From contig NZ_JH660659.1 in assembly GCF_000262545.1 (NCBI RefSeq), positions 253,240 through 317,239 on the forward strand: a stretch of DNA of 64,000 nucleotides, read 5' to 3'. The position numbers were made by a program, and so were the translations under genes. Source of the DNA: Prevotella bivia DSM 20514. Its GTDB lineage: Bacteria > Bacteroidota > Bacteroidia > Bacteroidales > Bacteroidaceae. Below, one piece after another: positions 1-64,000 of this stretch. Each line of letters opens with the position of its first letter. The first letter of the stretch is position 1. The notes beneath the pieces are model-generated. The model was not told the DNA's origin, made no database searches, and was given only the letters and a program-made list of their open reading frames with translations.

Positions 1-630
1 TTTTACCTCGTTTACTTTTCTAGCCGTTTCATTGATCAAAGGAAGCAATACCTCAAAAGATATTTGCTCTCGTTCTAAAACATCTTGAGCTATAGTATAA
101 CAATGATTAGTAAAATTGCATGCCCATACTGCTGCTAAGTGTAAATATCTGCGTGCTTCGCTCGTAAGCGGATATATCTTAGGCGAAAGAAGTTCTGCCA
201 ATATTTGTAATCTACGGTATGCTTCTACAGTACTACCTTCAATGAAAATAGGGATTTCTTTAAAATCTACTTTTCTTTCTTTAGAAAAGGTTTGCAATGG
301 ATATAACACACCATAACATTTTACTTTTGCTTTAAAAATATCATAAGGCATAGAACCTGCTGTATGCAAAAAAGTTCCTTTAGATTTTTTTTTACAAACT
401 TCATTGATTAATAGCTCTAACACACTATCCTTTACAGAAAAAATATAGTAATCAGCATCTTCTAATATATCATTTGTACTAATAGTCCAAGCACAAGAGA
501 GCCTATCAGCTAATAGTTTAGCCGACTCTTTTGTTCTACTATATACCTGCACAACTTCTTGTCCAGCATCTTTTAACGCTAATCCTAATTGTGTAGCTAG
601 ATTTCCTGCTCCGATTATTACAATATTCAT
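1..630 (-). CDS. DUF2520 / Rossmann-like NAD(P)-binding protein (partial)
   Basis: Reading on the minus strand from an ATG at 630, an open frame runs off the window edge without a stop, so at least 210 residues are present and the C-terminus is missing. The N-terminus MNIVIIGAGNLATQLGLAL is a classic GxGxxx nucleotide-binding turn of a Rossmann fold. Later segments such as FSVKDSVLELL, FLHTAGSMP and YGVLYPLQTFS fit the Rossmann-like plus DUF2520 family, distant relatives of F420-dependent NADP reductases and pyrroline-5-carboxylate reductases. The substrate is unknown. The gene is divergent from kdsB, with overlapping promoters. The family call is from recognition of the motif layout; the function is not established. 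Confidence 0.8.
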   Translation of the reverse strand, partial: MNIVIIGAGNLATQLGLALKDAGQEVVQVYSRTKESAKLLADRLSCAWTISTNDILEDADYYIFSVKDSVLELLINEVCKKKSKGTFLHTAGSMPYDIFKAKVKCYGVLYPLQTFSKERKVDFKEIPIFIEGSTVEAYRRLQILAELLSPKIYPLTSEARRYLHLAAVWACNFTNHCYTIAQDVLEREQISFEVLLPLINETARKVNEVK

Positions 631-636
631 ACAAAA

Positions 637-668
637 CAAAATTACGATTTATATTGTAATATCGCAAA
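637..668 (-). promoter_or_regulatory. Promoter of the DUF2520 gene
   Basis: On the minus strand TTTG (665-668) and TAATTTTG (637-644) are separated by 20 bp, matching the Bacteroidetes -33/-7 arrangement. The -7 box lies only a few bases from the ATG at 630, so the leader would be very short. It overlaps the kdsB promoter on the other strand. Confidence 0.5.
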
Positions 669-683
669 TAAACTCTACCTTTG
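655..683 (+). promoter_or_regulatory. Promoter of kdsB
   Basis: TACCTTTG at 676-683 fits the Bacteroidetes -7 consensus TAnnTTTG, with TTG at 655-657 at the right distance for the -33 element. The inferred start is near 690, giving a leader of about 25 nt before the kdsB ATG. Confidence 0.55.
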
Positions 684-713
684 TTTCATAGAATAATTAA
701 AATTAAATAAGCA

Positions 714-1457
714 ATGAAGTTTATTGGAATTATACCTGCACGCTATGCTTCGTCTCGCTTTCCGGGAAAACCTTTGGCTATTTTAGGTGGAAAGATGGTG
801 ATAGAGCGCGTTTATCGTCAAGTAGAACAAGTACTTGATGCTGTATATGTAGCTACTGATGATGAAAGAATTTACAAAGCTGTAGAAAGCTTTGGTGGTA
901 AAGCTCTTATGACGAGTACCGAACATAAGAGCGGAACCGATCGCATTTGCGAAGCTATTTCTAAAATTGGAGGAAATTTCGATGTAGCTATTAATATACA
1001 AGGTGACGAACCTTTTATTCAAACTAGTCAAATAGAAACTGTTATGAATTGTTTCTCTGACCCACAAACACAGATAGCTACACTAGGTAAACGCTTTGAA
1101 AGCATTGAAGCGATACAAAACCCTAATTCCCCTAAGATTGTTTTGGACAATAATAACTATGCCATGTACTTCTCACGATCTGTAATCCCATTCATTCGTG
1201 GAAAAGAACAAACCAAATGGCTCGATAGCTATCCATTCCTTAAACATATAGGACTGTACGCTTATCGTACAGAAGTATTGAAAGAAATAAGTCGGCTACC
1301 ACAATCATCACTTGAATTAGCCGAAAGTCTTGAACAATTGCGCTGGCTTCAGAATGGCTATAAAATAAAAGTTGGACTAACAGCATCCGAAACTATTGGT
1401 ATTGATACACCTGAAGATTTGCAAAAAGCAGAGGAGTTTTTGAAATCACGAAACTAA
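714..1457 (+). CDS. kdsB: 3-deoxy-manno-octulosonate cytidylyltransferase (CMP-Kdo synthetase)
   Basis: Activates Kdo with CTP to CMP-Kdo in the cytoplasm, the donor used by Kdo transferase to build the LPS inner core. The 247-residue protein begins with IIPARYASSRFPGKPLA, the nucleotide-binding signature of the family. It continues with YVATDDERI, the segment TSTEHKSGTDRICEA and NIQGDEPFI, which carry the conserved substrate- and Mg-binding residues. The C-terminus GIDTPEDLQKAEEFL is typical. Length matches the family (about 250). A promoter lies directly upstream and a stem-loop follows the stop. Confidence 0.96.
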   Translation: MKFIGIIPARYASSRFPGKPLAILGGKMVIERVYRQVEQVLDAVYVATDDERIYKAVESFGGKALMTSTEHKSGTDRICEAISKIGGNFDVAINIQGDEPFIQTSQIETVMNCFSDPQTQIATLGKRFESIEAIQNPNSPKIVLDNNNYAMYFSRSVIPFIRGKEQTKWLDSYPFLKHIGLYAYRTEVLKEISRLPQSSLELAESLEQLRWLQNGYKIKVGLTASETIGIDTPEDLQKAEEFLKSRN

Positions 1458-1478
1458 AGAAACAAACATCTTTCTATA

Positions 1479-1520
1479 CTTAAGGGGGATAGAGCGCTAA
1501 ACGCTTCTAACCCCTTTAAG
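1479..1520. terminator. Stem-loop between convergent kdsB and glycan operon
   Basis: An inverted repeat has outer arms CTTAAGGGGG and CCCCTTTAAG and an inner AGCG/CGCT stem. It lies between two converging genes, so it probably ends transcription from one or both sides. There is no strong T-run, so the call is moderate. Confidence 0.45.
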
Positions 1521-1584
1521 CTATATATGAACATAAATAAATGATAATAGCTTTTTAATAAGCAAGTATTTTTACCTTTATCTG

Positions 1585-2241
1585 TTATTCAAAAATTATT
1601 GTTCCAAAGAACTCAGGACGATGAAAGTCAGGCTTCGGAAGGTCCACTTTTTGCCACGAAAGGAAGTGTGGCTGGTCTGTTTTATCACCACACTTATAAA
1701 AGTTTGCTTTCATCGTTAACCCACTAAGTTCGGTTATCTTATGATTAAAGAAAGAAGACACAGGAACGACTAAGGCTAATTCCCACGAAGTATCACCACG
1801 CAGCAAACCTAACGCTCTAGTACCAAGTGATGCCCAACGATCAATACGAGCTAACTTACTTGCACTAGCTTGCTGACGGCTTTCACGTCCTTTCCCATTA
1901 CATAGCAACACCGAGCCTATACAGTTTACCTCTAAATTATAGTACCCCCCATCTTCATCAGGCATCATAAAGAACTCACAACATGAGTCTTCCCAAACAT
2001 ATCCAAGATCTGCATCTTCTACACCTCTCACACAGTTCTCTTCCACTTTATAATGAATATATATATTCTTACCATCGTGCGCCAAAGCAAAGATCACAGT
2101 AGGATGATATGGAAAAGTATCACTCCAATTACCAACACTTATTGCTTGATATTCTATATTTTCATCCTTAAACAGATAAGGTATAGTAACAGCCTTACCT
2201 TCAGCATGCTGCAACTTCTTTATTTGTAATGTATTTGCCAT
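1585..2241 (-). CDS. Carbohydrate-binding family 9-like (CBM9/DOMON-like) protein
   Basis: A 218-residue protein without a signal peptide, resembling the CBM9-like proteins that Bacteroidetes place in glycan loci. Visible hallmarks are an aromatic-rich beta sandwich, with YIHYKVEE (about 61-68), a WEDSCCEFF strand (about 83-91) and YYNLEVNCIG (about 100-109), ending in a DFHRPEFFG segment. It is the last gene of the five-gene operon and starts at the base next to the kinase stop codon, so translation is probably coupled. Its role is unknown; the family name implies sugar binding, but without an export signal it would act in the cytoplasm. Confidence 0.75.
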   Translation of the reverse strand: MANTLQIKKLQHAEGKAVTIPYLFKDENIEYQAISVGNWSDTFPYHPTVIFALAHDGKNIYIHYKVEENCVRGVEDADLGYVWEDSCCEFFMMPDEDGGYYNLEVNCIGSVLLCNGKGRESRQQASASKLARIDRWASLGTRALGLLRGDTSWELALVVPVSSFFNHKITELSGLTMKANFYKCGDKTDQPHFLSWQKVDLPKPDFHRPEFFGTIIFE

Positions 2242-3330
2242 TTAAATAAACTTCTTAATAAATTCGTTCATCATTTTTTCGTGAGCAATCATATCATTGT
2301 ATAAAGCCAATTGGTTTTGACTTCTAATCAAGTTATGCTCTGGATACATTATTTTATAGTAGGTATCACCATTAATATAATCGGCTAAGAAACGTACACA
2401 CTGCATATATGGAAAAAGTGCAGCAGCGTATGGAAGATGTTTAATCTCCACCTCCGTCAAGAAACGAGAGGCTGTTTCAATATATCCTCCCGTAAAACTC
2501 TCAAAAATATCTTCTTTCAATCCCACTTCATTAATCTTAGGAGAGTCCTCTGCTACATAGTTTGCACTCGTACGTAGGAAATCTCCATAATCAGAAAAGA
2601 TAAAGCTAGGCATTACGGTATCTAAGTCGATTACGCACAAAGGATTATCATATTTATCAAAAAGCATATTACTCACCTTTGTATCACAGTGGCATAAACG
2701 TTTGGGCAAAGCTCCTTGTCTATACAATTGCTCTGATAGGCACATCTTATCTGCATCGTTTAGAAGAGCATTCACAATATCAGCAACCTCTTTCACCCTA
2801 CCCTTTACATCTGCTTTAACAGCATCTTGCAACTGGCGTACACGCAGTTCGATATTATGAAAATTAGGAATGGTCTCACCAAGCTGCTCTTTTACATCAG
2901 AAAGCATCCACTGAAAATTGCCAAACATACGCCCACATTCATACGATGTAGAAGTATTTACCTCTTCCTTAGTAATCGAATCGTTAATAAAAACACTTAT
3001 TCTCCAATACTTCTTCTGCGCATCTTTAAAGTAAGTCTTTCCATTATCGGCTTTAATAAACTCTAAACTCTTACGTTCTATATCTGCTTCGCCAAGTGAA
3101 ATAAGTTTTGATCGGATATGACTTGTTACTATTTCTATATTGTGTTGAAGCAAATCAACATCCTGAAAAACAGCATTGTTAATACGCTGCAATACATATT
3201 TCTTTTGCTGATTATTTGTCTCAATGATAAAAGTTTCATTAATCAAGCCATTACCCAATGGCTTGATTAATGAAACTTCCTCATAAATATTAAAATGCGC
3301 TACTATCTCGCGCAACATATTCTCCTCCAT
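2242..3330 (-). CDS. APH-fold sugar kinase, N-acetylhexosamine kinase-like
   Basis: A 362-residue cytosolic kinase of the aminoglycoside phosphotransferase fold. The glycine-rich region LGNGLINETFII (about 25-36), the catalytic loop HCDTKVSNMLFD (Brenner motif HxDxxxxN, about 214-225) and the metal-binding VIDLDTV (about 233-239) are all present. The pattern resembles N-acetylhexosamine 1-kinases (NahK). It lies in one operon with a hexosaminidase, sialidase and mannosidase, 15 bp after the GH92 gene. I therefore infer that it phosphorylates GlcNAc (or GalNAc) released from host glycans. The exact sugar and the phosphorylated position cannot be read from sequence. Confidence 0.75.
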   Translation of the reverse strand: MEENMLREIVAHFNIYEEVSLIKPLGNGLINETFIIETNNQQKKYVLQRINNAVFQDVDLLQHNIEIVTSHIRSKLISLGEADIERKSLEFIKADNGKTYFKDAQKKYWRISVFINDSITKEEVNTSTSYECGRMFGNFQWMLSDVKEQLGETIPNFHNIELRVRQLQDAVKADVKGRVKEVADIVNALLNDADKMCLSEQLYRQGALPKRLCHCDTKVSNMLFDKYDNPLCVIDLDTVMPSFIFSDYGDFLRTSANYVAEDSPKINEVGLKEDIFESFTGGYIETASRFLTEVEIKHLPYAAALFPYMQCVRFLADYINGDTYYKIMYPEHNLIRSQNQLALYNDMIAHEKMMNEFIKKFI

Positions 3331-3345
3331 ATTCTGTTTTTTATA

Positions 3346-5496
3346 TTATGGTCTAGCCTTCACACTTGTACCAAACTTAGAAGGTTGATTACCCATAGTA
3401 AACTCTAAGGTTCCACCCTTTTTAATATCACTAAACATAATATATGAGCGTGTATATGGCTTACCATTTAACCTAACACTCTGAATAAACTTATTCTCAT
3501 CACTGTTATTTTTAGTGATGATAGATAGTGTTTTGCCATTACCCACATTCACCTTTGCCTCATCAAATATTGGTGAACCGAAGATAAATTTTCCTCCAGC
3601 AGGCTCTACCTGATACAAACCTAAAGAGGAAAGAATATACCATGCGCTCATCTGTCCAACATCCTCATTACCTATCAAGCCTTCAAAGTTATCATGATAC
3701 ATCTCCTTCATAACTTTACGCAATAAAGGAGCAGCCTTATAAGGTTGACCTATATAGTTATACATATAAATAATATGGTGGCTTGGCTCGTTACCATGTG
3801 CATATTGTCCTATCAAACCTGTAATATCAGGAGACGCATCCTTACCCATTTCACCCGTAACCACAAAGAGGGAATCGAACTTCTCTACGAATTTCTTTTC
3901 ACCACCAAAAGCCTTTACTAAGCCATGTACATCGTGAGGCACTAACCAAGCATACTGCCACGCATTGCCCTCTGTGTAATCGTCTTGACGATGAACGGTG
4001 CTAAACGGATCGAATGGCTCACGGAAAGTACCATCCGATAAGCGTCCACGCATAAAGCCCGTGTTCTTATCAAAGTAATATTTACGATAGCTCTGACTTC
4101 TATCATAGAAATATTTATAATCGGCTGTCTTACCAAGTTTCTTTGCAACCTGTGCTACACACCAATCAGCCAAGGCATATTCCAAACCTTTTGCTACTGT
4201 TTCTCTATCCTTGTCTTTATCTACAGGATCGTAGCCATACTTCTTTAAGTTATCCAACCCACGATCATCGCACAAAGCCGACTTTTTAGCAGCTTCAAAA
4301 ACCTTGTTCATATCTACATCAAACCCTTTCAAAGCAATATCGCAAAGCACAGGAATACCGGGATTACCTACCATACAGTCGGTTTCATTGCCCATCAAAT
4401 GCCATACAGGTAACTTTCCCTGCTCATTGCAAATATGTAGGAAAGTTTGTGCCATATCTTTCTGCATCTCAGGGTGTATGATTGTCATAAGTGGGAAAGC
4501 AGCACGATAGGTATCCCAAAGAGAAAAAGTAGTATAGTTTGTAAAGTTACCCTTATGGGTCTTTGCATCTGCACCTCGATACTCTCCATTTACATCAGAA
4601 AATACAGAAGGAGCTATCATTGTATGATACATAGCTGTATAAAAGATCTTACGAGCACGTTCGTCATTTGTTGAAATAGCAACTTTACCTAGTTCTTTAT
4701 TCCACTCATTTTGGGCATTTGCCACAACAGAAGTAAAGTTCCAACTAGGAATTTCTGCTTTCAAATTCTCACGTGCATTCTCAACACTTACAGCAGAAAG
4801 TCCCACTTTCACCTCAACAGGTACTCCCTTGTTAGCTGTTTCAAACACCCAGATTGTGTCTTTCTCATTCTTTACTTGCTGAATAGGTTGGCTAAACTCT
4901 GCTACAAAGTAAACATTTTGATCCTTAGCCCACCCCTTTGAATTACGCACACCAGAGATTACATTATCAGTTTCTTGCTTCATTTTACAACTAGTCATCT
5001 CATCCCAACCAATACCTTGCCAGAGATTTAGCACAACATATCCCTTCTGAATATCAGCAGGGAAGCTGTAACGGTGGTAAGCCGCACGCTTGGTAGCGGT
5101 TAGCTCCACACGCACACCATTTGCAAGCATCACAGAGTAGTAGCCAGGAGTAACGTATTCAGCACGATGAGAAAACTTAATTTCACGCTCATCTTGTGCT
5201 GTTGCAGGTAAGAGAGATATATCACCGAGATCGCCAATACCTGTACCACTCAAGTGCATCTGCCCAAACCCTATAACTGTAGAGTCGCTATAATGATAAC
5301 CAGAACACCAATCCCAACCTTGCTTCTTCTGTGTAGGACCAGCCTGCACAAAGCCAAAGGGAACATTGGCTCCTAGAAATACATGTCCATGTCCACCCGT
5401 CCCTATGAAAGGATCGACATATTGCGTGTAGTTCTGTGCTATACTACTTCCTATAGAGCAGATAGCAACAGCCATGAGTAATAATGTTTTCTTCAT
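3346..5496 (-). CDS. GH92 alpha-mannosidase (secreted)
   Basis: A 716-residue calcium-dependent exo-alpha-mannosidase of family GH92. A cleavable signal peptide (MKKTLLLMAVAICSIGSSIAQ) directs it to the periplasm or surface. The N-terminal beta domain opens with the family hallmark YVDPFIGTGGHGH. The catalytic (alpha/alpha)6 domain shows SLWDTYR (about 325), EGNAWQY (509-515), GNEPSHH (568-574, with the likely catalytic-acid Glu570) and GNEDVGQMSAW (609-619, carrying the base Asp). It would trim terminal alpha-mannose from N-glycans. It is 32 bp downstream of the sialidase and 15 bp upstream of the kinase in one transcription unit. The other GH92 in this cluster has a different NEP context, which suggests different linkage specificity. 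Confidence 0.95.
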   Translation of the reverse strand: MKKTLLLMAVAICSIGSSIAQNYTQYVDPFIGTGGHGHVFLGANVPFGFVQAGPTQKKQGWDWCSGYHYSDSTVIGFGQMHLSGTGIGDLGDISLLPATAQDEREIKFSHRAEYVTPGYYSVMLANGVRVELTATKRAAYHRYSFPADIQKGYVVLNLWQGIGWDEMTSCKMKQETDNVISGVRNSKGWAKDQNVYFVAEFSQPIQQVKNEKDTIWVFETANKGVPVEVKVGLSAVSVENARENLKAEIPSWNFTSVVANAQNEWNKELGKVAISTNDERARKIFYTAMYHTMIAPSVFSDVNGEYRGADAKTHKGNFTNYTTFSLWDTYRAAFPLMTIIHPEMQKDMAQTFLHICNEQGKLPVWHLMGNETDCMVGNPGIPVLCDIALKGFDVDMNKVFEAAKKSALCDDRGLDNLKKYGYDPVDKDKDRETVAKGLEYALADWCVAQVAKKLGKTADYKYFYDRSQSYRKYYFDKNTGFMRGRLSDGTFREPFDPFSTVHRQDDYTEGNAWQYAWLVPHDVHGLVKAFGGEKKFVEKFDSLFVVTGEMGKDASPDITGLIGQYAHGNEPSHHIIYMYNYIGQPYKAAPLLRKVMKEMYHDNFEGLIGNEDVGQMSAWYILSSLGLYQVEPAGGKFIFGSPIFDEAKVNVGNGKTLSIITKNNSDENKFIQSVRLNGKPYTRSYIMFSDIKKGGTLEFTMGNQPSKFGTSVKARP

Positions 5497-5528
5497 ATTT
5501 TTTATCGTTGTTAGTTATTTCTATTAGT

Positions 5529-7169
5529 TTATTTCTCTTTGATAATATCTGTTAGCTTGATAGCTTGGAAAGTCATGTGTGCAGCACTACTCTCATACAA
5601 AATGCCTACAGTGTTCTTATCTACCATTGTCAAACAAGTATATCCCCACCCATAGCCTTCATCGAGAAGCACCTGATTTTGAATTTTCCACGTAAGTCCA
5701 CCGTCAAGACTAGCTTTGATTGTTATGTTGTTACGCACCTTGGCAGAATTAGGATTAGAGAAAAGAAGAATATCCTTTCCTAAACAATTGTCTTTAGCAT
5801 TAACCTTTATTAAACTAGCCATACACACTGGTTCTATCAGTGCCGAACGTGTAGAAGCATGGTCTTTCCATGTCTTACCCATATCTGTGGTGGTCATCAC
5901 CGCTCTACTTCCTCCACGATTATCACGCATATTGAGCATTAATTCGCCCTTCTTTACCTCCACTACTTGCGCTTCTGTTGTGTTTTCACGTGCAGGATTG
6001 CTAATATCCCATGTCGTACCATGATCCTTACTATAGAGAATACCAGCATGTGGCATACGATCCTTATCTATAAATTGCATCGGGAATACAAGTGTACCAT
6101 CCTTCATTGTGATACCACGACCAGGACCTTGTAAGAGGAAATACCATGAAGGATCTTTCACTTGCTGGGTAATATTTATTGGTTCCGACCATGTTCGTCC
6201 ATCGTCCTCACTCTTAACCATCATAAGTTGAGCCGTGTAATAACAATCCATTCCAGGTTGCGAACTAAACCATGCACGCTGGTTACCCATACCGTGTGTC
6301 CATGCTGCAACGATCCAGATAACTCCCGTCTTAGTATCTACCAATATGGAAGGATCTCCCACACCATTTTGTGCAGCAGGAAGTCCATCATATTCGCCAA
6401 ACGACATTGGTAAGCGCATCTTTTCCCAGCTCTTACCTCCATCGGTACTACGGCTCAAACCTATATCTACATACTCTTGAAGATCAACACTATTATTATG
6501 TCTTACATCATAAACGCCTAGCAATGTTCCCTTATTAGTAGTTACCAAGCCCGGAATGCGATAAGCAGCTACACCGTCATCGCCTGCATGGCGCACACCA
6601 ATAGCTGTGCGGAAAATCTTATTAGGCTGAATATCTCCCGATAATACTAGTTTCTTGCCATCTGCTATAGCTTCCGTAACCCCTACCTTAATCTGTGCGT
6701 TTAGGCTTGCTACAGACTTCATTTCAATACTTACCCAAAAGTAATTAATACCCGGGAAAAGCTTTTGACTAGCATTCAAGTAAAGAATATTGCTATGTAC
6801 TTCTTGCTCATCTTTCTTTATAGAATAAGAAGGCAAGGCACAAAGCGTTTTGTTAGGAGCAAAATTTGTGATATATTCCATAGGGTAGAAACGCTCCTTA
6901 CTTACGTTCTGACGTGCTTCTGTACCACCATAATATAGCTTTACAGATTTTATATCCGATAAGTTAGTAGCTTCACTAAAGCGAAGTGCTACTTTGTCCA
7001 ATCGTTTTGCTTCTTTAGCATCTATCTTTATATATAAGAGTGCATTATCTTGGCGTTCTATGAGGAGAGGGACAATAGCTTGTTTAACAAACAAGGTATC
7101 TTGCGCTAATGTCCTGCTACCTAGCATTAAGCCTATAGATAGTAATATATATTTTATAGATAAGTTCAT
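5529..7169 (-). CDS. GH33 exo-alpha-sialidase (secreted)
   Basis: A 546-residue neuraminidase that removes terminal sialic acid from host glycans. It begins with a signal peptide ending in LAQ. An N-terminal beta domain of about 180 residues precedes the six-bladed propeller. The propeller contains the YRIP motif at 203-206 (arginine of the sialate-binding triad). Five Asp-box-like repeats follow: SRSTDGGKSWE, SEDDGRTWSE, SKDHGTTWD, TTDMGKTWKD and SLDGGLTWK. The N-terminal extension before the propeller is common in Bacteroides enzymes. It lies 25 bp after GH20, which fits sequential removal of sialic acid and then hexosamines. No sialic-acid catabolic genes (nanA, nanE) are in the window. 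Confidence 0.95.
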   Translation of the reverse strand: MNLSIKYILLSIGLMLGSRTLAQDTLFVKQAIVPLLIERQDNALLYIKIDAKEAKRLDKVALRFSEATNLSDIKSVKLYYGGTEARQNVSKERFYPMEYITNFAPNKTLCALPSYSIKKDEQEVHSNILYLNASQKLFPGINYFWVSIEMKSVASLNAQIKVGVTEAIADGKKLVLSGDIQPNKIFRTAIGVRHAGDDGVAAYRIPGLVTTNKGTLLGVYDVRHNNSVDLQEYVDIGLSRSTDGGKSWEKMRLPMSFGEYDGLPAAQNGVGDPSILVDTKTGVIWIVAAWTHGMGNQRAWFSSQPGMDCYYTAQLMMVKSEDDGRTWSEPINITQQVKDPSWYFLLQGPGRGITMKDGTLVFPMQFIDKDRMPHAGILYSKDHGTTWDISNPARENTTEAQVVEVKKGELMLNMRDNRGGSRAVMTTTDMGKTWKDHASTRSALIEPVCMASLIKVNAKDNCLGKDILLFSNPNSAKVRNNITIKASLDGGLTWKIQNQVLLDEGYGWGYTCLTMVDKNTVGILYESSAAHMTFQAIKLTDIIKEK

Positions 7170-7194
7170 AATTTACAAAGGTTTATTTAAATTA

Positions 7195-9303
7195 TTAATA
7201 TTCATTTACACGTATCTCATCTGTAAAAATCCAGCCTCCATCAATATTTGTAGTGGCTCTCAAACGTAAATAACGTCCTTTTACCCCACCTTTCCATTGA
7301 TAAGTATAAATAGTATAATCTTTTTTTCGAGGTATTTGAGGGTCTACTTTATCTAATACAGTAAATTGTTTATTATCTGATGACACGGATAATTGTATCG
7401 CGCTAGGTGTGTAGATCCACACAGGGTCTATTTGAAGAAAATCGGCTTTCACTGTCGTTATATCTTGTTCATCTCCTAAGTCAATAACAACATCTACACC
7501 ATCCTTTATAAACCCTTGCCATCTACCTTCTAAATATCCCCAATCGCCACGCTTACCATCGGTAAGCGTAACACTATCATCGGCACGATATTTTTCTGCA
7601 AAAGGTGCTATATAAGTTACTTTTGCTCCCAAAGCTTTATGCTTAACACCTTTCAAAGACTCAACTCTTACTCCTGACTCTTTTCTTAGATTAAAAGTAT
7701 TATATCCCCATTGCTGTAATGTATCGATAGCTGTAATGGCGCGAATACGGAAGTTATCGTATGTTTCTTTTTGCTTTACCCAGCCTGTCTCAGCGATAGC
7801 CAAGAGACGAGGATAAGTCATATATTCCACATGGGCAGGAGTTTCTATATTCTCTGTCCATAAGCATGCCTGCAACCCAAGAATACTTTTCTCGCTTTCT
7901 GTACCACGCAATGTAATAGGAAGCGGATCATAACTATAAATTTTACGCAAAGGAATAATTCCGCCTTGCGCCTTAGGCTCTTTCATTGGTGCATCTTGAT
8001 ACATATCTATATAGCAATAGCTTACAGGGGTCATCACCACTGGATGTACCAATTTAGCAGCTTCAATACCATTTTGTTCACCACGCCACGACATAACACC
8101 TGCATTTGGAGCTAACTTGCCTTCAACAATTTCGTCCCACCCCATCAAAGTTCTGCCATGTTTATTAAGAAATAACTCTATGCGATGGGTAAAATAGCTT
8201 TGCAATTCCGCTGTATTCTTTAACTTATGTTCCTGCATCTTCTGCTGACATAATGGACATTTCTCCCAAGCCGAGCGGTCAGCCTCATCGCCACCAATAT
8301 GGATAAACTTAGAAGGGAATAAGTCCATTACCTCTTTTAATACATTCTCGGCAAAAGCATAAGTAGCTTCATTACCAACACATAAATCAGAATTAACGTA
8401 AGGCTTCTTTGCACACGAGAGTTCAGGATAAGCAAAACAAACCTCATCACTATGACCAGGCAACTCTATTTCCGGAAGAACTTCAATATGGCGTTCTGCA
8501 GCATAGCGCACCACTTCTTTTATATCTTCTTGTGTATAATAACCTCCGTAGGCACCTTTGTCTTCCTTATGGGCATAATGACGGTCTTTATCCATCCACC
8601 AACGATCCCATGATGATTGTGTCCTATAGGCTGTTTCCTGTACTAAAAGAGGATATTTCTTTACCTCCATTCGCCAGCCTCCACCATCTACTAAATGCCA
8701 ATGGAAAACATTCATCTTAAAGTAAGCCATTGCATCTAGCTGCTTTTTTATAAAATCTTTTGTCCAAAAATGACGCGAACAATCAAGATGATAGCCACGA
8801 TACATAAAACGAGGACTGTCAGCTATAGTAGCACATTTCAGTTTACCATTTACAATAAGCTGACGAAGCGTTTGTAAAGCATAAAACAAGCCACAAGCCG
8901 TAGGGGCTGTAACATCAATACGAGTGGTTGATATTTTTATATTATACCCTTGCTGATACTGGGTCAGCAATTCGCCTCTTATGGGCTTTGTCTTACTAGT
9001 ACACACTAAGGAAAGCAACTTACCCGGATTAGTAAAGCTCGTATGCTTATTTGAACTAAATAAAGGTTTGGGGAGTCCTACTAAGAATTTGTTAAGCCCA
9101 AAAACATCTTTTATATAGTTTTTTAATTGGCGTGCATCATTCCTACTAGCTTTTACATACACCGCAATATCGTTGTTCCATTCGAAATTATCGTTAGAGG
9201 TAATATAGCTATTAGGCTTAGGGATCATATTCTGCGCTATTGAGGTGTTGAAAAAACACAACAACAACATAAGAATTAATAATATAGATTTATTAAATTT
9301 CAT
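7195..9303 (-). CDS. GH20 beta-N-acetylhexosaminidase with C-terminal F5/8-type (discoidin) domain
   Basis: A 702-residue secreted exo-hexosaminidase. Signal peptide residues 1-24 end in SIAQ. An N-terminal GH20b-type domain (about 25-160) is followed by the TIM barrel, beginning near RGYHLDCSRHFW. HWHLVDGGGWRMEV (201-214) and IHIGGDEADRSAW (about 335-347) follow; Asp340-Glu341 is the catalytic pair of substrate-assisted hydrolysis. The last 150 residues (VTYIAPFAEKYRADDS to the end) look like a galactose-binding/discoidin domain. It is first in the five-gene operon that runs to the CBM9-like gene. A 22-bp repeat array lies upstream. Confidence 0.95.
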   Translation of the reverse strand: MKFNKSILLILMLLLCFFNTSIAQNMIPKPNSYITSNDNFEWNNDIAVYVKASRNDARQLKNYIKDVFGLNKFLVGLPKPLFSSNKHTSFTNPGKLLSLVCTSKTKPIRGELLTQYQQGYNIKISTTRIDVTAPTACGLFYALQTLRQLIVNGKLKCATIADSPRFMYRGYHLDCSRHFWTKDFIKKQLDAMAYFKMNVFHWHLVDGGGWRMEVKKYPLLVQETAYRTQSSWDRWWMDKDRHYAHKEDKGAYGGYYTQEDIKEVVRYAAERHIEVLPEIELPGHSDEVCFAYPELSCAKKPYVNSDLCVGNEATYAFAENVLKEVMDLFPSKFIHIGGDEADRSAWEKCPLCQQKMQEHKLKNTAELQSYFTHRIELFLNKHGRTLMGWDEIVEGKLAPNAGVMSWRGEQNGIEAAKLVHPVVMTPVSYCYIDMYQDAPMKEPKAQGGIIPLRKIYSYDPLPITLRGTESEKSILGLQACLWTENIETPAHVEYMTYPRLLAIAETGWVKQKETYDNFRIRAITAIDTLQQWGYNTFNLRKESGVRVESLKGVKHKALGAKVTYIAPFAEKYRADDSVTLTDGKRGDWGYLEGRWQGFIKDGVDVVIDLGDEQDITTVKADFLQIDPVWIYTPSAIQLSVSSDNKQFTVLDKVDPQIPRKKDYTIYTYQWKGGVKGRYLRLRATTNIDGGWIFTDEIRVNEY

Positions 9304-9416
9304 TTTTTAAACTAGTTTCAAATTAAAATATTTTCAAGCCACTTTCTTTTATTAAATCTCAAACAAAAGCTTTTAATTAAAATTATCAACATAAACTACT
9401 TAAAAGATTACTATTT

Positions 9417-9519
9417 AAAAGGTAAGCTTTTACCCCATAAAAGATGACCTTTTAATAAGTAAAAGGTAAGCTTTTGTGGTGTAAAACGTTACCTTTTAGA
9501 AAGTCAAAGCTTAGCTTTT
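9417..9519. repeat. 22-bp-period palindromic array A (5 units)
   Basis: Five 15-bp units start at 9417, 9439, 9461, 9483 and 9505, exactly 22 bp apart: AAAAGGTAAGCTTTT (units 1 and 3), AAAAGATGACCTTTT, AAAACGTTACCTTTT and CAAAGCTTAGCTTTT. Each is separated from the next by a 7-bp linker of different sequence. The shared form AAAAGNTNANCTTTT is its own reverse complement. The array fills the 233-bp gap between the distal GH92 and GH20 and begins 18 bp past the GH92 stop. Related arrays occur at 26.3, 39.1 and 51.2 kb. Function unknown. Confidence 0.85.
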
Positions 9520-9536
9520 CTGCACTCTTTTATTAT

Positions 9537-11792
9537 TTACTGAAGATAAAATTTTACATTTCCTGCTTTTATAAGCTGGTCATGGGTAAGGCGGAAGCTA
9601 TTATAGGGTTTACCTCCAAGCTCTACCTTCTTTATTATTTCAGCCTTATCGCTAGGGCTTACAGTCTCTATCACGAGTTGTTCACGTCCCCATTGTTGTT
9701 TATCTAGTTTGATTATAATTTTATTAAATACTGGCGAAGTAAAGGTGTAAGATGGATTACCTGGGCAATCAGGATAAAAACCCATCATATTAAATACAGC
9801 CCACGCTGACATAGCTCCTGTATCATCATTGCCGGGGATACCTTCTGGCAGATTTTTAAAGTTTTCCTTTAACAATCGACGAACTTCCTTTTGCGTACGC
9901 CAAGCCTCGCCTTTAAAGTAAGAAAAGAGATGGGCATACGCAATATCTGGCTCGTTAGCAGGATCATAATAACCTTTATCGAAAACCATTTGAAGCTTAT
10001 TTACAAACGCTTTCTGTCCTCCCATTAGCTTAGCATATCCCTGTACATCGTGAGGAACAAAGAACGTATAGTTCCAAGCATTTCCCTCGTGGAAGCCGGG
10101 TGAAGGTTCAAAGTTCTCACCTTGTTTAGGATCGAAAGGTGTAAGAAACTTACCATTGGGAAGCAATGGGCGCATCGTACCATACTGTTTATCGTAATAG
10201 CTACGATAATTGAGCGAGCGATCATAGAATAATTTGGCATCTTTTGTTTTTCCTAAAGCTTTAGCTAAACGAGATAAAGCATTGTCTGCCACGTAATATT
10301 CTAAAGCATGAGAAACAGAGTTATCATACTGTTCGCGAAGAGCGACATAGCCTTTTTGTAAATAATCGTCATTATCTGGGCGAAGAAGATTGCCCTTTCC
10401 TGCAATAGTAGCCGATTTATAAAAAGCTTCGTATGCCTTATTAATATCATAACCACGCAAGCCTTTAAGATACGAGTCGGTGATAACAGGAATAGCAGGG
10501 TCGCCTTCCATTGTATAAGTTTCTCTTCCAAAGAGTTCCCATTTTGGCATCCATCCATGCTCCTCATACATATTAATCATAGTACGGATCATATCACGCT
10601 GCTTTTCTGGATAAACTAACGTGAGCAACTGATGTACATTACGGTAAGTATCCCAAAGAGAATAAACCGTATAGCGATTGCCCTCTGTGATAGTTTTTAT
10701 CTTATCACTTTCAAGTGCAGGATACTGTCCGTTTACATCTTGCAGTATATTAGGATGAATAAGTGTATGATAAAGCGCTGTGTAGAATATAGTTTTCTGA
10801 TCTTCAGTTCCACCTTCTACCATAATTCTTGACAAATTATCCTTCCAAGCCTGACGAGCCTCTGCATGAATTTGATCGAAAGTTTTACCTTTTTGTTCTT
10901 CCTCTAAGTTCTGACGTGCATTCTCAATACTTACAAACGACACCCCCATTTGCACTTCTAATTGCTCATTTGTCTTTGTATCGTAATTCATAAAAACACC
11001 AATATCATCGCCAGCTATGTCTTTCTTATAATTGGTGTAGAGTTTAAACTTGCCATTGTCCTTATCCCACTCGGCTTCTACACCTGTCATAGGGCGTTGT
11101 TTCTTCCAATAACCAGAAGAAAGCGGTTTCTTATTAACACGCATCACAAAATAAATAGGGAAAATGGCTTGTGGATTATAACAAAATGTGCCTAATACTT
11201 TCATTCCCTCAAACTCACAATCGTTTACTTTCTTTATAAACGCTCCACTCTCATTGGTTAAGCCTTCACCAAGATTGAGCAAGATATGACTTTTGCCTTT
11301 AGGAAAAGTAAAACGTGCTACAGAAGAACGTAAAGTGGCAGTTACCTCTGTCTTTATATTATAATCGGTAAGAATATTAGCATAATAGCCAGGTTTAGCC
11401 ACTTCGTTTTTATATCTACTGCCATATTCTTTGTAGTCCACTTTCAGCTCACCAGTAGTAGGCATAAGTAAGAGCGAGCCCATTTCTGGGCAACCCACTC
11501 CACTCAAATTGACATGAGAATAACCTGTAAAAAAGACATTATAAAATTCGTAGGGAGTTGACCACCAACGTGCATCTTTATCGTATTTGTTATCAGGACT
11601 TCCCATTACATTAAAGGGAACTACCGACATAAGCCCATTAGGGCATACAGCACCAGGGTTAGTAGTACCAAAATTGGATGTTCCGATGAAAGGGTTTACA
11701 TAATCTACCACATCCTTTTGACTTTCAGCCTTTGCTGTAAACGAAAAGAACACAAATAAAACACAAACCCATTTCCACCAATTATTCGTCAT
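9537..11792 (-). CDS. GH92 alpha-mannosidase, second paralogue (secreted)
   Basis: A 751-residue GH92 enzyme with a signal peptide (hydrophobic core WVCVLFVFFSFTAKA). The family motifs YVNPFIGTSNFG near the N-terminus, SLWDTYRN, EGNAWNYTFFVPHD, ANEPDIAYAH and GNDDTGAMSAW are all visible, so the calcium site and catalytic acid/base are present. Compared with the paralogue at 3346-5496, NEP is followed by DIAYAH rather than SHH and the catalytic-base segment is GNDDTG rather than GNEDVG. In this family such differences go with different linkage preference (inference). The gene is preceded by a terminator hairpin after GH130 and followed by repeat array A, so it may be its own transcription unit. 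Confidence 0.95.
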   Translation of the reverse strand: MTNNWWKWVCVLFVFFSFTAKAESQKDVVDYVNPFIGTSNFGTTNPGAVCPNGLMSVVPFNVMGSPDNKYDKDARWWSTPYEFYNVFFTGYSHVNLSGVGCPEMGSLLLMPTTGELKVDYKEYGSRYKNEVAKPGYYANILTDYNIKTEVTATLRSSVARFTFPKGKSHILLNLGEGLTNESGAFIKKVNDCEFEGMKVLGTFCYNPQAIFPIYFVMRVNKKPLSSGYWKKQRPMTGVEAEWDKDNGKFKLYTNYKKDIAGDDIGVFMNYDTKTNEQLEVQMGVSFVSIENARQNLEEEQKGKTFDQIHAEARQAWKDNLSRIMVEGGTEDQKTIFYTALYHTLIHPNILQDVNGQYPALESDKIKTITEGNRYTVYSLWDTYRNVHQLLTLVYPEKQRDMIRTMINMYEEHGWMPKWELFGRETYTMEGDPAIPVITDSYLKGLRGYDINKAYEAFYKSATIAGKGNLLRPDNDDYLQKGYVALREQYDNSVSHALEYYVADNALSRLAKALGKTKDAKLFYDRSLNYRSYYDKQYGTMRPLLPNGKFLTPFDPKQGENFEPSPGFHEGNAWNYTFFVPHDVQGYAKLMGGQKAFVNKLQMVFDKGYYDPANEPDIAYAHLFSYFKGEAWRTQKEVRRLLKENFKNLPEGIPGNDDTGAMSAWAVFNMMGFYPDCPGNPSYTFTSPVFNKIIIKLDKQQWGREQLVIETVSPSDKAEIIKKVELGGKPYNSFRLTHDQLIKAGNVKFYLQ

Positions 11793-11824
11793 ATCAAAGA
11801 ATTATTTTAGATAAGAAAAAATAA

Positions 11825-11886
11825 AATCGGCAATTGACGTTTTACAGTTTACACACAAAAGTGCTGTAAAACAATCAATGCCGATT
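11825..11886 (-). terminator. Terminator after the GH130 gene
   Basis: A long hairpin has an outer stem AATCGGCA..TGCCGATT and an inner stem GTTTTACAG/CTGTAAAAC. Read on the minus strand it is followed by a T-rich tract (TTTTATTTTTTC). It follows the GH130 stop and would separate GH130 from the downstream GH92. Confidence 0.8.
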
Positions 11887-11894
11887 ATTATATA

Positions 11895-12869
11895 TTAAAC
11901 AATAGAATTGCGCTTTGTAAACTCTATTATTTCGTCAATGTACCCAAATGCCATACCTACAACAGTATCAGCAGCACCATAATAAACAGCTACACGATCG
12001 CCGTCTTGTAATGCTGCACATGGGAATACAACATTAGGCACATCGCCAGCCAATTCATAAGGGGCTGCAGGAGCTAACAAGTAAGGCTGCGTGCGGTAAA
12101 GCACTTTGGTAGGATCGTCCTTATCAAGAATAGCTGCACCCATAGAATAACGGAAACCATTGCAAGTATTGATGACACCATGATAGAAAAGCAACCAGCC
12201 TTCTTTTGTTAAGAAAGGCACTGAGCCTGCACCTATTTTAGTACACTGCCATGCACTCTCTGGGAAAGGAGTAACCTTCATCACACAACGGTGTTCGCCC
12301 CAGTACTTCATATCAGGCGAAAAGCTAACATAAATATCGCCAAAAGGAGTATGACCATTGTCGCTAGGACGACTCAACATAGCATATTTGCCATTAATCT
12401 TTTGAGGGAAGAGTACACCATTTCTATTGAATGGTAGAAAAGCATTTTCACACTGGTAGAAGGTTTTAAAATCGAAAGTGTAACCTATGCCGATTGTTGG
12501 ACCATTATACCCATTACACCATGTTATCCAATAACGATCTTCTATCCATGTTACACGTGGATCATACTTGTATTCAGACTCTATCATCTGCGTATTTCCT
12601 GCCTCAAAAGTGATAGGATCAGGATTAATATCCCAATTGATACCATCCTTACTAAAGCCCGCAAAAATATTCATTTGTACAGCCTTATTATCACATCGAA
12701 AAACACCTGCAAAGCCATCCTCAAATGGTACAACCGCACTATTAAAAATACTATTCGAAGAAGGAATGTGATAACGATCAATAATAGGGTTCTTGCTATA
12801 TCTCCACATTATATCCTTACAGTTTGTAGGACGATCTTCCCAAGGAAGTAATTTCTTTAAATCTGTCAT
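11895..12869 (-). CDS. GH130 beta-mannoside phosphorylase (Man-GlcNAc phosphorylase-like)
   Basis: A 324-residue protein with no signal peptide, so cytosolic. It is a five-bladed propeller of family GH130: [21 protein letters not shown] near the N-terminus, [17 protein letters not shown] (about 101-117, with the conserved catalytic Asp103) and the distal segments GAGSVPF and LFYHGV are typical. The closest known role is phosphorolysis of beta-1,4-mannosyl-N-acetylglucosamine to mannose-1-phosphate and GlcNAc in N-glycan catabolism. Its company (GH92, GH20, GH33, N-acetylhexosamine-kinase-like gene) supports this. It is first in the cluster and closed by its own terminator. Another beta-mannoside specificity within GH130 cannot be excluded. 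Confidence 0.88.
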
Positions 12870-13163
12870 TGATTTAGACGTTAAGTTTAAGTTCTCTGGT
12901 TATTATTGATTGTAAAATTAAGAATAAATTACGATACATAATAGATAATAGAAATCTTTTTGGTTTATTTCAAAGAAAAGGAAAAGTCATTAACAAATAT
13001 TATAGAAGAGATCATCATAACCAATATTCTTAATTTAGTGAGCAATTTATCATTACAAATAAATGATGCAAAAAGTAAAGAAATGGTTACTATGCAGAGA
13101 AATTGAACGTGTTATATAAATACAATAAAATAGGAATATATTGGTTTTTGCATTTTATTTATG
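12870..13163. other. Intergenic region between divergent GH130 and DUF5686 genes
   Basis: AT-rich, about 290 bp plus the promoter that follows. I see no open frame of note, no hairpin with a T-run and no convincing -7 box for GH130. Regulatory sites for the glycan cluster could lie here but cannot be assigned. Confidence 0.4.
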
Positions 13164-13171
13164 TATCTTTG
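13141..13171 (+). promoter_or_regulatory. Promoter of the DUF5686-yihY operon
   Basis: TTG at 13141-13143 and TATCTTTG at 13164-13171, 20 bp apart, form a canonical Bacteroidetes promoter. The predicted start lies near 13178, about 130 nt before the chosen start codon. Confidence 0.6.
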
Positions 13172-13305
13172 CATTTACTAAATCGTATTCGATAAGCAAA
13201 GAAGAAATAGCAAATGAAGCACCACTCACAAAGTAAAAAAAGTTATAAATAACCCATTTGAGCAATATACAATACTCAAAAACGCTATCCGAAAAATGGG
13301 TGGCC

Positions 13306-15867
13306 ATGAAGCAGATGAAGAAATCGATTAAAATATTATCAATTTTCACATTATTTTGGACACTAGGCTTAACTGCTAGTGCCCAAAATTTGCGTTGCTA
13401 CATTATTGATGCACAAACGGGAGATAGTATTCCTTTTGCAAGTGCAGTATATGTAACAACCAAATTAAGAGCATCCAGTGACTCTGCGGGAATTTTAGTT
13501 ATTGGAAAACAAATAGGGCAAACCCTAACTGTGACAGCCGTAGGTTATAACGCCCGTCGTATTAAAATTACTTCAAATATAGGAGATGAACTAACTATAA
13601 AACTAATATCACAAGTAAAAAGATTAGAGGGTGTAGTCGTTAAGGCAAAGAGGAAACGTAAATACACTAGAAAAAACAACCCTGCTGTAGAACTAATGCG
13701 GCGTGTTATTGCAGCTAAGAAACACACAAATCTTAGCAACTATGATTATTACCAATTTGAAAAATACCAAAAGCTCACTATGGGTATTAATAATATTACT
13801 CCTGAAGAACTAGAAAAAGGTATTTTTAAGAAACATCCATTTTTGATAAACCAAGTAGAAGTATGTCCATATAACCTTCAGATGATACTTCCTATTTCTG
13901 TAGACGAAACACTTACTAAACATATATATCGGAAAAATCCAAACAATGAAAAGGATATAATAAAAGCACAAGATACACGTGGTATATCAAAGTTACTACA
14001 AACTGGTGCTACGCTTAATGTTATGGCGAAAGATATTTTTAAAGATATTGATCTCTATGACGATAATATAGAATTATTACATCAGCGCTTTCCTTCTCCA
14101 ATAGGAAGTGCTGCTATATCATTCTATCATTATTATATTGATGATACCACATACGTTGATCAGGATAAGTGCATTCGCTTACAGTTTATGCCTGCTAATC
14201 AACAAGACTTTGGCTTCCGTGGTGAACTTTATATACTTGCCGACAGTTCTTTGCATGTACGCAAATGTGTAATGCAATTGCCTGCTAATACAGGTGTAAA
14301 CTTTGTGCAGTCTATGAAGTTTGAACAGGAGTTTAAAAAATTGCCTAATAATGAATGGGTAATGACTGTTGATAACCTTGTTGCAGAACTACGGCTTACG
14401 AAACTTTTAGAGCGTGCTATTGCAATCCGCTCTACAAGGCTAGACAACTATAGCTTTGATCCTATAGATAAAGCAGAGTTTAAGGGTAAAGCAGCTCTTA
14501 AATATGATCCAAACGCTAAAATGCGAAGTAAAGATTATTGGGCAAAGCATCGTAAAGAACAACTTTCAAAGGGAGAAGCAGACATTGATAACTTTGTCCA
14601 CAATGTTACCCAAATGAAGAGTTTCAAATGGATTATCTTTGCAACAAAAGCACTGATAGAAAACTTTATAGAAACAGGCTCACACAATACACCCTCAAAA
14701 ATTGATATAGGTCCTATAAATACCATCATATCTAAGAATTATGCTGATGGTTATCGTTTCCGTGCTTCTGCTCGTACTACAGCTCACTTCAATCCACATT
14801 GGTTCTTTGAAGGATATTATGCTTATGGCACGAAGAGCCATAACCATTACTATGATGCTAAGGTAACTTATTCTTTCAACAAGCCCGAATACTTACCAAT
14901 AGAATTCCCTATTCAAACCTTATCTTTTGAGTCAAATAAGGATGTAGAATCACCTTCTGACAAGTTTCTTATCCATAATAAGGATAACTTTTTCATGGCT
15001 TTCCGCCCTGTAAAAGTTGAAAAGATGTACTTCTTTAATCGTCAAAAAATCAATTTTAAGTGGGAAACTGATTATGGATTAGCATCATCTATTGAAGCTC
15101 GAACAGAAAGCAACAGACCAACAGGAGACCTGGTTTATCAACTAATGGACGGATCAATCGTTAATAACATTCGCCGTACAGAGTTTACTTTAGGTTTTGA
15201 TTATCGCCCAGGACAAAGCTATATCAATACTAAACAAAATCGTTTGGAAGTAAATCTTGACGCGCCCCAATTTACATTAAAGCATACCATAGGAGTAAAA
15301 AACTTTCTTGGAGGTAACTTTACTTCAAATCTTACTGAGTTTACTGCTTACAAACGTTTATGGCTAGGTAGTTGGGGTAATATTGATGCTAGGTTGATAG
15401 CTGGTGTACAATGGAATAAAGTTCCATTCCCTCTTCTTATTATGCCACCTATTAACACATCATATTTTGAGAATCAATGGACATTCTCTATGATGAATAA
15501 TATGGAATTTCTCAACGACCGTTATGCTATGTTCTCTGTAGCTTGGAATCTTCAAGGAAAGATATTAAATCGTATTCCTCTAATAAAGAAATTAAAATGG
15601 CGCGAGTACATAGGCATCAAAGGGATGTGGGGACATCTTTCCAATAAGAATAATCCGCTCCTTCTTGAGAATGCAAATAATCCTGCACTTTACCGTTTCC
15701 CTGAAGGAACATATATTATGACACATGACCCTTACATGGAACTAGTAGTTGGAGTCTATAATATCTTCAAAGTTTTACAAGTCAATTATGTACGCCGACT
15801 TACCTACACGGGGATGCCTGGTGTTCATAAAAATGGCATTCGCTTCGGCTTTAATTTAGTATTCTAA
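13306..15867 (+). CDS. DUF5686 and carboxypeptidase-regulatory-like domain outer-membrane protein
   Basis: About 853 residues. The frame is open further upstream from a TTG, but the ATG at 13306 (or 13315) directly precedes a signal peptide (KKSIKILSIFTLFWTLGLTASAQ), so I start there. Residues just after the cleavage site (CYIIDAQTGDSIPFASAVYV) form a CarboxypepD_reg-like beta domain. A basic KRKRKYTRKNNPAVELM linker and the large DUF5686 region follow. The protein ends in an aromatic-terminated strand (FGFNLVF), as outer-membrane barrels do. Function is unknown; homologues are widespread in Bacteroidetes envelopes. The next gene starts 1 bp after the stop, so they form an operon. Confidence 0.85.
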   Translation: MKQMKKSIKILSIFTLFWTLGLTASAQNLRCYIIDAQTGDSIPFASAVYVTTKLRASSDSAGILVIGKQIGQTLTVTAVGYNARRIKITSNIGDELTIKLISQVKRLEGVVVKAKRKRKYTRKNNPAVELMRRVIAAKKHTNLSNYDYYQFEKYQKLTMGINNITPEELEKGIFKKHPFLINQVEVCPYNLQMILPISVDETLTKHIYRKNPNNEKDIIKAQDTRGISKLLQTGATLNVMAKDIFKDIDLYDDNIELLHQRFPSPIGSAAISFYHYYIDDTTYVDQDKCIRLQFMPANQQDFGFRGELYILADSSLHVRKCVMQLPANTGVNFVQSMKFEQEFKKLPNNEWVMTVDNLVAELRLTKLLERAIAIRSTRLDNYSFDPIDKAEFKGKAALKYDPNAKMRSKDYWAKHRKEQLSKGEADIDNFVHNVTQMKSFKWIIFATKALIENFIETGSHNTPSKIDIGPINTIISKNYADGYRFRASARTTAHFNPHWFFEGYYAYGTKSHNHYYDAKVTYSFNKPEYLPIEFPIQTLSFESNKDVESPSDKFLIHNKDNFFMAFRPVKVEKMYFFNRQKINFKWETDYGLASSIEARTESNRPTGDLVYQLMDGSIVNNIRRTEFTLGFDYRPGQSYINTKQNRLEVNLDAPQFTLKHTIGVKNFLGGNFTSNLTEFTAYKRLWLGSWGNIDARLIAGVQWNKVPFPLLIMPPINTSYFENQWTFSMMNNMEFLNDRYAMFSVAWNLQGKILNRIPLIKKLKWREYIGIKGMWGHLSNKNNPLLLENANNPALYRFPEGTYIMTHDPYMELVVGVYNIFKVLQVNYVRRLTYTGMPGVHKNGIRFGFNLVF

Positions 15868-15868
15868 A

Positions 15869-17209
15869 ATGACAAAGACAAGATTCACTATTAATCGACT
15901 TATATTCTACTTCAAACGCCAAATATGGAGGCATTCTGATGTACGCTTTAAGGATAATCCTTTAGTTTATATTGCCCAGCGCCTCTATTTAGTATTTACT
16001 GGCTTATTTGTAGATAAACATTGGGGATACGCTGCCCAATTAACCTATAATACTATGATGGCGCTCATTCCTATGTTTGCAGCCATCATAGCAATAGCAC
16101 GTGGTTTTGGCTTTGAAGACTATATCGTTGAATGGTGTAAACATATCTTTGCCAATCAGCCTAATACAGCTAAAGTTGTGGTAAATCTTGCTAAATCATA
16201 CATAGATTATACACACACTGGAGTTGTATTGGGTATAAGTTTGGTATGGATGCTATATTCTGTTATATCACTTTTTAATAATATAGAAGTTGTTTTTAAT
16301 GGTATCTGGGGCGTTAAGAAAGAACGCAGTGTGGGACGAGCTATTACCGATTATGTTTCTATTTTGATATTTCTTCCCCTCACCTTAATTTTATTATCAG
16401 GTCTCAGCATCTTCTTTCAGTCCATTCTAGTCAATTTACCTAATTTTAAAGTACTCACACCTCTTCTTCAAGGACTCATTGGCTTTATACTTCCTTTAGC
16501 CATCCTTACTATCATTTTCATTTTAATGTACACACTTTTACCAAATACAAAAGTGCGTATATCTATGGTATGGCTTCCTGCTTTATTAGCAGCCATTGGC
16601 ATAATAGTAATACAAAATGTTTATATTCACTTCCAAATACTTTTTGCAAGCTACAATCTTATTTATGGTTCGCTTGCAGCCTTACCTTTACTGATGCTTT
16701 GGTTACAACTTTCTTGGTATATCTGTATTGGCTTTGCCGAGTTAGGAAGAGCTAATCAAGAACTAACCGACGGACACCTAGGGGAATTGCGCAATGATAG
16801 TTTGAGAGAAAAACTTCGCAAATGCTGTGTTATTTTGAGTGTGATGGGGCGTGGACAGGTACGTGCTGATGGACCTATTGATGCTAGAAAGCTACAACTT
16901 CAGACCAGCTATAGCTATGCACGAATCATGCGATCCCTCGATCTTCTCATAGAGACTCGCCTTATTACTAAAACCCTTCGCGAAGATAATATTGAAGTTT
17001 TTACACTCAATTACGATACCTCTCAGCTCACGATGGGATTTGTTATCCATACACTTTTAGGAGCAAAAGCACCTCATCGCGAGGGAGAAGCAAGTCTACG
17101 CATTGATGATTATGAAGACTCTATCCTAGATAAATACTACGAGACTTACATAAAAGCAATGAACAGCATTCCTATTATAGAACTTACTGACAAAGAAAAA
17201 ATGGGATAA
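15869..17209 (+). CDS. YihY/virulence factor BrkB family inner-membrane protein
   Basis: A 446-residue membrane protein. Residues 1-45 are basic and cytoplasmic. Six hydrophobic segments follow (about 60-300), with family hallmarks LTYNTMMALIP, LVWMLYSVISLFNNIEVVFNGIW and YNLIYGSLAALPLLMLWLQLSW. The last 130 residues are soluble and look like a winged-helix domain (SVMGRGQVRADGPIDARKL, YARIMRSLDLLIETRLI), common in Bacteroidetes members. The family was once called RNase BN in error; its real role is unsettled. Translation is tightly coupled to the preceding envelope gene. Confidence 0.9.
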   Translation: MTKTRFTINRLIFYFKRQIWRHSDVRFKDNPLVYIAQRLYLVFTGLFVDKHWGYAAQLTYNTMMALIPMFAAIIAIARGFGFEDYIVEWCKHIFANQPNTAKVVVNLAKSYIDYTHTGVVLGISLVWMLYSVISLFNNIEVVFNGIWGVKKERSVGRAITDYVSILIFLPLTLILLSGLSIFFQSILVNLPNFKVLTPLLQGLIGFILPLAILTIIFILMYTLLPNTKVRISMVWLPALLAAIGIIVIQNVYIHFQILFASYNLIYGSLAALPLLMLWLQLSWYICIGFAELGRANQELTDGHLGELRNDSLREKLRKCCVILSVMGRGQVRADGPIDARKLQLQTSYSYARIMRSLDLLIETRLITKTLREDNIEVFTLNYDTSQLTMGFVIHTLLGAKAPHREGEASLRIDDYEDSILDKYYETYIKAMNSIPIIELTDKEKMG

Positions 17210-17212
17210 CAT

Positions 17213-17274
17213 ACTATCCTATATTCACGAGAGATTAGCTCCCAACAACCAATCTCTCGTGAATATAGGATAGT
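17213..17274. terminator. Long perfect hairpin between yihY and dnaB
   Basis: The arms 17213-17236 and 17251-17274 are perfect reverse complements (24 bp), with a 14-nt loop. It lies between converging genes and probably acts as a bidirectional terminator. T-rich sequence follows only weakly. Confidence 0.7.
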
Positions 17275-17339
17275 TTACAATAAAACAGTATTACTCTTAT
17301 GCAAATAACGACACCTATCAATCATTCTTCTAACTACTA

Positions 17340-18857
17340 CTAATACGGTACATTACCATCAATAGGTGAGAACACATTAGACGGATCTTCATTCACACGA
17401 CTACCCATAACTTCTCCTCCTTGCCCATCTATTGGCAATGGTAATGAATAATCGTTATCTTCAGGATTAGCAAAACGAGTAAATTCTCCACGGAAACTTA
17501 ATAATACATCTCCTGTAGCACCTTTACGATGCTTAGCAATAATGATTTGAGCCATACCATGAAGATCTTGTCCCTTCTCATCAGCATAAATATGATAATA
17601 CTCTGGACGATGCACAAAGAGAACCATGTCAGCATCTTGCTCAATAGCACCAGATTCGCGCAAATCGGATAACTGCGGACGCTTTCCCTCTAATCCTTCA
17701 CGTTGTTCTGTAGAACGGTTCAACTGCGAAAGTGCTAAGATGGGTATATTTAATTCTTTGGCTAATCCTTTCAGAGAACGGCTAATGGTAGATACTTCTT
17801 CTTGACGACTACCAAATCTAGCTCCATTGGCATTCATCAACTGCAAATAGTCAATCATAATCACCTTGATATCATGCTCACGCACTAAGCGACGAGCCTT
17901 AGTACGTAATTCAAAAATAGACAATCCCGGAGTATCATCCATATAGATTGGTGCTCCTTGCAAATAACGGATTCTATCGTCAAAGCGCTTCCATTCAGCC
18001 TCATCAAGTTGACCACTCAATATTTTACTGCCAGGAATAGAGCAAACATTAGACATCAAACGATCCACCAACTGTACTTTATTCATTTCAAGAGAGAAAA
18101 AAGCTATGGGCAGACGATGATCCACTGCAATGTTTTTAGCAATACTCAAAGCAAAAGAGGTTTTACCCATGGCTGGACGTCCTGCGATAATAACAAGATC
18201 GGACTGTTGCCATCCAGAAGTTATTTCATCTAACTTAGTGTACCCTGTTGGAACTCCTGTTAATCCACCCTTATTTTCGGCAGCACGCATCAATATTCTA
18301 TGCGCTTCATCGATAATAGGATCTATTTGCACGAAATCTTGAGTCATATTCTTTTGAGAAAGATCAAAAAGCTCACGCTCTGCTTTTTGCATCAAGTCAT
18401 CAACATCTACCGTCTCATCAAAAGCATCGGTTTCTATCATTGATGCAAATTTAATCAACTGTCGTGCCAAAAACTTTTGTGCCAAAATACGTGCATGGTA
18501 TTCTATATGAGCAGAAGAAGCTACTTGTGAGCTTATTTCTACTAAATAATCCAAGCCACCTACTTCGTCTAAGGCTCCTAGATGGCGTAGTTCTTCTTGA
18601 ACAGTAACGATATCTACTGGACGTTCATGGAGATTTAAGCTCTGAATAGCCTCATACATTTTTTGATGTCGAGGATCATAGAATGTTTCTGGACGGATAA
18701 TTTCAGAAACAACAGTAAATGCGTCTTTATCTATCAACAATGCACCTATTACTACACGCTCTATTTCCATTGCCTGCGGTTGTAGATGACCGTAGGAATT
18801 ATCAATAGGTGCCGATTGGCGCCGTCTTGCTGTTTTGCTAGTTTTGTTCTCTGCCAT
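17340..18857 (-). CDS. dnaB: Replicative DNA helicase DnaB
   Basis: The hexameric 5'-3' helicase of the replication fork. The 505-residue protein has the N-terminal DnaB domain (about 28-130, MEIERVVIGALLIDKDAF), a linker and a RecA-like motor domain. Walker A is GRPAMGKTS (226-234), followed by SLEM and Walker B IMIDYLQLM. SQLNRSTE and DLRESGAIEQDAD complete the DnaB motifs. The C-terminal tail after FRGEFTRFANPED is acidic and poorly conserved. No intein is present. The gene converges on yihY and is divergent from ispE. Confidence 0.97.
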   Translation of the reverse strand: MAENKTSKTARRRQSAPIDNSYGHLQPQAMEIERVVIGALLIDKDAFTVVSEIIRPETFYDPRHQKMYEAIQSLNLHERPVDIVTVQEELRHLGALDEVGGLDYLVEISSQVASSAHIEYHARILAQKFLARQLIKFASMIETDAFDETVDVDDLMQKAERELFDLSQKNMTQDFVQIDPIIDEAHRILMRAAENKGGLTGVPTGYTKLDEITSGWQQSDLVIIAGRPAMGKTSFALSIAKNIAVDHRLPIAFFSLEMNKVQLVDRLMSNVCSIPGSKILSGQLDEAEWKRFDDRIRYLQGAPIYMDDTPGLSIFELRTKARRLVREHDIKVIMIDYLQLMNANGARFGSRQEEVSTISRSLKGLAKELNIPILALSQLNRSTEQREGLEGKRPQLSDLRESGAIEQDADMVLFVHRPEYYHIYADEKGQDLHGMAQIIIAKHRKGATGDVLLSFRGEFTRFANPEDNDYSLPLPIDGQGGEVMGSRVNEDPSNVFSPIDGNVPY

Positions 18858-18918
18858 ATATAAGCAACAAAATTACAAAAAAACTATGAAAACGACTCGC
18901 TACTAATCTAAGTTTTTT

Positions 18919-18926
18919 TATCTTTG
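18919..18926 (+). promoter_or_regulatory. -7 box of the ispE promoter
   Basis: TATCTTTG matches TAnnTTTG about 75 bp before the ispE ATG. No clear -33 TTTG is present at the ideal spacing, so the promoter call rests on the -7 element alone. Confidence 0.4.
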
Positions 18927-19001
18927 CACAAGATAGTTAAGAATACTATGAGTTAAGATTATTATCCGTATTTCGTATTCATCAAAAATAATAATAATGT
19001 T

Positions 19002-19844
19002 ATGATTACATTTCCTTGTTGCAAAATTAATCTTGGGTTGAACGTTGTTAGCAAGCGAGAAGATGGCTATCACAATCTTGAAACCATATTCTACCCCGTG
19101 CTTTTGTGTGATGCCCTCGAAATAAAAACAATGGATGAAGATTTTCCTTCTCCAACTAACTGTGATATTAAGGTTACAGGTAACAGCTTATCCAACTGTG
19201 ATGAAAAAGATAATCTTGTCGTTAAAGCATACAACTTATTAGCAAAAGATTACAATTTACCTCGCATACATATACACCTTTATAAGCGAATACCTTCACA
19301 AGCAGGATTAGGAGGAGGATCAGCAGATGCCGCTTATATGATTACTTTGCTCAATAAGCGCTTTCATTTAGGGTTAAATGATAAAGACATGATACATTAT
19401 GCTACTAAAATAGGAGCTGATTGTGCCTTTTTCATAAAAGCAGAAACAGCCTTTGCTACAGGAATTGGCAACGAACTAAGCCCGCTTAGTAGAGGCATCA
19501 GCTCGCTTGAGGGTTATTATCTTACTCTTGTCAAACCAGACATTGCTGTATCTACAGCCGAAGCTTATGCTAACATTAAGCCTCAACAACCCAAAAAGTG
19601 TTGCCGCGATATTATCTCCCAATCTATTGACACTTGGAAAGATGAATTAAAAAACGATTTTGAGGCATCTGTCTTTACACATCACCCTGAACTTAAAGCC
19701 ATTAAAGAAAAGCTATACAAGGAAGGCGCACTTTATGCTCAGATGTCGGGAAGTGGTAGTACGATCTTTGCAATCTTTGGAAGAAAGCCCAAAGAGATAG
19801 AAGAAAAATTTGAAGGGAGTTTTGTATATACATGTCGTCTTTAG
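19002..19844 (+). CDS. ispE: 4-diphosphocytidyl-2-C-methyl-D-erythritol kinase
   Basis: ATP-dependent kinase of the MEP isoprenoid pathway, phosphorylating CDP-ME at the 2-OH. The 280-residue GHMP-fold protein shows CKINLGLNVVSKREDGYHNLETIF near the N-terminus, the ATP-binding glycine loop PSQAGLGGGSADAA (about 96-109) and the third GHMP motif MSGSGSTIFAIF near residue 250. Length equals the family norm. The nearby upstream ATG at 18997 meets a stop after one codon, so 19002 is the start. ispH of the same pathway is also in this window (41737-42651). The stop codon is embedded in the terminator stem. Confidence 0.95.
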   Translation: MITFPCCKINLGLNVVSKREDGYHNLETIFYPVLLCDALEIKTMDEDFPSPTNCDIKVTGNSLSNCDEKDNLVVKAYNLLAKDYNLPRIHIHLYKRIPSQAGLGGGSADAAYMITLLNKRFHLGLNDKDMIHYATKIGADCAFFIKAETAFATGIGNELSPLSRGISSLEGYYLTLVKPDIAVSTAEAYANIKPQQPKKCCRDIISQSIDTWKDELKNDFEASVFTHHPELKAIKEKLYKEGALYAQMSGSGSTIFAIFGRKPKEIEEKFEGSFVYTCRL

Positions 19845-19873
19845 TTCGCTTGCGAACTAAAGACGTTTTTTTT
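19836..19873 (+). terminator. Intrinsic terminator overlapping the ispE stop
   Basis: CGTCTTTAGTTCG and CGAACTAAAGACG form a perfect 13-bp stem around a CTTG tetraloop, followed by nine T. The ispE stop codon TAG (19842-19844) is part of the ascending arm. Confidence 0.92.
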
Positions 19874-19874
19874 A

Positions 19875-21050
19875 TTATCTATTTCTGTGCTTAACATACC
19901 AAGAATGCACATAAAAATGATAGATCAATAAAGTGAAAACGGTAAGTACTATACCTACCTCTAAAATTAAATCTTTATTTTGATTAAGCAAACTATACCC
20001 TATAAACAAGCCCAAACCAAGACCAAATTCCCAAGATAGAAGAAACGTAGTTTGGCTAGTACCTCGTTGACAATGTTTAGATAACTTAATAAAGAACAAT
20101 AGAAATCTACTACCTATCAAACCAATACCTAGCCCCATAAACGTTGGTGTAATAAGATTTACGATATTTTGAGTGCGTGTAAGCATCAATAACATAGCCA
20201 CACCTATCAATAATAATCCCGTTACTCCTTCACTTTTAAGATCAGCATTTGCAAAAGCAAAACGCTCTGCTAACAACGCAAGAACAAAGCCAAACATCAA
20301 GAGATAAAAGAAATTAGCACTAAAGGAGATTGATAGCATTAAACCTATTAAAGCAGTACTACTTACCAATGTAACAGATAACCATCCGCCTTGCTTTAAA
20401 ATAAAGCGATCTAAAGAAAATACACGTATTGTTTCTTCAGGAGCACGAAAAGGAAAATTGACCGATTTCACGAGTAACATAGCTGCTATACTGCAAAAAC
20501 AAGACCCTAATAAAACAATTCCATCATTGAGTTGATGATAGATTATTAATGCTACCAAAGATCCTAAAGCCAATGCAAAACGTCCAAACCATGTTACACT
20601 ATAATTAGCCTCCGTACGATGGCTAGCTTCTACAGTGTCTATTATCAATGTTCCTAGTAAAACCATTTGCGCCAAACCATAAAAAGCTCCTTGCACCAAA
20701 CGCAATACAAGTAATAGGTTGAAGTCTATATTATTATCTTTCAAACTGCCTAAATAATAAAGAAAACCTGTACATGCCGTCATACACAGTATAGACAGAA
20801 TACATACTACATTACGTCGAAAGCGTTGAACCAAATAGCCTGAAAAACCACCGAATATAAACATTCCAAGCGAAAAGCATAACATCACCCAGCCTAACTG
20901 ACTATTGGTATAGCCATGAGTGTATAAATGTAAAGGTAACGTGGGAATAAGCATATAAACCGACATTACTAAAAACAGATTAGCTAATGCTAAACGCCAA
21001 AAATGCCTATTCCACAAACGAATGTGAATAGGAGTATTTTGAGTATCCAT
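19875..21050 (-). CDS. Major facilitator superfamily transporter
   Basis: A 391-residue membrane protein with about 12 hydrophobic segments. The first half carries an MFS-like pattern: SQLGWVMLCFSLGMFIFGGFSGYLVQRFRRN (about 51-80) resembles the loop 2-3 motif of the superfamily. The sequence resembles Bacteroidetes sugar-efflux/drug-resistance MFS members. The substrate cannot be assigned. It sits 72 bp downstream of panB on the same strand and may be co-transcribed with it, but a functional link to pantothenate is not evident. Confidence 0.85.
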   Translation of the reverse strand: MDTQNTPIHIRLWNRHFWRLALANLFLVMSVYMLIPTLPLHLYTHGYTNSQLGWVMLCFSLGMFIFGGFSGYLVQRFRRNVVCILSILCMTACTGFLYYLGSLKDNNIDFNLLLVLRLVQGAFYGLAQMVLLGTLIIDTVEASHRTEANYSVTWFGRFALALGSLVALIIYHQLNDGIVLLGSCFCSIAAMLLVKSVNFPFRAPEETIRVFSLDRFILKQGGWLSVTLVSSTALIGLMLSISFSANFFYLLMFGFVLALLAERFAFANADLKSEGVTGLLLIGVAMLLMLTRTQNIVNLITPTFMGLGIGLIGSRFLLFFIKLSKHCQRGTSQTTFLLSWEFGLGLGLFIGYSLLNQNKDLILEVGIVLTVFTLLIYHFYVHSWYVKHRNR

Positions 21051-21122
21051 AACTTACAACCTTAAACTTACTTTTTATATTATACTTCAGAGTTTGAATA
21101 AAACTAAAATATATACAATCGC

Positions 21123-21941
21123 CTAATAAGACTCTTCTTTTGAAGGAAAAGACTCATTTTTTACACATCTAATATATTTATGAACACCATCCATCATACA
21201 TTGCTTTACATCAGCAAACTGGCGCAAAAACTTCGGCTTAAAACTTTCTGTCATACCCAAAGCATCAGCATATACTAATACCTGCCCATCGGTACCATTA
21301 CCAGCACCAATACCTATAGTTGCAGCCTTCACCTCTTTAGTAACCCTTGCAGCTAATGATGCTGGCACTTTTTCTAGTGTTATTGCAAAAACACCCACTT
21401 CATCGAGTGCTTTAGCATCTGCAATAAGTTTCTCGGCTTCGGCTTCTTCTGTTGCTCTAACACCATACCCCCCTAACTTATGAACACTTTGTGGGGTTAG
21501 TCCTAGATGACCTTCCACAGGAATACCAGCGTCTACAATACCCTTAACAGTATCTACGATTTCTATTCCCCCCTCTAATTTTACCGCATCAACACCCGTT
21601 TCTTTCATAATACGAATGGCATTGCGTATGGCTTCTTCCTTACTTATTTGGTAACTACCAAAAGGCATATCACATACCACAAGAGCATGGCTACAAGCTT
21701 TTGCTACAGCACGAGCATGATATATCATTTCATCTACTGTTATAGGCAAGGTATCAAAATTGCCATTCATCACATTAGATGCCGAATCGCCTATCAATAT
21801 ACTATCTACACCAGCTTCATCGAGTATTCGTGCTGTGGTATAATCATACGCCGTAAGCTGAGCTATTTTCTCGCTAGCTGTTTTCATGGCAAGAATTGTT
21901 TTTACCGTAACTTTCTTTTTATCTGTTGTTAAATAGCCCAT
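21123..21941 (-). CDS. panB: 3-methyl-2-oxobutanoate hydroxymethyltransferase
   Basis: First step of pantothenate synthesis: transfers a hydroxymethyl group from 5,10-methylene-THF to alpha-ketoisovalerate, giving ketopantoate. The 272-residue TIM-barrel shows LTAYDYTTARILDEAGVDSILIGDSASNV at the N-terminus, VVCDMPFGSYQ (Mg-binding Asp), VKLEGG, GIPVEGHLGLTPQS and GIGAGNGTDGQVLV. All family motifs are intact. panC and panD are together about 7.5 kb away; panE is not in the window. A strong promoter lies upstream. Confidence 0.97.
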   Translation of the reverse strand: MGYLTTDKKKVTVKTILAMKTASEKIAQLTAYDYTTARILDEAGVDSILIGDSASNVMNGNFDTLPITVDEMIYHARAVAKACSHALVVCDMPFGSYQISKEEAIRNAIRIMKETGVDAVKLEGGIEIVDTVKGIVDAGIPVEGHLGLTPQSVHKLGGYGVRATEEAEAEKLIADAKALDEVGVFAITLEKVPASLAARVTKEVKAATIGIGAGNGTDGQVLVYADALGMTESFKPKFLRQFADVKQCMMDGVHKYIRCVKNESFPSKEESY

Positions 21942-22002
21942 TGCGTACCTGAATATAATCGTTCCAAAGTTAAACTTTATTTTTCGTTTATTTATATTTT
22001 TG

Positions 22003-22033
22003 CAAAGTTACGCTAAATTAATCGTTTGGCAAA
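22003..22033 (-). promoter_or_regulatory. Promoter of panB
   Basis: On the minus strand TTTG (22030-22033), 19 bp, TAACTTTG (22003-22010): a full match to the Bacteroidetes consensus. The inferred start near 21996 gives a leader of about 55 nt. Confidence 0.75.
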
Positions 22034-22105
22034 GTGAACCCTATATAATTACGAATAACTAGTTCACAATAAGAAGCAACGTAGAGTCAACCAGCAAGTG
22101 CAAAA

Positions 22106-23044
22106 TTATAAAACGTGTTTGAAGAACTCGCGTTTTGGTGTAGAAAAGTTTAATTTTTCTCTCGGTCTTTCGTTCAATTTCTTTTGTATCGACATTATTC
22201 TCTTGTCTGTGTAATGTTCAAACGAATCCTTTTTCGGTATATATTGTCTGATTAGTTTATTTGTATTCTCAATAGCTCCCTTTTGCCATGAGCAATATGG
22301 ATCAGCGAAGTACACGGGTACGCCTAAGAACTTGGTAATGTCCTTATGTGCTGCAAATTCAGGTCCGTTGTCTGTTGTAATGGTCTTCAGACAGTCTTTG
22401 TATGGTAGCAGTAGTTTCCTAACTACCTTTGCCAGAGGCTTTGACTGCTTTCCAAATGGCAGTTTCTGCATAAGTAGCATATTGGTGGATTTCTCCACCA
22501 GTGTGAGTATGGCATGCTGGTCAGGGTCTACGATTAAGTCCATCTCAAAATCTCCGAATCTCTTCCCGTCAACTTCCTTACTTCTTTCATGGATACTCAA
22601 CCTGTCTTTAATTGGAAGATGTCTGCCCTTGGGACGATGCCTGTATTTCATCTTATGTCTTGTGTGTTTGGCAAGTTCCCCTGTTGTATCATTATGGATG
22701 ATATTATAAATGGATTGGTGGGATACCTTTATCCCCTCACTCTTGCGCAGATAACCTGATATTTGTCGTGGAGACCACTGATCATTAGTGATATATTCCT
22801 TAATCCTCCAGACTAATTCATCGGAGAGCCTGGCGTTCTTTACCGTTCTCTTTCTGCGCTGCATAGCCATATCGTGCGCCTTTGTCCAAATATACTTTCC
22901 CGATGACGTACTGTTGCGTTTGATTTCACGTGAGAGTGTTGACTGACTGATGCCGACGATTGCGGCAATCTCTTTTCTCCCTATTTTCTTTTGGAGTAAG
23001 GCGAAAATTTGCGACCTTTGCTCCGAGATTAATTGATGATACAT
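22106..23044 (-). CDS. IS30 family transposase
   Basis: DDE transposase of about 312 residues. The frame is open further upstream (to 23173), but that part reads through the terminal repeat and an outside palindrome. The usual start MYHQLISEQRSQIFALLQ is the ATG at 23044. An N-terminal helix-turn-helix (RKEIAAIVGISQSTLSREIKRN) follows. The catalytic core has DFEMDLIV (first D), TTDNGPEF (second D) and WQKGAIENTNKLIRQYIPK (E). The C-terminus TPKREFFKHVL is intact, so the enzyme looks functional. Probable -7 box TAACTTTG at 23053-23060. Confidence 0.93.
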   Translation of the reverse strand: MYHQLISEQRSQIFALLQKKIGRKEIAAIVGISQSTLSREIKRNSTSSGKYIWTKAHDMAMQRRKRTVKNARLSDELVWRIKEYITNDQWSPRQISGYLRKSEGIKVSHQSIYNIIHNDTTGELAKHTRHKMKYRHRPKGRHLPIKDRLSIHERSKEVDGKRFGDFEMDLIVDPDQHAILTLVEKSTNMLLMQKLPFGKQSKPLAKVVRKLLLPYKDCLKTITTDNGPEFAAHKDITKFLGVPVYFADPYCSWQKGAIENTNKLIRQYIPKKDSFEHYTDKRIMSIQKKLNERPREKLNFSTPKREFFKHVL

Positions 23045-23070
23045 AAACAATACAAAGTTAGTTAATCTTT

Positions 23071-23095
23071 GGGAGACAGAGGTCTCCCTTTTTTT
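23071..23095 (+). terminator. Terminator inside the IS30 right end
   Basis: GGGAGAC AGAG GTCTCCC hairpin followed by TTTTTTT on the plus strand. It lies between the transposase start and the right inverted repeat. Confidence 0.6.
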
Positions 23096-23121
23096 ATTTG
23101 TATTGCTAGTTGTTTCTTTTT

Positions 23122-23185
23122 CCTCGCCGAGAGATGCAGACAACCTCTCGCTACGCTTCGAGAACGTCTGCATCTCTCGGCGAGG
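23122..23185. repeat. Perfect 20-bp inverted repeat (palindrome) beside IS30
   Basis: CCTCGCCGAGAGATGCAGAC at 23122-23141 is the exact reverse complement of 23166-23185, with a 24-nt centre that itself can pair (CTCTCG/CGAGA). It lies between the IS30 right end and the stop codon of the HAD gene. It is GC-rich compared with the surroundings and lacks a T-run on the HAD strand, so it is not an obvious terminator. Confidence 0.8.
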
Positions 23186-23186
23186 A

Positions 23187-23786
23187 CTACTCTTTTATTG
23201 CACTTCGTTTTGGAACTTGCACAATAGCTTTTTCATCATTTGTAGTTGCCACCCCTATAACCCTTGCTCCTGAAGCCCTACCTGATTTTAACCCATTAAA
23301 GCTATCTTCAAACACAAAACATTCTTGAGGAGCAAGATCAAAGTTAGCTGCTGCTTTTAAATAGCAATCAGGAGAAGGTTTACTTTCAGAAAAATCCTCT
23401 GAAGTAAGGATCTTATCAAAATAGGTAAGAAGCTCATGGTGTTGTTGATACACACTCTGCATTTTCTCAAGATTAGAACTAGTAACTACTGCCGTTTTAA
23501 TGCTTTTTGCTTTTAATTTGAGAACAAAATCTTCGAATCCATCGACATAATCAAAAGACATATTACGCTCAAACGCATTCAGCTCTTTATTTATTTCCTT
23601 TTGTTCTTCATCTTTACCATAAAAATATTTATCGTAAATTTGAACCAAAGTTTGTCCCTTAATACTTATAGCAAAGTTGGCTATACTAGGAAGATACTTT
23701 TCCCCTACGTTACTCCAAAACTTTGTATAAAGAGGTTCTGTATCGAATACTACTCCATCCAAATCGAATAAACAGGCTTTTATCAT
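23187..23786 (-). CDS. HAD-superfamily hydrolase, beta-phosphoglucomutase-like, unusual C-terminus
   Basis: A 199-residue HAD phosphatase. Motif I FDLDGVVFDTE (7-17, nucleophile and acid Asp), motif II VVTSSN (about 100), motif III lysine in SKPSPDCYLKAA and motif IV FEDSFNGLKSG are all present. Homologues normally run 10-20 residues further, to an IxDF-like end. Here the frame closes with VQVPKRSAIKE directly at a large palindrome and IS30. The C-terminus may therefore have been replaced during insertion or rearrangement. Substrate unknown (a small sugar phosphate is likely). Confidence 0.82.
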   Translation of the reverse strand: MIKACLFDLDGVVFDTEPLYTKFWSNVGEKYLPSIANFAISIKGQTLVQIYDKYFYGKDEEQKEINKELNAFERNMSFDYVDGFEDFVLKLKAKSIKTAVVTSSNLEKMQSVYQQHHELLTYFDKILTSEDFSESKPSPDCYLKAAANFDLAPQECFVFEDSFNGLKSGRASGARVIGVATTNDEKAIVQVPKRSAIKE

Positions 23787-23968
23787 TATTCAAATACGTT
23801 TGTTATAAATGTAGTGCAAAGTTACGAAATTCTTTTTGTAACTTTGTTGCCACCTATGACAAAGAAATCATTTATATTCAGCACGTTATTCATATTAGGA
23901 AAGGCTTCCTTTACATGCAACAACGCAAAGAATACCAATTATAATAATTACGTACAATGAAAGTAATA

Positions 23969-23976
23969 TACTTTTG
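23969..23976 (+). promoter_or_regulatory. Possible -7 box for the rsmG operon
   Basis: TACTTTTG fits TAnnTTTG 69 bp upstream of rsmG. A second candidate, TAACTTTG, lies at 23839-23846. I cannot choose between them from sequence. Confidence 0.35.
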
Positions 23977-24044
23977 TGTATTTATTAGATAAAACAACCA
24001 ATTTACACTCATAGAAAAACAGCAGAGAAAATAAAACGATCATT

Positions 24045-24671
24045 ATGCAAGCAGATATTATTTCCAAGTATTTTAAAAGTCTTAGCGAAAAACAAACCAA
24101 ACAGTTTGGTATGTTATACGAACTATATCAAGATTGGAATGCTAAGATAAATGTTATTTCTCGTAAAGACATTGATAACTTATACGAACATCACGTACTA
24201 CATTCTTTAGCCATTGCCAAGATGCTCCATTTCAAAGAAGGAACAAATATTCTCGACTTTGGTACTGGTGGCGGTTTTCCGGGTATTCCTCTAGCCATCA
24301 TGTTCCCCGAAGCCAATTTTAAGATGATAGACGGCACAGGGAAAAAAATTAAGGTAGCCTCAGAAATAGGCAATTCCATCGGACTAGACAACATTCTCCC
24401 TATGCACTTACGTGGCGAAGAAGAAAAGGGAAAGTTCGATTTCATCGTATCTCGTGCTGTAATGCCTTTACCCGATTTAATGAAGATCGTGAAAAAAAAT
24501 ATTGCAAAGGATCAACACAACGCCCTTCCCAATGGTGTGATTGTATTAAAAGGTGGTAATCTAAAAGAAGAGATTAAGCCTTTCCAAAAAATTGCTGAGC
24601 AGATAGAACTCACACAATGGTTTGAAGAAGAATGGTTTAAAGAGAAGTATCTTATTTATCTTCCGGGATAA
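24045..24671 (+). CDS. rsmG: 16S rRNA (guanine-527-N7)-methyltransferase
   Basis: SAM-dependent methylation of G527 in 16S rRNA (also called GidB). The 208-residue protein has VISRKDIDNLYEHHVLHSLAIAKM, the SAM-binding motif LDFGTGGGFPGIPLAIMFP (about 70-88), MIDGTGKKIKV, and DFIVSRAVMPLPDL with the conserved arginine. Length matches the family. First of three genes read in the same direction (MBL hydrolase 54 bp on, then ruvC). Confidence 0.95.
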   Translation: MQADIISKYFKSLSEKQTKQFGMLYELYQDWNAKINVISRKDIDNLYEHHVLHSLAIAKMLHFKEGTNILDFGTGGGFPGIPLAIMFPEANFKMIDGTGKKIKVASEIGNSIGLDNILPMHLRGEEEKGKFDFIVSRAVMPLPDLMKIVKKNIAKDQHNALPNGVIVLKGGNLKEEIKPFQKIAEQIELTQWFEEEWFKEKYLIYLPG

Positions 24672-24725
24672 TATCCCTTGAATTGATCAACATCTTAGGA
24701 CAAATCTACAATAGGATAATATATT

Positions 24726-25370
24726 ATGGTAAAGATTGAACGTTTTGCATGCAACATGCTGGCAGAGAATTGCTTTATACTTAGTGATGAAACTAAAGAA
24801 TGTGTCATCATAGACTGTGGTGCTTTTCGCGAAGAAGAGCGAAAAGCTATCGTAAATTATATAAAGAAAGAAGATTTAAAACCTGTTCATTTACTGGCAA
24901 CTCATGGACACCTTGATCATCATTTTGGAGATAACACCATTTTTACAGAATATGGACTAAAACCAGAAGTACATGAGGGTGATCGTGTGTTTATGGAAAA
25001 CCCATATAATGCAGCAACAACCTTATTTGGTATAACATTAGATTATGAACTACCAGAAGCTAACTTCTGCATAGAAAACACAAGTATTATCAATTTTGGC
25101 TCCCACACCCTCAAAGTAATTGCCACTCCAGGACATTCTGGCGGATCAGTGTGCTATTATTGTGAAAACGAGCATTTACTTTTTACGGGTGATACGCTTT
25201 TCAGAAGAAGTATTGGCAGAACCGACCTCCCCGGAGGTAGTATGTTTCAGATGGTTAGCTCCTTACGTTTATTAGCACAATTACCCGATGAAACCGTAGT
25301 TTATGCTGGACACGGCGAGAACTCTACTATAGGATACGAGGTAGCACACAACCTTTATATGGACAGATAA
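24726..25370 (+). CDS. Metallo-beta-lactamase-fold hydrolase (glyoxalase II-like)
   Basis: A 214-residue MBL-fold protein. The zinc motif [12 protein letters not shown] (about 59-70), a second histidine in [13 protein letters not shown], the bridging aspartate in FTGDTLF and the last histidine in [12 protein letters not shown] are all intact. It resembles the hydroxyacylglutathione hydrolase-like branch of the fold, which splits thioesters of small thiols. Many Bacteroidetes members have no tested substrate, so I stop at hydrolase. It ends 4 bp before ruvC. Confidence 0.9.
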
Positions 25371-25374
25371 ACAG

Positions 25375-25953
25375 ATGATAGCTCCCACATCAAAAACGGA
25401 AAAGATAATCTTAGGCATCGACCCAGGTACAAACGTGATGGGCTACGGCTTATTGCACATAGTAGGCAATAAAGCAGAACTCATCGTGATGGGAGTTATT
25501 GATATGCGCAAAGAGAAAGATGTATATCTACGCCTAGGTAAAATATTCGATCGTGTAACTGGCATTATTGACGAATACTTACCCGATGAACTTGCTATAG
25601 AAGCTCCTTTCTTCGGAAAAAATGTACAATCAATGCTAAAACTTGGTCGGGCGCAAGGAGTGGCTATTGCTGCAGCAATCCATCATGACGTACCTATTCA
25701 TGAATATGCCCCACTAAAAATAAAAATGGCAATTACAGGAAATGGTGCTGCTTCAAAAGAACAAGTAGCAAAAATGCTACAGAAGCTATTACATTTAAGA
25801 GACGACCAAATGCCTCATTTTATGGACGCCACTGATGCCATCGCCGCTGCTTATTGCCATTTTCTACAAATTAATCGACCAGAAACTGATGCTAAACACT
25901 ATGGTTCGTGGAAAGATTTTGTGCAAAAAAATAAAACGCGCATAACAAAATAA
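25375..25953 (+). CDS. ruvC: Holliday junction resolvase RuvC
   Basis: Endonuclease that cuts four-way junctions during recombination, acting with RuvAB. The 192-residue protein has [12 protein letters not shown] (catalytic Asp), [11 protein letters not shown] (Glu), the KxxMA-type segment [17 protein letters not shown] and the paired acidic residues in [12 protein letters not shown]. All four catalytic positions are present. ruvA and ruvB are not in the window. Confidence 0.96.
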
Positions 25954-26125
25954 ATATACTAAAACATTGTTTTACTCCATCTCTAATTGCAACTTCTCTC
26001 TAAATTAAACAGAATCCTATACTAACAAAAAGTATGGTATTCTGTATCTTTTTGTATAATTTGCGACTAATTTTCAATTTTACTGCGATAACAATTAGCA
26101 CCTATGCTAAAAAAACAGAAAAAAG

Positions 26126-26158
26126 TTTTGCAAGGTTAAAGTATAATACCTAACTTTG
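26126..26158 (+). promoter_or_regulatory. Orphan promoter in the ruvC downstream gap
   Basis: TTTG (26127-26130), 20 bp, TAACTTTG (26151-26158): a near-ideal Bacteroidetes promoter more than 600 bp before the next gene. The surrounding bases form an imperfect palindrome (TGCAAGGTTA / TAACTTTGCA), so the minus strand also carries a weaker -7-like box. Confidence 0.7.
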
Positions 26159-26164
26159 CAGCGT

Positions 26165-26256
26165 TATCCTGAAAACAATCTTTTTACCTTACAAAGACTA
26201 ATACCTATTTGAAATTGAAGCGGTCACCTGTGAAGGTCACTGCTTCTTTCTTTTTA
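26165..26256 (+). ncRNA. Candidate small RNA of about 90 nt
   Basis: Bounded by the promoter at 26126-26158 and by a hairpin GAAGCGGTCACC / GGTCACTGCTTC (26217-26246, 10 of 12 pairs, six-base loop) followed by TTTCTTTTTAT. No start codon opens a frame of useful length inside it. The promoter-terminator pair with nothing coding between is the whole of the evidence; I recognise no known RNA family. Confidence 0.5.
26217..26256 (+). terminator. Terminator of the candidate small RNA
   Basis: A 12-bp stem with two mismatches, loop TGTGAA, then a T-rich tail. It is too far from ruvC (260 bp) to be its obvious terminator, though read-through from ruvC would also end here. Confidence 0.65.
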
Positions 26257-26311
26257 TACACCCTTCTCCATAACAAGCTTAGTTCTTAACAACTTACCTT
26301 GCTCTTTTGAG

Positions 26312-26524
26312 CAGAAATAACCTATTTGATTACAAATGATAACCTTTTAAAAAGCAAACTATCACCTTTAAAGTAGCAAAAGCTTATCTTTCCAAAAGAA
26401 AAACAAATTATTTTTGATCCTTTTTTAATTTATTTTTATCTGAAAAATAAATTATTTTTCAGGCAAATAGTTTAGCTTTTATCACCATATACATAACCTT
26501 TTACACAACAATCACTTCTCTTTT
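26312..26524. repeat. 22-bp-period palindromic array B (about 10 units)
   Basis: Units start every 22 bp from 26312 to 26510. Examples are AAATGATAACCTTTT (26334), AAACTATCACCTTTA (26356), AAAAGCTTATCTTTC (26378), AAAATAAATTATTTT (26444), AATAGTTTAGCTTTT (26466) and TATACATAACCTTTT (26488). Linkers are 7 bp and vary. The TTTT at positions 12-15 is kept in most units even where the left half has drifted. The units at 26422 and 26444 are identical to units of array D at 51.3 kb. Confidence 0.8.
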
Positions 26525-26694
26525 ACACTTAGAACGATATTTCATTACCATTGTTACGCTATATAAAAGCATATCCATAGGCGATCTTTCCCCCCTCCAA
26601 TTGACAACAATACTTGCTATAAACAACAAAAGCTCGCCTATCACTTAACAATAATTATTAGCAATATATAAGGTATAAACCACTATTTTTTTGT

Positions 26695-26702
26695 AAATTT
26701 GC
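26695..26702 (+). promoter_or_regulatory. -7 box before the carboxylase module
   Basis: TAAATTTG fits TAnnTTTG 70 bp before the ATG of the carboxylase gene. No clear -33 element is visible. Confidence 0.45.
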
Positions 26703-26771
26703 ATTGTATAAGCCGAATTTATCGACTGAGTAAAAAAGAACAATAATCATTATAAATAATCATTCATTTTT

Positions 26772-28337
26772 ATGAGTAAGCAAATAGAAAAGATCAAGGC
26801 ACTCGTTGAAAAACGTGAGCAAGCTCGCCTCGGTGGTGGTCAAAAGGCCATAGACAAGCAGCATGAACGCGGAAAGTACACCGCTCGTGAACGTATTGAT
26901 ATGCTTGTTGACGAAGGTAGCTTTGAGGAATATGATATGTTCAAACTTCACCGTTGCCACAATTTTGGTATGGAGAAAAAACAATATCTAGGCGATGGAG
27001 TTGTAGCTGGTTCGGCTACAATTGATGGTCGTTTAGTTTATCTTTATGCACAAGACTTTACTGTAAACGGTGGCTCGCTTTCAGAAACAATGGCACAGAA
27101 GATTTGTAAGGTAATGGATATGGCTATGACAAATGGCGCACCTGTTATCTGCATGAACGACTCTGGTGGTGCTCGCATTCAAGAAGGCATCTCTGCGTTA
27201 GCTGGTTATGGCGAGATTTTCGAGCGTAACATTTTGGCTTCAGGTGTAATTCCTCAAATTTCAAGTATCCTTGGTCCTTGTGCTGGTGGTGCAGTTTACT
27301 CTCCAGCTTTGACTGATTTCATCGTAATGAAAGAGGAAACTAGCTATATGTTCTTAACGGGTCCAAAGGTTGTTAAGACAGTAACAGGTGAGGATATTGA
27401 TGCCGAACACCTTGGCGGAGCTAGTGTTCATGCCACCAAGAGTGGTGTTACTAGCTTCACAGCTAAGACTGAGGAAGATGCGCTTGAAATTATCAAGAAG
27501 CTTCTCTCTTATATTCCTTCTAACAATCGTGAAGAAGCTCCACGTGTTGAGTGTTCTGATCCTATTGATCGCAAAGAGGATCTTTTGAATGAGATAATCC
27601 CAGACGATCCTAATCAGGCTTATGATATGTACAAAGTAATTCAAGCTGTTACTGATAATGGCGAATTCTTTGAAGTGCAACCTAAATTTGCCAAGAATAT
27701 CATCACAGGCTTTGCTCGTTTCAACGGTCAGAGTGTAGGTATCGTTGCTAACCAGCCAAATGCTTATGCTGGTGTATTAGATGTAAATGCTAGCCGTAAG
27801 GGTGCTCGCTTCGTTCGCTTCTGTGATGCTTTTAATATCCCTATCGTGTCGCTGGTTGATGTTCCAGGTTTCTTGCCAGGTACTGGTCAGGAATACAATG
27901 CCGTAATTCTTCATGGAGCCCAATTACTTTACGCTTATGGTGAAGCTACCGTACCAAAGATTACCATTACTTTGCGTAAAAGCTATGGTGGCTCACACAT
28001 CGTTATGGGATGCAAACAATTACGTTCTGACCTGAACTTTGCTTGGCCAAGTTCAGAAATCGCTGTAATGGGTGGTTCTGGTGCTGTTGCAGTGTTATAC
28101 GGTCGTGAGGCAAAGAAAGTGAAAGAAGAAGGTGGCGATGCTAAACAGTTCTTAGCAGAGAAAGAAGAAGAGTATGCAGAAATGTTTGCAAATCCCTATC
28201 AAGCAGCTCAATATGGTTACATCGACGATGTTATCGAGCCACGCAACACACGTTTCCGTATTTGCCGAGGCTTGGCTCAGCTTGCTCATAAAAAGCAAGA
28301 ATTACCAGCTAAGAAGCACGGTTGTATGCCAATGTAA
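26772..28337 (+). CDS. Acyl-CoA carboxylase beta subunit / methylmalonyl-CoA decarboxylase alpha subunit
   Basis: The 521-residue carboxyltransferase subunit of a biotin-dependent enzyme acting on propionyl-/methylmalonyl-CoA. Both crotonase-like halves are visible: RGKYTARERIDMLVDEGSFEEYD, DFTVNGGSLSE, CMNDSGGARIQEG and LGPCAGGAVYSPAL in the N-half; DVPGFLPGTGQEYN, ILHGAQLLYAYGEATVPKITI, RKSYGGSHIVMG and FAWPSSEIAVMG in the C-half. The next two genes are a small partner and a biotin carrier, the order seen in Bacteroidetes mmd clusters that decarboxylate methylmalonyl-CoA in the propionate-forming branch. The membrane beta subunit is not adjacent, so a carboxylase role is also possible. Confidence 0.9.
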   Translation: MSKQIEKIKALVEKREQARLGGGQKAIDKQHERGKYTARERIDMLVDEGSFEEYDMFKLHRCHNFGMEKKQYLGDGVVAGSATIDGRLVYLYAQDFTVNGGSLSETMAQKICKVMDMAMTNGAPVICMNDSGGARIQEGISALAGYGEIFERNILASGVIPQISSILGPCAGGAVYSPALTDFIVMKEETSYMFLTGPKVVKTVTGEDIDAEHLGGASVHATKSGVTSFTAKTEEDALEIIKKLLSYIPSNNREEAPRVECSDPIDRKEDLLNEIIPDDPNQAYDMYKVIQAVTDNGEFFEVQPKFAKNIITGFARFNGQSVGIVANQPNAYAGVLDVNASRKGARFVRFCDAFNIPIVSLVDVPGFLPGTGQEYNAVILHGAQLLYAYGEATVPKITITLRKSYGGSHIVMGCKQLRSDLNFAWPSSEIAVMGGSGAVAVLYGREAKKVKEEGGDAKQFLAEKEEEYAEMFANPYQAAQYGYIDDVIEPRNTRFRICRGLAQLAHKKQELPAKKHGCMPM

Positions 28338-28354
28338 TAATGGAGGAAGAAAAC

Positions 28355-28504
28355 ATGGATAAAAATGTATTCGCAGCCATAGCAATGGCACTCTATGAGT
28401 ACGCAGGAAATAATATTCACGATAACGAACCTAGCAAAATCACTATTCGTCCAAAACAGACAATGTGGGATGCTAAGTTTGAGATTATGACCAAAAAACC
28501 ATAA
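28355..28504 (+). CDS. Small conserved protein of the mmd/pcc cluster
   Basis: About 49 residues: MDKNVFAAIAMALYEYAG at the N-terminus and a positively charged tail. ATG 28340 is also in frame, but ATG 28355 is preceded by GGAGGAAG at a good distance, a rare clear Shine-Dalgarno in this genome, so I prefer it. Such short proteins sit between the carboxyltransferase and biotin-carrier genes in Bacteroidetes, where they may replace the delta/epsilon (OadG-like) subunit. Function not shown. No membrane helix is obvious. Confidence 0.65.
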   Translation: MDKNVFAAIAMALYEYAGNNIHDNEPSKITIRPKQTMWDAKFEIMTKKP

Positions 28505-28519
28505 ACAAGAGAAACTTAC

Positions 28520-28945
28520 ATGAAAGAGTTTAAATATACTATCGCTGGTAAAGAATATAAAGTAGAGATCGGTGAGATCGACGGCGAGAACGTTGCAGAC
28601 ATTACTGTAAATGGTGAACAATACAAGGTTCAGATGGAGAAAGAAGTTGCTCCAGAGAAGAAGAAGATAGAACTAGGTAAGCCTGCTACTAACACAGAAG
28701 AGGAAACCACAAATACAGCACCTGTTAACGCTGCTAATGCTGTTAAAGCTCCACTACCAGGTACAATTACTTCTATAGAAGTAACAGTTGGACAGGAAAT
28801 AAAAGCTGGTGATACTGTTGTTGTCCTAGAAGCTATGAAGATGCAAAATGCTATTGAAGCTGAAAAAGATGGTAAAGTAACAGCTATTGCCGTAAAGGTT
28901 GGGCAAGCTGTACTTGAAGATGATCCCTTGGTGGTCATTGAATAA
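28520..28945 (+). CDS. Biotin/lipoyl-domain carrier protein (biotin carboxyl carrier)
   Basis: A 141-residue carrier. Residues 1-50 form a small beta domain. A flexible Pro/Ala/Thr-rich linker (about 55-80) follows, then a biotinyl domain with LPGTITSIEVTVGQEIKAGD and the biotinylation motif EAMKMQN (about 110-116, Lys modified). It shuttles CO2 between the carboxyltransferase and its partner. It is the last gene before a strong terminator. Confidence 0.93.
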   Translation: MKEFKYTIAGKEYKVEIGEIDGENVADITVNGEQYKVQMEKEVAPEKKKIELGKPATNTEEETTNTAPVNAANAVKAPLPGTITSIEVTVGQEIKAGDTVVVLEAMKMQNAIEAEKDGKVTAIAVKVGQAVLEDDPLVVIE

Positions 28946-28960
28946 GATCTTATCAATTAT

Positions 28961-28998
28961 AAAAAAGAGCTGCACCCAATACAGATGCAGCTCTTTTT
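28961..28998 (+). terminator. Terminator after the biotin carrier gene
   Basis: AAAAAAGAGCTGCA pairs with TGCAGCTCTTTTT around an 11-nt loop and ends in T5. The T/A-flanked stem also suits minus-strand termination, but the genes on that side (panD) end 100 bp away. Confidence 0.88.
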
Positions 28999-29062
28999 AT
29001 GTATTTTCTTGAAAGTTGTAATTACTAGGAACTATGCAAATAACTATAAACAATCTATCTTA

Positions 29063-29097
29063 TTCTCAACTCTCAACTCTCAATTCTCAACTCTCAA
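29063..29097. repeat. Heptamer tandem repeat YTCTCAA x5
   Basis: Five direct copies of a 7-bp unit (TTCTCAA or CTCTCAA) lie back to back and stop at the panD stop codon. They could vary in number by slippage. No coding role: they lie just after panD. Confidence 0.85.
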
Positions 29098-29442
29098 TTA
29101 TAACTTGTTTCCCTCCTTAGGAAATACTACTGTAGGCGTAAAAGTCTTTGCCTCCTCAAAGTCCATTTGAGCATAAGAAATAATGATAACAACATCGCCT
29201 ACCACAGCACGGCGGGCTGCAGCACCATTCAAACAAATACAACCACTACCGCGTTCGCCCTTAATAATATAAGTTTCTATACGCTCTCCATTATTATTAT
29301 TAACGATCTGAACCTTCTCGCCCGCAATAAGGTTGGCAGCGTCCATTAAATCCTCATCAATGGTAATACTACCCATATAGTGTAAGTTAGCCTCTGTAAT
29401 GGTAACACAATGAAGCTTACTCTTTAATACTTCTATCAGCAT
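29098..29442 (-). CDS. panD: Aspartate 1-decarboxylase precursor
   Basis: Makes beta-alanine for pantothenate. About 114 residues. The frame opens 10 codons earlier inside panC, but [29 protein letters not shown] matches the family N-terminus. Gly-Ser in YMGSITID (near residue 24-25) is the self-cleavage site that yields the pyruvoyl cofactor. [20 protein letters not shown] is the typical C-terminal strand set. It starts 4 bp after the panC stop, so the two are co-transcribed. Confidence 0.95.
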
Positions 29443-29446
29443 ATCT

Positions 29447-30298
29447 TTATCCTTTATATTTAATATGATCAATCAAACGAATTGGAGTATTCCCACAATA
29501 TACAGTAATACATCCCACAATATATGCACTATCATCCCATGTTTCCACATCGAGTAAAGTATTACCATCTACTATTTGAAAATACTCTACCTCTAATCCT
29601 TCAATGCCATTGATCTGACTTATTACATAGTTATGAGTATCTTTAAGACTATGTGTTTTACTATAAGCAATACTTTCACTCAAAGCTCTATAAATACTTG
29701 GAGCAATAGCACGTTCTTCCTTAGTTAACAATGTGTTACGTGAACTTTTTGCAAGCCCATCTTCATCACGTACAATTTCACATTCTACGATTTGAATATT
29801 CATTCCGACATAATCGACGAGACGTTTTATAACAGCTATCTGCTGCCAATCTTTCTCACCAAAATAAGCCCTATTAGGCTTCACTATAAAGAATAATTTA
29901 CTAACAATTTGGCACACACCATTGAAATGCCCGGGACGTTTAGCACCTTCCATCACTGTTGATTGTGGTGAAAACTCAAAAGTACGCTCATCCTTAATTG
30001 GGTATATTTCTTCTACAGTAGGTGCAAATACAATAGTTGCTCCACTCGCTTCCAAAAGCTTACAATCAGCTTCTAATGTTCTTGGATAGCGATCTAAATC
30101 TCCTTGATCATTAAACTGAGTGGGATTTAAGAATATAGAAACAACAGTAACATTGTTATCTTTTACACTGCGTTTTACCAATGAAGCATGACCTTCATGC
30201 AAAGCTCCCATCGTAGGGACTAAACCTATAGAATTGCCTTCTTTACGGAGCTGAAAAAGTTCGTTTTGAAGTTCTACTATTTTGTTAAGTACTTTCAT
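29447..30298 (-). CDS. panC: Pantothenate synthetase (pantoate-beta-alanine ligase)
   Basis: ATP-dependent ligase of the last pantothenate step. The start at [11 protein letters not shown] (30298) gives about 283 residues, the usual length; the frame opens 10 codons upstream. Motifs: [18 protein letters not shown] (HIGH-like nucleotide site), [27 protein letters not shown] and a [13 protein letters not shown] (KMSKS-like) loop. Operon with panD directly downstream, which supplies beta-alanine for this reaction. Confidence 0.96.
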
Positions 30299-30452
30299 CA
30301 AACAATTGTTTTTCTGCAAAAACTGCATCTTTTAGCTATGCAAAGTAACAACAAAATACTTAAAACAACAAAGAAAATACAGAAATATCCCCCCTTGGTG
30401 CTTATTTACTATCAATTTATGTAAAACACACCTCTTTATAAATATAAATTCG

Positions 30453-30460
30453 TACCTTTG
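30453..30460 (+). promoter_or_regulatory. -7 box of the GT5-DUF4270 operon
   Basis: TACCTTTG, matching TAnnTTTG, 24 bp before the ATG at 30484; inferred leader about 17 nt. The -33 element is not clear. Confidence 0.5.
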
Positions 30461-30483
30461 CAAAAATATTTAATCAACAGAGA

Positions 30484-31296
30484 ATGGGAAAAAGAATATT
30501 ATTTATCAATCAGGAAATCGCTCCTTATGTTCCAGAAACAGAATTATCAACTTATGGCTCTGATATGCCTAATTTGATGCAAGAGAGCGGATTTGAGATT
30601 AGAACTTTCATGCCAAAATGGAGCAGTATCAACGAACGCCGTGGACAATTGCACGAAGTAATTCGCCTTTCTGGTATGAATTTAATCATTGATGATACAG
30701 ATCACCCATTGATAATTAAAGTAGCTAGTATTCCACAAACACGCATACAAGTTTATTTTATTGATAATGAAGACTATTTCCAGAAGCGCTCTACAATGAC
30801 CACTGACGAAAATGGTGAAGATTTTTCAGATAATGGCGAACGTGCTATATTCTTTGCACGTGGTGTACTTGAAACTGTAAAGAAGCTAAGATGGACACCT
30901 GATATCATTCACTGTCAAGGCTGGATGGCTTCAGTTGTACCACTCTATGTTAAGACTGCTTATAAAGATGAACCACAGTTTGCTAATTCAAAAATTGTAA
31001 CATCGTTGTTTGGTAGCCAGCCTTCAAATCTTGGCGACAACTTCAAAAAATGCCTTGAGTTTCGTGATGCTGATACAGAGAAATTAGCTAAGTACAAGGA
31101 TAATTTTGACTTTGTAGAACTAGGCAAATTGGCTATAGACTATTCTGATGGAATCATAGGGGTTGGAAATAAGCTAAACGACACTTTAGTTGATTACGCA
31201 AAAGTTGCCTCAAAAGAATTATTGTTGCATGACAATAAATATGATGAAGAACTAAAGACAAAATATGCCAACTTCTATAATAAGATCATCGGATAA
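30484..31296 (+). CDS. Stand-alone GT5 N-terminal domain, glycogen/starch synthase-like
   Basis: A 270-residue protein that aligns by eye with only the N-terminal Rossmann half of ADP-glucose glycogen synthase. It has RILFINQEIAPYVPETELSTYGSDMPNLMQ (the KxGGL-like region is changed to ELSTYG) and WTPDIIHCQGWMASVVPLYVKT (about 138-159, the HCxxW motif). The C-terminal half with the second nucleotide-binding Rossmann domain is absent, and this short form is normal in Bacteroidales. Whether it synthesises glycogen alone is doubtful. It is followed by a DUF4270 lipoprotein, a conserved pairing. Confidence 0.82.
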   Translation: MGKRILFINQEIAPYVPETELSTYGSDMPNLMQESGFEIRTFMPKWSSINERRGQLHEVIRLSGMNLIIDDTDHPLIIKVASIPQTRIQVYFIDNEDYFQKRSTMTTDENGEDFSDNGERAIFFARGVLETVKKLRWTPDIIHCQGWMASVVPLYVKTAYKDEPQFANSKIVTSLFGSQPSNLGDNFKKCLEFRDADTEKLAKYKDNFDFVELGKLAIDYSDGIIGVGNKLNDTLVDYAKVASKELLLHDNKYDEELKTKYANFYNKIIG

Positions 31297-31323
31297 TATA
31301 TAAATTTAGAGAGACTGCAAAAA

Positions 31324-32769
31324 ATGAAAAAGATATTTGTTTTCCTTGCCTTAGCTGTATCAATGGCACTTATAACATCATGCGATGATACTACAGACAC
31401 TATAGGAGGATCACTAATTCCTGATAATGACAAATTAGTTGTATCAACAGATAGCTTCGATGTATCATCAAAAACTATTCCTGCAGGTAATGTTATACCT
31501 CGTACTTCTACAGGCTACCTTGGAAAGATGACCGATGCCGAAACAAACACTCAGGTAACAGCCAACTTTATGACACAGTTTCACGTACTTGACAACTACC
31601 AAATGACTGTTGCCGACAGTATTACTAGTCGTGATGCAAGCAAAAATATCATAGCTGACTCTTGCGAAATTCGCTTATTCTATAAAGGTTCATACGGCGA
31701 CTCATTAGCACAAATGAAACTTACTGCTTACGAACTAAATAAGCCTGTAGAAGAAGGTATTACCTATAGATCGAATTTCGATCCTATCGCTAACAATTAT
31801 GTCCGAACTAATGGTGGCATTGCAGTCAACAGAAGCTATACATTGACCGACTTAACAGAGCCTGATAGTGTAAGAAAGACTTCAAATTATGTTAAGAACA
31901 TTAATATCAAACTTAACGATCAATATACAGACAAGGATGGTGTTGTATATAACAATTTTGGTACTTACTTAATGCGTAAATATCAAAGTAATCCAACAGC
32001 TTTCCGCAATTCTTATCATTTCTTGCATGAGATTTGCCCAGGATTCTATTTTAAGATTACAGATGGTGAAGGTTCTATGGCAAAGATAGAGCAAGCTCAA
32101 ATAAATATTTACTATAGAGCAAAGAAAGGGACTTCAGAAAAAGAAACATTCACAAAATTAGTTGGTACAGAAGAAGTACTTCAACTTACCAACTTCAGCA
32201 ATGACCAAGCAAAGCTCCAAGATTTGATAAAAGAAACTGGACATACGTATTTGAAGACACCTGCTGGATTATTTACCCAACTAACATTGCCCATCACTGA
32301 CATTCTGGCAGGGCATGAGAATGATACAATCAATTCAGCTAAAATAGAGGTAAAACGTGTAAACAATAATGCTTCTTCAACATATAACTTTGGCATTCCG
32401 CAAAACGTACTAATGCTTCCTGCTGATAGCGTTGAAACTTTCTTTGCAAAAACACGCTTGAATGATAATAAAACATCGTTCTTAGCTTCTTATAATACAA
32501 CGAAGAATTCATACATATTCAACAACATATCAGGGCTTATAAGTTTCTTTAAGCAGGCAAAATCTCCTAGAAGTGAGAATTGGGGTAAAGTTGTCCTTGT
32601 TCCTGTAGAGCTACAAACTACATCAACAGGAAGTGGAGCTAGTCAAAAAACGACTGTTAATATGATTTCAAACCAAATGGGCTTATCAAGCACCAAACTT
32701 CTTGGCAACACATCGGCAGGTAACGGTTTAAGAATAACAGTTGTTTATAGCAAGTTTAATAACAACTAA
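31324..32769 (+). CDS. DUF4270 family lipoprotein
   Basis: A 481-residue exported lipoprotein. The lipobox is ITSC (Cys20) after a short hydrophobic signal, and CDDTTDTIGGSLIPD is the characteristic DUF4270 start. The rest is beta-rich with no catalytic motif I recognise. It lies 27 bp after the GT5 gene, an association seen across Bacteroidetes, which suggests a link to surface polysaccharide or glycogen-like material (inference only). Confidence 0.88.
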   Translation: MKKIFVFLALAVSMALITSCDDTTDTIGGSLIPDNDKLVVSTDSFDVSSKTIPAGNVIPRTSTGYLGKMTDAETNTQVTANFMTQFHVLDNYQMTVADSITSRDASKNIIADSCEIRLFYKGSYGDSLAQMKLTAYELNKPVEEGITYRSNFDPIANNYVRTNGGIAVNRSYTLTDLTEPDSVRKTSNYVKNINIKLNDQYTDKDGVVYNNFGTYLMRKYQSNPTAFRNSYHFLHEICPGFYFKITDGEGSMAKIEQAQINIYYRAKKGTSEKETFTKLVGTEEVLQLTNFSNDQAKLQDLIKETGHTYLKTPAGLFTQLTLPITDILAGHENDTINSAKIEVKRVNNNASSTYNFGIPQNVLMLPADSVETFFAKTRLNDNKTSFLASYNTTKNSYIFNNISGLISFFKQAKSPRSENWGKVVLVPVELQTTSTGSGASQKTTVNMISNQMGLSSTKLLGNTSAGNGLRITVVYSKFNNN

Positions 32770-32788
32770 AGCAGAGCATTTTGTATCA

Positions 32789-32923
32789 ATGGCTGATAAC
32801 TTTTTGGAGCGTCATCGTGAAGACTACGAACAACGCAAAGCCGCATGGCTTAAAAAAAAGAAAAATCTAAAGGTTACAAAAAAAATATCAACTATTAATC
32901 GACCTGATGATGAAGCTCTATAA
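32789..32923 (+). CDS. Small conserved basic protein (unknown)
   Basis: About 44 residues starting MADNFLERHREDYEQRKAAW and rich in lysine. The frame opens upstream inside the DUF4270 gene, but the ATG at 32789 follows its stop and matches the look of short conserved Bacteroidetes proteins (M-DN-LE---E-Y--RK). No known function. Likely the third gene of the GT5 operon (19-bp gap). Confidence 0.6.
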   Translation: MADNFLERHREDYEQRKAAWLKKKKNLKVTKKISTINRPDDEAL

Positions 32924-33008
32924 ATAATTTAATAGTCGCCTACTTTGGGAAGTATGGTGACTATTTTTCTTACATAAGTATATATTATAAAAGCGTGAAA
33001 TATGAGTT

Positions 33009-33024
33009 TGGCATATCATTTGCA
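33009..33024 (+). promoter_or_regulatory. Sigma-54-type -24/-12 element before the clpC-type gene
   Basis: TGGCATATCATTTGCA fits the consensus TGGCAYRNNNNTTGCW at every fixed position, with the correct 10-bp gap between GG and GC. It lies 58 bp before the ATG at 33082. No TAnnTTTG box is evident nearby. A related motif precedes clpB at 48400-48415. Confidence 0.5.
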
Positions 33025-33081
33025 AAGGCAACAATATAAACATATTTCAGGTAAATAAAAAAGAAAGGGAACTAAAAGGAT

Positions 33082-35643
33082 ATGATGAACCAGTTTTCAC
33101 CCAAAGTATCGGAAGTTCTTTCATTTAGTAGAGAGGAAGCTGAGCGATTGTCAAATATGAATATCGCTCCCGAACATATATTATTAGCTATATTACGCGA
33201 GCAATCTGGTCCTGTGTGGGACTTACTACAAGAGCAAAATTTAAATATCAATGAAATAAAATTAGCTCTTGAAGAACGCTTACGCAAAGATAGTAAAAAC
33301 CGTATTGCTATCACTACAGACATAAATTTGAATGAACAAGCTAATAATATCTTGCGTTTAGCTGTGCTAGAAGCAAGATTGCAGCATGCGCAAACAGTAG
33401 ATATTCCACATCTATTCTTAGCTATTCTACATGATGTAACAGTAAATGGAGCAAGAAAAGTATTAGAGGAAAATAACATTAGCTATAACTCAGCCTTATC
33501 ATCTATGCAAATGAAAGCAAATACACCACAAAATGGATTGGGTATGACTGAAGACGAAGATGAGGAAGAGGCTTCTATGTCGAACTCATCGCATAGTAAC
33601 AATATCGAAACAGCTCAGAATACACGTACAAAGTCGAAAACACCTGTATTAGATGGATTTGGCACAGATCTTACATTAGCAGCTAGCAAAGGAAAACTTG
33701 ACCCTGTTGTTGGTAGGGAAAAAGAAATACTCCGTGTTAGCGAAATACTTGGAAGACGTAAAAAGAATAACCCTATTTTAATAGGTGAACCAGGAGTTGG
33801 TAAGAGTGCTATCGTTGAAGGATTAGCCCAACTTATTGTAAAACGTCTCACCTCGCCTATCCTATTTAATAAGCGAGTTGTATCGCTAGATATGACAGCT
33901 ATTGTGGCTGGAACGAAATATCGTGGACAGTTTGAGGAGCGTATTCGCGCTTTAATCAAAGAAATAGAGCAAAATCCAAATATCATTGTATTTATTGATG
34001 AGATACATACGCTTATAGGTGCTGGTTCTACACCAGGATCTATGGATGCAGCAAATATATTGAAACCTGCTTTAGCACGTGGTACAATACAATGTATTGG
34101 TGCTACAACCTTAGAAGAATATCGCAAATCAATAGAAAAGGATGGAGCTTTGGAACGTCGCTTCCAGAAAGTATTAGTAGAACCTACAACACAGGAAGAA
34201 ACTATACAAATACTTGAAAATATCAAGGAGCGTTATGAAGAGCATCACCACGTAAACTATACACGCGACGCTATCTTAGCATGCGTAAAGTTTACAGAAC
34301 GCTATATCACCGATCGTTTCTTCCCTGACAAAGCGATAGATGCGCTCGATGAAGTAGGTTCACGCATACACATGCGCAATGTGAAAGTGCCACAGGTTAT
34401 CATTGACCTACAAAAAGAAATTGAAGCTGTCCAACAAAAAAAACAAGCAGCAGTAAAGAACCAAAACTTTGAGCTTGCAGCTAGTTTTCGCGATAAACAA
34501 ACAGAACTAGAACGTGTGCTTAAAGAAAAGCAAGAAGAATGGCAACGTGGTGATGCTGAAGAACGTGCAGAGATCACCGAAGATGATGTGGCAGACGTAG
34601 TAGCAATGATGAGTGGTGTGCCTGTTCAGAAAATGAAAGAGTCGGAAGGCATTCAGCTAAAGAATATGGATAAGGACTTAAAGAAGCTTGTCATAGCACA
34701 AGATGATGCTATTGATAAGATGGTAAAAGCCATTCAGCGCAACCGCATAGGCTTGAAAGATCCTAACCATCCTATAGGTGCATTTATGTTTCTTGGTCCT
34801 ACTGGTGTTGGTAAAACTTATCTTGCAAAGAAATTGGCAGAAATGATGTTTGGCTCAAAAGACGCACTTATCCGTGTTGATATGAGTGAATATACTGAAA
34901 GTTTCAACACTTCACGCTTGATAGGTGCACCTCCAGGATATGTTGGCTATGACGAGGGAGGACAATTAACCGAACGTGTACGCCGTCATCCCTATTCTAT
35001 TGTCTTGCTTGATGAGATAGAAAAGGCACATGGTAATGTCTTTAATATGCTGTTGCAAGTGCTAGATGAAGGAAGATTGACCGATGGTAATGGACGATTG
35101 ATAGACTTCCGAAATACTATCATTATTATGACTTCAAATGCTGGTACACGCCAGTTGAAAGAATTTGGACAAGGTGTTGGTTTCAAGGCTGCAAACCTCA
35201 ATGGTTTATCACAAAGTGAAGGCGATAAGGAACGCGCTCGTGCTATTGTTCAGAAGAGCTTGAGCAAACAGTTTGCTCCAGAGTTCCTCAACCGTTTAGA
35301 TGAAATCATTACATTCGATCAATTAGATCTTGAAGCGATAAAGAAGATTATTGATATAGAGTTGGTTGGGCTTTACCAGCGTGTTAGTAACATTGGATAT
35401 ACCATTGAGCTCTCTGATGCCGCAAAGGAGTTTGTTGCTACAAAGGGCTACGATGTTCAATTTGGAGCTCGCCCGCTTAAACGTGCAATACAAACATATA
35501 TAGAAGATGGTATTAGCGAACTCATTCTCTCTGACAACATAAAGCTAGAAAATACTATCCTCATTGATAAGAAAGAGAATGAAGAGAAACTTACCTTCGA
35601 AGTAAAAACAACAGAAGTTACTGCTGAAAGCCAAGAAGAGTAA
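33082..35643 (+). CDS. ATP-dependent Clp protease ATP-binding subunit, ClpC/ClpA type
   Basis: An 853-residue AAA+ unfoldase. N-terminal Clp_N repeats (about 1-145) bind substrates or adaptors. An acidic linker (EDEDEEEASM, about 154-163) follows. The first AAA module has GEPGVGKSA and [17 protein letters not shown]-like middle segment (QKKQAAVKNQNFELAASFRDKQTELE, about 449-474) is typical of ClpC. The second module has GPTGVGKTY and LLDEIEKAH. No long ClpB-type coiled coil is present. I do not spot an exact IGF/LGF ClpP-docking loop in the second module, so partnership with ClpP is likely by family but not seen. Possible sigma-54 control. Confidence 0.92.
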   Translation: MMNQFSPKVSEVLSFSREEAERLSNMNIAPEHILLAILREQSGPVWDLLQEQNLNINEIKLALEERLRKDSKNRIAITTDINLNEQANNILRLAVLEARLQHAQTVDIPHLFLAILHDVTVNGARKVLEENNISYNSALSSMQMKANTPQNGLGMTEDEDEEEASMSNSSHSNNIETAQNTRTKSKTPVLDGFGTDLTLAASKGKLDPVVGREKEILRVSEILGRRKKNNPILIGEPGVGKSAIVEGLAQLIVKRLTSPILFNKRVVSLDMTAIVAGTKYRGQFEERIRALIKEIEQNPNIIVFIDEIHTLIGAGSTPGSMDAANILKPALARGTIQCIGATTLEEYRKSIEKDGALERRFQKVLVEPTTQEETIQILENIKERYEEHHHVNYTRDAILACVKFTERYITDRFFPDKAIDALDEVGSRIHMRNVKVPQVIIDLQKEIEAVQQKKQAAVKNQNFELAASFRDKQTELERVLKEKQEEWQRGDAEERAEITEDDVADVVAMMSGVPVQKMKESEGIQLKNMDKDLKKLVIAQDDAIDKMVKAIQRNRIGLKDPNHPIGAFMFLGPTGVGKTYLAKKLAEMMFGSKDALIRVDMSEYTESFNTSRLIGAPPGYVGYDEGGQLTERVRRHPYSIVLLDEIEKAHGNVFNMLLQVLDEGRLTDGNGRLIDFRNTIIIMTSNAGTRQLKEFGQGVGFKAANLNGLSQSEGDKERARAIVQKSLSKQFAPEFLNRLDEIITFDQLDLEAIKKIIDIELVGLYQRVSNIGYTIELSDAAKEFVATKGYDVQFGARPLKRAIQTYIEDGISELILSDNIKLENTILIDKKENEEKLTFEVKTTEVTAESQEE

Positions 35644-35662
35644 GCGATATATATGGCTATAC

Positions 35663-35721
35663 ACCAAAACAGCGAACTAATAACTCTCAACAAAGAGAGC
35701 ATATTAGTTCGCTGTTTTGGT
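35663..35721. terminator. Long perfect hairpin between the clpC-type gene and the acyltransferase
   Basis: ACCAAAACAGCGAACTAATA (35663-35682) is the exact reverse complement of 35702-35721. The 19-nt loop contains its own small CTCTC/GAGAG stem. It serves two converging genes. No long T-run follows on either strand. Confidence 0.7.
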
Positions 35722-35739
35722 ATATGGTTTATCTTATTA

Positions 35740-36873
35740 CTACTTTTTCAAAAGCTTGCTTGCTAGAAAGCGTCTCACTGGTAAATCATAAATACGCAAG
35801 AATACATAAGCTAAAACAATATTAGCAATGATAATACTAACACCTACTGGTAAGGCTTTTGCAAGAGAAACATTGCTACCCCATACCCAAGCATAGAATA
35901 AATACATAGAGGGATAATGGATAGCATAAACAGGGTATGAGATATCTCCTATTGTCTGACAAATTTTAGTTGTTATCTTACCATTTACACTAGCAGAAGC
36001 ACCTCCATATACTATCAATGGGAAGAATACTAGTACACAAATAGCATCATACACACCATTCCATATAGCACTACCACCATATACTACGTATGGCATTGCT
36101 GTAAGAATAACGATGATAAAAGCAAAACTCCAAAAAGAGCGACGCACTTGAATGTAACGATAGGTTCGTGCCATTAACATCCCAACACTGTAACTATAGA
36201 GCATCACTAAGAAGCCTGCATAATGGAAACCATTTGCCATTGTCCAGCCAACACCTAAGTTATAAACTCCAGAACCATTTCCAACAGCATATACTGCTAC
36301 TCCTAACCCAGAGAGTATCACAACAGTTGCTAACATCTTATTCGACAACTTTCTTAGCAACAACGCATAAAGAATATTACCAATATATTCCATTAACAAC
36401 GACCAATACGGACCGTTTAAAGGAAATAACTCCCCATACCCTCTAACTTCTAAACGAGCTGAAGGAGCTACAGGGATCATAAATAAGGTGAAAAGGCAAG
36501 CAAAAACAACATACAAAGTAGGAATATGTTCACCCTTCCAAGTAACACTCCCTTGAGCTATAAATGCTATGAAACCTAATATTGCCCCTAGCACAACCAT
36601 TGGATGCAAACGTATCAAGCGACGTTTGAAGAAGTCCGCTGTACTCATCTTCTTCCATCGATCATCATAGGCATAACCGATTACAAACCCCGAAAGAACA
36701 AAGAAAAGTGGTACTGCTAAATATCCATGATTGCATATCTGATTGGAAGGACTCGTTGCAAAGCCTTCAAAGAGATGATAAATCAATACCATCAAAGCTG
36801 CCACACCACGCATACCATCTAATATTAAATAATGTGGCTTTGTGTCAGTAAAAACGGTAGAAGATTGCGACAT
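35740..36873 (-). CDS. Acyltransferase family 3 (OafA/YrhL-like) membrane protein
   Basis: A 377-residue integral membrane acyltransferase with about ten hydrophobic segments. LDGMRGVAALMVLIYHLFEGF (18-38) carries the family arginine and histidine, and FFVLSGFVIGYAYDDRW and FFKRRLIRLHPMVVLGA follow the known pattern. Such proteins add acetyl or succinyl groups to surface glycans. The target is unknown. It is last in a three-gene operon with an outer-membrane barrel and a PCMD lipoprotein. Confidence 0.92.
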   Translation of the reverse strand: MSQSSTVFTDTKPHYLILDGMRGVAALMVLIYHLFEGFATSPSNQICNHGYLAVPLFFVLSGFVIGYAYDDRWKKMSTADFFKRRLIRLHPMVVLGAILGFIAFIAQGSVTWKGEHIPTLYVVFACLFTLFMIPVAPSARLEVRGYGELFPLNGPYWSLLMEYIGNILYALLLRKLSNKMLATVVILSGLGVAVYAVGNGSGVYNLGVGWTMANGFHYAGFLVMLYSYSVGMLMARTYRYIQVRRSFWSFAFIIVILTAMPYVVYGGSAIWNGVYDAICVLVFFPLIVYGGASASVNGKITTKICQTIGDISYPVYAIHYPSMYLFYAWVWGSNVSLAKALPVGVSIIIANIVLAYVFLRIYDLPVRRFLASKLLKK

Positions 36874-36890
36874 AAGTGTATCCGAATAGT

Positions 36891-37670
36891 TTACAAGCGA
36901 TAACCTACACCAAGATTCAAATAAATGGGATGTAAGGCAAAGCTAATAGTATTAAAGTTCTTATTAAAAATATCCGAGAAAGTCCAAGTAAGGTCGGCAT
37001 TAAGCGAAATGTGCTTATCGGCTTGCCACGTACCACCCAGTTGTGCGCCCCATTGCTGTTTACGAAGGTCAGAAGTAAAGTCATAACCTGCCTGTGTTTC
37101 ACCTTCAAAGCTAATCTTTTCACCTGTAGGAGTATTCTGACGCAAATAACCCTCAGATACATAACCATCAAAACGTCCATCAAGGGCTATAGACCCAAAT
37201 AATCCTGCACGCACTTTCCAACGATCAGAAATACGATAATTAGCCATAACAGGAAGCGTTAGTAAGATAGCACCATAATTGGTATTCACAAAGCCTGTGT
37301 AATAACCTGCAATCAAGGTATTCCCCTGCACAATCTCGGTACTATAATTCTTAACCATAGCACCAGTTTCCATTCCTTTCTTCTCAAGCTTTATCCCTAG
37401 AGAAGCTCCCCAACGCTTACGGTCGCCTATCCAACGAGTAATAACTCCTTCAATAGATCCATTAAACTTAGGGTTATAATCTTTTATTTTTCTAATTTCT
37501 ACAGGCATAGGAATAGGGGCAGCACCACCTATGTTTACACCTAGCTTCAATTCTGCTTCCCACCCTTCTGCTGAAAGTATAGCTGCTCTCGTTGTTTTTT
37601 CTTCTTGTGCTTGCAAAGTAGTTGCACTTGCTACAAGTACCGATGCTAATATTAATGCTTTTAATGACAT
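36891..37670 (-). CDS. Outer-membrane beta-barrel protein
   Basis: A 259-residue protein with signal peptide MSLKALILASVLVASATTLQAQ and a C-terminus GVGYRL typical of barrel insertion. Alternating polar/hydrophobic strands (WGASLGIKLEKKG, GAILLTLPVMANYRI, KVRAGLFGSIAL) suggest an 8- to 10-strand porin-like barrel. It lies between the PCMD gene (60 bp upstream) and the acyltransferase (17 bp downstream). No known substrate. Confidence 0.8.
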   Translation of the reverse strand: MSLKALILASVLVASATTLQAQEEKTTRAAILSAEGWEAELKLGVNIGGAAPIPMPVEIRKIKDYNPKFNGSIEGVITRWIGDRKRWGASLGIKLEKKGMETGAMVKNYSTEIVQGNTLIAGYYTGFVNTNYGAILLTLPVMANYRISDRWKVRAGLFGSIALDGRFDGYVSEGYLRQNTPTGEKISFEGETQAGYDFTSDLRKQQWGAQLGGTWQADKHISLNADLTWTFSDIFNKNFNTISFALHPIYLNLGVGYRL

Positions 37671-37730
37671 TATGTTTCTATTTAATTTTCTATATCAATG
37701 TAAATTATACCGTAGATGGTTGCCAAATTA

Positions 37731-38843
37731 TTATTCACAGAACAGTTGTAATTCGTCCACATATAGTGTACTACCTATTGCTCCTTCAAACTTAGCTCCA
37801 TCTTTGCTTGACGACATAATGATAGCAAAGCTATAACCACCTTCTGCCAACTTCTTAGGATCTATAGTCTTACCATTCATAGCCTCAAAAGGCAAAGTAA
37901 ACTTAGTCCACTCGCTTGTTTCTTTCCTATCAGTGAGTTCAGCTTTCAATACAATATCTTTACTTGACAACGAATTGCCACCATCAAGGTATCCCTTATT
38001 ATCTACTGTATTTTCAAATAAAACGGCATAAATGGCAAAGTCGTCTTTCTTGCCCATAATTTCTTTACCGTCACTATCAACCAATTTATCTCCTGCTTTA
38101 TACTTATAATACCCCACAAGAATTTCAGGCTTCTTTCTAAAAGGTATGCCAAAACTAGTTGCTTTCAAATAAGAAGTCTTTCCACCAACTTTCGCTACAA
38201 ATTTCCCAATAAAAAGATTCCCTGCAGCAATTCCTGGTATATAAATTCCAAAAAAACTAGATGGATTTTTACCAGTACTTACCGTAGTAAGTTTTGCACA
38301 AGCACCTTTCAATCCTTCAACTGCTTGGCTAGTTGGATAATCTGTTGCAGGTTTACCCCTTGCTACAATTTTAAATCCCTTATTACCACTTCCCCATTCT
38401 AACTCTCCACCATCCACACCTTTATCTATAAAAACATGATAAGGAAGCTCAGCAGTTGTTGGCTTAATAGCATCAAAGCTATAATGTGTAGCTATATCAT
38501 TTGAAATAAACGATACTGTATACACTTTCTTCCACTGCCCATCTTGAGAAGTAACAGTATAAGTTTGAGGAGTGGTAAAATCACGAACCGTACCACTAGC
38601 TGGCTCAATTGTTGCACCATCAGTGATAGTAAAAGTGGGGGCAAGCTTAGTTACATCATCCCATCCGTTATACACCTTTATTTCATTATTAGAAACTTCT
38701 GGTTGACGCAACAAAGTAATTCCATCTACTTTCACAGATATAATATCAGCTTCTGCGTTTGGAGCTTCGTCCTTGATACAACTTGTAAACAAAGAAATGC
38801 TAGCAAACATAAGGATAAAAGCCTTTGCAATATACTTATTCAT
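37731..38843 (-). CDS. PCMD domain lipoprotein (putative carbohydrate metabolism domain)
   Basis: A 370-residue lipoprotein: signal FILMFASISLFTSC with the lipid-accepting Cys22. A short Ig-like domain of about 90 residues follows (VKVDGITLLRQPEV to YTVSFISND), then the PCMD jelly roll (ELEWGSGNKGFKI, TDYPTSQAVEGLKGACAKL, ending GSTLYVDELQLFCE). The family name is predictive only; binding of surface glycans is inferred from its fold. First gene of the three-gene operon; a -7 box TACCTTTG lies at 38877-38884 on the minus strand. Confidence 0.88.
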   Translation of the reverse strand: MNKYIAKAFILMFASISLFTSCIKDEAPNAEADIISVKVDGITLLRQPEVSNNEIKVYNGWDDVTKLAPTFTITDGATIEPASGTVRDFTTPQTYTVTSQDGQWKKVYTVSFISNDIATHYSFDAIKPTTAELPYHVFIDKGVDGGELEWGSGNKGFKIVARGKPATDYPTSQAVEGLKGACAKLTTVSTGKNPSSFFGIYIPGIAAGNLFIGKFVAKVGGKTSYLKATSFGIPFRKKPEILVGYYKYKAGDKLVDSDGKEIMGKKDDFAIYAVLFENTVDNKGYLDGGNSLSSKDIVLKAELTDRKETSEWTKFTLPFEAMNGKTIDPKKLAEGGYSFAIIMSSSKDGAKFEGAIGSTLYVDELQLFCE

Positions 38844-38932
38844 TATTTTTTATTTGGTATATATTAAATTTCGGTGCAAAGGTACAAAAAAGAGTGCAAA
38901 TATTCTGTTTTTTCCCTAGTTGAACCTTAGCG

Positions 38933-38990
38933 TTACCCAGCAAGTACAAAATTACGATATGTTTTTAAAGAGCTCGCATTTAGGAACCCC
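38933..38990 (-). pseudogene. Relic of an IS30-family element (transposase 3' end plus terminal repeat)
   Basis: CCAGCAAGTACAAAATTA matches the left end of the intact IS30 at 22091-22108 (CCAGCAAGTGCAAAATTA). Read on the minus strand the next bases encode VPKCELFKNIS-stop, which aligns with the intact C-terminus TPKREFFKHVL-stop. Homology ends after about 58 bp and an in-frame stop lies just upstream, so this is a decayed fragment of a related, not identical, copy. Confidence 0.7.
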
Positions 38991-39108
38991 TTCTTATTAG
39001 CTAAACGATGGCTCTACTTGTAAGGAATACTAGAAAAAATAGGACAAACAAGATCTCTTCACTACTTTCTTTTATACCTTGTAACTATTTGATATTCATT
39101 TCGTTACA

Positions 39109-39233
39109 AAAAGGTCATCTTTTACCTTAAAAAAGATGACCTTTTTATGAGTAATACATCACCTTTTGGTGAGTAAAAGGTGATGTATTGCAATGTAAAC
39201 GCTTATATATTGTATAGCGAATATGAATATTTT
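39109..39233. repeat. 22-bp-period palindromic array C (5-6 units)
   Basis: Units start at 39109 (AAAAGGTCATCTTTT), 39131 (AAAAGATGACCTTTT, identical to the second unit of array A), 39153 (AATACATCACCTTTT), 39175 (AAAAGGTGATGTATT), 39197 (AAACGCTTATATATT) and weakly at 39219. Linkers are 7 bp. It lies between the PCMD operon promoter/IS30 relic and the porin terminator. Confidence 0.82.
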
Positions 39234-39300
39234 TTACATTATAGAGATTAATGCAGCACATTTGCATTACCTTCTATTGCATTCACATTAATATAAACAC

Positions 39301-39336
39301 AAAAAAGCCATCAAGCAGCTTTTGCTCCTTGATGGC
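39301..39336 (-). terminator. Terminator of the porin-like gene
   Basis: On the minus strand GCCATCAAGGAGC...GCTGCTTGATGGC forms a strong stem followed by TTTTTT. It lies 34 bp past the stop of the 39370-39978 gene. Confidence 0.92.
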
Positions 39337-39369
39337 ACAATATAAAGTTTGAATTGATGTCGCTAAGAA

Positions 39370-39978
39370 TTACAAATCGAACTTGTAACCTAGTGTCAAC
39401 TGGAATACGCTGTTCTTAATATCACTATTCTCGAATACCTTTGTTACACCAAAGTTGTAACGAGCGTCAAGCTGAACGTTAGCATACTCATAAGAGATAC
39501 CTACTGGGATAGAGAAATCGAAAGACTTAGCCTTTAGATCCGTGCTACCAGATGCACCACCTATAGGAGTATCAAGCGATTGTTTAACACTACTACTTAC
39601 TTTGAAACCAGGTTGGATACCAGCCTTTACAGCAAGACCCTTAACTACATAAACATTTGCCATGACTGGAATGTTAATATAATCAACCTTTGTTGTAGCA
39701 GTATAAGTAGTGTTTAAAGCTTTTACTTCTTTCTTTGCACCTTGCATAGAGTAAAGAACGCCAGCACTCACAGAGAAAATGTCTGTTGCTTGGTATTCAC
39801 CTTCCAAACCACCAGCAAAACCGATACGTGGATCAGAGGTACCATCTTTCTCATAGTTTGTTAACATTGCTACATTCATACCTACCTTTGGTTGAAGATT
39901 GAATGAACCTACTTCGTGCTGTGCAAATGCTGCAGCTGATGTAATCATCAAGGCTGCTGCTAATAAAACTTTCTTCAT
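39370..39978 (-). CDS. Porin-family outer-membrane beta-barrel protein
   Basis: A 202-residue protein with signal peptide MKKVLLAAALMITSAAAFAQ. The mature part is an 8-strand barrel of the PorT/OmpW-like kind (GSFNLQPKVGMNVAMLTNYEKD, FSVSAGVLYSMQGAKKE, YINIPVMANVYVVKGLAVKAGIQPGF, ending QLTLGYKFDL). Own promoter and strong terminator make it monocistronic, as expected for an abundant envelope protein. No specific substrate is known. Confidence 0.85.
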   Translation of the reverse strand: MKKVLLAAALMITSAAAFAQHEVGSFNLQPKVGMNVAMLTNYEKDGTSDPRIGFAGGLEGEYQATDIFSVSAGVLYSMQGAKKEVKALNTTYTATTKVDYINIPVMANVYVVKGLAVKAGIQPGFKVSSSVKQSLDTPIGGASGSTDLKAKSFDFSIPVGISYEYANVQLDARYNFGVTKVFENSDIKNSVFQLTLGYKFDL

Positions 39979-40295
39979 TGTTGTATTTAATAAATTAAAG
40001 TCATCCTTAAAACTAGAATATTTTTACTCTCTATTTTGCTATAAGAAAAAGTTCTAATTTATACTGTTTTCTAATTTAGAACTAATCTCTTAAATGCAGG
40101 AGCAAAGGTATTCTATATAACAATTAGCATCAAATATTTTCTTTGAAAAAAGCATTTTATTAACTATTATTCATCAAAAAAGCGACCGTATTTTGCTTTG
40201 TTAATCTTTTTTCTCTGTATGATTATCATAATAATATACAACAATACATGATTTTATAAAGAAAGATTTGATGAAAATACCTTGTTATCTTAATA
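39979..40295. other. Leader and gap before the porin gene
   Basis: A 317-bp AT-rich stretch. It holds the porin promoter and a leader of about 117 nt. Beyond the promoter, toward the symporter stop, I see no frame, strong hairpin or repeat. Confidence 0.5.
40103..40134 (-). promoter_or_regulatory. Promoter of the porin-like gene
   Basis: On the minus strand TTTG (40131-40134), 20 bp, TACCTTTG (40103-40110): full consensus match. The inferred start near 40096 gives an unusually long leader of about 117 nt. Confidence 0.75.
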
Positions 40296-41723
40296 CTACT
40301 TACGTGTGTTTTTACTGAAACTCAACAAGCCTAAAAAGGTTAATATTCCATTTAGCATCAGTAATTCATAACCAAATTTGTAACTTGTAAAATTGGTAAT
40401 AGAAACATCTAAGAAGAAGCATAAGAGAGGTGAGGCTATGGCTATAAAAGGGGAAAACTTATCATTCACTACACGTTTGGTAAACAATCCAAAAGCAAAA
40501 AAGCCTAATAATGGACCATAGGTATAAGAAACTAGTGTGTAGATAGCATCAAGCAAATTGGTGGAATTTGCCCAACGGAAAAGTAAAATAAAGACTATGA
40601 AGCAAAGTGCCATTATGAAGTGTACCCACTTTCTTAGTTTTTCATCATCTGCCCGGTTCTTTATATCTACACAATAGCTTGTTGTGAGCGATGTCAAAGC
40701 AGAATCGGCACTAGAGAAGCAAGCAGCAACAATACCGATAGTAAAAAATACCACAACAGGAGTGCCTAACAATCCACCTGCAGTAGCTTTTAGCATCAAT
40801 TCATCGGATGTTGCTGTAGGAATAATCAGATGTAATTGGGCATAAAAGAACATTAACAAAATGCCCAATGATAGAAAAAGGAGGTTAGCTGGAACAAAAG
40901 CCAACCCATAACTACACATATCTTTTTGGGCAGAACGGAGATCCTTACATGTGAGATTTTTCTGCATCATATCTTGATCTAACCCCGTCATAACAATAAC
41001 AATAAACACACCACTCAAGAACTGTTTCCAAAAGTTTTGCCCAGACAACCAATCATCAAATACAAATATTTGCGAATGATAATCATTGGTAATCCTATGG
41101 ATTGTATCAATAAAAGAAAGATCTAAAGCCCCCATTACCTTATATATAATAAGGAGTAAGGCTATAAACATACAAAGGGTTTGAAAGGAGTCGGTATAAA
41201 CAAGTGTGCAAATGCCTCCTTTTCTTGTATATAACCATATCAGAAGAACAAGCACCGATACCGTAACAAAGAATGGAATATGATACTGATCTAAGACAAA
41301 ACGCTGTAAAATCATACAAACAACATAAAATTTTACAGCAGCACTAGACATCTTTGATAGGATAAAAAAGCTAGCACTCGTTTTATAGCTATATTTTCCC
41401 AATCGGTCTTCAAGATAAGTATATATACTCGTCAGATTGAGTTTATAATAAATAGGCAATAGAACATAAGCTATAACAACATATCCTAACACAAAGCCCA
41501 AGCACATCTGTAGGTACGACATATTATTATTAAGCACCATACCAGGTACACTCACAAAGGTAACTCCTGAAATACTAGCCCCTATCATACCAAAAGCCAC
41601 CATATACCATGGTGACTTTCGGTTGGCTTTAAAAAATTTTTCATTGCTAGCACCCTTGCTTGTTAGCCAACTAAGACCTAACAACACAAGGAAATAAGCT
41701 ACAATAGTTATAACTATTATCAT
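40296..41723 (-). CDS. Sodium:solute symporter (SSS family)
   Basis: A 475-residue membrane protein with about 13 hydrophobic segments. GMIGASISGVTFVSVPGMVLNNNMSYLQ (about 45-72) is the unwound TM1 region, and ACFSSADSALTSLTTSYCVDI (about 330-350) is the Na+-binding SSADS segment of the family. KMSSAAVKFYV and GLDQDMMQKNLTCKD are also typical. The substrate (sugar, sialic acid, proline or another solute) cannot be told from sequence. It lies 13 bp after ispH in an apparent A2M-ispH-symporter operon, a pairing without obvious functional logic. Confidence 0.92.
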   Translation of the reverse strand: MIIVITIVAYFLVLLGLSWLTSKGASNEKFFKANRKSPWYMVAFGMIGASISGVTFVSVPGMVLNNNMSYLQMCLGFVLGYVVIAYVLLPIYYKLNLTSIYTYLEDRLGKYSYKTSASFFILSKMSSAAVKFYVVCMILQRFVLDQYHIPFFVTVSVLVLLIWLYTRKGGICTLVYTDSFQTLCMFIALLLIIYKVMGALDLSFIDTIHRITNDYHSQIFVFDDWLSGQNFWKQFLSGVFIVIVMTGLDQDMMQKNLTCKDLRSAQKDMCSYGLAFVPANLLFLSLGILLMFFYAQLHLIIPTATSDELMLKATAGGLLGTPVVVFFTIGIVAACFSSADSALTSLTTSYCVDIKNRADDEKLRKWVHFIMALCFIVFILLFRWANSTNLLDAIYTLVSYTYGPLLGFFAFGLFTKRVVNDKFSPFIAIASPLLCFFLDVSITNFTSYKFGYELLMLNGILTFLGLLSFSKNTRK

Positions 41724-41736
41724 TCTTTTTCTATAA

Positions 41737-42651
41737 CTAATTAGTCTTTCTTAAAATTTCATCACGACACTCTTCCATCAACCATTTTGGAGTACTAGTA
41801 GCACCACAAATGCCAACGGTATTAACTCCTTCAAACCAACTCATATCAATTTCGTCAGCACATTCTACTTGATATGAACGAGGGTTAACATCTAAGCACT
41901 CATGAAAGAGTACCTTACCATTAGAACTCTTCTTACCAGCTACAAAGATGATTACATCATGCCGAGTAGCAAAGGTAGAGATATTCGGCATACGATTAGC
42001 CACTTGACGGCAAATCGTATCGAAACTTTGAAACTTAGCCGATGGATCTATATGCGATTGGATATACTCTATAATCTGATGAAATTCGTTAAGACTCTTC
42101 GTTGTCTGCGAATAAAGGTAGATGTCCTTTGTAAAGTTGAGCTTCTTAACATCTTCAAACTTCTCAATAATCAGTGCTTCGCTCTTAGTTTGTCCCACTA
42201 GTCCCAATACTTCAGCATGCCCATTCTTACCAAAGATTACTATTTGCGAACCAACAGAGGTACTCTCTGGGACAAACTCCATTTGTTTATCTTCTAGCTT
42301 ATCATCTAATTTACTTTCATATTGCTTCTTAATACGGCGTTGAAGAGCTAACACCACAGGACAAGTGGCATCTATAATCTCTATGTTATTTCGCTTAGCT
42401 AGTTCGTAAGTTTCAGGTGGTTCGCCATGAGCACGAAGCAATACTTTCACATTATGAAGCTTCTTCATCTGCTCATGATCGATCGTAACAAGTCCATTCG
42501 TTTCTAATCGTTCCACCTCCATAGAATTATGTACGATGTCGCCCAAACAATATAGTTTCGTTCCCTTAGCCAATTCTTCCTCAGCTTTCTTAATGGCAGT
42601 GGTTACGCCAAAGCAGAAGCCACTACCACTATCTATTTCTATTTGTAGCAT
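41737..42651 (-). CDS. ispH: 4-hydroxy-3-methylbut-2-enyl diphosphate reductase
   Basis: Last enzyme of the MEP pathway, an Fe-S reductase yielding IPP and DMAPP. The 304-residue protein shows GFCFGVTTAIKKAEE (first cluster Cys), LGDIVHNSMEVERL, IDATCPVV (second Cys), FGKNGHAEVLGLVGQT, SQTTKSLNEF, FDTICRQVANR (third Cys) and GICGATSTPKWLMEE. A charged insert (KLDDKLEDKQMEFVPESTS, about 112-130) separates two conserved blocks and makes it slightly longer than most. With ispE in the window it shows the MEP route is used. Confidence 0.95.
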   Translation of the reverse strand: MLQIEIDSGSGFCFGVTTAIKKAEEELAKGTKLYCLGDIVHNSMEVERLETNGLVTIDHEQMKKLHNVKVLLRAHGEPPETYELAKRNNIEIIDATCPVVLALQRRIKKQYESKLDDKLEDKQMEFVPESTSVGSQIVIFGKNGHAEVLGLVGQTKSEALIIEKFEDVKKLNFTKDIYLYSQTTKSLNEFHQIIEYIQSHIDPSAKFQSFDTICRQVANRMPNISTFATRHDVIIFVAGKKSSNGKVLFHECLDVNPRSYQVECADEIDMSWFEGVNTVGICGATSTPKWLMEECRDEILRKTN

Positions 42652-42672
42652 TTAAATTAATCCTGAATAAAT

Positions 42673-45600
42673 TTATTTACTGATTTTAAATTCTATTGCC
42701 GATGCCCTACCACTAAACTCTGGTGCGTATGCACTTTGAGCAGTACAAGTACCTGTCTGATAGTTACCTTCTCGGTCAATGAAATATTCTGCGTCTACAA
42801 TATGTTTACCCTTTGCCAGCATATCGAAGTAATAGTTGGTACTATTATCCTTTGGTGCAATATAGCATCCCCAATGGTAGCCACTTAACTGGTTAGTTGG
42901 TTCTAAGCAAGCTGCACGCTTATCAATAACTTGCACAAAATCGAAGTCGCGAGAAGCTGTGATTGTTAATCTAACTTTCACCTTATCACCTACCTTTAGT
43001 ATTTTGCCACTAATAGGATTACCATTCTGATCTAGCACTTCACGAACAACAGAAATACCTGAAGTAGCCTCCTTAATATCTGTTGCCTTTTGGAAGAACT
43101 GCGCATAAACACCTCCAAAACTTGTTCCTTCACTTTGCTTCTCTATGCTCAAAGATTTTGGCTGCTTTGTAATTAGAGTAGTAACCTTAACATAGCCCAA
43201 TCCTGCAGTAGCCTTTGGTTGTTCTAATACATTTCCATTCAACTTAAACACAGCGGGTGTCTTTTCTTCCATATCCCATTTACCATTATTCATAAAAGCC
43301 CAAATGGCATTCGTGGTATTGATAGGAGTATTCCACATTTGTGTGCGTTTCTCTTGAAGCAACCATTTTTGCATTTCCTTGATATAGTTATCACTTGGGG
43401 AAAGTGCCTTCAAGGCTTCAATAGCTGCGACCTCTGTTGGTATTTTATAATTTCTCCATGAGTAATAAGCATTGCGAGAATCGAAATATCTTCCCATTTC
43501 CTTTGTGGCTACAGTGTATTCTTTCAAACTTTTGAGATACTCCTTAGCAAGATCTGTTTTACCATATTGAGCAAGAATAACCGCTGTATTCGCCTTTCCA
43601 TAGATAGTAAGATCCGTTGGCTTCTTTGCTAAACGATTGATGAGATAAGTAATATCAGCCGTTGTCGGGCGCTTTGCCAACGCATTTGTGTAGAGATAAT
43701 CACAAAGATCATCGCTAGGGAATAGCGTTGTTTTATTCTTCTTCTCATATTTCTTCATCTCTATCACTTCTCTTGCGATACGAGTATCAAGGAATGTAAA
43801 GGCATGCTTTAAAAGTTGTGAGGTTTGATCGTTATCAAAAGCACCTTGTCCCAGCAGTGTTTGCAAACGAACAAGTGTCTTTGCAATATAAACCGTCATA
43901 TATAAACTTCCTTCCATACCTGAGAACCATGCGAAAGAACCATCTTCTTGTTGAAGTTTCTTGAGCTGATTGATATAACCCATTTGATTACCCAACAAAG
44001 TATTCTCATCAAAGAAGTTGATAAGTTGCAGCTTCCGTTCACCCTCGCTATTAGCATCAAGTACCCATGGAGTTTCATTAAGCACCATTGCCTTCAAATC
44101 TTGGTTCTTTGCCAAATTCGATTGTAAGCTTGTCTCAGTGCCTATCTCACGCTTCCACTGTTCTATAATCCGCTTAATCTTTGGTGATTGCCCAATAATA
44201 TGAGTACCAAGAGCATTAGCATAATAAGCTGTCATCAAACTAATAGCATCATTTTCGCGTGCTTTTGCCATATAAGGTAGAGCTTGGATCATGAGCCATG
44301 ATGGGTTATTGGTATATTCTATCGTCAACTTAGCATTATTAATACCCATACTTGGCAATAGTTTTTCAAGATCAACCTGCTCTGTACTAATGCCATCCAT
44401 TGTAATAGGATAAGTATTCACCACATACTCTTGATTAGGAAGGATCGGTAAATATTGCTGTTCACCATCTGAGAAATTACCACCAATGGCAGAGATACGG
44501 GCTACGAGCAAAGAGAAATCACTCAAATTGCTCTTCGAGAAATTCTTTATAACCTCTTCATTAATAGAGAACATTGCAGAAGAAGTGCCGTTTGCCTCTA
44601 CTGTTACGTGCTTCTTTTGTGTAAGCAATACCATCTCTGTTGCTGGATCAACGAGTTCTAGCTTTACTTTGGTATTTAATGGTTGGCTAGAAGTATTGAT
44701 AATACGAGTAGAAACCGAAGCCTCATCGCCTAAACGAATAAAGCGAGGAAGATTAGGTTGAACCATTAACGTTTTCTTAGCCTCCACTTCATCGGTCATC
44801 AGCCAGTTGTTCATCTGCTTATCGTGCGCTAAGCCCATGAAACGCCATGTTGTTAGACTTTCTGGTAAAGTAAATTTTATACTTACATTGCCTTCTGCAT
44901 CGGTAAGCAACTGTGGATAGAAGAAAGCCGTTTCGTTAAGGTTTTCTCGTAAGGCTATGGGGGCTTTCTTCTTCGCACCACCATAACCAATAGTAACCAC
45001 TTCCTCTAGTTTGTTATTCTGTCCAACTATAGAAAAGGCTTTCTGCTCGTTATCTTCTTTAACAACTGGTGCAGTGAACTTAACAGCTGCTTTAGATTCT
45101 GGCATAACACCTCCTACTCTTGTCGCCATAGTATACACAATTCCGTATGGCTGAGTGAAGGCGGTAAAATAATCCTCATTAAAGAATGAAAAGTTCAATT
45201 CGCCAATTTTATTATTCGGATAAACTCCATTGGCATTGAAAAACAATGTTCCGTAAGTTGATCCTGTCCAGTTAAAGTTTGGTTTTGAAAGATTAATAGA
45301 TGGGAATTTTCCCCATGAATGATTATAAATCTGATCAAGACTCTTATCATATAACGTTGCCATTAATTGGGCTTTAACTGGCTTGCCATTAGCATCGGTA
45401 ATACTCATCGTCCATTCCTCTTGTTGCCCGGGAATGAGTTTGTTTCTGAAAGTTTTCCATTTCATACTCAAACGAGTATCTGGCAATGGTCGAGAGATAA
45501 ACTCGGTGTGTGTATAAAGCTCGCCTTCTTTCACCCATGCATAGCTCACAGTTAAACCATTACCATATTCAGATTTATATGTAAAGGCGCGAGTAGTATT

Positions 45601-48240
45601 GGCATTTGATTGATCGAATGCACCTTGTTCAATAATCTTCTCACCAGCCATAAACGTATAAACCACATGTTGATTGGCATCAGTAGAACCTACTTGCACA
45701 TAGATAGGCTTACCATCGCTAGGGAATTGACTATTGCTAATATAAAACCAATCGTGCGTTTTTATCACAGGTCGCTTGTCCTTTAGTGAGAAAACGACAA
45801 AGTCAGCATTGACAGTATCTTCTCCACAAATGGCATGCAGACGATAGCTACCTGAAGAAAGATTGCTTATTTCTATCATCTCATTTGCCTTTACTTCCGT
45901 ATATTTGCCCTTATAAGAAAGTTCTTTTACCTTATCATTCTTGCGTATAATGATGTATCTTGCTGTGTCAACAATCTCCTTACCACCTGCGTTAAGATAG
46001 TTCAACCTAAAGGTTAGGTTATTAGTATCTAGTGTCTTTGCAGGAATATCACAAGTAAGTATTGTTGCCTTTGAAGAGAATGGCAATGAAGTATATCCTT
46101 CATGAGACTCGCCAGCCTGATCGGTAACAGTAGCATTTAGCTTAAAGTTGTAATAGTAATCGTTGATCTTTTCTCCTGCTTTTAAAGCCTCCATTTCATC
46201 ATCAGACAAGATAAATGGAACATGAGCCTCAAAATTGCCCTTATCATCGGTCGTTGCCTCACCTTCAAAGACTTTTTCTGTTGTAGAATTATTATCATAC
46301 CAATAATACCACCATTGCATTGCAGCACGAGTTACAGTATAGCTCACCTTAGCACCTTGAACAGGAATACCTGAATAGGTTTTAGCATGCCCCTTTACTT
46401 TTATCGTCTCACCTACTTTATACTTCTCTTTATAGTCATCAAACTTTACTTCAAAACTAGGACGCTTATATTCTTCCACACGGAAGTAAGTCTGCTCACC
46501 AACATACCCTATAAGACGAATAGAGAAATTGCCAGTTAATCCACTTGAAGGAAGGGTAAAATCAGTTGATGCCGTACCAAACTCATCTGTTATAATCTCC
46601 TTCTTTGCAACTTCTTGATGATTAGCATCAAAGAGTTGAAGTTCGCCTTTATAGTTAGCCATCGCCGTGCGCTTGATACCACTAAGAGAATCTTTATATA
46701 TAACAGTTGCAACATGCACTGTTTGTCCTGGTCGATAAAGTGCACGATCAGTAAATAGTTTAGCTGCTAGTCCTTGCTTATCTGAATCATAATAGTAAAA
46801 ATAAGGGGATAAATACTTAGCGGGGTATCCCTTATCAGCATCTGTATAAACATAAATTTCTTTAGGTTGGTTATCGTACGTTATGCTACAAACTACTTCT
46901 CCTTGCCTGTTTGCAACAAGTTCACTAACGTTTGATTTCCCTTTACCATAAAAAGAAACCTTAATTTTTGCATTAGCAACAGGTTGTCCACTAAGCGCAT
47001 CAACAACAACATAACGAACTTTATTTTTCCCTAATCGTTCACCCATAACAAAGAGATTGCTCACATATAGAAATTGATCGTCGGTATTCGTTTGGACAGT
47101 TGGTGAATTGATACTTAAAATATAAACGCCAGACGACAACTTAGGCAATTCAACAGAGTCTTCAAACTCCTCGTAAGGGGCACGTGAAGCAGGATAAGAG
47201 CGATTGATTACAATCTCACTTCCTTTTACCAACTTATTTGAGAGCTTCTTTATATCACTAACTTTTATATTACTATCATCAAAATCACCTTTTAAAGTTG
47301 TTTTTATCAACTTCACCTTTAGGTTCTGAATATTGCGTAAGCTAAGCCTTAACACCTGTCCTTCTTTTTGAGCATAAATGCGCTCAAGTATATCATAAGC
47401 CGAAATTCTTGATACTTGCAGATTAGTCTCCTCTTCCTTAAACAGATTTGCACGACGCCAAGTTCCCCAACGTTTTAGAGCATTCTGTACGTATTCAAAC
47501 TTTTGCTTGTTAGATACCTCCTCACCTAGCTGATCATATTTCAGCCATGCTATCTCACAACATGCAGGCATATCGCCATACTTCTCTATCAAGGCATCTA
47601 GCTTACTCATTTTATACGCGCCATCATCTTCTGCTTTGGCATAAGCAGTAAGGCAAGCAGCAGTACGATTATTATGTGCTAAATAATATTGCTCTAACAC
47701 ATCGTAAGCCTCCGCCTCAAAACCAATAACATGTAAAAGATCATAACCAAAAAGATCGTCATCTTTACCTTTCTCTATCAGAGGCACATAATCGTTGATT
47801 TTTTCCTTTGCCAACAGCTCTGGGTTTGCCATCGCCTTGGTAAAGTAGTCCTTAGCCACTTTCTCCTTATCTTTCACGTTAGCAGCACAAGTTTCAAGGA
47901 ATATCTTACCCAAAGCACAATTATAAATAGCAGCCAACACCTTATCCGATTGCTCTGCTACTGTAGCTTTATGTTTTAGTCGCTGGAGTTCATTTTCCAT
48001 CGAATCAGGCGTAATGCTTGTTTTCAAGCCACTTGACATCAATTCAGCCGAAAGAAGATTACCATAACTCTTCTCTTTCTGTGCCTTTCTAATAATTTTA
48101 TTTAGCACTTCGATTTGCGTTTTAGGTAAATCCTTTTGGGCAGCAATGTCCAACTGCTTCCAAAGAGCTTTATAATTTTGTGCATTTACCATAGATGACA
48201 AACCTAATATGAACACTAAAATATAAATGATTCGTTTCAT
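42673..48240 (-). CDS. Bacterial alpha-2-macroglobulin family protein (MG2 domain)
   Basis: About 1855 residues. The frame opens 9 codons upstream, but ATG 48240 starts the signal peptide MKRIIYILVFILGLSSMVNAQ, and a -7 box (TATCTTTG, 48265-48272) would overlap the upstream codons. Domains: an N-terminal helical region (about 20-290), macroglobulin repeats with the MG2 hallmark DRALYRPGQTVHVATVIYK (about 505), an A2M segment (PESLTTWRFMGLAHD), then an alpha/alpha toroid (LQQEDGSFAWFSG) and C-terminal sandwich. The CxEQ thioester is not present where expected, as in some bacterial members. Family role: protease trapping in the periplasm; for this thioester-less type that is inference. Confidence 0.9.
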   Translation of the reverse strand: MKRIIYILVFILGLSSMVNAQNYKALWKQLDIAAQKDLPKTQIEVLNKIIRKAQKEKSYGNLLSAELMSSGLKTSITPDSMENELQRLKHKATVAEQSDKVLAAIYNCALGKIFLETCAANVKDKEKVAKDYFTKAMANPELLAKEKINDYVPLIEKGKDDDLFGYDLLHVIGFEAEAYDVLEQYYLAHNNRTAACLTAYAKAEDDGAYKMSKLDALIEKYGDMPACCEIAWLKYDQLGEEVSNKQKFEYVQNALKRWGTWRRANLFKEEETNLQVSRISAYDILERIYAQKEGQVLRLSLRNIQNLKVKLIKTTLKGDFDDSNIKVSDIKKLSNKLVKGSEIVINRSYPASRAPYEEFEDSVELPKLSSGVYILSINSPTVQTNTDDQFLYVSNLFVMGERLGKNKVRYVVVDALSGQPVANAKIKVSFYGKGKSNVSELVANRQGEVVCSITYDNQPKEIYVYTDADKGYPAKYLSPYFYYYDSDKQGLAAKLFTDRALYRPGQTVHVATVIYKDSLSGIKRTAMANYKGELQLFDANHQEVAKKEIITDEFGTASTDFTLPSSGLTGNFSIRLIGYVGEQTYFRVEEYKRPSFEVKFDDYKEKYKVGETIKVKGHAKTYSGIPVQGAKVSYTVTRAAMQWWYYWYDNNSTTEKVFEGEATTDDKGNFEAHVPFILSDDEMEALKAGEKINDYYYNFKLNATVTDQAGESHEGYTSLPFSSKATILTCDIPAKTLDTNNLTFRLNYLNAGGKEIVDTARYIIIRKNDKVKELSYKGKYTEVKANEMIEISNLSSGSYRLHAICGEDTVNADFVVFSLKDKRPVIKTHDWFYISNSQFPSDGKPIYVQVGSTDANQHVVYTFMAGEKIIEQGAFDQSNANTTRAFTYKSEYGNGLTVSYAWVKEGELYTHTEFISRPLPDTRLSMKWKTFRNKLIPGQQEEWTMSITDANGKPVKAQLMATLYDKSLDQIYNHSWGKFPSINLSKPNFNWTGSTYGTLFFNANGVYPNNKIGELNFSFFNEDYFTAFTQPYGIVYTMATRVGGVMPESKAAVKFTAPVVKEDNEQKAFSIVGQNNKLEEVVTIGYGGAKKKAPIALRENLNETAFFYPQLLTDAEGNVSIKFTLPESLTTWRFMGLAHDKQMNNWLMTDEVEAKKTLMVQPNLPRFIRLGDEASVSTRIINTSSQPLNTKVKLELVDPATEMVLLTQKKHVTVEANGTSSAMFSINEEVIKNFSKSNLSDFSLLVARISAIGGNFSDGEQQYLPILPNQEYVVNTYPITMDGISTEQVDLEKLLPSMGINNAKLTIEYTNNPSWLMIQALPYMAKARENDAISLMTAYYANALGTHIIGQSPKIKRIIEQWKREIGTETSLQSNLAKNQDLKAMVLNETPWVLDANSEGERKLQLINFFDENTLLGNQMGYINQLKKLQQEDGSFAWFSGMEGSLYMTVYIAKTLVRLQTLLGQGAFDNDQTSQLLKHAFTFLDTRIAREVIEMKKYEKKNKTTLFPSDDLCDYLYTNALAKRPTTADITYLINRLAKKPTDLTIYGKANTAVILAQYGKTDLAKEYLKSLKEYTVATKEMGRYFDSRNAYYSWRNYKIPTEVAAIEALKALSPSDNYIKEMQKWLLQEKRTQMWNTPINTTNAIWAFMNNGKWDMEEKTPAVFKLNGNVLEQPKATAGLGYVKVTTLITKQPKSLSIEKQSEGTSFGGVYAQFFQKATDIKEATSGISVVREVLDQNGNPISGKILKVGDKVKVRLTITASRDFDFVQVIDKRAACLEPTNQLSGYHWGCYIAPKDNSTNYYFDMLAKGKHIVDAEYFIDREGNYQTGTCTAQSAYAPEFSGRASAIEFKISK

Positions 48241-48355
48241 ACATATCTTATTTTTGTTATGATGCAAAGATATACATTTTTATGATTGATCCCTAACGAT
48301 ACTCCTTAAATTATAGGCTATTTAGATTTTACAACATAACAAAACAACAAAACCT

Positions 48356-48386
48356 GCCATTTTGACGATCGTAGCGCCATTATGAC
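48356..48386 (+). repeat. Paired direct repeats GCCATTNTGAC upstream of clpB
   Basis: GCCATTTTGAC at 48356-48366 and GCCATTATGAC at 48376-48386 are 20 bp apart start to start, about two helical turns, on the same face. Each has a partial dyad (TGCCA..TTGAC, CGCCA..TGACA). They precede the sigma-54-like motif at 48400-48415, the layout expected of activator sites. Confidence 0.55.
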
Positions 48387-48399
48387 ACATTACGTCTGT

Positions 48400-48415
48400 A
48401 GGCATATTATTTGAG
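48400..48415 (+). promoter_or_regulatory. Sigma-54-like element before clpB (imperfect)
   Basis: AGGCATATTATTTGAG shares GGCATATNATTTG with the element before the clpC-type gene, but has GA instead of GC at -12. It lies 92 bp before the clpB ATG. Confidence 0.35.
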
Positions 48416-48506
48416 TTTATGATAAACAGAACAAACAAAGCAAATAAATATCCGTGAAGATAACTAAGATATAATTCACGAAATAACAAAGAAAGGAGAT
48501 TAAAAT

Positions 48507-51098
48507 ATGACATTCGACAAATTTACTATTAAAGCACAAGAAATCATTCAGAGTGCCGTTATGATTGCACAGCAAAAAGGTCAGCAAACGATTGAAGCTA
48601 TACACCTTTTGGCAGGTGCTTTAGACAAAGGCAAAGAAGTAACCAACTATGTTTTTCAAAAGTTGGGCATCAACACTCAAAACGTAGAAAATGCAGTGCA
48701 AAGCGAGCTTGCTCATTTACCAAAAGTGCAGGGTGGCGAACCGTATTTCTCGTCAGAAACTAATCAGGTGCTACAAAAAACTGTTGAAATTTCACAGCAG
48801 TTGGGCGATGAGTTTGTAAGTATCGAACCCCTACTCCTTGCACTACTCACTGTGAAAAGTACTGCTTCACGCATTATGAAGGATGCAGGTTGTACTGAAA
48901 AAGAAATGAAAGCAGCTATTAACGAACTGCGCCAAGGTCAGAAAGTGCAATCACAGAGTGGTGATGAAAACTATCAAGCACTTGAAAAGTATGCGCGCAA
49001 CTTGGTAGAAGATGCGCGCAACGGTAAGCTCGACCCTGTGATTGGGCGTGATGAAGAGATAAGACGTGTGCTTCAGATTCTCTCGCGTCGAACCAAAAAT
49101 AACCCAATACTTATTGGTGAACCAGGTACGGGTAAGACAGCTATTGTAGAAGGCTTGGCTGAACGTATTGTGCGTGGCGATGTCCCTGAAAACTTAAAGG
49201 ATAAAAAGCTTTATTCTTTGGATATGGGAGCGCTTGTTGCTGGTGCAAAATACAAAGGAGAATTTGAGGAACGCTTAAAGAGTGTGATTAAAGAGGTTAC
49301 CAATGCGGAAGGCAACATTATCCTTTTCATCGACGAAATCCACACACTTGTGGGTGCAGGTGGTGGCGGTGAAGGAGCTATGGATGCTGCAAACATCCTA
49401 AAACCTGCTCTTGCTCGTGGTGAATTGCGCGCTATTGGTGCTACAACATTGAACGAATATCAGAAGTATTTCGAGAAGGACAAAGCATTGGAACGCCGTT
49501 TCCAAACGGTGATGGTAGATGAACCTAGCGAACTTGATGCTATCTCTATCCTCCGTGGTTTAAAAGAACGCTACGAAAACCACCACAAAGTGCGTATTCA
49601 AGACGATGCTTGTATAGCTGCCGTAACGCTTTCTGAACGTTATATTTCAGATAGGTTCCTACCCGACAAAGCTATCGACTTGATGGACGAAGCTGCTGCA
49701 AAACTTCGTATGGAGCGCGACTCTGTACCTGAAGAGTTAGACGAAATCACACGCCGTCTAAAACAATTAGAGATAGAGCGTGAGGCTATCAAACGTGAAA
49801 ACGATACCGAAAAGATAGCGGTTCTTGACAAAGATATTGCTGAACTGAGAGAACAAGAACATAGCTTCCGTGCTAAATGGGAAGGAGAACGTGAACTTGT
49901 AAACAAAATTCAGCAAGACAAACAAAGCATAGAACAGCTAAAATATGAGGCTGAACGTGCGGAGCGTGAGGGTAATTACGAGCGTGTGGCAGAGATAAGA
50001 TACTCCAAACTCAAGGCTTTGGAAGACGATATTCGCAAAATACAAGAACAACTGCAATCGGCTCAAGGTGCTGAAGCGATGGTAAGAGAGGAAGTAACAG
50101 CAGACGACATTGCCGAAGTGGTAAGCCGCTGGACAGGTATTCCTGTAACACGTATGATGCAGAGCGAGCGTGAAAAACTGCTCCACTTAGAAGATGAACT
50201 TCACCAACGTGTCATCGGGCAAGAGGAAGCCATTACAGCGGTGGCTGATGCCGTACGCAGATCGCGTGCAGGACTACAAGATCCTAAGAAACCTATCGCT
50301 TCTTTCATCTTCCTAGGCACGACAGGTACAGGTAAAACAGAACTTGCAAAAGCACTAGCCGACTATCTGTTTAACGACGAAACAATGATGACACGTATTG
50401 ATATGAGCGAGTATCAAGAGAAGTTTAGCGTATCACGACTCATCGGAGCACCTCCAGGATATGTGGGTTACGATGAGGGTGGACAGCTCACGGAGGCTGT
50501 AAGACGCAAACCTTACTCTGTTGTACTCTTCGATGAGATAGAAAAAGCTCACCCTGATGTATTCAACATCTTATTACAAGTGTTGGACGATGGTAGACTG
50601 ACTGATAATAAAGGTCGCACCGTCAACTTCAAGAATACGATTATCATTATGACCTCTAACCTTGGTTCGCAGTATATTCAGCAACAATTCCAAGAACTAA
50701 GGGAGGACAATCGTGAGGAAGTTATCAATAAAACAAAGGTTACTGTAATGGATATGCTAAAGCAAACCATTCGTCCTGAGTTTTTAAATCGTATAGATGA
50801 AACGATTATGTTTTTACCATTGACACAGAAGGAAATAGCAGGCGTAGTAAAACTACAGCTTGAACGTGTAAAAGCAATGCTCCAGCCTCAAGGCTTAACC
50901 TTAGAATGGACAGATCCTGCTGTAAACTATCTAGCCGAGATGGGCTACGATCCTGAATTTGGTGCTCGACCTGTAAAGCGTGCTATACAACGCTATGTTT
51001 TGAATAATTTGAGTAAATCAATCTTGAATGGCACTGTAAATCGTGATAAACCAATCATTATTGACAACTTTGGCACAGAGCTTGTATTTAGAAATTAA
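48507..51098 (+). CDS. clpB: ATP-dependent chaperone ClpB
   Basis: The disaggregase that works with DnaK to recover aggregated proteins. The 863-residue protein has Clp_N repeats (1-145), AAA1 with GEPGTGKTA and [15 protein letters not shown], a long coiled-coil middle domain (about 400-525, [17 protein letters not shown] to [13 protein letters not shown]) that distinguishes it from ClpC, and AAA2 with GTTGTGKTE and [10 protein letters not shown]. No ClpP-docking loop is seen, as expected. clpB and the clpC-type gene both occur in this window, each behind a GGCATATNATTTG motif. Confidence 0.96.
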
Positions 51099-51160
51099 AA
51101 ACATAATAAACAGATGGTATTAAGGTAAAAAGTATTGTTTTGATATAGTATTAGATTGAT

Positions 51161-51198
51161 AAAGGAGATGGACTTGTGATAAGCCCATCTCCTTTTTC
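51161..51198 (+). terminator. Terminator of clpB
   Basis: AAAGGAGATGG-CTT pairs with AAG-CCATCTCCTTT around GTGAT, followed by T-rich sequence. It lies 62 bp after the clpB stop. Confidence 0.88.
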
Positions 51199-51225
51199 TT
51201 TGTATACATAAAGCAACTAAAAAAG

Positions 51226-51438
51226 AAAAGCTCACCTTTCACGTAAAGAAAGATAAGCTTTTCTGCTGTAATACATGACCTTTCAACTTGCAAAAGGTTA
51301 TGTTTGAAAAGTATTTTTAATTTATTTTTGCTTGAAAAATAAATTAAAATCAAAACAAAAATAAATTATTTTTGTTCTTAAAAAATAAGCTTTTAATAAG
51401 CCAACAATAATCCTTTACTTTTTAAAACATTATCACTT
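51226..51438. repeat. 22-bp-period palindromic array D (10 units)
   Basis: Units start every 22 bp from 51226: AAAAGCTCACCTTTC, GAAAGATAAGCTTTT, AATACATGACCTTTC, AAAAGGTTATGTTTG, TTTTTAATTTATTTT, AAAATAAATTAAAAT, AAAATAAATTATTTT, AAAAAATAAGCTTTT, CAACAATAATCCTTT, AAAACATTATCACTT. It fills the gap between the clpB terminator and the stop of the convergent lplA-lipA gene, ending 18 bp from that stop. Confidence 0.82.
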
Positions 51439-51455
51439 ACTACTTAGCAGCTCAT

Positions 51456-53276
51456 CTACCCTTCGGCTGCATGATAAGATGAGCGAACTAAGGGACCACT
51501 CACTACATGCTTAAAGCCTTTCTCTAGGGCTATTTTTTTGTATTCGTTAAACTGTTCTGGCGTAATATAAGCCATAACAGGAAGATGTTTTGATGTTGGT
51601 TGAAGGTATTGCCCAAGTGTTAAACGCTTACAACCAGTAGCAAGAATATCGTCCATCGTTTCAAGGATTTCTTCGTGAGTTTCACCTAGTCCTAACATAA
51701 AGCCTGTCTTAGCCTCTACCCCCCAATTGGTTATCTCTTGTAATACACTCAAACTCTGATCATACTTTGCCACACTTCTCACGGTTGGTGTAAGGCTACG
51801 CACGGTCTCCATGTTATGTCCACATACATGAGGTTTTGTGGCAAGAACCTTTTGCAGGAGTTCTTTCCTACCCATAAAGTCGGGAATAAGCAACTCTATC
51901 TTTGTGTTAGGGCAGGTTTGTTGGATAGCTTTCACTGTTTTTACCCAATGATCAGCTCCATAATCAGGAAGATCGTCTCTATCTACTGATGTGATGACAG
52001 CATAACGAAGATTAAGCTCTTTAATCGTTTCGGCTACGTGTTGAGGTTCATTAGGATCGAGCGCATGTGGCTTACCACTTAGTGTATTACAAAATTTACA
52101 CTTACGTGTACATATTTCTCCGCCTATCATCAATGTAGCAGTACGAGCAGCCCAACACTCTGTGCGGTTAGGACAAAGCCCACTAGTACAAATCGTATTC
52201 ATACGATGACGTGAGAGGATACCCGCAGTTTCGCCCGAAGTTTTCTTGGAAGTAAGATCTATCTTCAACCATTCTGGCTTCATTACATGGGGAGTGCGTC
52301 CAAAAAGTAGGCGTAAGAACTGGGGCAGCGTAAAATTACGGATTACTGTTCCTAAGTTAATATTCGCAAGTTTCTCCTCTACAGCCTCGCGCGTAAAAGG
52401 AACATTTTTTAGAAGATCTAGCAAATCACGGTCAAGATCACCAATTAAGAAATAATCGCCCATAAGATTGATTTTCTTAATCACTCCATTCTTTAGCTCG
52501 ATAACAGCATCTATCGTACCTACGTCTTTAAATCGCTTTGTGCGTTTCTCTGTGTATTTGGGATTTTGACCATATACAAATTCATCAGAGGCAAGTTCTG
52601 CCTCTATTATCTCTATTTGCTTCATATCCTCAGAAGTTAGCTCTCTTACCTCATCACCACATGTGAAATGCTGTACATAATCAATGAAATCGGAGATAGG
52701 CATATCAAGATAATCGCCTACATTCTTGACACGCTGGCGAACCGACTCTACCCCCTTACTTTGCAATTTCTCTTTAGCTGGTGTTAAGGCACTAGCTAGA
52801 TGCTCTAACTGTGTATTATAAAGCAAAGAATTGTGTAACACACTCCTACCCTTTAGTTTATAGAACGCACAACCAGCCACTTTCTGCCCATCTACAAGAA
52901 TATCATTACGCCCAGAAAGTTGAGCATCAACATTAAGACTTTGCAACACAAGTGCTACGTTTTTCATGTGGGTATAAAAGGCTTCATTTACATTAGAATC
53001 GTTAGAAATGTAAGAAAACTGAAGGCAACCACGATCGGCATAGATACAGCCTCCTCCACTCTTACGGCGGAAGATATGGATATTATTTGCCTTACAGTAA
53101 TCTACATCTACTTCGTTATGTATAAGCTGGTTGCGCCCAAGCATAACCGTAGGCTCAACACTCCACACCATATAATAATCATCATCGGTGTAAGTATGTG
53201 CTACATATTCTTCAACAGCAAAATAGAAAGGTAAGAGCTTTGCCTTAGACCTTTCAGGAATGATCAAATATTTCAT
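51456..53276 (-). CDS. Fused lipoate-protein ligase A / lipoyl synthase
   Basis: One 606-residue frame holds two enzymes. Residues about 1-330 are LplA-like: FRRKSGGGCIYADRGCLQFSY, GRNDILVDGQKVAGCAFYKLKGRSVLHNSLL (lysine near 133), and a C-terminal accessory domain. Residues about 340-606 are radical-SAM LipA: auxiliary cluster CTSGLCPNRTEC, radical-SAM cluster CTRKCKFCN, then TSVDRDDLPDYGADHW, MGRKELLQKVL, GLGETHEEILE, RLTLGQYLQPTSKHLPV and terminal GPLVRSSYHA. It would both attach scavenged lipoate and insert sulfur into octanoyl groups. It converges on clpB and diverges from gcvT, whose operon encodes the H protein it would modify. A weak -7 box TAAATTTG lies at 53290-53297. Confidence 0.93.
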   Translation of the reverse strand: MKYLIIPERSKAKLLPFYFAVEEYVAHTYTDDDYYMVWSVEPTVMLGRNQLIHNEVDVDYCKANNIHIFRRKSGGGCIYADRGCLQFSYISNDSNVNEAFYTHMKNVALVLQSLNVDAQLSGRNDILVDGQKVAGCAFYKLKGRSVLHNSLLYNTQLEHLASALTPAKEKLQSKGVESVRQRVKNVGDYLDMPISDFIDYVQHFTCGDEVRELTSEDMKQIEIIEAELASDEFVYGQNPKYTEKRTKRFKDVGTIDAVIELKNGVIKKINLMGDYFLIGDLDRDLLDLLKNVPFTREAVEEKLANINLGTVIRNFTLPQFLRLLFGRTPHVMKPEWLKIDLTSKKTSGETAGILSRHRMNTICTSGLCPNRTECWAARTATLMIGGEICTRKCKFCNTLSGKPHALDPNEPQHVAETIKELNLRYAVITSVDRDDLPDYGADHWVKTVKAIQQTCPNTKIELLIPDFMGRKELLQKVLATKPHVCGHNMETVRSLTPTVRSVAKYDQSLSVLQEITNWGVEAKTGFMLGLGETHEEILETMDDILATGCKRLTLGQYLQPTSKHLPVMAYITPEQFNEYKKIALEKGFKHVVSGPLVRSSYHAAEG

Positions 53277-53574
53277 TATTTAGGTGATACAAATTTAAGC
53301 GTTCAAATAGATTTATCTTTTTAGGTAGGCATACTGCTGAGTATTCAACTATTAGAAAGTTGTCATCATTAGTAACCAATGTTCTAGTGCAAAAATAATA
53401 AAATAATACACGTTACAAAAATATTTTAGAGACATATTCACCTGAAACTTATCAAAAAAAACTATCAAAATGATATTTCATTTTATCATATTACCTTATT
53501 ATATAAAATCTAACCTTTAAGGAATTTTTAACTAAAAAATATTCGGCTTTCCTCAAATATTTTTGCCAAAAAGA
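53277..53574. other. AT-rich divergent gap between lplA-lipA and gcvT
   Basis: About 300 bp, very AT-rich. Apart from the weak -7 box for lplA-lipA at 53290-53297 I see no frame or strong hairpin. A stretch near 53460-53520 has several AAAATGAT/CCTTT-like words but no 22-bp register, so I do not count it as a repeat array. Confidence 0.45.
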
Positions 53575-53605
53575 TTGAAGCATCGTCAAATAATTATTAT
53601 ATTTG
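53575..53605 (+). promoter_or_regulatory. Promoter of the gcv operon
   Basis: TTG at 53575-53577, 20 bp, TATATTTG at 53598-53605. The inferred start near 53612 gives a leader of about 69 nt. I see no glycine riboswitch in that leader. Confidence 0.65.
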
Positions 53606-53680
53606 CAGCATAACTTAAACACCAACTGCTTCTTTTTATAAAGTAGCACAAACAGAACTATTACTAAAGTCTTAAATAAA

Positions 53681-54775
53681 ATGGAAAATAAGAGAACTTG
53701 TCTTTATGACAAACATATTGCTCTAGGAGCTTTGATGTCGCCATTCGCTGGTTTTGATATGCCTATTCAGTACTCTTCTATTACAGAAGAGCACAATGCT
53801 GTCCGTGAACATTGCGGTGTGTTCGATGTTTCTCACATGGGCGAATCTTACGTAGAAGGTCCAGACGCAGAGCGCTTTGTAAATAACATCTTCACCAATG
53901 ATGTTACCAACGCACCTCTTGGTCAGGTATATTATGGCATGATGTGCCATCCAAATGGTGGTACAGTAGACGATCTGCTTGTATATAAGATGGGCGAAGA
54001 GAAGTTCTTCCTCGTTTACAATGCTGGTAATATCGACAAAGATGTGGCATGGATTGATGCTCATAAGGAAGGTTTCGATATAAAAATAGAGCATGCTTCT
54101 AGCCGTTATGGTCAGTTAGCAGTACAAGGTCCAGAGGCTGAAGCTGTAGTAGATGAGGTTCTTGGCTTACCATGCAAAGAGCTAAAGTTCTACACTGCAA
54201 TGTTTGTAAATGTAGATGGTGCAGAACTAGTATTAAGTAGAACAGGCTATACTGGAGAGGATGGTTTTGAGATTTATGGTCCTCACGCTTACATTCTTGC
54301 CGCATGGGATAAGCTTTTGGCTAGCGGTAAGTGCAAACCATGCGGTCTAGGTTGCCGCGATACTTTGCGTTTTGAAGTTGGTTTACCTCTATACGGTGAT
54401 GAATTGACCGATGAAATCAGCCCTGTAATGGCAGGTTTGTCTATGTTCTGCAAGCTAGGTGAAGATAAGCCTGACTTTATTGGCAAGACAGCCCTTGTCG
54501 ATCAGAAGGCAAATGGTGTTGCTAAACGCTTACGCGGTATTGAGCTAGAAGGCAATGCTATTCCTCGTCATGGTTACAAAGTTTTGAAAGATGGTGTTGA
54601 AGTAGGCGAAATAACAACAGGTTATCGCTTGTTGAGCGTTGACAAGAGTTGCGCTGTAGCCTTGGTTGACGATGCTGTTAAAATGGGTGATACTGTTGAG
54701 GTACAGATCCGCAAGAAAACTTTCCCTGGCACTGTTGTAAAGAAGAAATTCTACGACAAGCACTATAAGAAATAA
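53681..54775 (+). CDS. gcvT: Glycine cleavage system T protein (aminomethyltransferase)
   Basis: Transfers the methylene group from aminomethyl-lipoyl-H protein to THF and releases ammonia. The 364-residue protein shows PFAGFDMPIQYSSITEEHNAVREHCGVFDVSHMGE (N-terminal folate-fold), NDVTNAPLGQVYYGMMCHPNGGTVDDLLVYK, the ligand Asp in this block, SRTGYTGEDGFEIYG and CGLGCRDTLRFEVGLPLYGDEL. Full length with standard start. First gene of a five-gene operon (43 bp to gcvH). Confidence 0.97.
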   Translation: MENKRTCLYDKHIALGALMSPFAGFDMPIQYSSITEEHNAVREHCGVFDVSHMGESYVEGPDAERFVNNIFTNDVTNAPLGQVYYGMMCHPNGGTVDDLLVYKMGEEKFFLVYNAGNIDKDVAWIDAHKEGFDIKIEHASSRYGQLAVQGPEAEAVVDEVLGLPCKELKFYTAMFVNVDGAELVLSRTGYTGEDGFEIYGPHAYILAAWDKLLASGKCKPCGLGCRDTLRFEVGLPLYGDELTDEISPVMAGLSMFCKLGEDKPDFIGKTALVDQKANGVAKRLRGIELEGNAIPRHGYKVLKDGVEVGEITTGYRLLSVDKSCAVALVDDAVKMGDTVEVQIRKKTFPGTVVKKKFYDKHYKK

Positions 54776-54818
54776 GAAATTAAATATATAATTACATAAC
54801 ACTAAACATATTCTTACT

Positions 54819-55199
54819 ATGAGTAAAGTTATTGAAGGACTCTACTATGCAGAGTCACACGAGTTTGTAAAGGTTGAAGGCGACTTTGGCTATATTGGTA
54901 TTACTGATTTTGCTCAGTCTGAACTAGGTAACATCGTTTATGTTGATTTACCTGACACAGAAGAAGAGATTGAAGCAGGTGAAGATTTTGGTGCAGTTGA
55001 AAGCGTAAAAGCAGCATCAGACTTGAGTAGCCCTGTTAGCGGTACAATTGTCGAAACTAACGAAGCACTTGAAGATAGCCCTGAATTGATCAACAAAGAT
55101 GCCTTTGAAAATTGGATTATTAAGGTTCAATTATCAAACAAGGCAGAACTAGAGAACCTTATGGACGCTAAGGCTTACGAGGAATTTTGTAAGAAATAA
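54819..55199 (+). CDS. gcvH: Glycine cleavage system H protein
   Basis: A 126-residue lipoyl carrier. YAESHEFVKVEGDFGYIGITDFAQSELGNIVYVDLP is the conserved N-half. GAVESVKAASDLSSPVSG holds the lipoylated lysine (VESVK, near residue 65). It shuttles the aminomethyl group between P, T and L proteins. The upstream divergent fused gene is the obvious lipoylation enzyme for it. Confidence 0.97.
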   Translation: MSKVIEGLYYAESHEFVKVEGDFGYIGITDFAQSELGNIVYVDLPDTEEEIEAGEDFGAVESVKAASDLSSPVSGTIVETNEALEDSPELINKDAFENWIIKVQLSNKAELENLMDAKAYEEFCKK

Positions 55200-55204
55200 T
55201 ATTT

Positions 55205-56524
55205 ATGACATATAAATTTTTTCCACATACAGATAAAGACATTCAAGAGATGTTAGCCAAGTCGGGTATGACTTCTCTTGAAGATCTTTACGCTGAGGTT
55301 CCTAAAGAGGTATTATTGAAGGATTACTATCAAATTCCTGAAGCAAAGAGTGAATTAGAAATTCGTCAATATTTTAACAATTTAGGCAGCAAGAACAAGC
55401 AGCTTGTTTGTTTTGCAGGTGGAGGTGCTTATGATCACTATACACCGTCATCTATACCTTTTTTAGTAGAGAGATCAGAGTTTTTAACTAGCTATACCCC
55501 ATATCAAGCTGAAATATCACAAGGAACGTTGCATTATATCTTTGAATATCAAAGTATGATGGCAGAACTTACTGGCATGGATATTTCAAATGCTTGTATG
55601 TACGACGGTCCAAGTGCAACAGCAGAAGCTATGCTTATGGCTAATGCTAACAGTAAGAAAGCAAACAAGGTACTTGTTTCTGAAACCGTAGATAAGAAAG
55701 TTTTGAATGTTGTAAAGACATACGCTCACTTTCACGGTGTTGAAATAGGTATTATAAAAGCAACAGAAGGCGTTACAGATAAGGCCGACATGGAGCAACA
55801 ATTGTCTACAGGCGAAATCGCTGGTGTTATTGTGCAGCAACCAAACCGCTTTGGTAACATAGAAGACTTTACAGGCTATGCTGATGCTTGCCATGATAAG
55901 AAGGCACTCTTCATTATCAATAGTGTGGCAGCCGACTTAGCTTTGCTAAAGACCCCTGGTGAATGGAAGGCAGATATTGCGGTTGGAGACGGTCAGAGCC
56001 TAGGCGTTCCAATGTGTTTTGGAGGTGCATATATAGGCTATCTTTGCTGTACAGACAAGATGATGAGAAAGATGCCCGGACGCATTGTTGGTAAAACTCT
56101 TGACCACGATGGACGTCGTGCATTCTGCTTAACACTACAAGCTCGCGAGCAGCACATACGTCGGCAAAAGGCTACTTCTAATATTTGCTCAAACCAAAGC
56201 TTAATGGCATTATGGGTAACTATCTACATGAGCTTAATGGGTAAACAAGGTTTGAAGGAAGCAGCACAAATGTCTTATGATGGTGCACACTATCTCTATG
56301 AGGAATTATTGAAATCGGAACACTTTAAGAAAGCTTTTGATAAACCTTTCTTTAACGAGTTCTGTGTACGTTACGATGGTAATGTAGATGCTCTGTTAGC
56401 TAAACTAGAAGCTAATGGTATTCTTGGTGGCATCAAAGTTGCTGATGATACAATCATGATGGCTGTAACAGAGAAGCGTACAAAAGAAGAAGTTGACCAT
56501 TTAATTGCTTTATGTCATGAATAA
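55205..56524 (+). CDS. gcvPA: Glycine dehydrogenase (decarboxylating) subunit 1
   Basis: The 439-residue N-terminal-type subunit of the split P protein (alpha). [80 protein letters not shown] and [23 protein letters not shown] are family marks. PLP is bound by the partner subunit. The stop overlaps the gcvPB start by 8 bp. Confidence 0.96.
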
Positions 56525-57998
56525 CAAATTATATGGAAATCTGATTTTTGAGTTATCTCACGAAGGACGCCAAGGCTATAGCCTTCCTAAAAATTCTTTT
56601 GGACATCACGAAGTACCAGCTGATGCTAAGCGCGCTAAGGATGCTGAGTTACCAGAGTGTGATGAGATGACTGTGGTTAGACATTATACTAACTTGAGCG
56701 AAAATAACTTTGGAGTACATAATGGCTTCTATCCATTGGGGTCTTGTACTATGAAGTATAATCCACCCATCAATGAAGAAATTGCTAATCATCCTGCCTT
56801 CATTAATCTTCACCCATTACAACCAGAGCATACTGTTCAAGGGGCTTTGGAGGTAGAGTACGAATTGCAAAAGAATTTAGCACAGATAACTGGTCTTGAA
56901 GAATTTACGTTAAACCCATTTGCTGGTGCTCATGGTGAGCTAACAGGATTAATGATCATTAGAAGTTATCACGAAAAACGTGGTGATGCAAAACGCACTA
57001 AAGTAATTGTTCCTGACTCTGCACATGGTACAAATCCTGCATCTGCTGCTGTTTGCGGACTAGAGGTCGTTGAGGTAAAAAGTACTCCTGAGGGGCTTGT
57101 TGATGTTGAGGATTTGAAACCATTACTAGGCGATGACATTGCAGGTATGATGATGACTAATCCTAACACACTTGGATTGTTCGAGAAAGAAATTCTTGAA
57201 ATAACCAAGCTGGTACACGATTGTGGAGGTTTGATGTATTATGACGGAGCTAACTTGAACCCATTGTTGGGTGCTTGCCGCCCCGGAGATATGGGCTTCG
57301 ATGTTATCCACTTAAACCTACACAAGACTTTCTCTACCCCTCACGGTGGAGGTGGTCCTGGTTCAGGTGCCGTTGGTGTAGGTAAAATTCTAACAGAATT
57401 CCTTCCACAGCCACATGTTATCAAGACTGCTGATGGTAAGTTTACTACAACTAATAACATTGCAGTTCCTGGAATGGACACTCCTACAGCTGTAAGTGCA
57501 TTCTTAGGTAATTATTCTGTCAACCTCCGTGCACTAACCTATGTTCTATCACTAGGTAAGGAGAATTTCCGCATGGTAGGTCCTCTTGCAACTCTTAATG
57601 CAAACTATATTAAGGAGAGCCTAAAGGATGATTATGAATTGCCTATTGATACCCTCTGCAAGCATGAGTTTGTTTTTGATGGTTTAAAGGATAAGAGTAC
57701 AGGTGTTACCACTATGGACGTAGCAAAACGCTTACTTGACTATGGCTATCATGCTCCTACGATCTACTTCCCTCTCCTTTTCCATGAGGCTATGATGATT
57801 GAGCCTACAGAAACGGAAAGCAAGGATACTATAGATGGGTTCATTGAGGTAATGCATACTATTGCTAAGGAAGCTCGCGAAAATCCAGAAATAGTAAAGA
57901 GCGCACCACATAATACACCTATCTCTCGCATAGACGATGTGTTAGCAGCTACTCACCCTATCTTAACTTACAAACAATTGGTCAATGATAAAAACTGA
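56517..57998 (+). CDS. gcvPB: Glycine dehydrogenase (decarboxylating) subunit 2
   Basis: The PLP-bearing beta subunit of the split P protein, about 493 residues. The frame is open 12 nt upstream, but ATG 56517 gives the usual start [14 protein letters not shown] and the common ATGA-style overlap. NENNF-type region [47 protein letters not shown] and [20 protein letters not shown] (PLP lysine in NLHKTF) are intact. It overlaps lpd by 14 bp, so coupling is strong. Confidence 0.96.
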
Positions 57999-59355
57999 TC
58001 TCATAATAATTGGTGCTGGTCCAGGCGGTTATCATACCGCCTACCATGCCACCAAGGAAGGACTAACAGTTGCAATCTTCGAAGATCGAGAAGTTGGCGG
58101 AACTTGTCTTAACAGTGGATGTATCCCAACAAAGACTTACTGCCACTTTGCTGAAGTTGTAGATAGCTCGCGCGAATGTGCAGAGTTTGGGTTAGACAAT
58201 TTAAAATTCGACATCAACTTTAGCAAAATCCACAATCGCAAGAATGAGGTAGTTTCTCAACTACGAAGCGGTATTGATATGCTTATGCAGGCTCCTGGCA
58301 TTACTTTTGTAAAGGGCAAGGCTAGCTTTAAAGATACTCAAACCATTATTTGTAATAACGAAGAGTACCAAGCAAAACATATAATCATTGCTACAGGCTC
58401 ACACGCAAAGATGCCACCAATAGAAGGTATTAATGATCCATCGGTAGTTACTTCTACAGAATTGCTCGACATTGATCATGTTCCTACTAAGCTCTGCATC
58501 GTCGGTGCTGGTGTTATTGGTATGGAGTTTGCAGCTGCGTTCAGTACTTTTGGTTCAGAAGTTACTGTTATTGAATTCTTGAAGGAATGTTTACCTCCTA
58601 TTGATAGTGATATAGCTAAACGCCTACGCAAGCAATTAGAAAAGAAAGGCGTTAAGTTTTATTTGCAAGCTGGTGTTAAGCGTATTGAAAACGGTAATGT
58701 TACTTTCGAGCGTAAAGGAAAAGAAGAAACGATACTCGCTGATACTGTCCTCATAGCAACAGGTCGTGCTGCCAATATTGAAGGTTTAGGACTAGAAGCT
58801 GCTGGCATTGAAGTTGATCGTAAAGGCATCGTTGTAGATGAGCATTTCTGCACAAATGTGAAGAATATTTATGCGATAGGTGATGTTAACGGAAAGCAAA
58901 TGCTTGCACATGCGGCTGAGTTCCAAGGTTATCATGTACTTAATCAAATTCTTGGACACTCTGATCATATCAATTTCCAAATTATGCCTTCTGCTGTTTT
59001 CACTAATCCAGAAATAGCAGGTGTTGGCTTAACGGAAGATCAATGCAAGGAACAAGGGCTTAACTATAAATGCTTTAAGTCGCTCTATCGCGCAAATGGT
59101 AAGGCTGTGAGTATGAATGCTGTTGATGGATTGGCTAAGTTGATTACAAAAGAAGTAGATGGTAAATCATACGTTATCGGTTGCCACGTTCTAGGAGCTC
59201 ATGCTGCCGATTTAGTTCAAGAAATGACTACAGTCATGAATGATCCTCAACTAAGCATTAGTGATTTTAATAATGTAATCCATATTCATCCTACGCTTTC
59301 TGAGATTTTACATGAAGCTGGACTTATTGCTACCAGCAATTCTGCTAGCTTCTAA
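57985..59355 (+). CDS. lpd: Dihydrolipoyl dehydrogenase (L protein)
   Basis: The FAD flavoprotein that reoxidises the lipoyl group with NAD+. The 456-residue protein has [15 protein letters not shown] (FAD), [13 protein letters not shown] (redox disulfide CxxxxC), [13 protein letters not shown] (NAD), [20 protein letters not shown] and the C-terminal active-site His-Glu pair HIHPTLSE. It completes a full T-H-PA-PB-L set in one operon, so its main job is probably glycine cleavage rather than 2-oxoacid dehydrogenase. Confidence 0.95.
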
Positions 59356-59371
59356 ACTTTATAATATTTGT

Positions 59372-59515
59372 AGTGAACCTCAAAAGTTGGACTTTCTATT
59401 GAACATTAATTATTTAATTCTCTATAGTGAGCTCGGTATTTTACCGGGCTCATTCCGTTTAGTCGCAACTTTATTCTTTCTTCATTATACGGGTTTATTA
59501 ATCTTTCAGAGGTAA
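59372..59515 (-). pseudogene. IS3-family orfB relic (C-terminal end and terminus)
   Basis: On the minus strand the bases 59510 to 59402 encode LINPYNEERIKLRLNGMSPVKYR and a short tail ending in stop, the typical C-terminus of IS3 OrfB integrases. Just beyond it on the plus strand GTGAACCTCAAAAGTTGGAC (59374-59393) is a characteristic IS3-type terminal sequence. Everything upstream of this is gone, replaced by an unrelated segment at about 59515. Confidence 0.78.
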
Positions 59516-59519
59516 AAGG

Positions 59520-59714
59520 TCAGAGGTATGCAGTCCTTACGTCCGCCGTCTTAATTCTAGGCTCTTCCCAACTCGTGGTTAAGCTTCGTCATACGGTTGG
59601 ATAGTGGTGTCTGCATACCCCTTTGCGTTTGAATACGAAAACTGTCCATATTATTAGGCGACTCCATTTCCCCACCACGCCGAGGTTTTGATTTAGATTA
59701 CGGTCTTCGTACCC
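59520..59714 (-). ncRNA. Possible structured RNA beside the IS cluster
   Basis: A consensus promoter points leftward into about 195 bp that are more GC-rich than the surroundings and carry paired segments. GGTATGCAG at 59526-59534 pairs with CTGCATACC at 59612-59620, and nested TCCAAC/GTTGGG pairing lies between. The longest minus frame from an ATG in the segment is about 43 codons (MGYEDRNLNQNLGVVGKWSR...) and is not a protein I recognise. It could be an RNA, or leader/tail material of a lost mobile element. No clear terminator. Confidence 0.4.
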
Positions 59715-59720
59715 CATTTG

Positions 59721-59751
59721 CAAATTTATAACTTATTTTCTAAATAGCAAA
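59721..59751 (-). promoter_or_regulatory. Consensus promoter pointing into the possible RNA
   Basis: Minus strand: TTTG (59748-59751), exactly 19 bp, TAAATTTG (59721-59728). One of the best promoter matches in the window, yet no conventional gene follows. Confidence 0.65.
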
Positions 59752-59787
59752 GATTATGAACATAACCCATTCGGGCTCAGTAGAAAT

Positions 59788-60780
59788 TTAGTGGGGATAT
59801 CCATATAGTTTACTTAATCTAAAAATAAAGAATTTTTTATCCGTAACTCCTCTTAGATTGGCTCTGAATAATTTTATTTTTGAGTTAAACGATTCTGCTG
59901 CCGCATTTGAAGCTCTGTTATTATAGAAATTGAGTATATCATTATAATGTTCATAGAATGTTGCAGCAATCACATTAAAGGAATGAAATCCAGCTTCTTC
60001 TACCTTATTATACCACTTAGCCATGCTTAGTCTTGCAGCATCTTTAATAGTGTTTTTAGCAAAAATCATCCTTAACGAATGACATAGTCCATACGCTATC
60101 TTGAGTTTGGGGTATTCTCTAAATAATATTTTAGCTCTCTGCTTTTGTGTTGTAGTCCATTTATCAGCAGACTTAAATAGTAAATACCTACTCCTTGCCA
60201 ATAACTCTTTACGCGTATCTCCATTTTCATAAATAAATGGTTCGTATTTTTTTCCCTCTAATTTAGCATTTTCCATATCATCAGTGGCTTCCTGTATTGC
60301 ATCCCATCTATAATCTATTCTTATCTGTTGTACTGCATCACAGGCTAACTTTTGGATATGAAATCTATCAATAACTCTTTGAGCTTTAGGAAAACAATGA
60401 TGTACAATTTTACGCATTGTATCAGATAAATCTAAAGTAACTTCTTCTACTTGTTCTCTTTGTTGTTCATCTATTTTATCTAATATCTTACAGACTTCAT
60501 CTGATTTTGTACCTGCTACAATAGCTACCAAACAGCCTTCTTTACCGTGTTTATCACGATTAGTAACGAGGGTATATAATTCACCATTTGAGAGAGCTAC
60601 CTCGTCAATGGCAAGAAACTTACCTATATTCTCGGAAAACAATACCCATTTATCAGCATAGGACAACTGCTCCCAATCCCTATAACCACTTAAAGTTTCC
60701 TTGTATTGCTTCTCAAAAGTATGTCCATTTATATGATAAAATTTCTCAAGCGTACGGCAGGTCACGGGGGATGTCTCCAT
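59788..60780 (-). CDS. ISAon1 family transposase, catalytic part
   Basis: 330 residues of an ISL3-like DDE transposase. FLAIDEVALSNGELY (first Asp, about 56), VIDRFHIQKLACDAVQQ (second Asp) and NAAAESFNSKIKLFR (Glu, about 300) form the catalytic triad. The stop lies inside the left terminal repeat. Its start region overlaps the N-terminal frame by 35 bp in another phase, the usual two-frame layout of these elements. It is intact, but its partner frame is interrupted by IS66. Confidence 0.85.
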   Translation of the reverse strand: METSPVTCRTLEKFYHINGHTFEKQYKETLSGYRDWEQLSYADKWVLFSENIGKFLAIDEVALSNGELYTLVTNRDKHGKEGCLVAIVAGTKSDEVCKILDKIDEQQREQVEEVTLDLSDTMRKIVHHCFPKAQRVIDRFHIQKLACDAVQQIRIDYRWDAIQEATDDMENAKLEGKKYEPFIYENGDTRKELLARSRYLLFKSADKWTTTQKQRAKILFREYPKLKIAYGLCHSLRMIFAKNTIKDAARLSMAKWYNKVEEAGFHSFNVIAATFYEHYNDILNFYNNRASNAAAESFNSKIKLFRANLRGVTDKKFFIFRLSKLYGYPH

Positions 60781-61132
60781 ACGTTTCTTTTAAAAAAGCT
60801 CCGAACTCTTTACTATAACGAGTTCCAGAGGAAGTAAGATCTATGGGTAAGGGCAAGGAGAAGCTTTTACCTGTACGAGTATCAACCCAGCGACGACGGC
60901 GAAAGGAAAGGATTACTTTGTGATCACGAATAGGAAAGTCCGTTATATCAACTACTGCCATAAAACCTTTTGATTCAAAGTGGAGGTCATCGAGAAGTTC
61001 CGTTTCCATCTTCTCATCTAAATAAATACGAAACAAGGTAGAATCCTTTTCTATCCTAACTATTGAAAAATACCGAAGGACTTCGCTGGGAAGAACTAAC
61101 TCGGCTAACTGATAAAGATATTTCGTAAGCAT
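60746..61132 (-). CDS. ISAon1 family transposase N-terminal region, 5' end replaced by IS66
   Basis: 128 residues forming the zinc-ribbon/HTH-like N-terminal part of the ISAon1 transposase (SFRRRRWVDTRTGKSFSLPLPIDLTSSGTRYSKEFG). IS66 inserted near codon 5. The present first codons (ATG CTT ACG, M-L-T) are the end of the IS66 terminal repeat, which happens to restore an in-frame start. The lost original 5' end, ATG GAA GAG AAA, survives at 63258-63265. The protein could still be made if transcription comes from IS66, but the native promoter is cut away. Confidence 0.8.
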   Translation of the reverse strand: MLTKYLYQLAELVLPSEVLRYFSIVRIEKDSTLFRIYLDEKMETELLDDLHFESKGFMAVVDITDFPIRDHKVILSFRRRRWVDTRTGKSFSLPLPIDLTSSGTRYSKEFGAFLKETYGDIPRDLPYA

Positions 61133-61147
61133 CCAATATTAGCCGCC

Positions 61148-61178
61148 TTTGTGTAGCATTCTTGCTTTACTACCTTTG
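61148..61178 (+). promoter_or_regulatory. Promoter of IS66 tnpBC
   Basis: TTTG (61148-61151), 19 bp, TACCTTTG (61171-61178): full consensus, 12 bp before the tnpB ATG. Confidence 0.75.
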
Positions 61179-61190
61179 CCCGAAAAACTT

Positions 61191-61535
61191 ATGTTTGTAC
61201 TCAACGAAACAAATGTTTTTCGGGTTTGTTGCACTCCTGTGGATATGCGTCAGGGTATTCTTCGCCTGTCCCAATTGGTACGTAGCAATGACTTCAATCC
61301 TTCTGATGGTGTTGTCTACGTTTTCTACAATCGATCCCGTAACCGAATCAAATTGCTGCACTGGGAACGCTGTGGTTTTGTCGTCTATCATAAACAGATG
61401 GTACAGGGTTGCCTGAGTCCTAAAATCATACGGGCGAGAACTGGATTTTATGAACTTCGCTGGGACGAACTGGTACTCTATATTGAAGGTATAAATCCTA
61501 ATTGCTACCGAAGAAAAAGATACAACAAATCTTAG
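61191..61535 (+). CDS. tnpB: IS66 accessory protein TnpB
   Basis: About 114 residues from ATG 61191 (MFVLNETNVFRV); the frame opens 14 codons earlier but those overlap the promoter. CCTPVDMRQGILRLSQLV, GVVYVFYNRSRNRIKLLHWERCGFVVYHK and a basic tail match IS66 Orf2/TnpB. The biochemical role is unresolved; it is required for transposition in studied relatives. Confidence 0.93.
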   Translation: MFVLNETNVFRVCCTPVDMRQGILRLSQLVRSNDFNPSDGVVYVFYNRSRNRIKLLHWERCGFVVYHKQMVQGCLSPKIIRARTGFYELRWDELVLYIEGINPNCYRRKRYNKS

Positions 61536-61598
61536 TATTTTCTTGCCAGTGTCAGATATTTTTCGCACCTTTACATTGTATAAAGAACTGATAATGTA

Positions 61599-63173
61599 AT
61601 GGATATGCCTTATTGCACAATGACATCTGACTACCATTCTCTCACTCGGGAAGCTGTTGTTAAACTTCTTGAGCAAAGGGATGCTGAGCTTAAGGTTAAG
61701 GATGCTGAGCTGGAACAAAAGTCCCGTCGTATTCTTGAACTTGAGCGCATGGTATTTGGCAGGCGCAGCGAGAAACGCCTGCCTGAGAGTGCAAGCGACT
61801 GGACGGGTACGCTTTTTGACGAGCAGTGGGCCAAAGAGGGTTCTCTGGCTCGGGTAGAAGCCCTTCCCATCATCAAGGAGATAAAACAGCAGTCCGGACA
61901 ACGCAGGTCATCACGCCGTGTGAGCCGCCCTTCCAGAAAGGGTACGGCCTACGCCTCCTATGTTCCCGAGAACATAGAGCGACAGGTGACGGAGATATAC
62001 CCAGAGGATTATGATGCTGAGCGCATGGCTATCATCGGACATGACAGAAGTGAGCATCTGTGTCTGCGTCCCTCATCCTTTTATGTCAGGGTAGAAGATC
62101 GTGTCATCTGCCGCCTAAAGGAAGCCCGGCCAACGGATGCGAAGGTCGACATCCTGAACGCCCCCTTGAAAAAGCAAGCAGTGGATTGTTTTGCCGACGC
62201 TTCCCTGCTCGCCGAAATCATCACCGCCAAGTTCGCCTATCACCAGCCCGAGTATAGGCAATGTGAAAGATGGAAGGAACTGGGCGTGAACATCCCCACC
62301 TCAACCGTCAACAGCTGGGTTCACAATGCCGCCGATGCACTTTATCCACTTTACAAACTTCAAGTAAGACAGATCCTGCAAAGTTCTTACCTTCAGGTTG
62401 ACGAGACCAGCGTGCAGGTTGCCGACCGCAAGGGAAAGACGCGCAAGGGATACCTGTGGGGCGTGCGTGACGCCATGCACTCCCAGGGTGTGTTCTTCCA
62501 TTGGAAGGACGGGGCGCGGTCGGGCGCTGTGGCAAATGAACTCTTCAAGGGCTACCAGGGTGCCATACAGTCTGATGGGTATGAGGTCTACAGCAGGTTT
62601 GAGAACGTTCAGGGCATCGTGCTGTTAGGATGTATGGCACATGTGAGACGTAAGTTCGAACATCTGGCGACTGACGATAAGAACGCCGCCCATATCATCG
62701 AAACGATAGCCACGCTTTATGAGTTGGAGGAAAACCTCAAACACAAGAAAGCACCACCCGAGGAAGTGGAGACAGAACGAAAGGCTAAAGCTTACCCCAT
62801 TCTTAAGTATTTGGAGACCTATATGTTGGATGTACACAAACAGTACACCCCAGGCGAAGCTATGGAGAAGGCGCTGCGTTATGCCTTCGCCGTATGGATA
62901 CGCATAGGTAGGTATGTGCAGGACGGACGCTTCAACATAGACAACAACCTTATGGAACAGGCCATTAGGCCCATCACGCTTGGAAGAAAGAACTACCTGT
63001 TCTGTGGTAACAATGAGGGAGCGGAGAACAACGCCATCTTCTATACCTTCATGGCATGTTGCAGGGAAGCAGACATAGAGCCATACAAATGGATGAAGGA
63101 AATCCTTTCAAAGCCCCTGCCCGATATGACGGAGGAGGAACTCACGAAAATGCTACCTTCAAACTTCAAATAA
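61599..63173 (+). CDS. tnpC: IS66 family transposase TnpC
   Basis: 524 residues. A leucine-zipper/coiled-coil start (LLEQRDAELKVKDAELEQ) is followed by a zinc-binding-type region and the DDE core. LQVDETSVQVAD (first Asp), IQSDGYEVYSRF (second Asp) and FNIDNNLMEQAIRPITLGRKNYLFCGN (Glu) are the key blocks. The C-terminus YKWMKEILSKPLPDMTEEELTKMLPSNF is complete. Base composition is clearly more GC-rich than the host genes, which supports recent arrival from elsewhere. Confidence 0.95.
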   Translation: MDMPYCTMTSDYHSLTREAVVKLLEQRDAELKVKDAELEQKSRRILELERMVFGRRSEKRLPESASDWTGTLFDEQWAKEGSLARVEALPIIKEIKQQSGQRRSSRRVSRPSRKGTAYASYVPENIERQVTEIYPEDYDAERMAIIGHDRSEHLCLRPSSFYVRVEDRVICRLKEARPTDAKVDILNAPLKKQAVDCFADASLLAEIITAKFAYHQPEYRQCERWKELGVNIPTSTVNSWVHNAADALYPLYKLQVRQILQSSYLQVDETSVQVADRKGKTRKGYLWGVRDAMHSQGVFFHWKDGARSGAVANELFKGYQGAIQSDGYEVYSRFENVQGIVLLGCMAHVRRKFEHLATDDKNAAHIIETIATLYELEENLKHKKAPPEEVETERKAKAYPILKYLETYMLDVHKQYTPGEAMEKALRYAFAVWIRIGRYVQDGRFNIDNNLMEQAIRPITLGRKNYLFCGNNEGAENNAIFYTFMACCREADIEPYKWMKEILSKPLPDMTEEELTKMLPSNFK

Positions 63174-63217
63174 CAAATAACCCTTATATGCTGCCAGACG
63201 TATAAGGGTTATTTGTT
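63172..63217 (+). terminator. Hairpin after IS66 tnpC
   Basis: AACAAATAACCCTTATA and TATAAGGGTTATTTGTT form a perfect 17-bp stem around a 12-nt loop, immediately after the tnpC stop. Confidence 0.75.
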
Positions 63218-63344
63218 GGTGTGAAAGTCGGCTAATATTGGATGCTTACGATATTTCTCTTCCATAATACAAAGGAAAGAAAAATAAAACAATTATGAAA
63301 ATATCCCCCACTAAATTTCTACTGAGCCGAAATTTCTACTGACC

Positions 63345-63373
63345 CCTCATTCCGTTTAGTCTCAACTTTATTT
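63345..63373 (-). pseudogene. Second IS3 orfB fragment
   Basis: CTCATTCCGTTTAGTC followed by CAACTTTATT repeats, with one or two changes, the bases at 59449-59478 inside the other IS3 relic (encoding IKLRLNGM on the minus strand). It lies on the opposite side of the ISAon1/IS66 block. Only about 30 bp. Confidence 0.6.
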
Positions 63374-63395
63374 TCAATACCACAAATAAAGAAAC

Positions 63396-63434
63396 AAAAA
63401 AAGTGCTTAAAGCTTTTCAACTTTAAGCACTTTA
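63396..63434 (-). terminator. Terminator of the tRNA gene
   Basis: On the minus strand AAAGTGCTTAAAG and CTTTAAGCACTTT form a 13-bp stem followed by seven T. It begins a few bases after the tRNA 3' end. Confidence 0.9.
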
Positions 63435-63437
63435 TAG

Positions 63438-63510
63438 TTGCGGAGGCAGGACTCGAACATGCGACCTCCAGGTTATGAGCCTGGCGAGCTACCAACTGCT
63501 CCACTCCGCG
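63438..63510 (-). tRNA. Initiator-type tRNA-Met (anticodon CAT)
   Basis: 73 nt without encoded CCA. The cloverleaf reads: acceptor arms CGCGGAG and CTCCGCA, D stem GAGC/GCTC, anticodon stem-loop CCAGG CTCATAA CCTGG, T loop TTCGAGT. The C1:A72 mismatch and A11:T24 pair mark it as initiator. Two oddities: the anticodon stem has AGG/CCT where initiators carry GGG/CCC, and the T stem (GCATG / CCTGC) has a T:C mismatch at its fourth pair. Confidence 0.9.
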
Positions 63511-63688
63511 ATATTAACCATAAATTAAGTAGCAATTGTTATGCCATTTCTTAATTGCGAGTGCAAAGGTATAAAGAATATTTCGTTTAACCAAACAACT
63601 CTTGCAAAAAGTATATTTTTTAACAATAAGATACACACTTCTGTCTTTTATTAAGGTTTTTAGTCTAGTCTTGTTTATCAAACTCTTC
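63511..63688. other. Gap between the tRNA and the last gene
   Basis: 178 bp, AT-rich. Reading the minus strand it should hold the tRNA promoter, and GTGCAAAGGTATA on the plus strand (about 63561-63573) contains a minus-strand TACCTTTG -7 box. Nothing else is visible. Confidence 0.4.
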
Positions 63689-63940
63689 TTACAGCATATT
63701 TTCCAACATCGCCACAGCCTTCTTTATATCGTCTGAAAAGGAAGCATGGCAAAGTAAAAAGTCGTCCTTACCAGCAGATAAAGTTTTGTAGAGCGTTTGA
63801 TTCATACCTTCTATAAATAAGCTAATGGCATATTCTATATCATCCTTCTGCTGTAAATTATCGGAATAGGCATACACGCAATATTTTTGATGAAAGAAGC
63901 AGTAGGCTTGTTCTATACTATCTTTTGTTATCTGTTCCAT
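63689..63940 (-). CDS. Small protein of unknown function
   Basis: 83 residues, acidic, with no signal or membrane segment: MEQITKDSIEQAYCFFHQKY at the start, ending in an amphipathic helix DDIKKAVAMLENML. Predicted mostly helical by eye. It resembles short conserved Bacteroidales proteins but I cannot name the family. Codon use is like the neighbours. It would be monocistronic, upstream of the tRNA on the same strand. Confidence 0.6.
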   Translation of the reverse strand: MEQITKDSIEQAYCFFHQKYCVYAYSDNLQQKDDIEYAISLFIEGMNQTLYKTLSAGKDDFLLCHASFSDDIKKAVAMLENML

Positions 63941-64000
63941 TTATATAAATGTGTTATTGAGATGGTCTCCCTTTTAAAGCTACAAAATTAACGATATTTT

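Follow-up and report, generated by a model that had tools for sequence, protein, structure and literature searches.

Array D and its likeness to array B

Within the 64-kb window (the whole stretch of DNA analysed here), an intergenic array named array D holds whole 15-mers that recur in a second array, array B, which raises the question of whether sequence was copied between these two loci or whether both belong to something that concerns the chromosome at large. Array D was initially annotated at positions 51226–51438. A lattice scan showed that its bounds are better set at 51225–51439, where it consists of 10 units of exactly 22 bp each and scores 129.9, with no match in the Markov control and with copies genome-wide. 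On one side of it, clpB (encoding ClpB, TIGR03346) stops at 51098 and has its own hairpin terminator at about 51164–51197, beside the array; on the other side lies a convergent gene on the minus strand encoding a lipoate ligase/lipoyl synthase fusion (51456–53276, NF053790). Array D is thus located between two gene 3′ ends, as the initial annotation had stated. Its RNA fold has a z of -6.1.

The left part of array D is formed by four G-type boxes (51225–51307, starting at 51225, 51247, 51269 and 51291) with the consensus YAAAAGVTNABCTTTTR, obtained from a PWM of 112 flanking boxes in 28 long arrays. They are followed by AT-only core box 1 (ATTTTTAATTTATTTTT, 51313–51329), which includes the shared 15-mer TTTTTAATTTATTTT, by core box 2 (AAAAATAAATTAAAATC, 51335–51351; consensus AAAAATAAATTAAAAA), and by core box 3, the palindrome AAAAATAAATTATTTTT (51357–51373), which includes the shared 15-mer AAAATAAATTATTTT. 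Three right-hand boxes placed by the lattice scan (51379–51439) are degenerate toward the lipA stop.

Both 15-mers were confirmed as common to the two arrays. AAAATAAATTATTTT is present in exactly two copies in the window, at 26444 in array B and 51358 in array D, and so is TTTTTAATTTATTTT, at 26422 and 51314, while dinucleotide shuffles gave expectations of only 0.01 and 0.00 copies, respectively; a near copy, AAAATAAATTAAAAT, lies at 51336–51350 in array D. Together with the empty Markov control, these values bear out the earlier view that the likeness is not a coincidence of AT bias. The sharing is real but not private to arrays B and D, as array D matched about 40 loci on all three contigs, where the core recurs, when our own genome (2.52 Mb) was searched. 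The idea that units or blocks were copied or homogenised between loci was not supported, since the boxes are common and the spacers between them are not, and whole-block copying between arrays B and D is ruled out by their differing spacers.

Build and size classes of the genome-wide family

Once set on a 22-bp grid, nearly every one of the approximately 40 loci displayed the same build, in which a unit made of a 15–17-bp box (AAAA-N7-TTTT) and a 5–7-bp spacer is repeated every 22 bp, which places an A/T tract every 11.0 bp, close to one helix face. The flanking boxes follow the dyad-symmetric consensus given above, and the centre of the long arrays usually comprises three AT-only boxes, the first being TTTTTAATTTATTTTT or AAAAATAATTTATTTTT, the second AAAAATAAATTAAAAA and the third AAAAATAAATTATTTTT. 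Between flanking boxes, the columns in the middle of the spacer hold only 0.06 to 0.18 bits, which is near-random, and the spacers are unrelated between copies. The step to the next box was exactly 22 bp in 187 of 197 cases, and the phase coherence of the A/T tracts peaked at 11.0 bp (R 0.98 in short and 0.85 in long arrays) and was lower at 10.5 bp. The core pattern with a gap of 9 instead of 8 had no match anywhere, our own genome included, a sign of rigid spacing.

With the lattice scan, 41 arrays in 800 kb of contig C3 and four in the window scored above 50, a value reached by no Markov sequence, and reversed sequence topped at 34.9. The arrays fall into two classes. Short arrays lack the AT core and in most cases consist of exactly 5 units; array A (9416–9520) and array C (39108–39212), each of exactly 5 units, represent them in the window, and in array C the units form two near-perfect hairpins by pairing. 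In the long class, arrays comprise 7 to 14 units and almost always an AT-only core; its members in the window are array D and array B (26333–26525, 9 units), which lies between ruvC and a carboxyltransferase gene and has its core on the minus strand when D is taken as the reference. The boxes of 15–17 bp vary inside an array and the spacers measure 5–7 bp, which does not agree with CRISPR, and no array of the window matched an Rfam model, a tRNA being the sole Rfam match there. At one locus (L010, C3:1840 kb), the last box of the array runs into TATCTTTG, the Bacteroidetes -7 promoter motif; some array boxes may thus double as promoter elements.

Placement among genes

All 45 arrays checked are intergenic, 29 of them between tandem, 11 between convergent and 5 between divergent genes, with genes taken from simple ORF calling; in a few cases the edge of an array extends into the end of a called ORF, by 74 bp at most. 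The 3′–3′ position of array D is therefore not a general rule. Among all intergenic regions longer than 200 bp (n = 178), 111 are tandem, 21 convergent and 46 divergent, so convergent sites are mildly enriched (11/45 versus 21/178). The intergenic region of 40 of the 45 arrays has at least one gene 3′ end, as is the case in most intergenic regions.

Repeats of other kinds were also seen in the window. A tandem heptamer, TCTCAAC, of about five copies is located at 29064–29097, just 3′ of panD (aspartate decarboxylase), and is a possible slippage site, and an imperfect 22-bp tandem repeat (TCCCACAATATACAGCAATACA) lies within the panC 3′ end at 29491–29539.

Minimum distance and bias toward the origin

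To describe the distribution of the arrays, a genome map of about 105 arrays (44 long and 61 short, giving 102 intervals) was compiled by hand from the matches of a long-class and a short-class model, with positions outside the fetched stretches taken from the model searches. Against uniform placement, 0 of 102 intervals were below 5 kb (19.5 expected) and 3 of 102 below 8 kb (29.4 expected); scan matches at noise level were judged singly, and of the two left out, at 658 kb (score 33) and 818 kb (score 25), the former would add one interval of 5.5 kb. In the 640 kb of C3 between 580 and 1220 kb, the 38 arrays had no interval below 8 kb against 13.8 expected from random intergenic placement, a result reached in 0 of 20,000 simulations. 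Short and long arrays obey this spacing jointly. The effect is one of minimum distance, as a strict periodicity of about 11 kb was rejected (periodogram p = 0.64). In two stretches of our genome no array was found, C3:1314–1490 kb (176 kb) and 452–572 kb (120 kb), and these could be acquired islands.

The only perfect parS site is located at C3:834462, where the strand-corrected GC3 skew, used because the raw GC skew of the samples was uninformative, changes sign, as it does once more near C2 150 kb. The dnaA gene is on contig C1, far from this origin indicated by parS and skew on C3; a large distance between dnaA and the origin is common in Bacteroidetes (PMC4755523). On C3, the median distance from parS was 161 kb for long arrays versus 560 kb for short arrays (p = 3e-5), and 18 of 36 long versus 3 of 49 short arrays fell within 150 kb of it (p = 5e-6). 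When the arrays were mapped relative to gene ends and origin, then, the link to convergent gene ends proved only mild, while the long arrays clustered at the origin.

Arrays in other Prevotella genomes

The exact core pair is also present in P. amnii and in two uncultured Prevotella, and the bare A4/T4 lattice was found in 110 of 276 Prevotella species genomes, some with more than 400 matches, with species-specific box centres. At the lattice threshold used, the remaining 166 of 276 genomes had no match, which indicates that the array system is not essential to the genus. The "backwards" pattern used as a search control is invalid because the lattice is half-period symmetric. We make no claim beyond Prevotella, because the order-wide counts outside the genus came, judging from the matches shown, largely from AT-rich genomes with A/T runs. 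Lattices of 22 bp with a different make (AAAAGAAATATTTTTCATCGTG, near-identical units) were seen in two other Prevotella, at G333 C1:1489217 and G800 C3:202005.

Of three array sites in P. amnii that are collinear with our genome, two are occupied here as well (array A among them) and one is empty here. In the two orthologous arrays, A/T tracts are identical at 72 of 80 positions (90%), centres at 38 of 70 and spacers at 22 of 56 (39%). Given that tracts and not spacers are kept, this looks like constraint on the boxes and not like recent block copying. Rearrangement breakpoints were found at 5 of 8 P. amnii array junctions versus 6 of 43 other gene junctions (p = 0.008), a comparison of small numbers that covers part of our genome. 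At P. amnii L082 and L089 (C3:649 kb and 675.6 kb in our genome), both junctions of one rearrangement carry arrays, as if an inversion or exchange had run through them. What looked like a 54-unit array in P. amnii proved to be a stretch of N and was discarded.

A second near-complete Prevotella genome (G275, two contigs) has 97 arrays, the closest pair of which is 1.7 kb apart. There, the spacing rule is weak if present at all (interval ratio 0.44 versus 0.386 for random, p = 0.05), and since its arrays break the 8-kb distance, the rule is at present a property of our genome only.

Possible function of the arrays

Given the 22-bp grid, the intergenic sites, the distance of at least 5 kb and the long class round the origin, it is more likely that the arrays mark the chromosome structurally than that they switch local genes. 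We propose, with a probability of roughly 0.4, that they are dispersed chromosome-organising lattice sites for a putative nucleoid protein, anchoring loops or supercoil domains, a reading drawn from sequence features. Such a protein, probably with one dimer per 22-bp unit, would bind the lattice cooperatively; the DNA of a bound array would be intrinsically curved and slightly underwound, and the complex might pin a bend or loop tip and so delimit supercoil or loop domains about every 10–25 kb, with long arrays as the stronger anchors, mainly in the origin region. A 22-bp unit corresponds to 11.0 bp per turn; bacterial genomes show a period close to this value, approximately 11 bp, which is often associated with negative supercoiling (PMC4132750). 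As suggested earlier, spacing and origin clustering point to a chromosome-scale role. Counting against the organising-site reading are the spacing in G275, the adjacent reverse-complement units described below, the turnover of arrays relative to P. amnii, and the 166 genomes without a match.

A regulatory role is the least credible of the other readings. Each array could be an operator bound by a local transcription regulator of the neighbouring gene, and dyad-symmetric boxes at the helical repeat are indeed typical of cooperative operators, but we regard this as highly improbable, since about 105 sites lie by many different genes, many of them 3′ of genes (11 convergent), and keep a minimum distance. 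The doubt raised earlier about a simple operator role was thus well founded. Action at the RNA level, of the REP/BIME kind, is possible though doubtful: hairpins formed between transcribed units would either shield the 3′ ends of mRNAs or end transcription in both directions as intrinsic terminators, for which the AAAA...TTTT frame would provide the A tract and the U tract. In 20 pairs, where 3.1 were expected, neighbouring units are near-perfect reverse complements. This count speaks for hairpins in the short arrays, five of which fold at z -5.1 to -11.6, and array D itself has the z given above; the mild excess of convergent sites agrees with this as well. Template-switch correction of quasi-palindromes could, alternatively, be the source of complementary adjacent units. 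However, the pairing partners vary by array, the pairs in long arrays barely covary beyond the same-position expectation, 5 of 45 arrays lie between divergent genes, and a separate clpB terminator already adjoins array D. Terminators moreover need no exact 22-bp step over 10 units, no 5–8 kb exclusion and no clustering at the origin.

We consider it unlikely that the arrays descend from an old dispersed non-autonomous element, like PINSR or BrickBuilt, which was copied in an ancestor and whose spacing came from transposition immunity or loss of close pairs. Four short arrays (C3:627784, 1131221, 1154653 and 1314182) do have in common a leader of about 85 bp and a TTAAATATTTTC tail, and sites were gained or lost between species and occur at synteny breakpoints, where some PINSR copies also lie (PMC4755523). 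Yet the spacers are not common to the copies, the two orthologous arrays were kept in place with diverged spacers, long arrays have, by inspection, no common flanks or terminal repeats, no match was found in phage or plasmid collections, and transposition does not explain why one class clusters at the origin. Separately, 6 of 15 short arrays have TTGATNATCA, with at most 1 mismatch, at a distance of 19 to 30 bp.

Taken together, the rigid phase, conserved tracts, free spacers, intergenic position, minimum distance and origin bias agree more with structural DNA sites than with local operators, with terminators or with mobile copies of recent date. A more far-reaching version, which we offer tentatively and hold to be doubtful, is that of a chromosome-scale ruler, in which phased A/T-tract arrays at a minimum distance, with a strong class at the origin, would be read by a putative Prevotella nucleoid protein that sets domains. 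The way in which bacterial chromosomes are partitioned into domains of some 10 kb is a question without a settled answer, and to our knowledge no DNA sequence marking the domain borders is known in most species. With about 105 countable, spaced and origin-biased sites, this question becomes directly testable.

Comparison with known systems

The REP/BIME elements of E. coli, which the arrays resemble in part, are mosaic palindromic units that number in the hundreds, lie between genes, often near their 3′ ends, and form hairpins. In the arrays, adjacent complementary pairs are enriched, the short arrays fold strongly and covariation in the long arrays is weak; the arrays differ in that 5 to 14 units stand on an exact 22-bp A/T-tract lattice, in their minimum distance and in the clustering of one class at the origin. 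The matS sites bound by MatP in the E. coli terminus domain are single short palindromes of 13 bp repeated along one domain. As expected of domain-organising sites of this kind, the distribution of the arrays is uneven, with long arrays round parS and the origin, but the arrays have many boxes each and occur genome-wide, and we know of no MatP-like partner for them.

Clusters of A-tracts phased at about 11 bp in bacterial genomes have been proposed to give curvature to the DNA and to aid nucleoid packaging (PMC3940949, PMC4132750). The arrays likewise have A/T tracts phased near the helical repeat, but they are discrete, conserved and countable, with sequence-specific box centres, unlike that diffuse statistical signal. 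BrickBuilt, a dispersed MITE of Porphyromonas gingivalis (Bacteroidales), has internal 23 nt tandem repeats (PMC4596501), yet it differs in its IS5-type terminal inverted repeats and in the repeat itself (AGAYCATARTATCCTCTCRTRTG), and array spacers and flanks differ between copies, with no common ends seen in the long arrays by inspection.

In the literature on 22-bp Prevotella repeats, we found nothing beyond BrickBuilt and PINSR, and the latter, compared by description, is the closest published relative of the arrays. PINSR of P. intermedia, to which no function has been assigned, is described as one 188-bp repeat with 177 and 184 copies per genome (PMC4755523). Like PINSR, the arrays are intergenic (45/45), non-coding and without terminal inverted repeats, and reach a high copy number in Prevotella (about 105 versus one to two hundred); in both, many positions are kept between the genomes compared (strains in PINSR) and some inversions run between copies (PMC4755523). 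What sets the arrays apart is their 22-bp lattice, their division into two size classes, their spacing and their bias toward the origin, none of which is reported for PINSR. PINSR has been described only from the P. intermedia/nigrescens group, whereas lattice arrays occur in P. amnii as well as in 110 of the 276 Prevotella species genomes searched; P. amnii is not among the PINSR PCR-positive species (PMC4755523), yet it carries lattice arrays. PINSR may be a P. intermedia relative of these arrays, so that a repeat already in the literature may belong to a genus-wide lattice.
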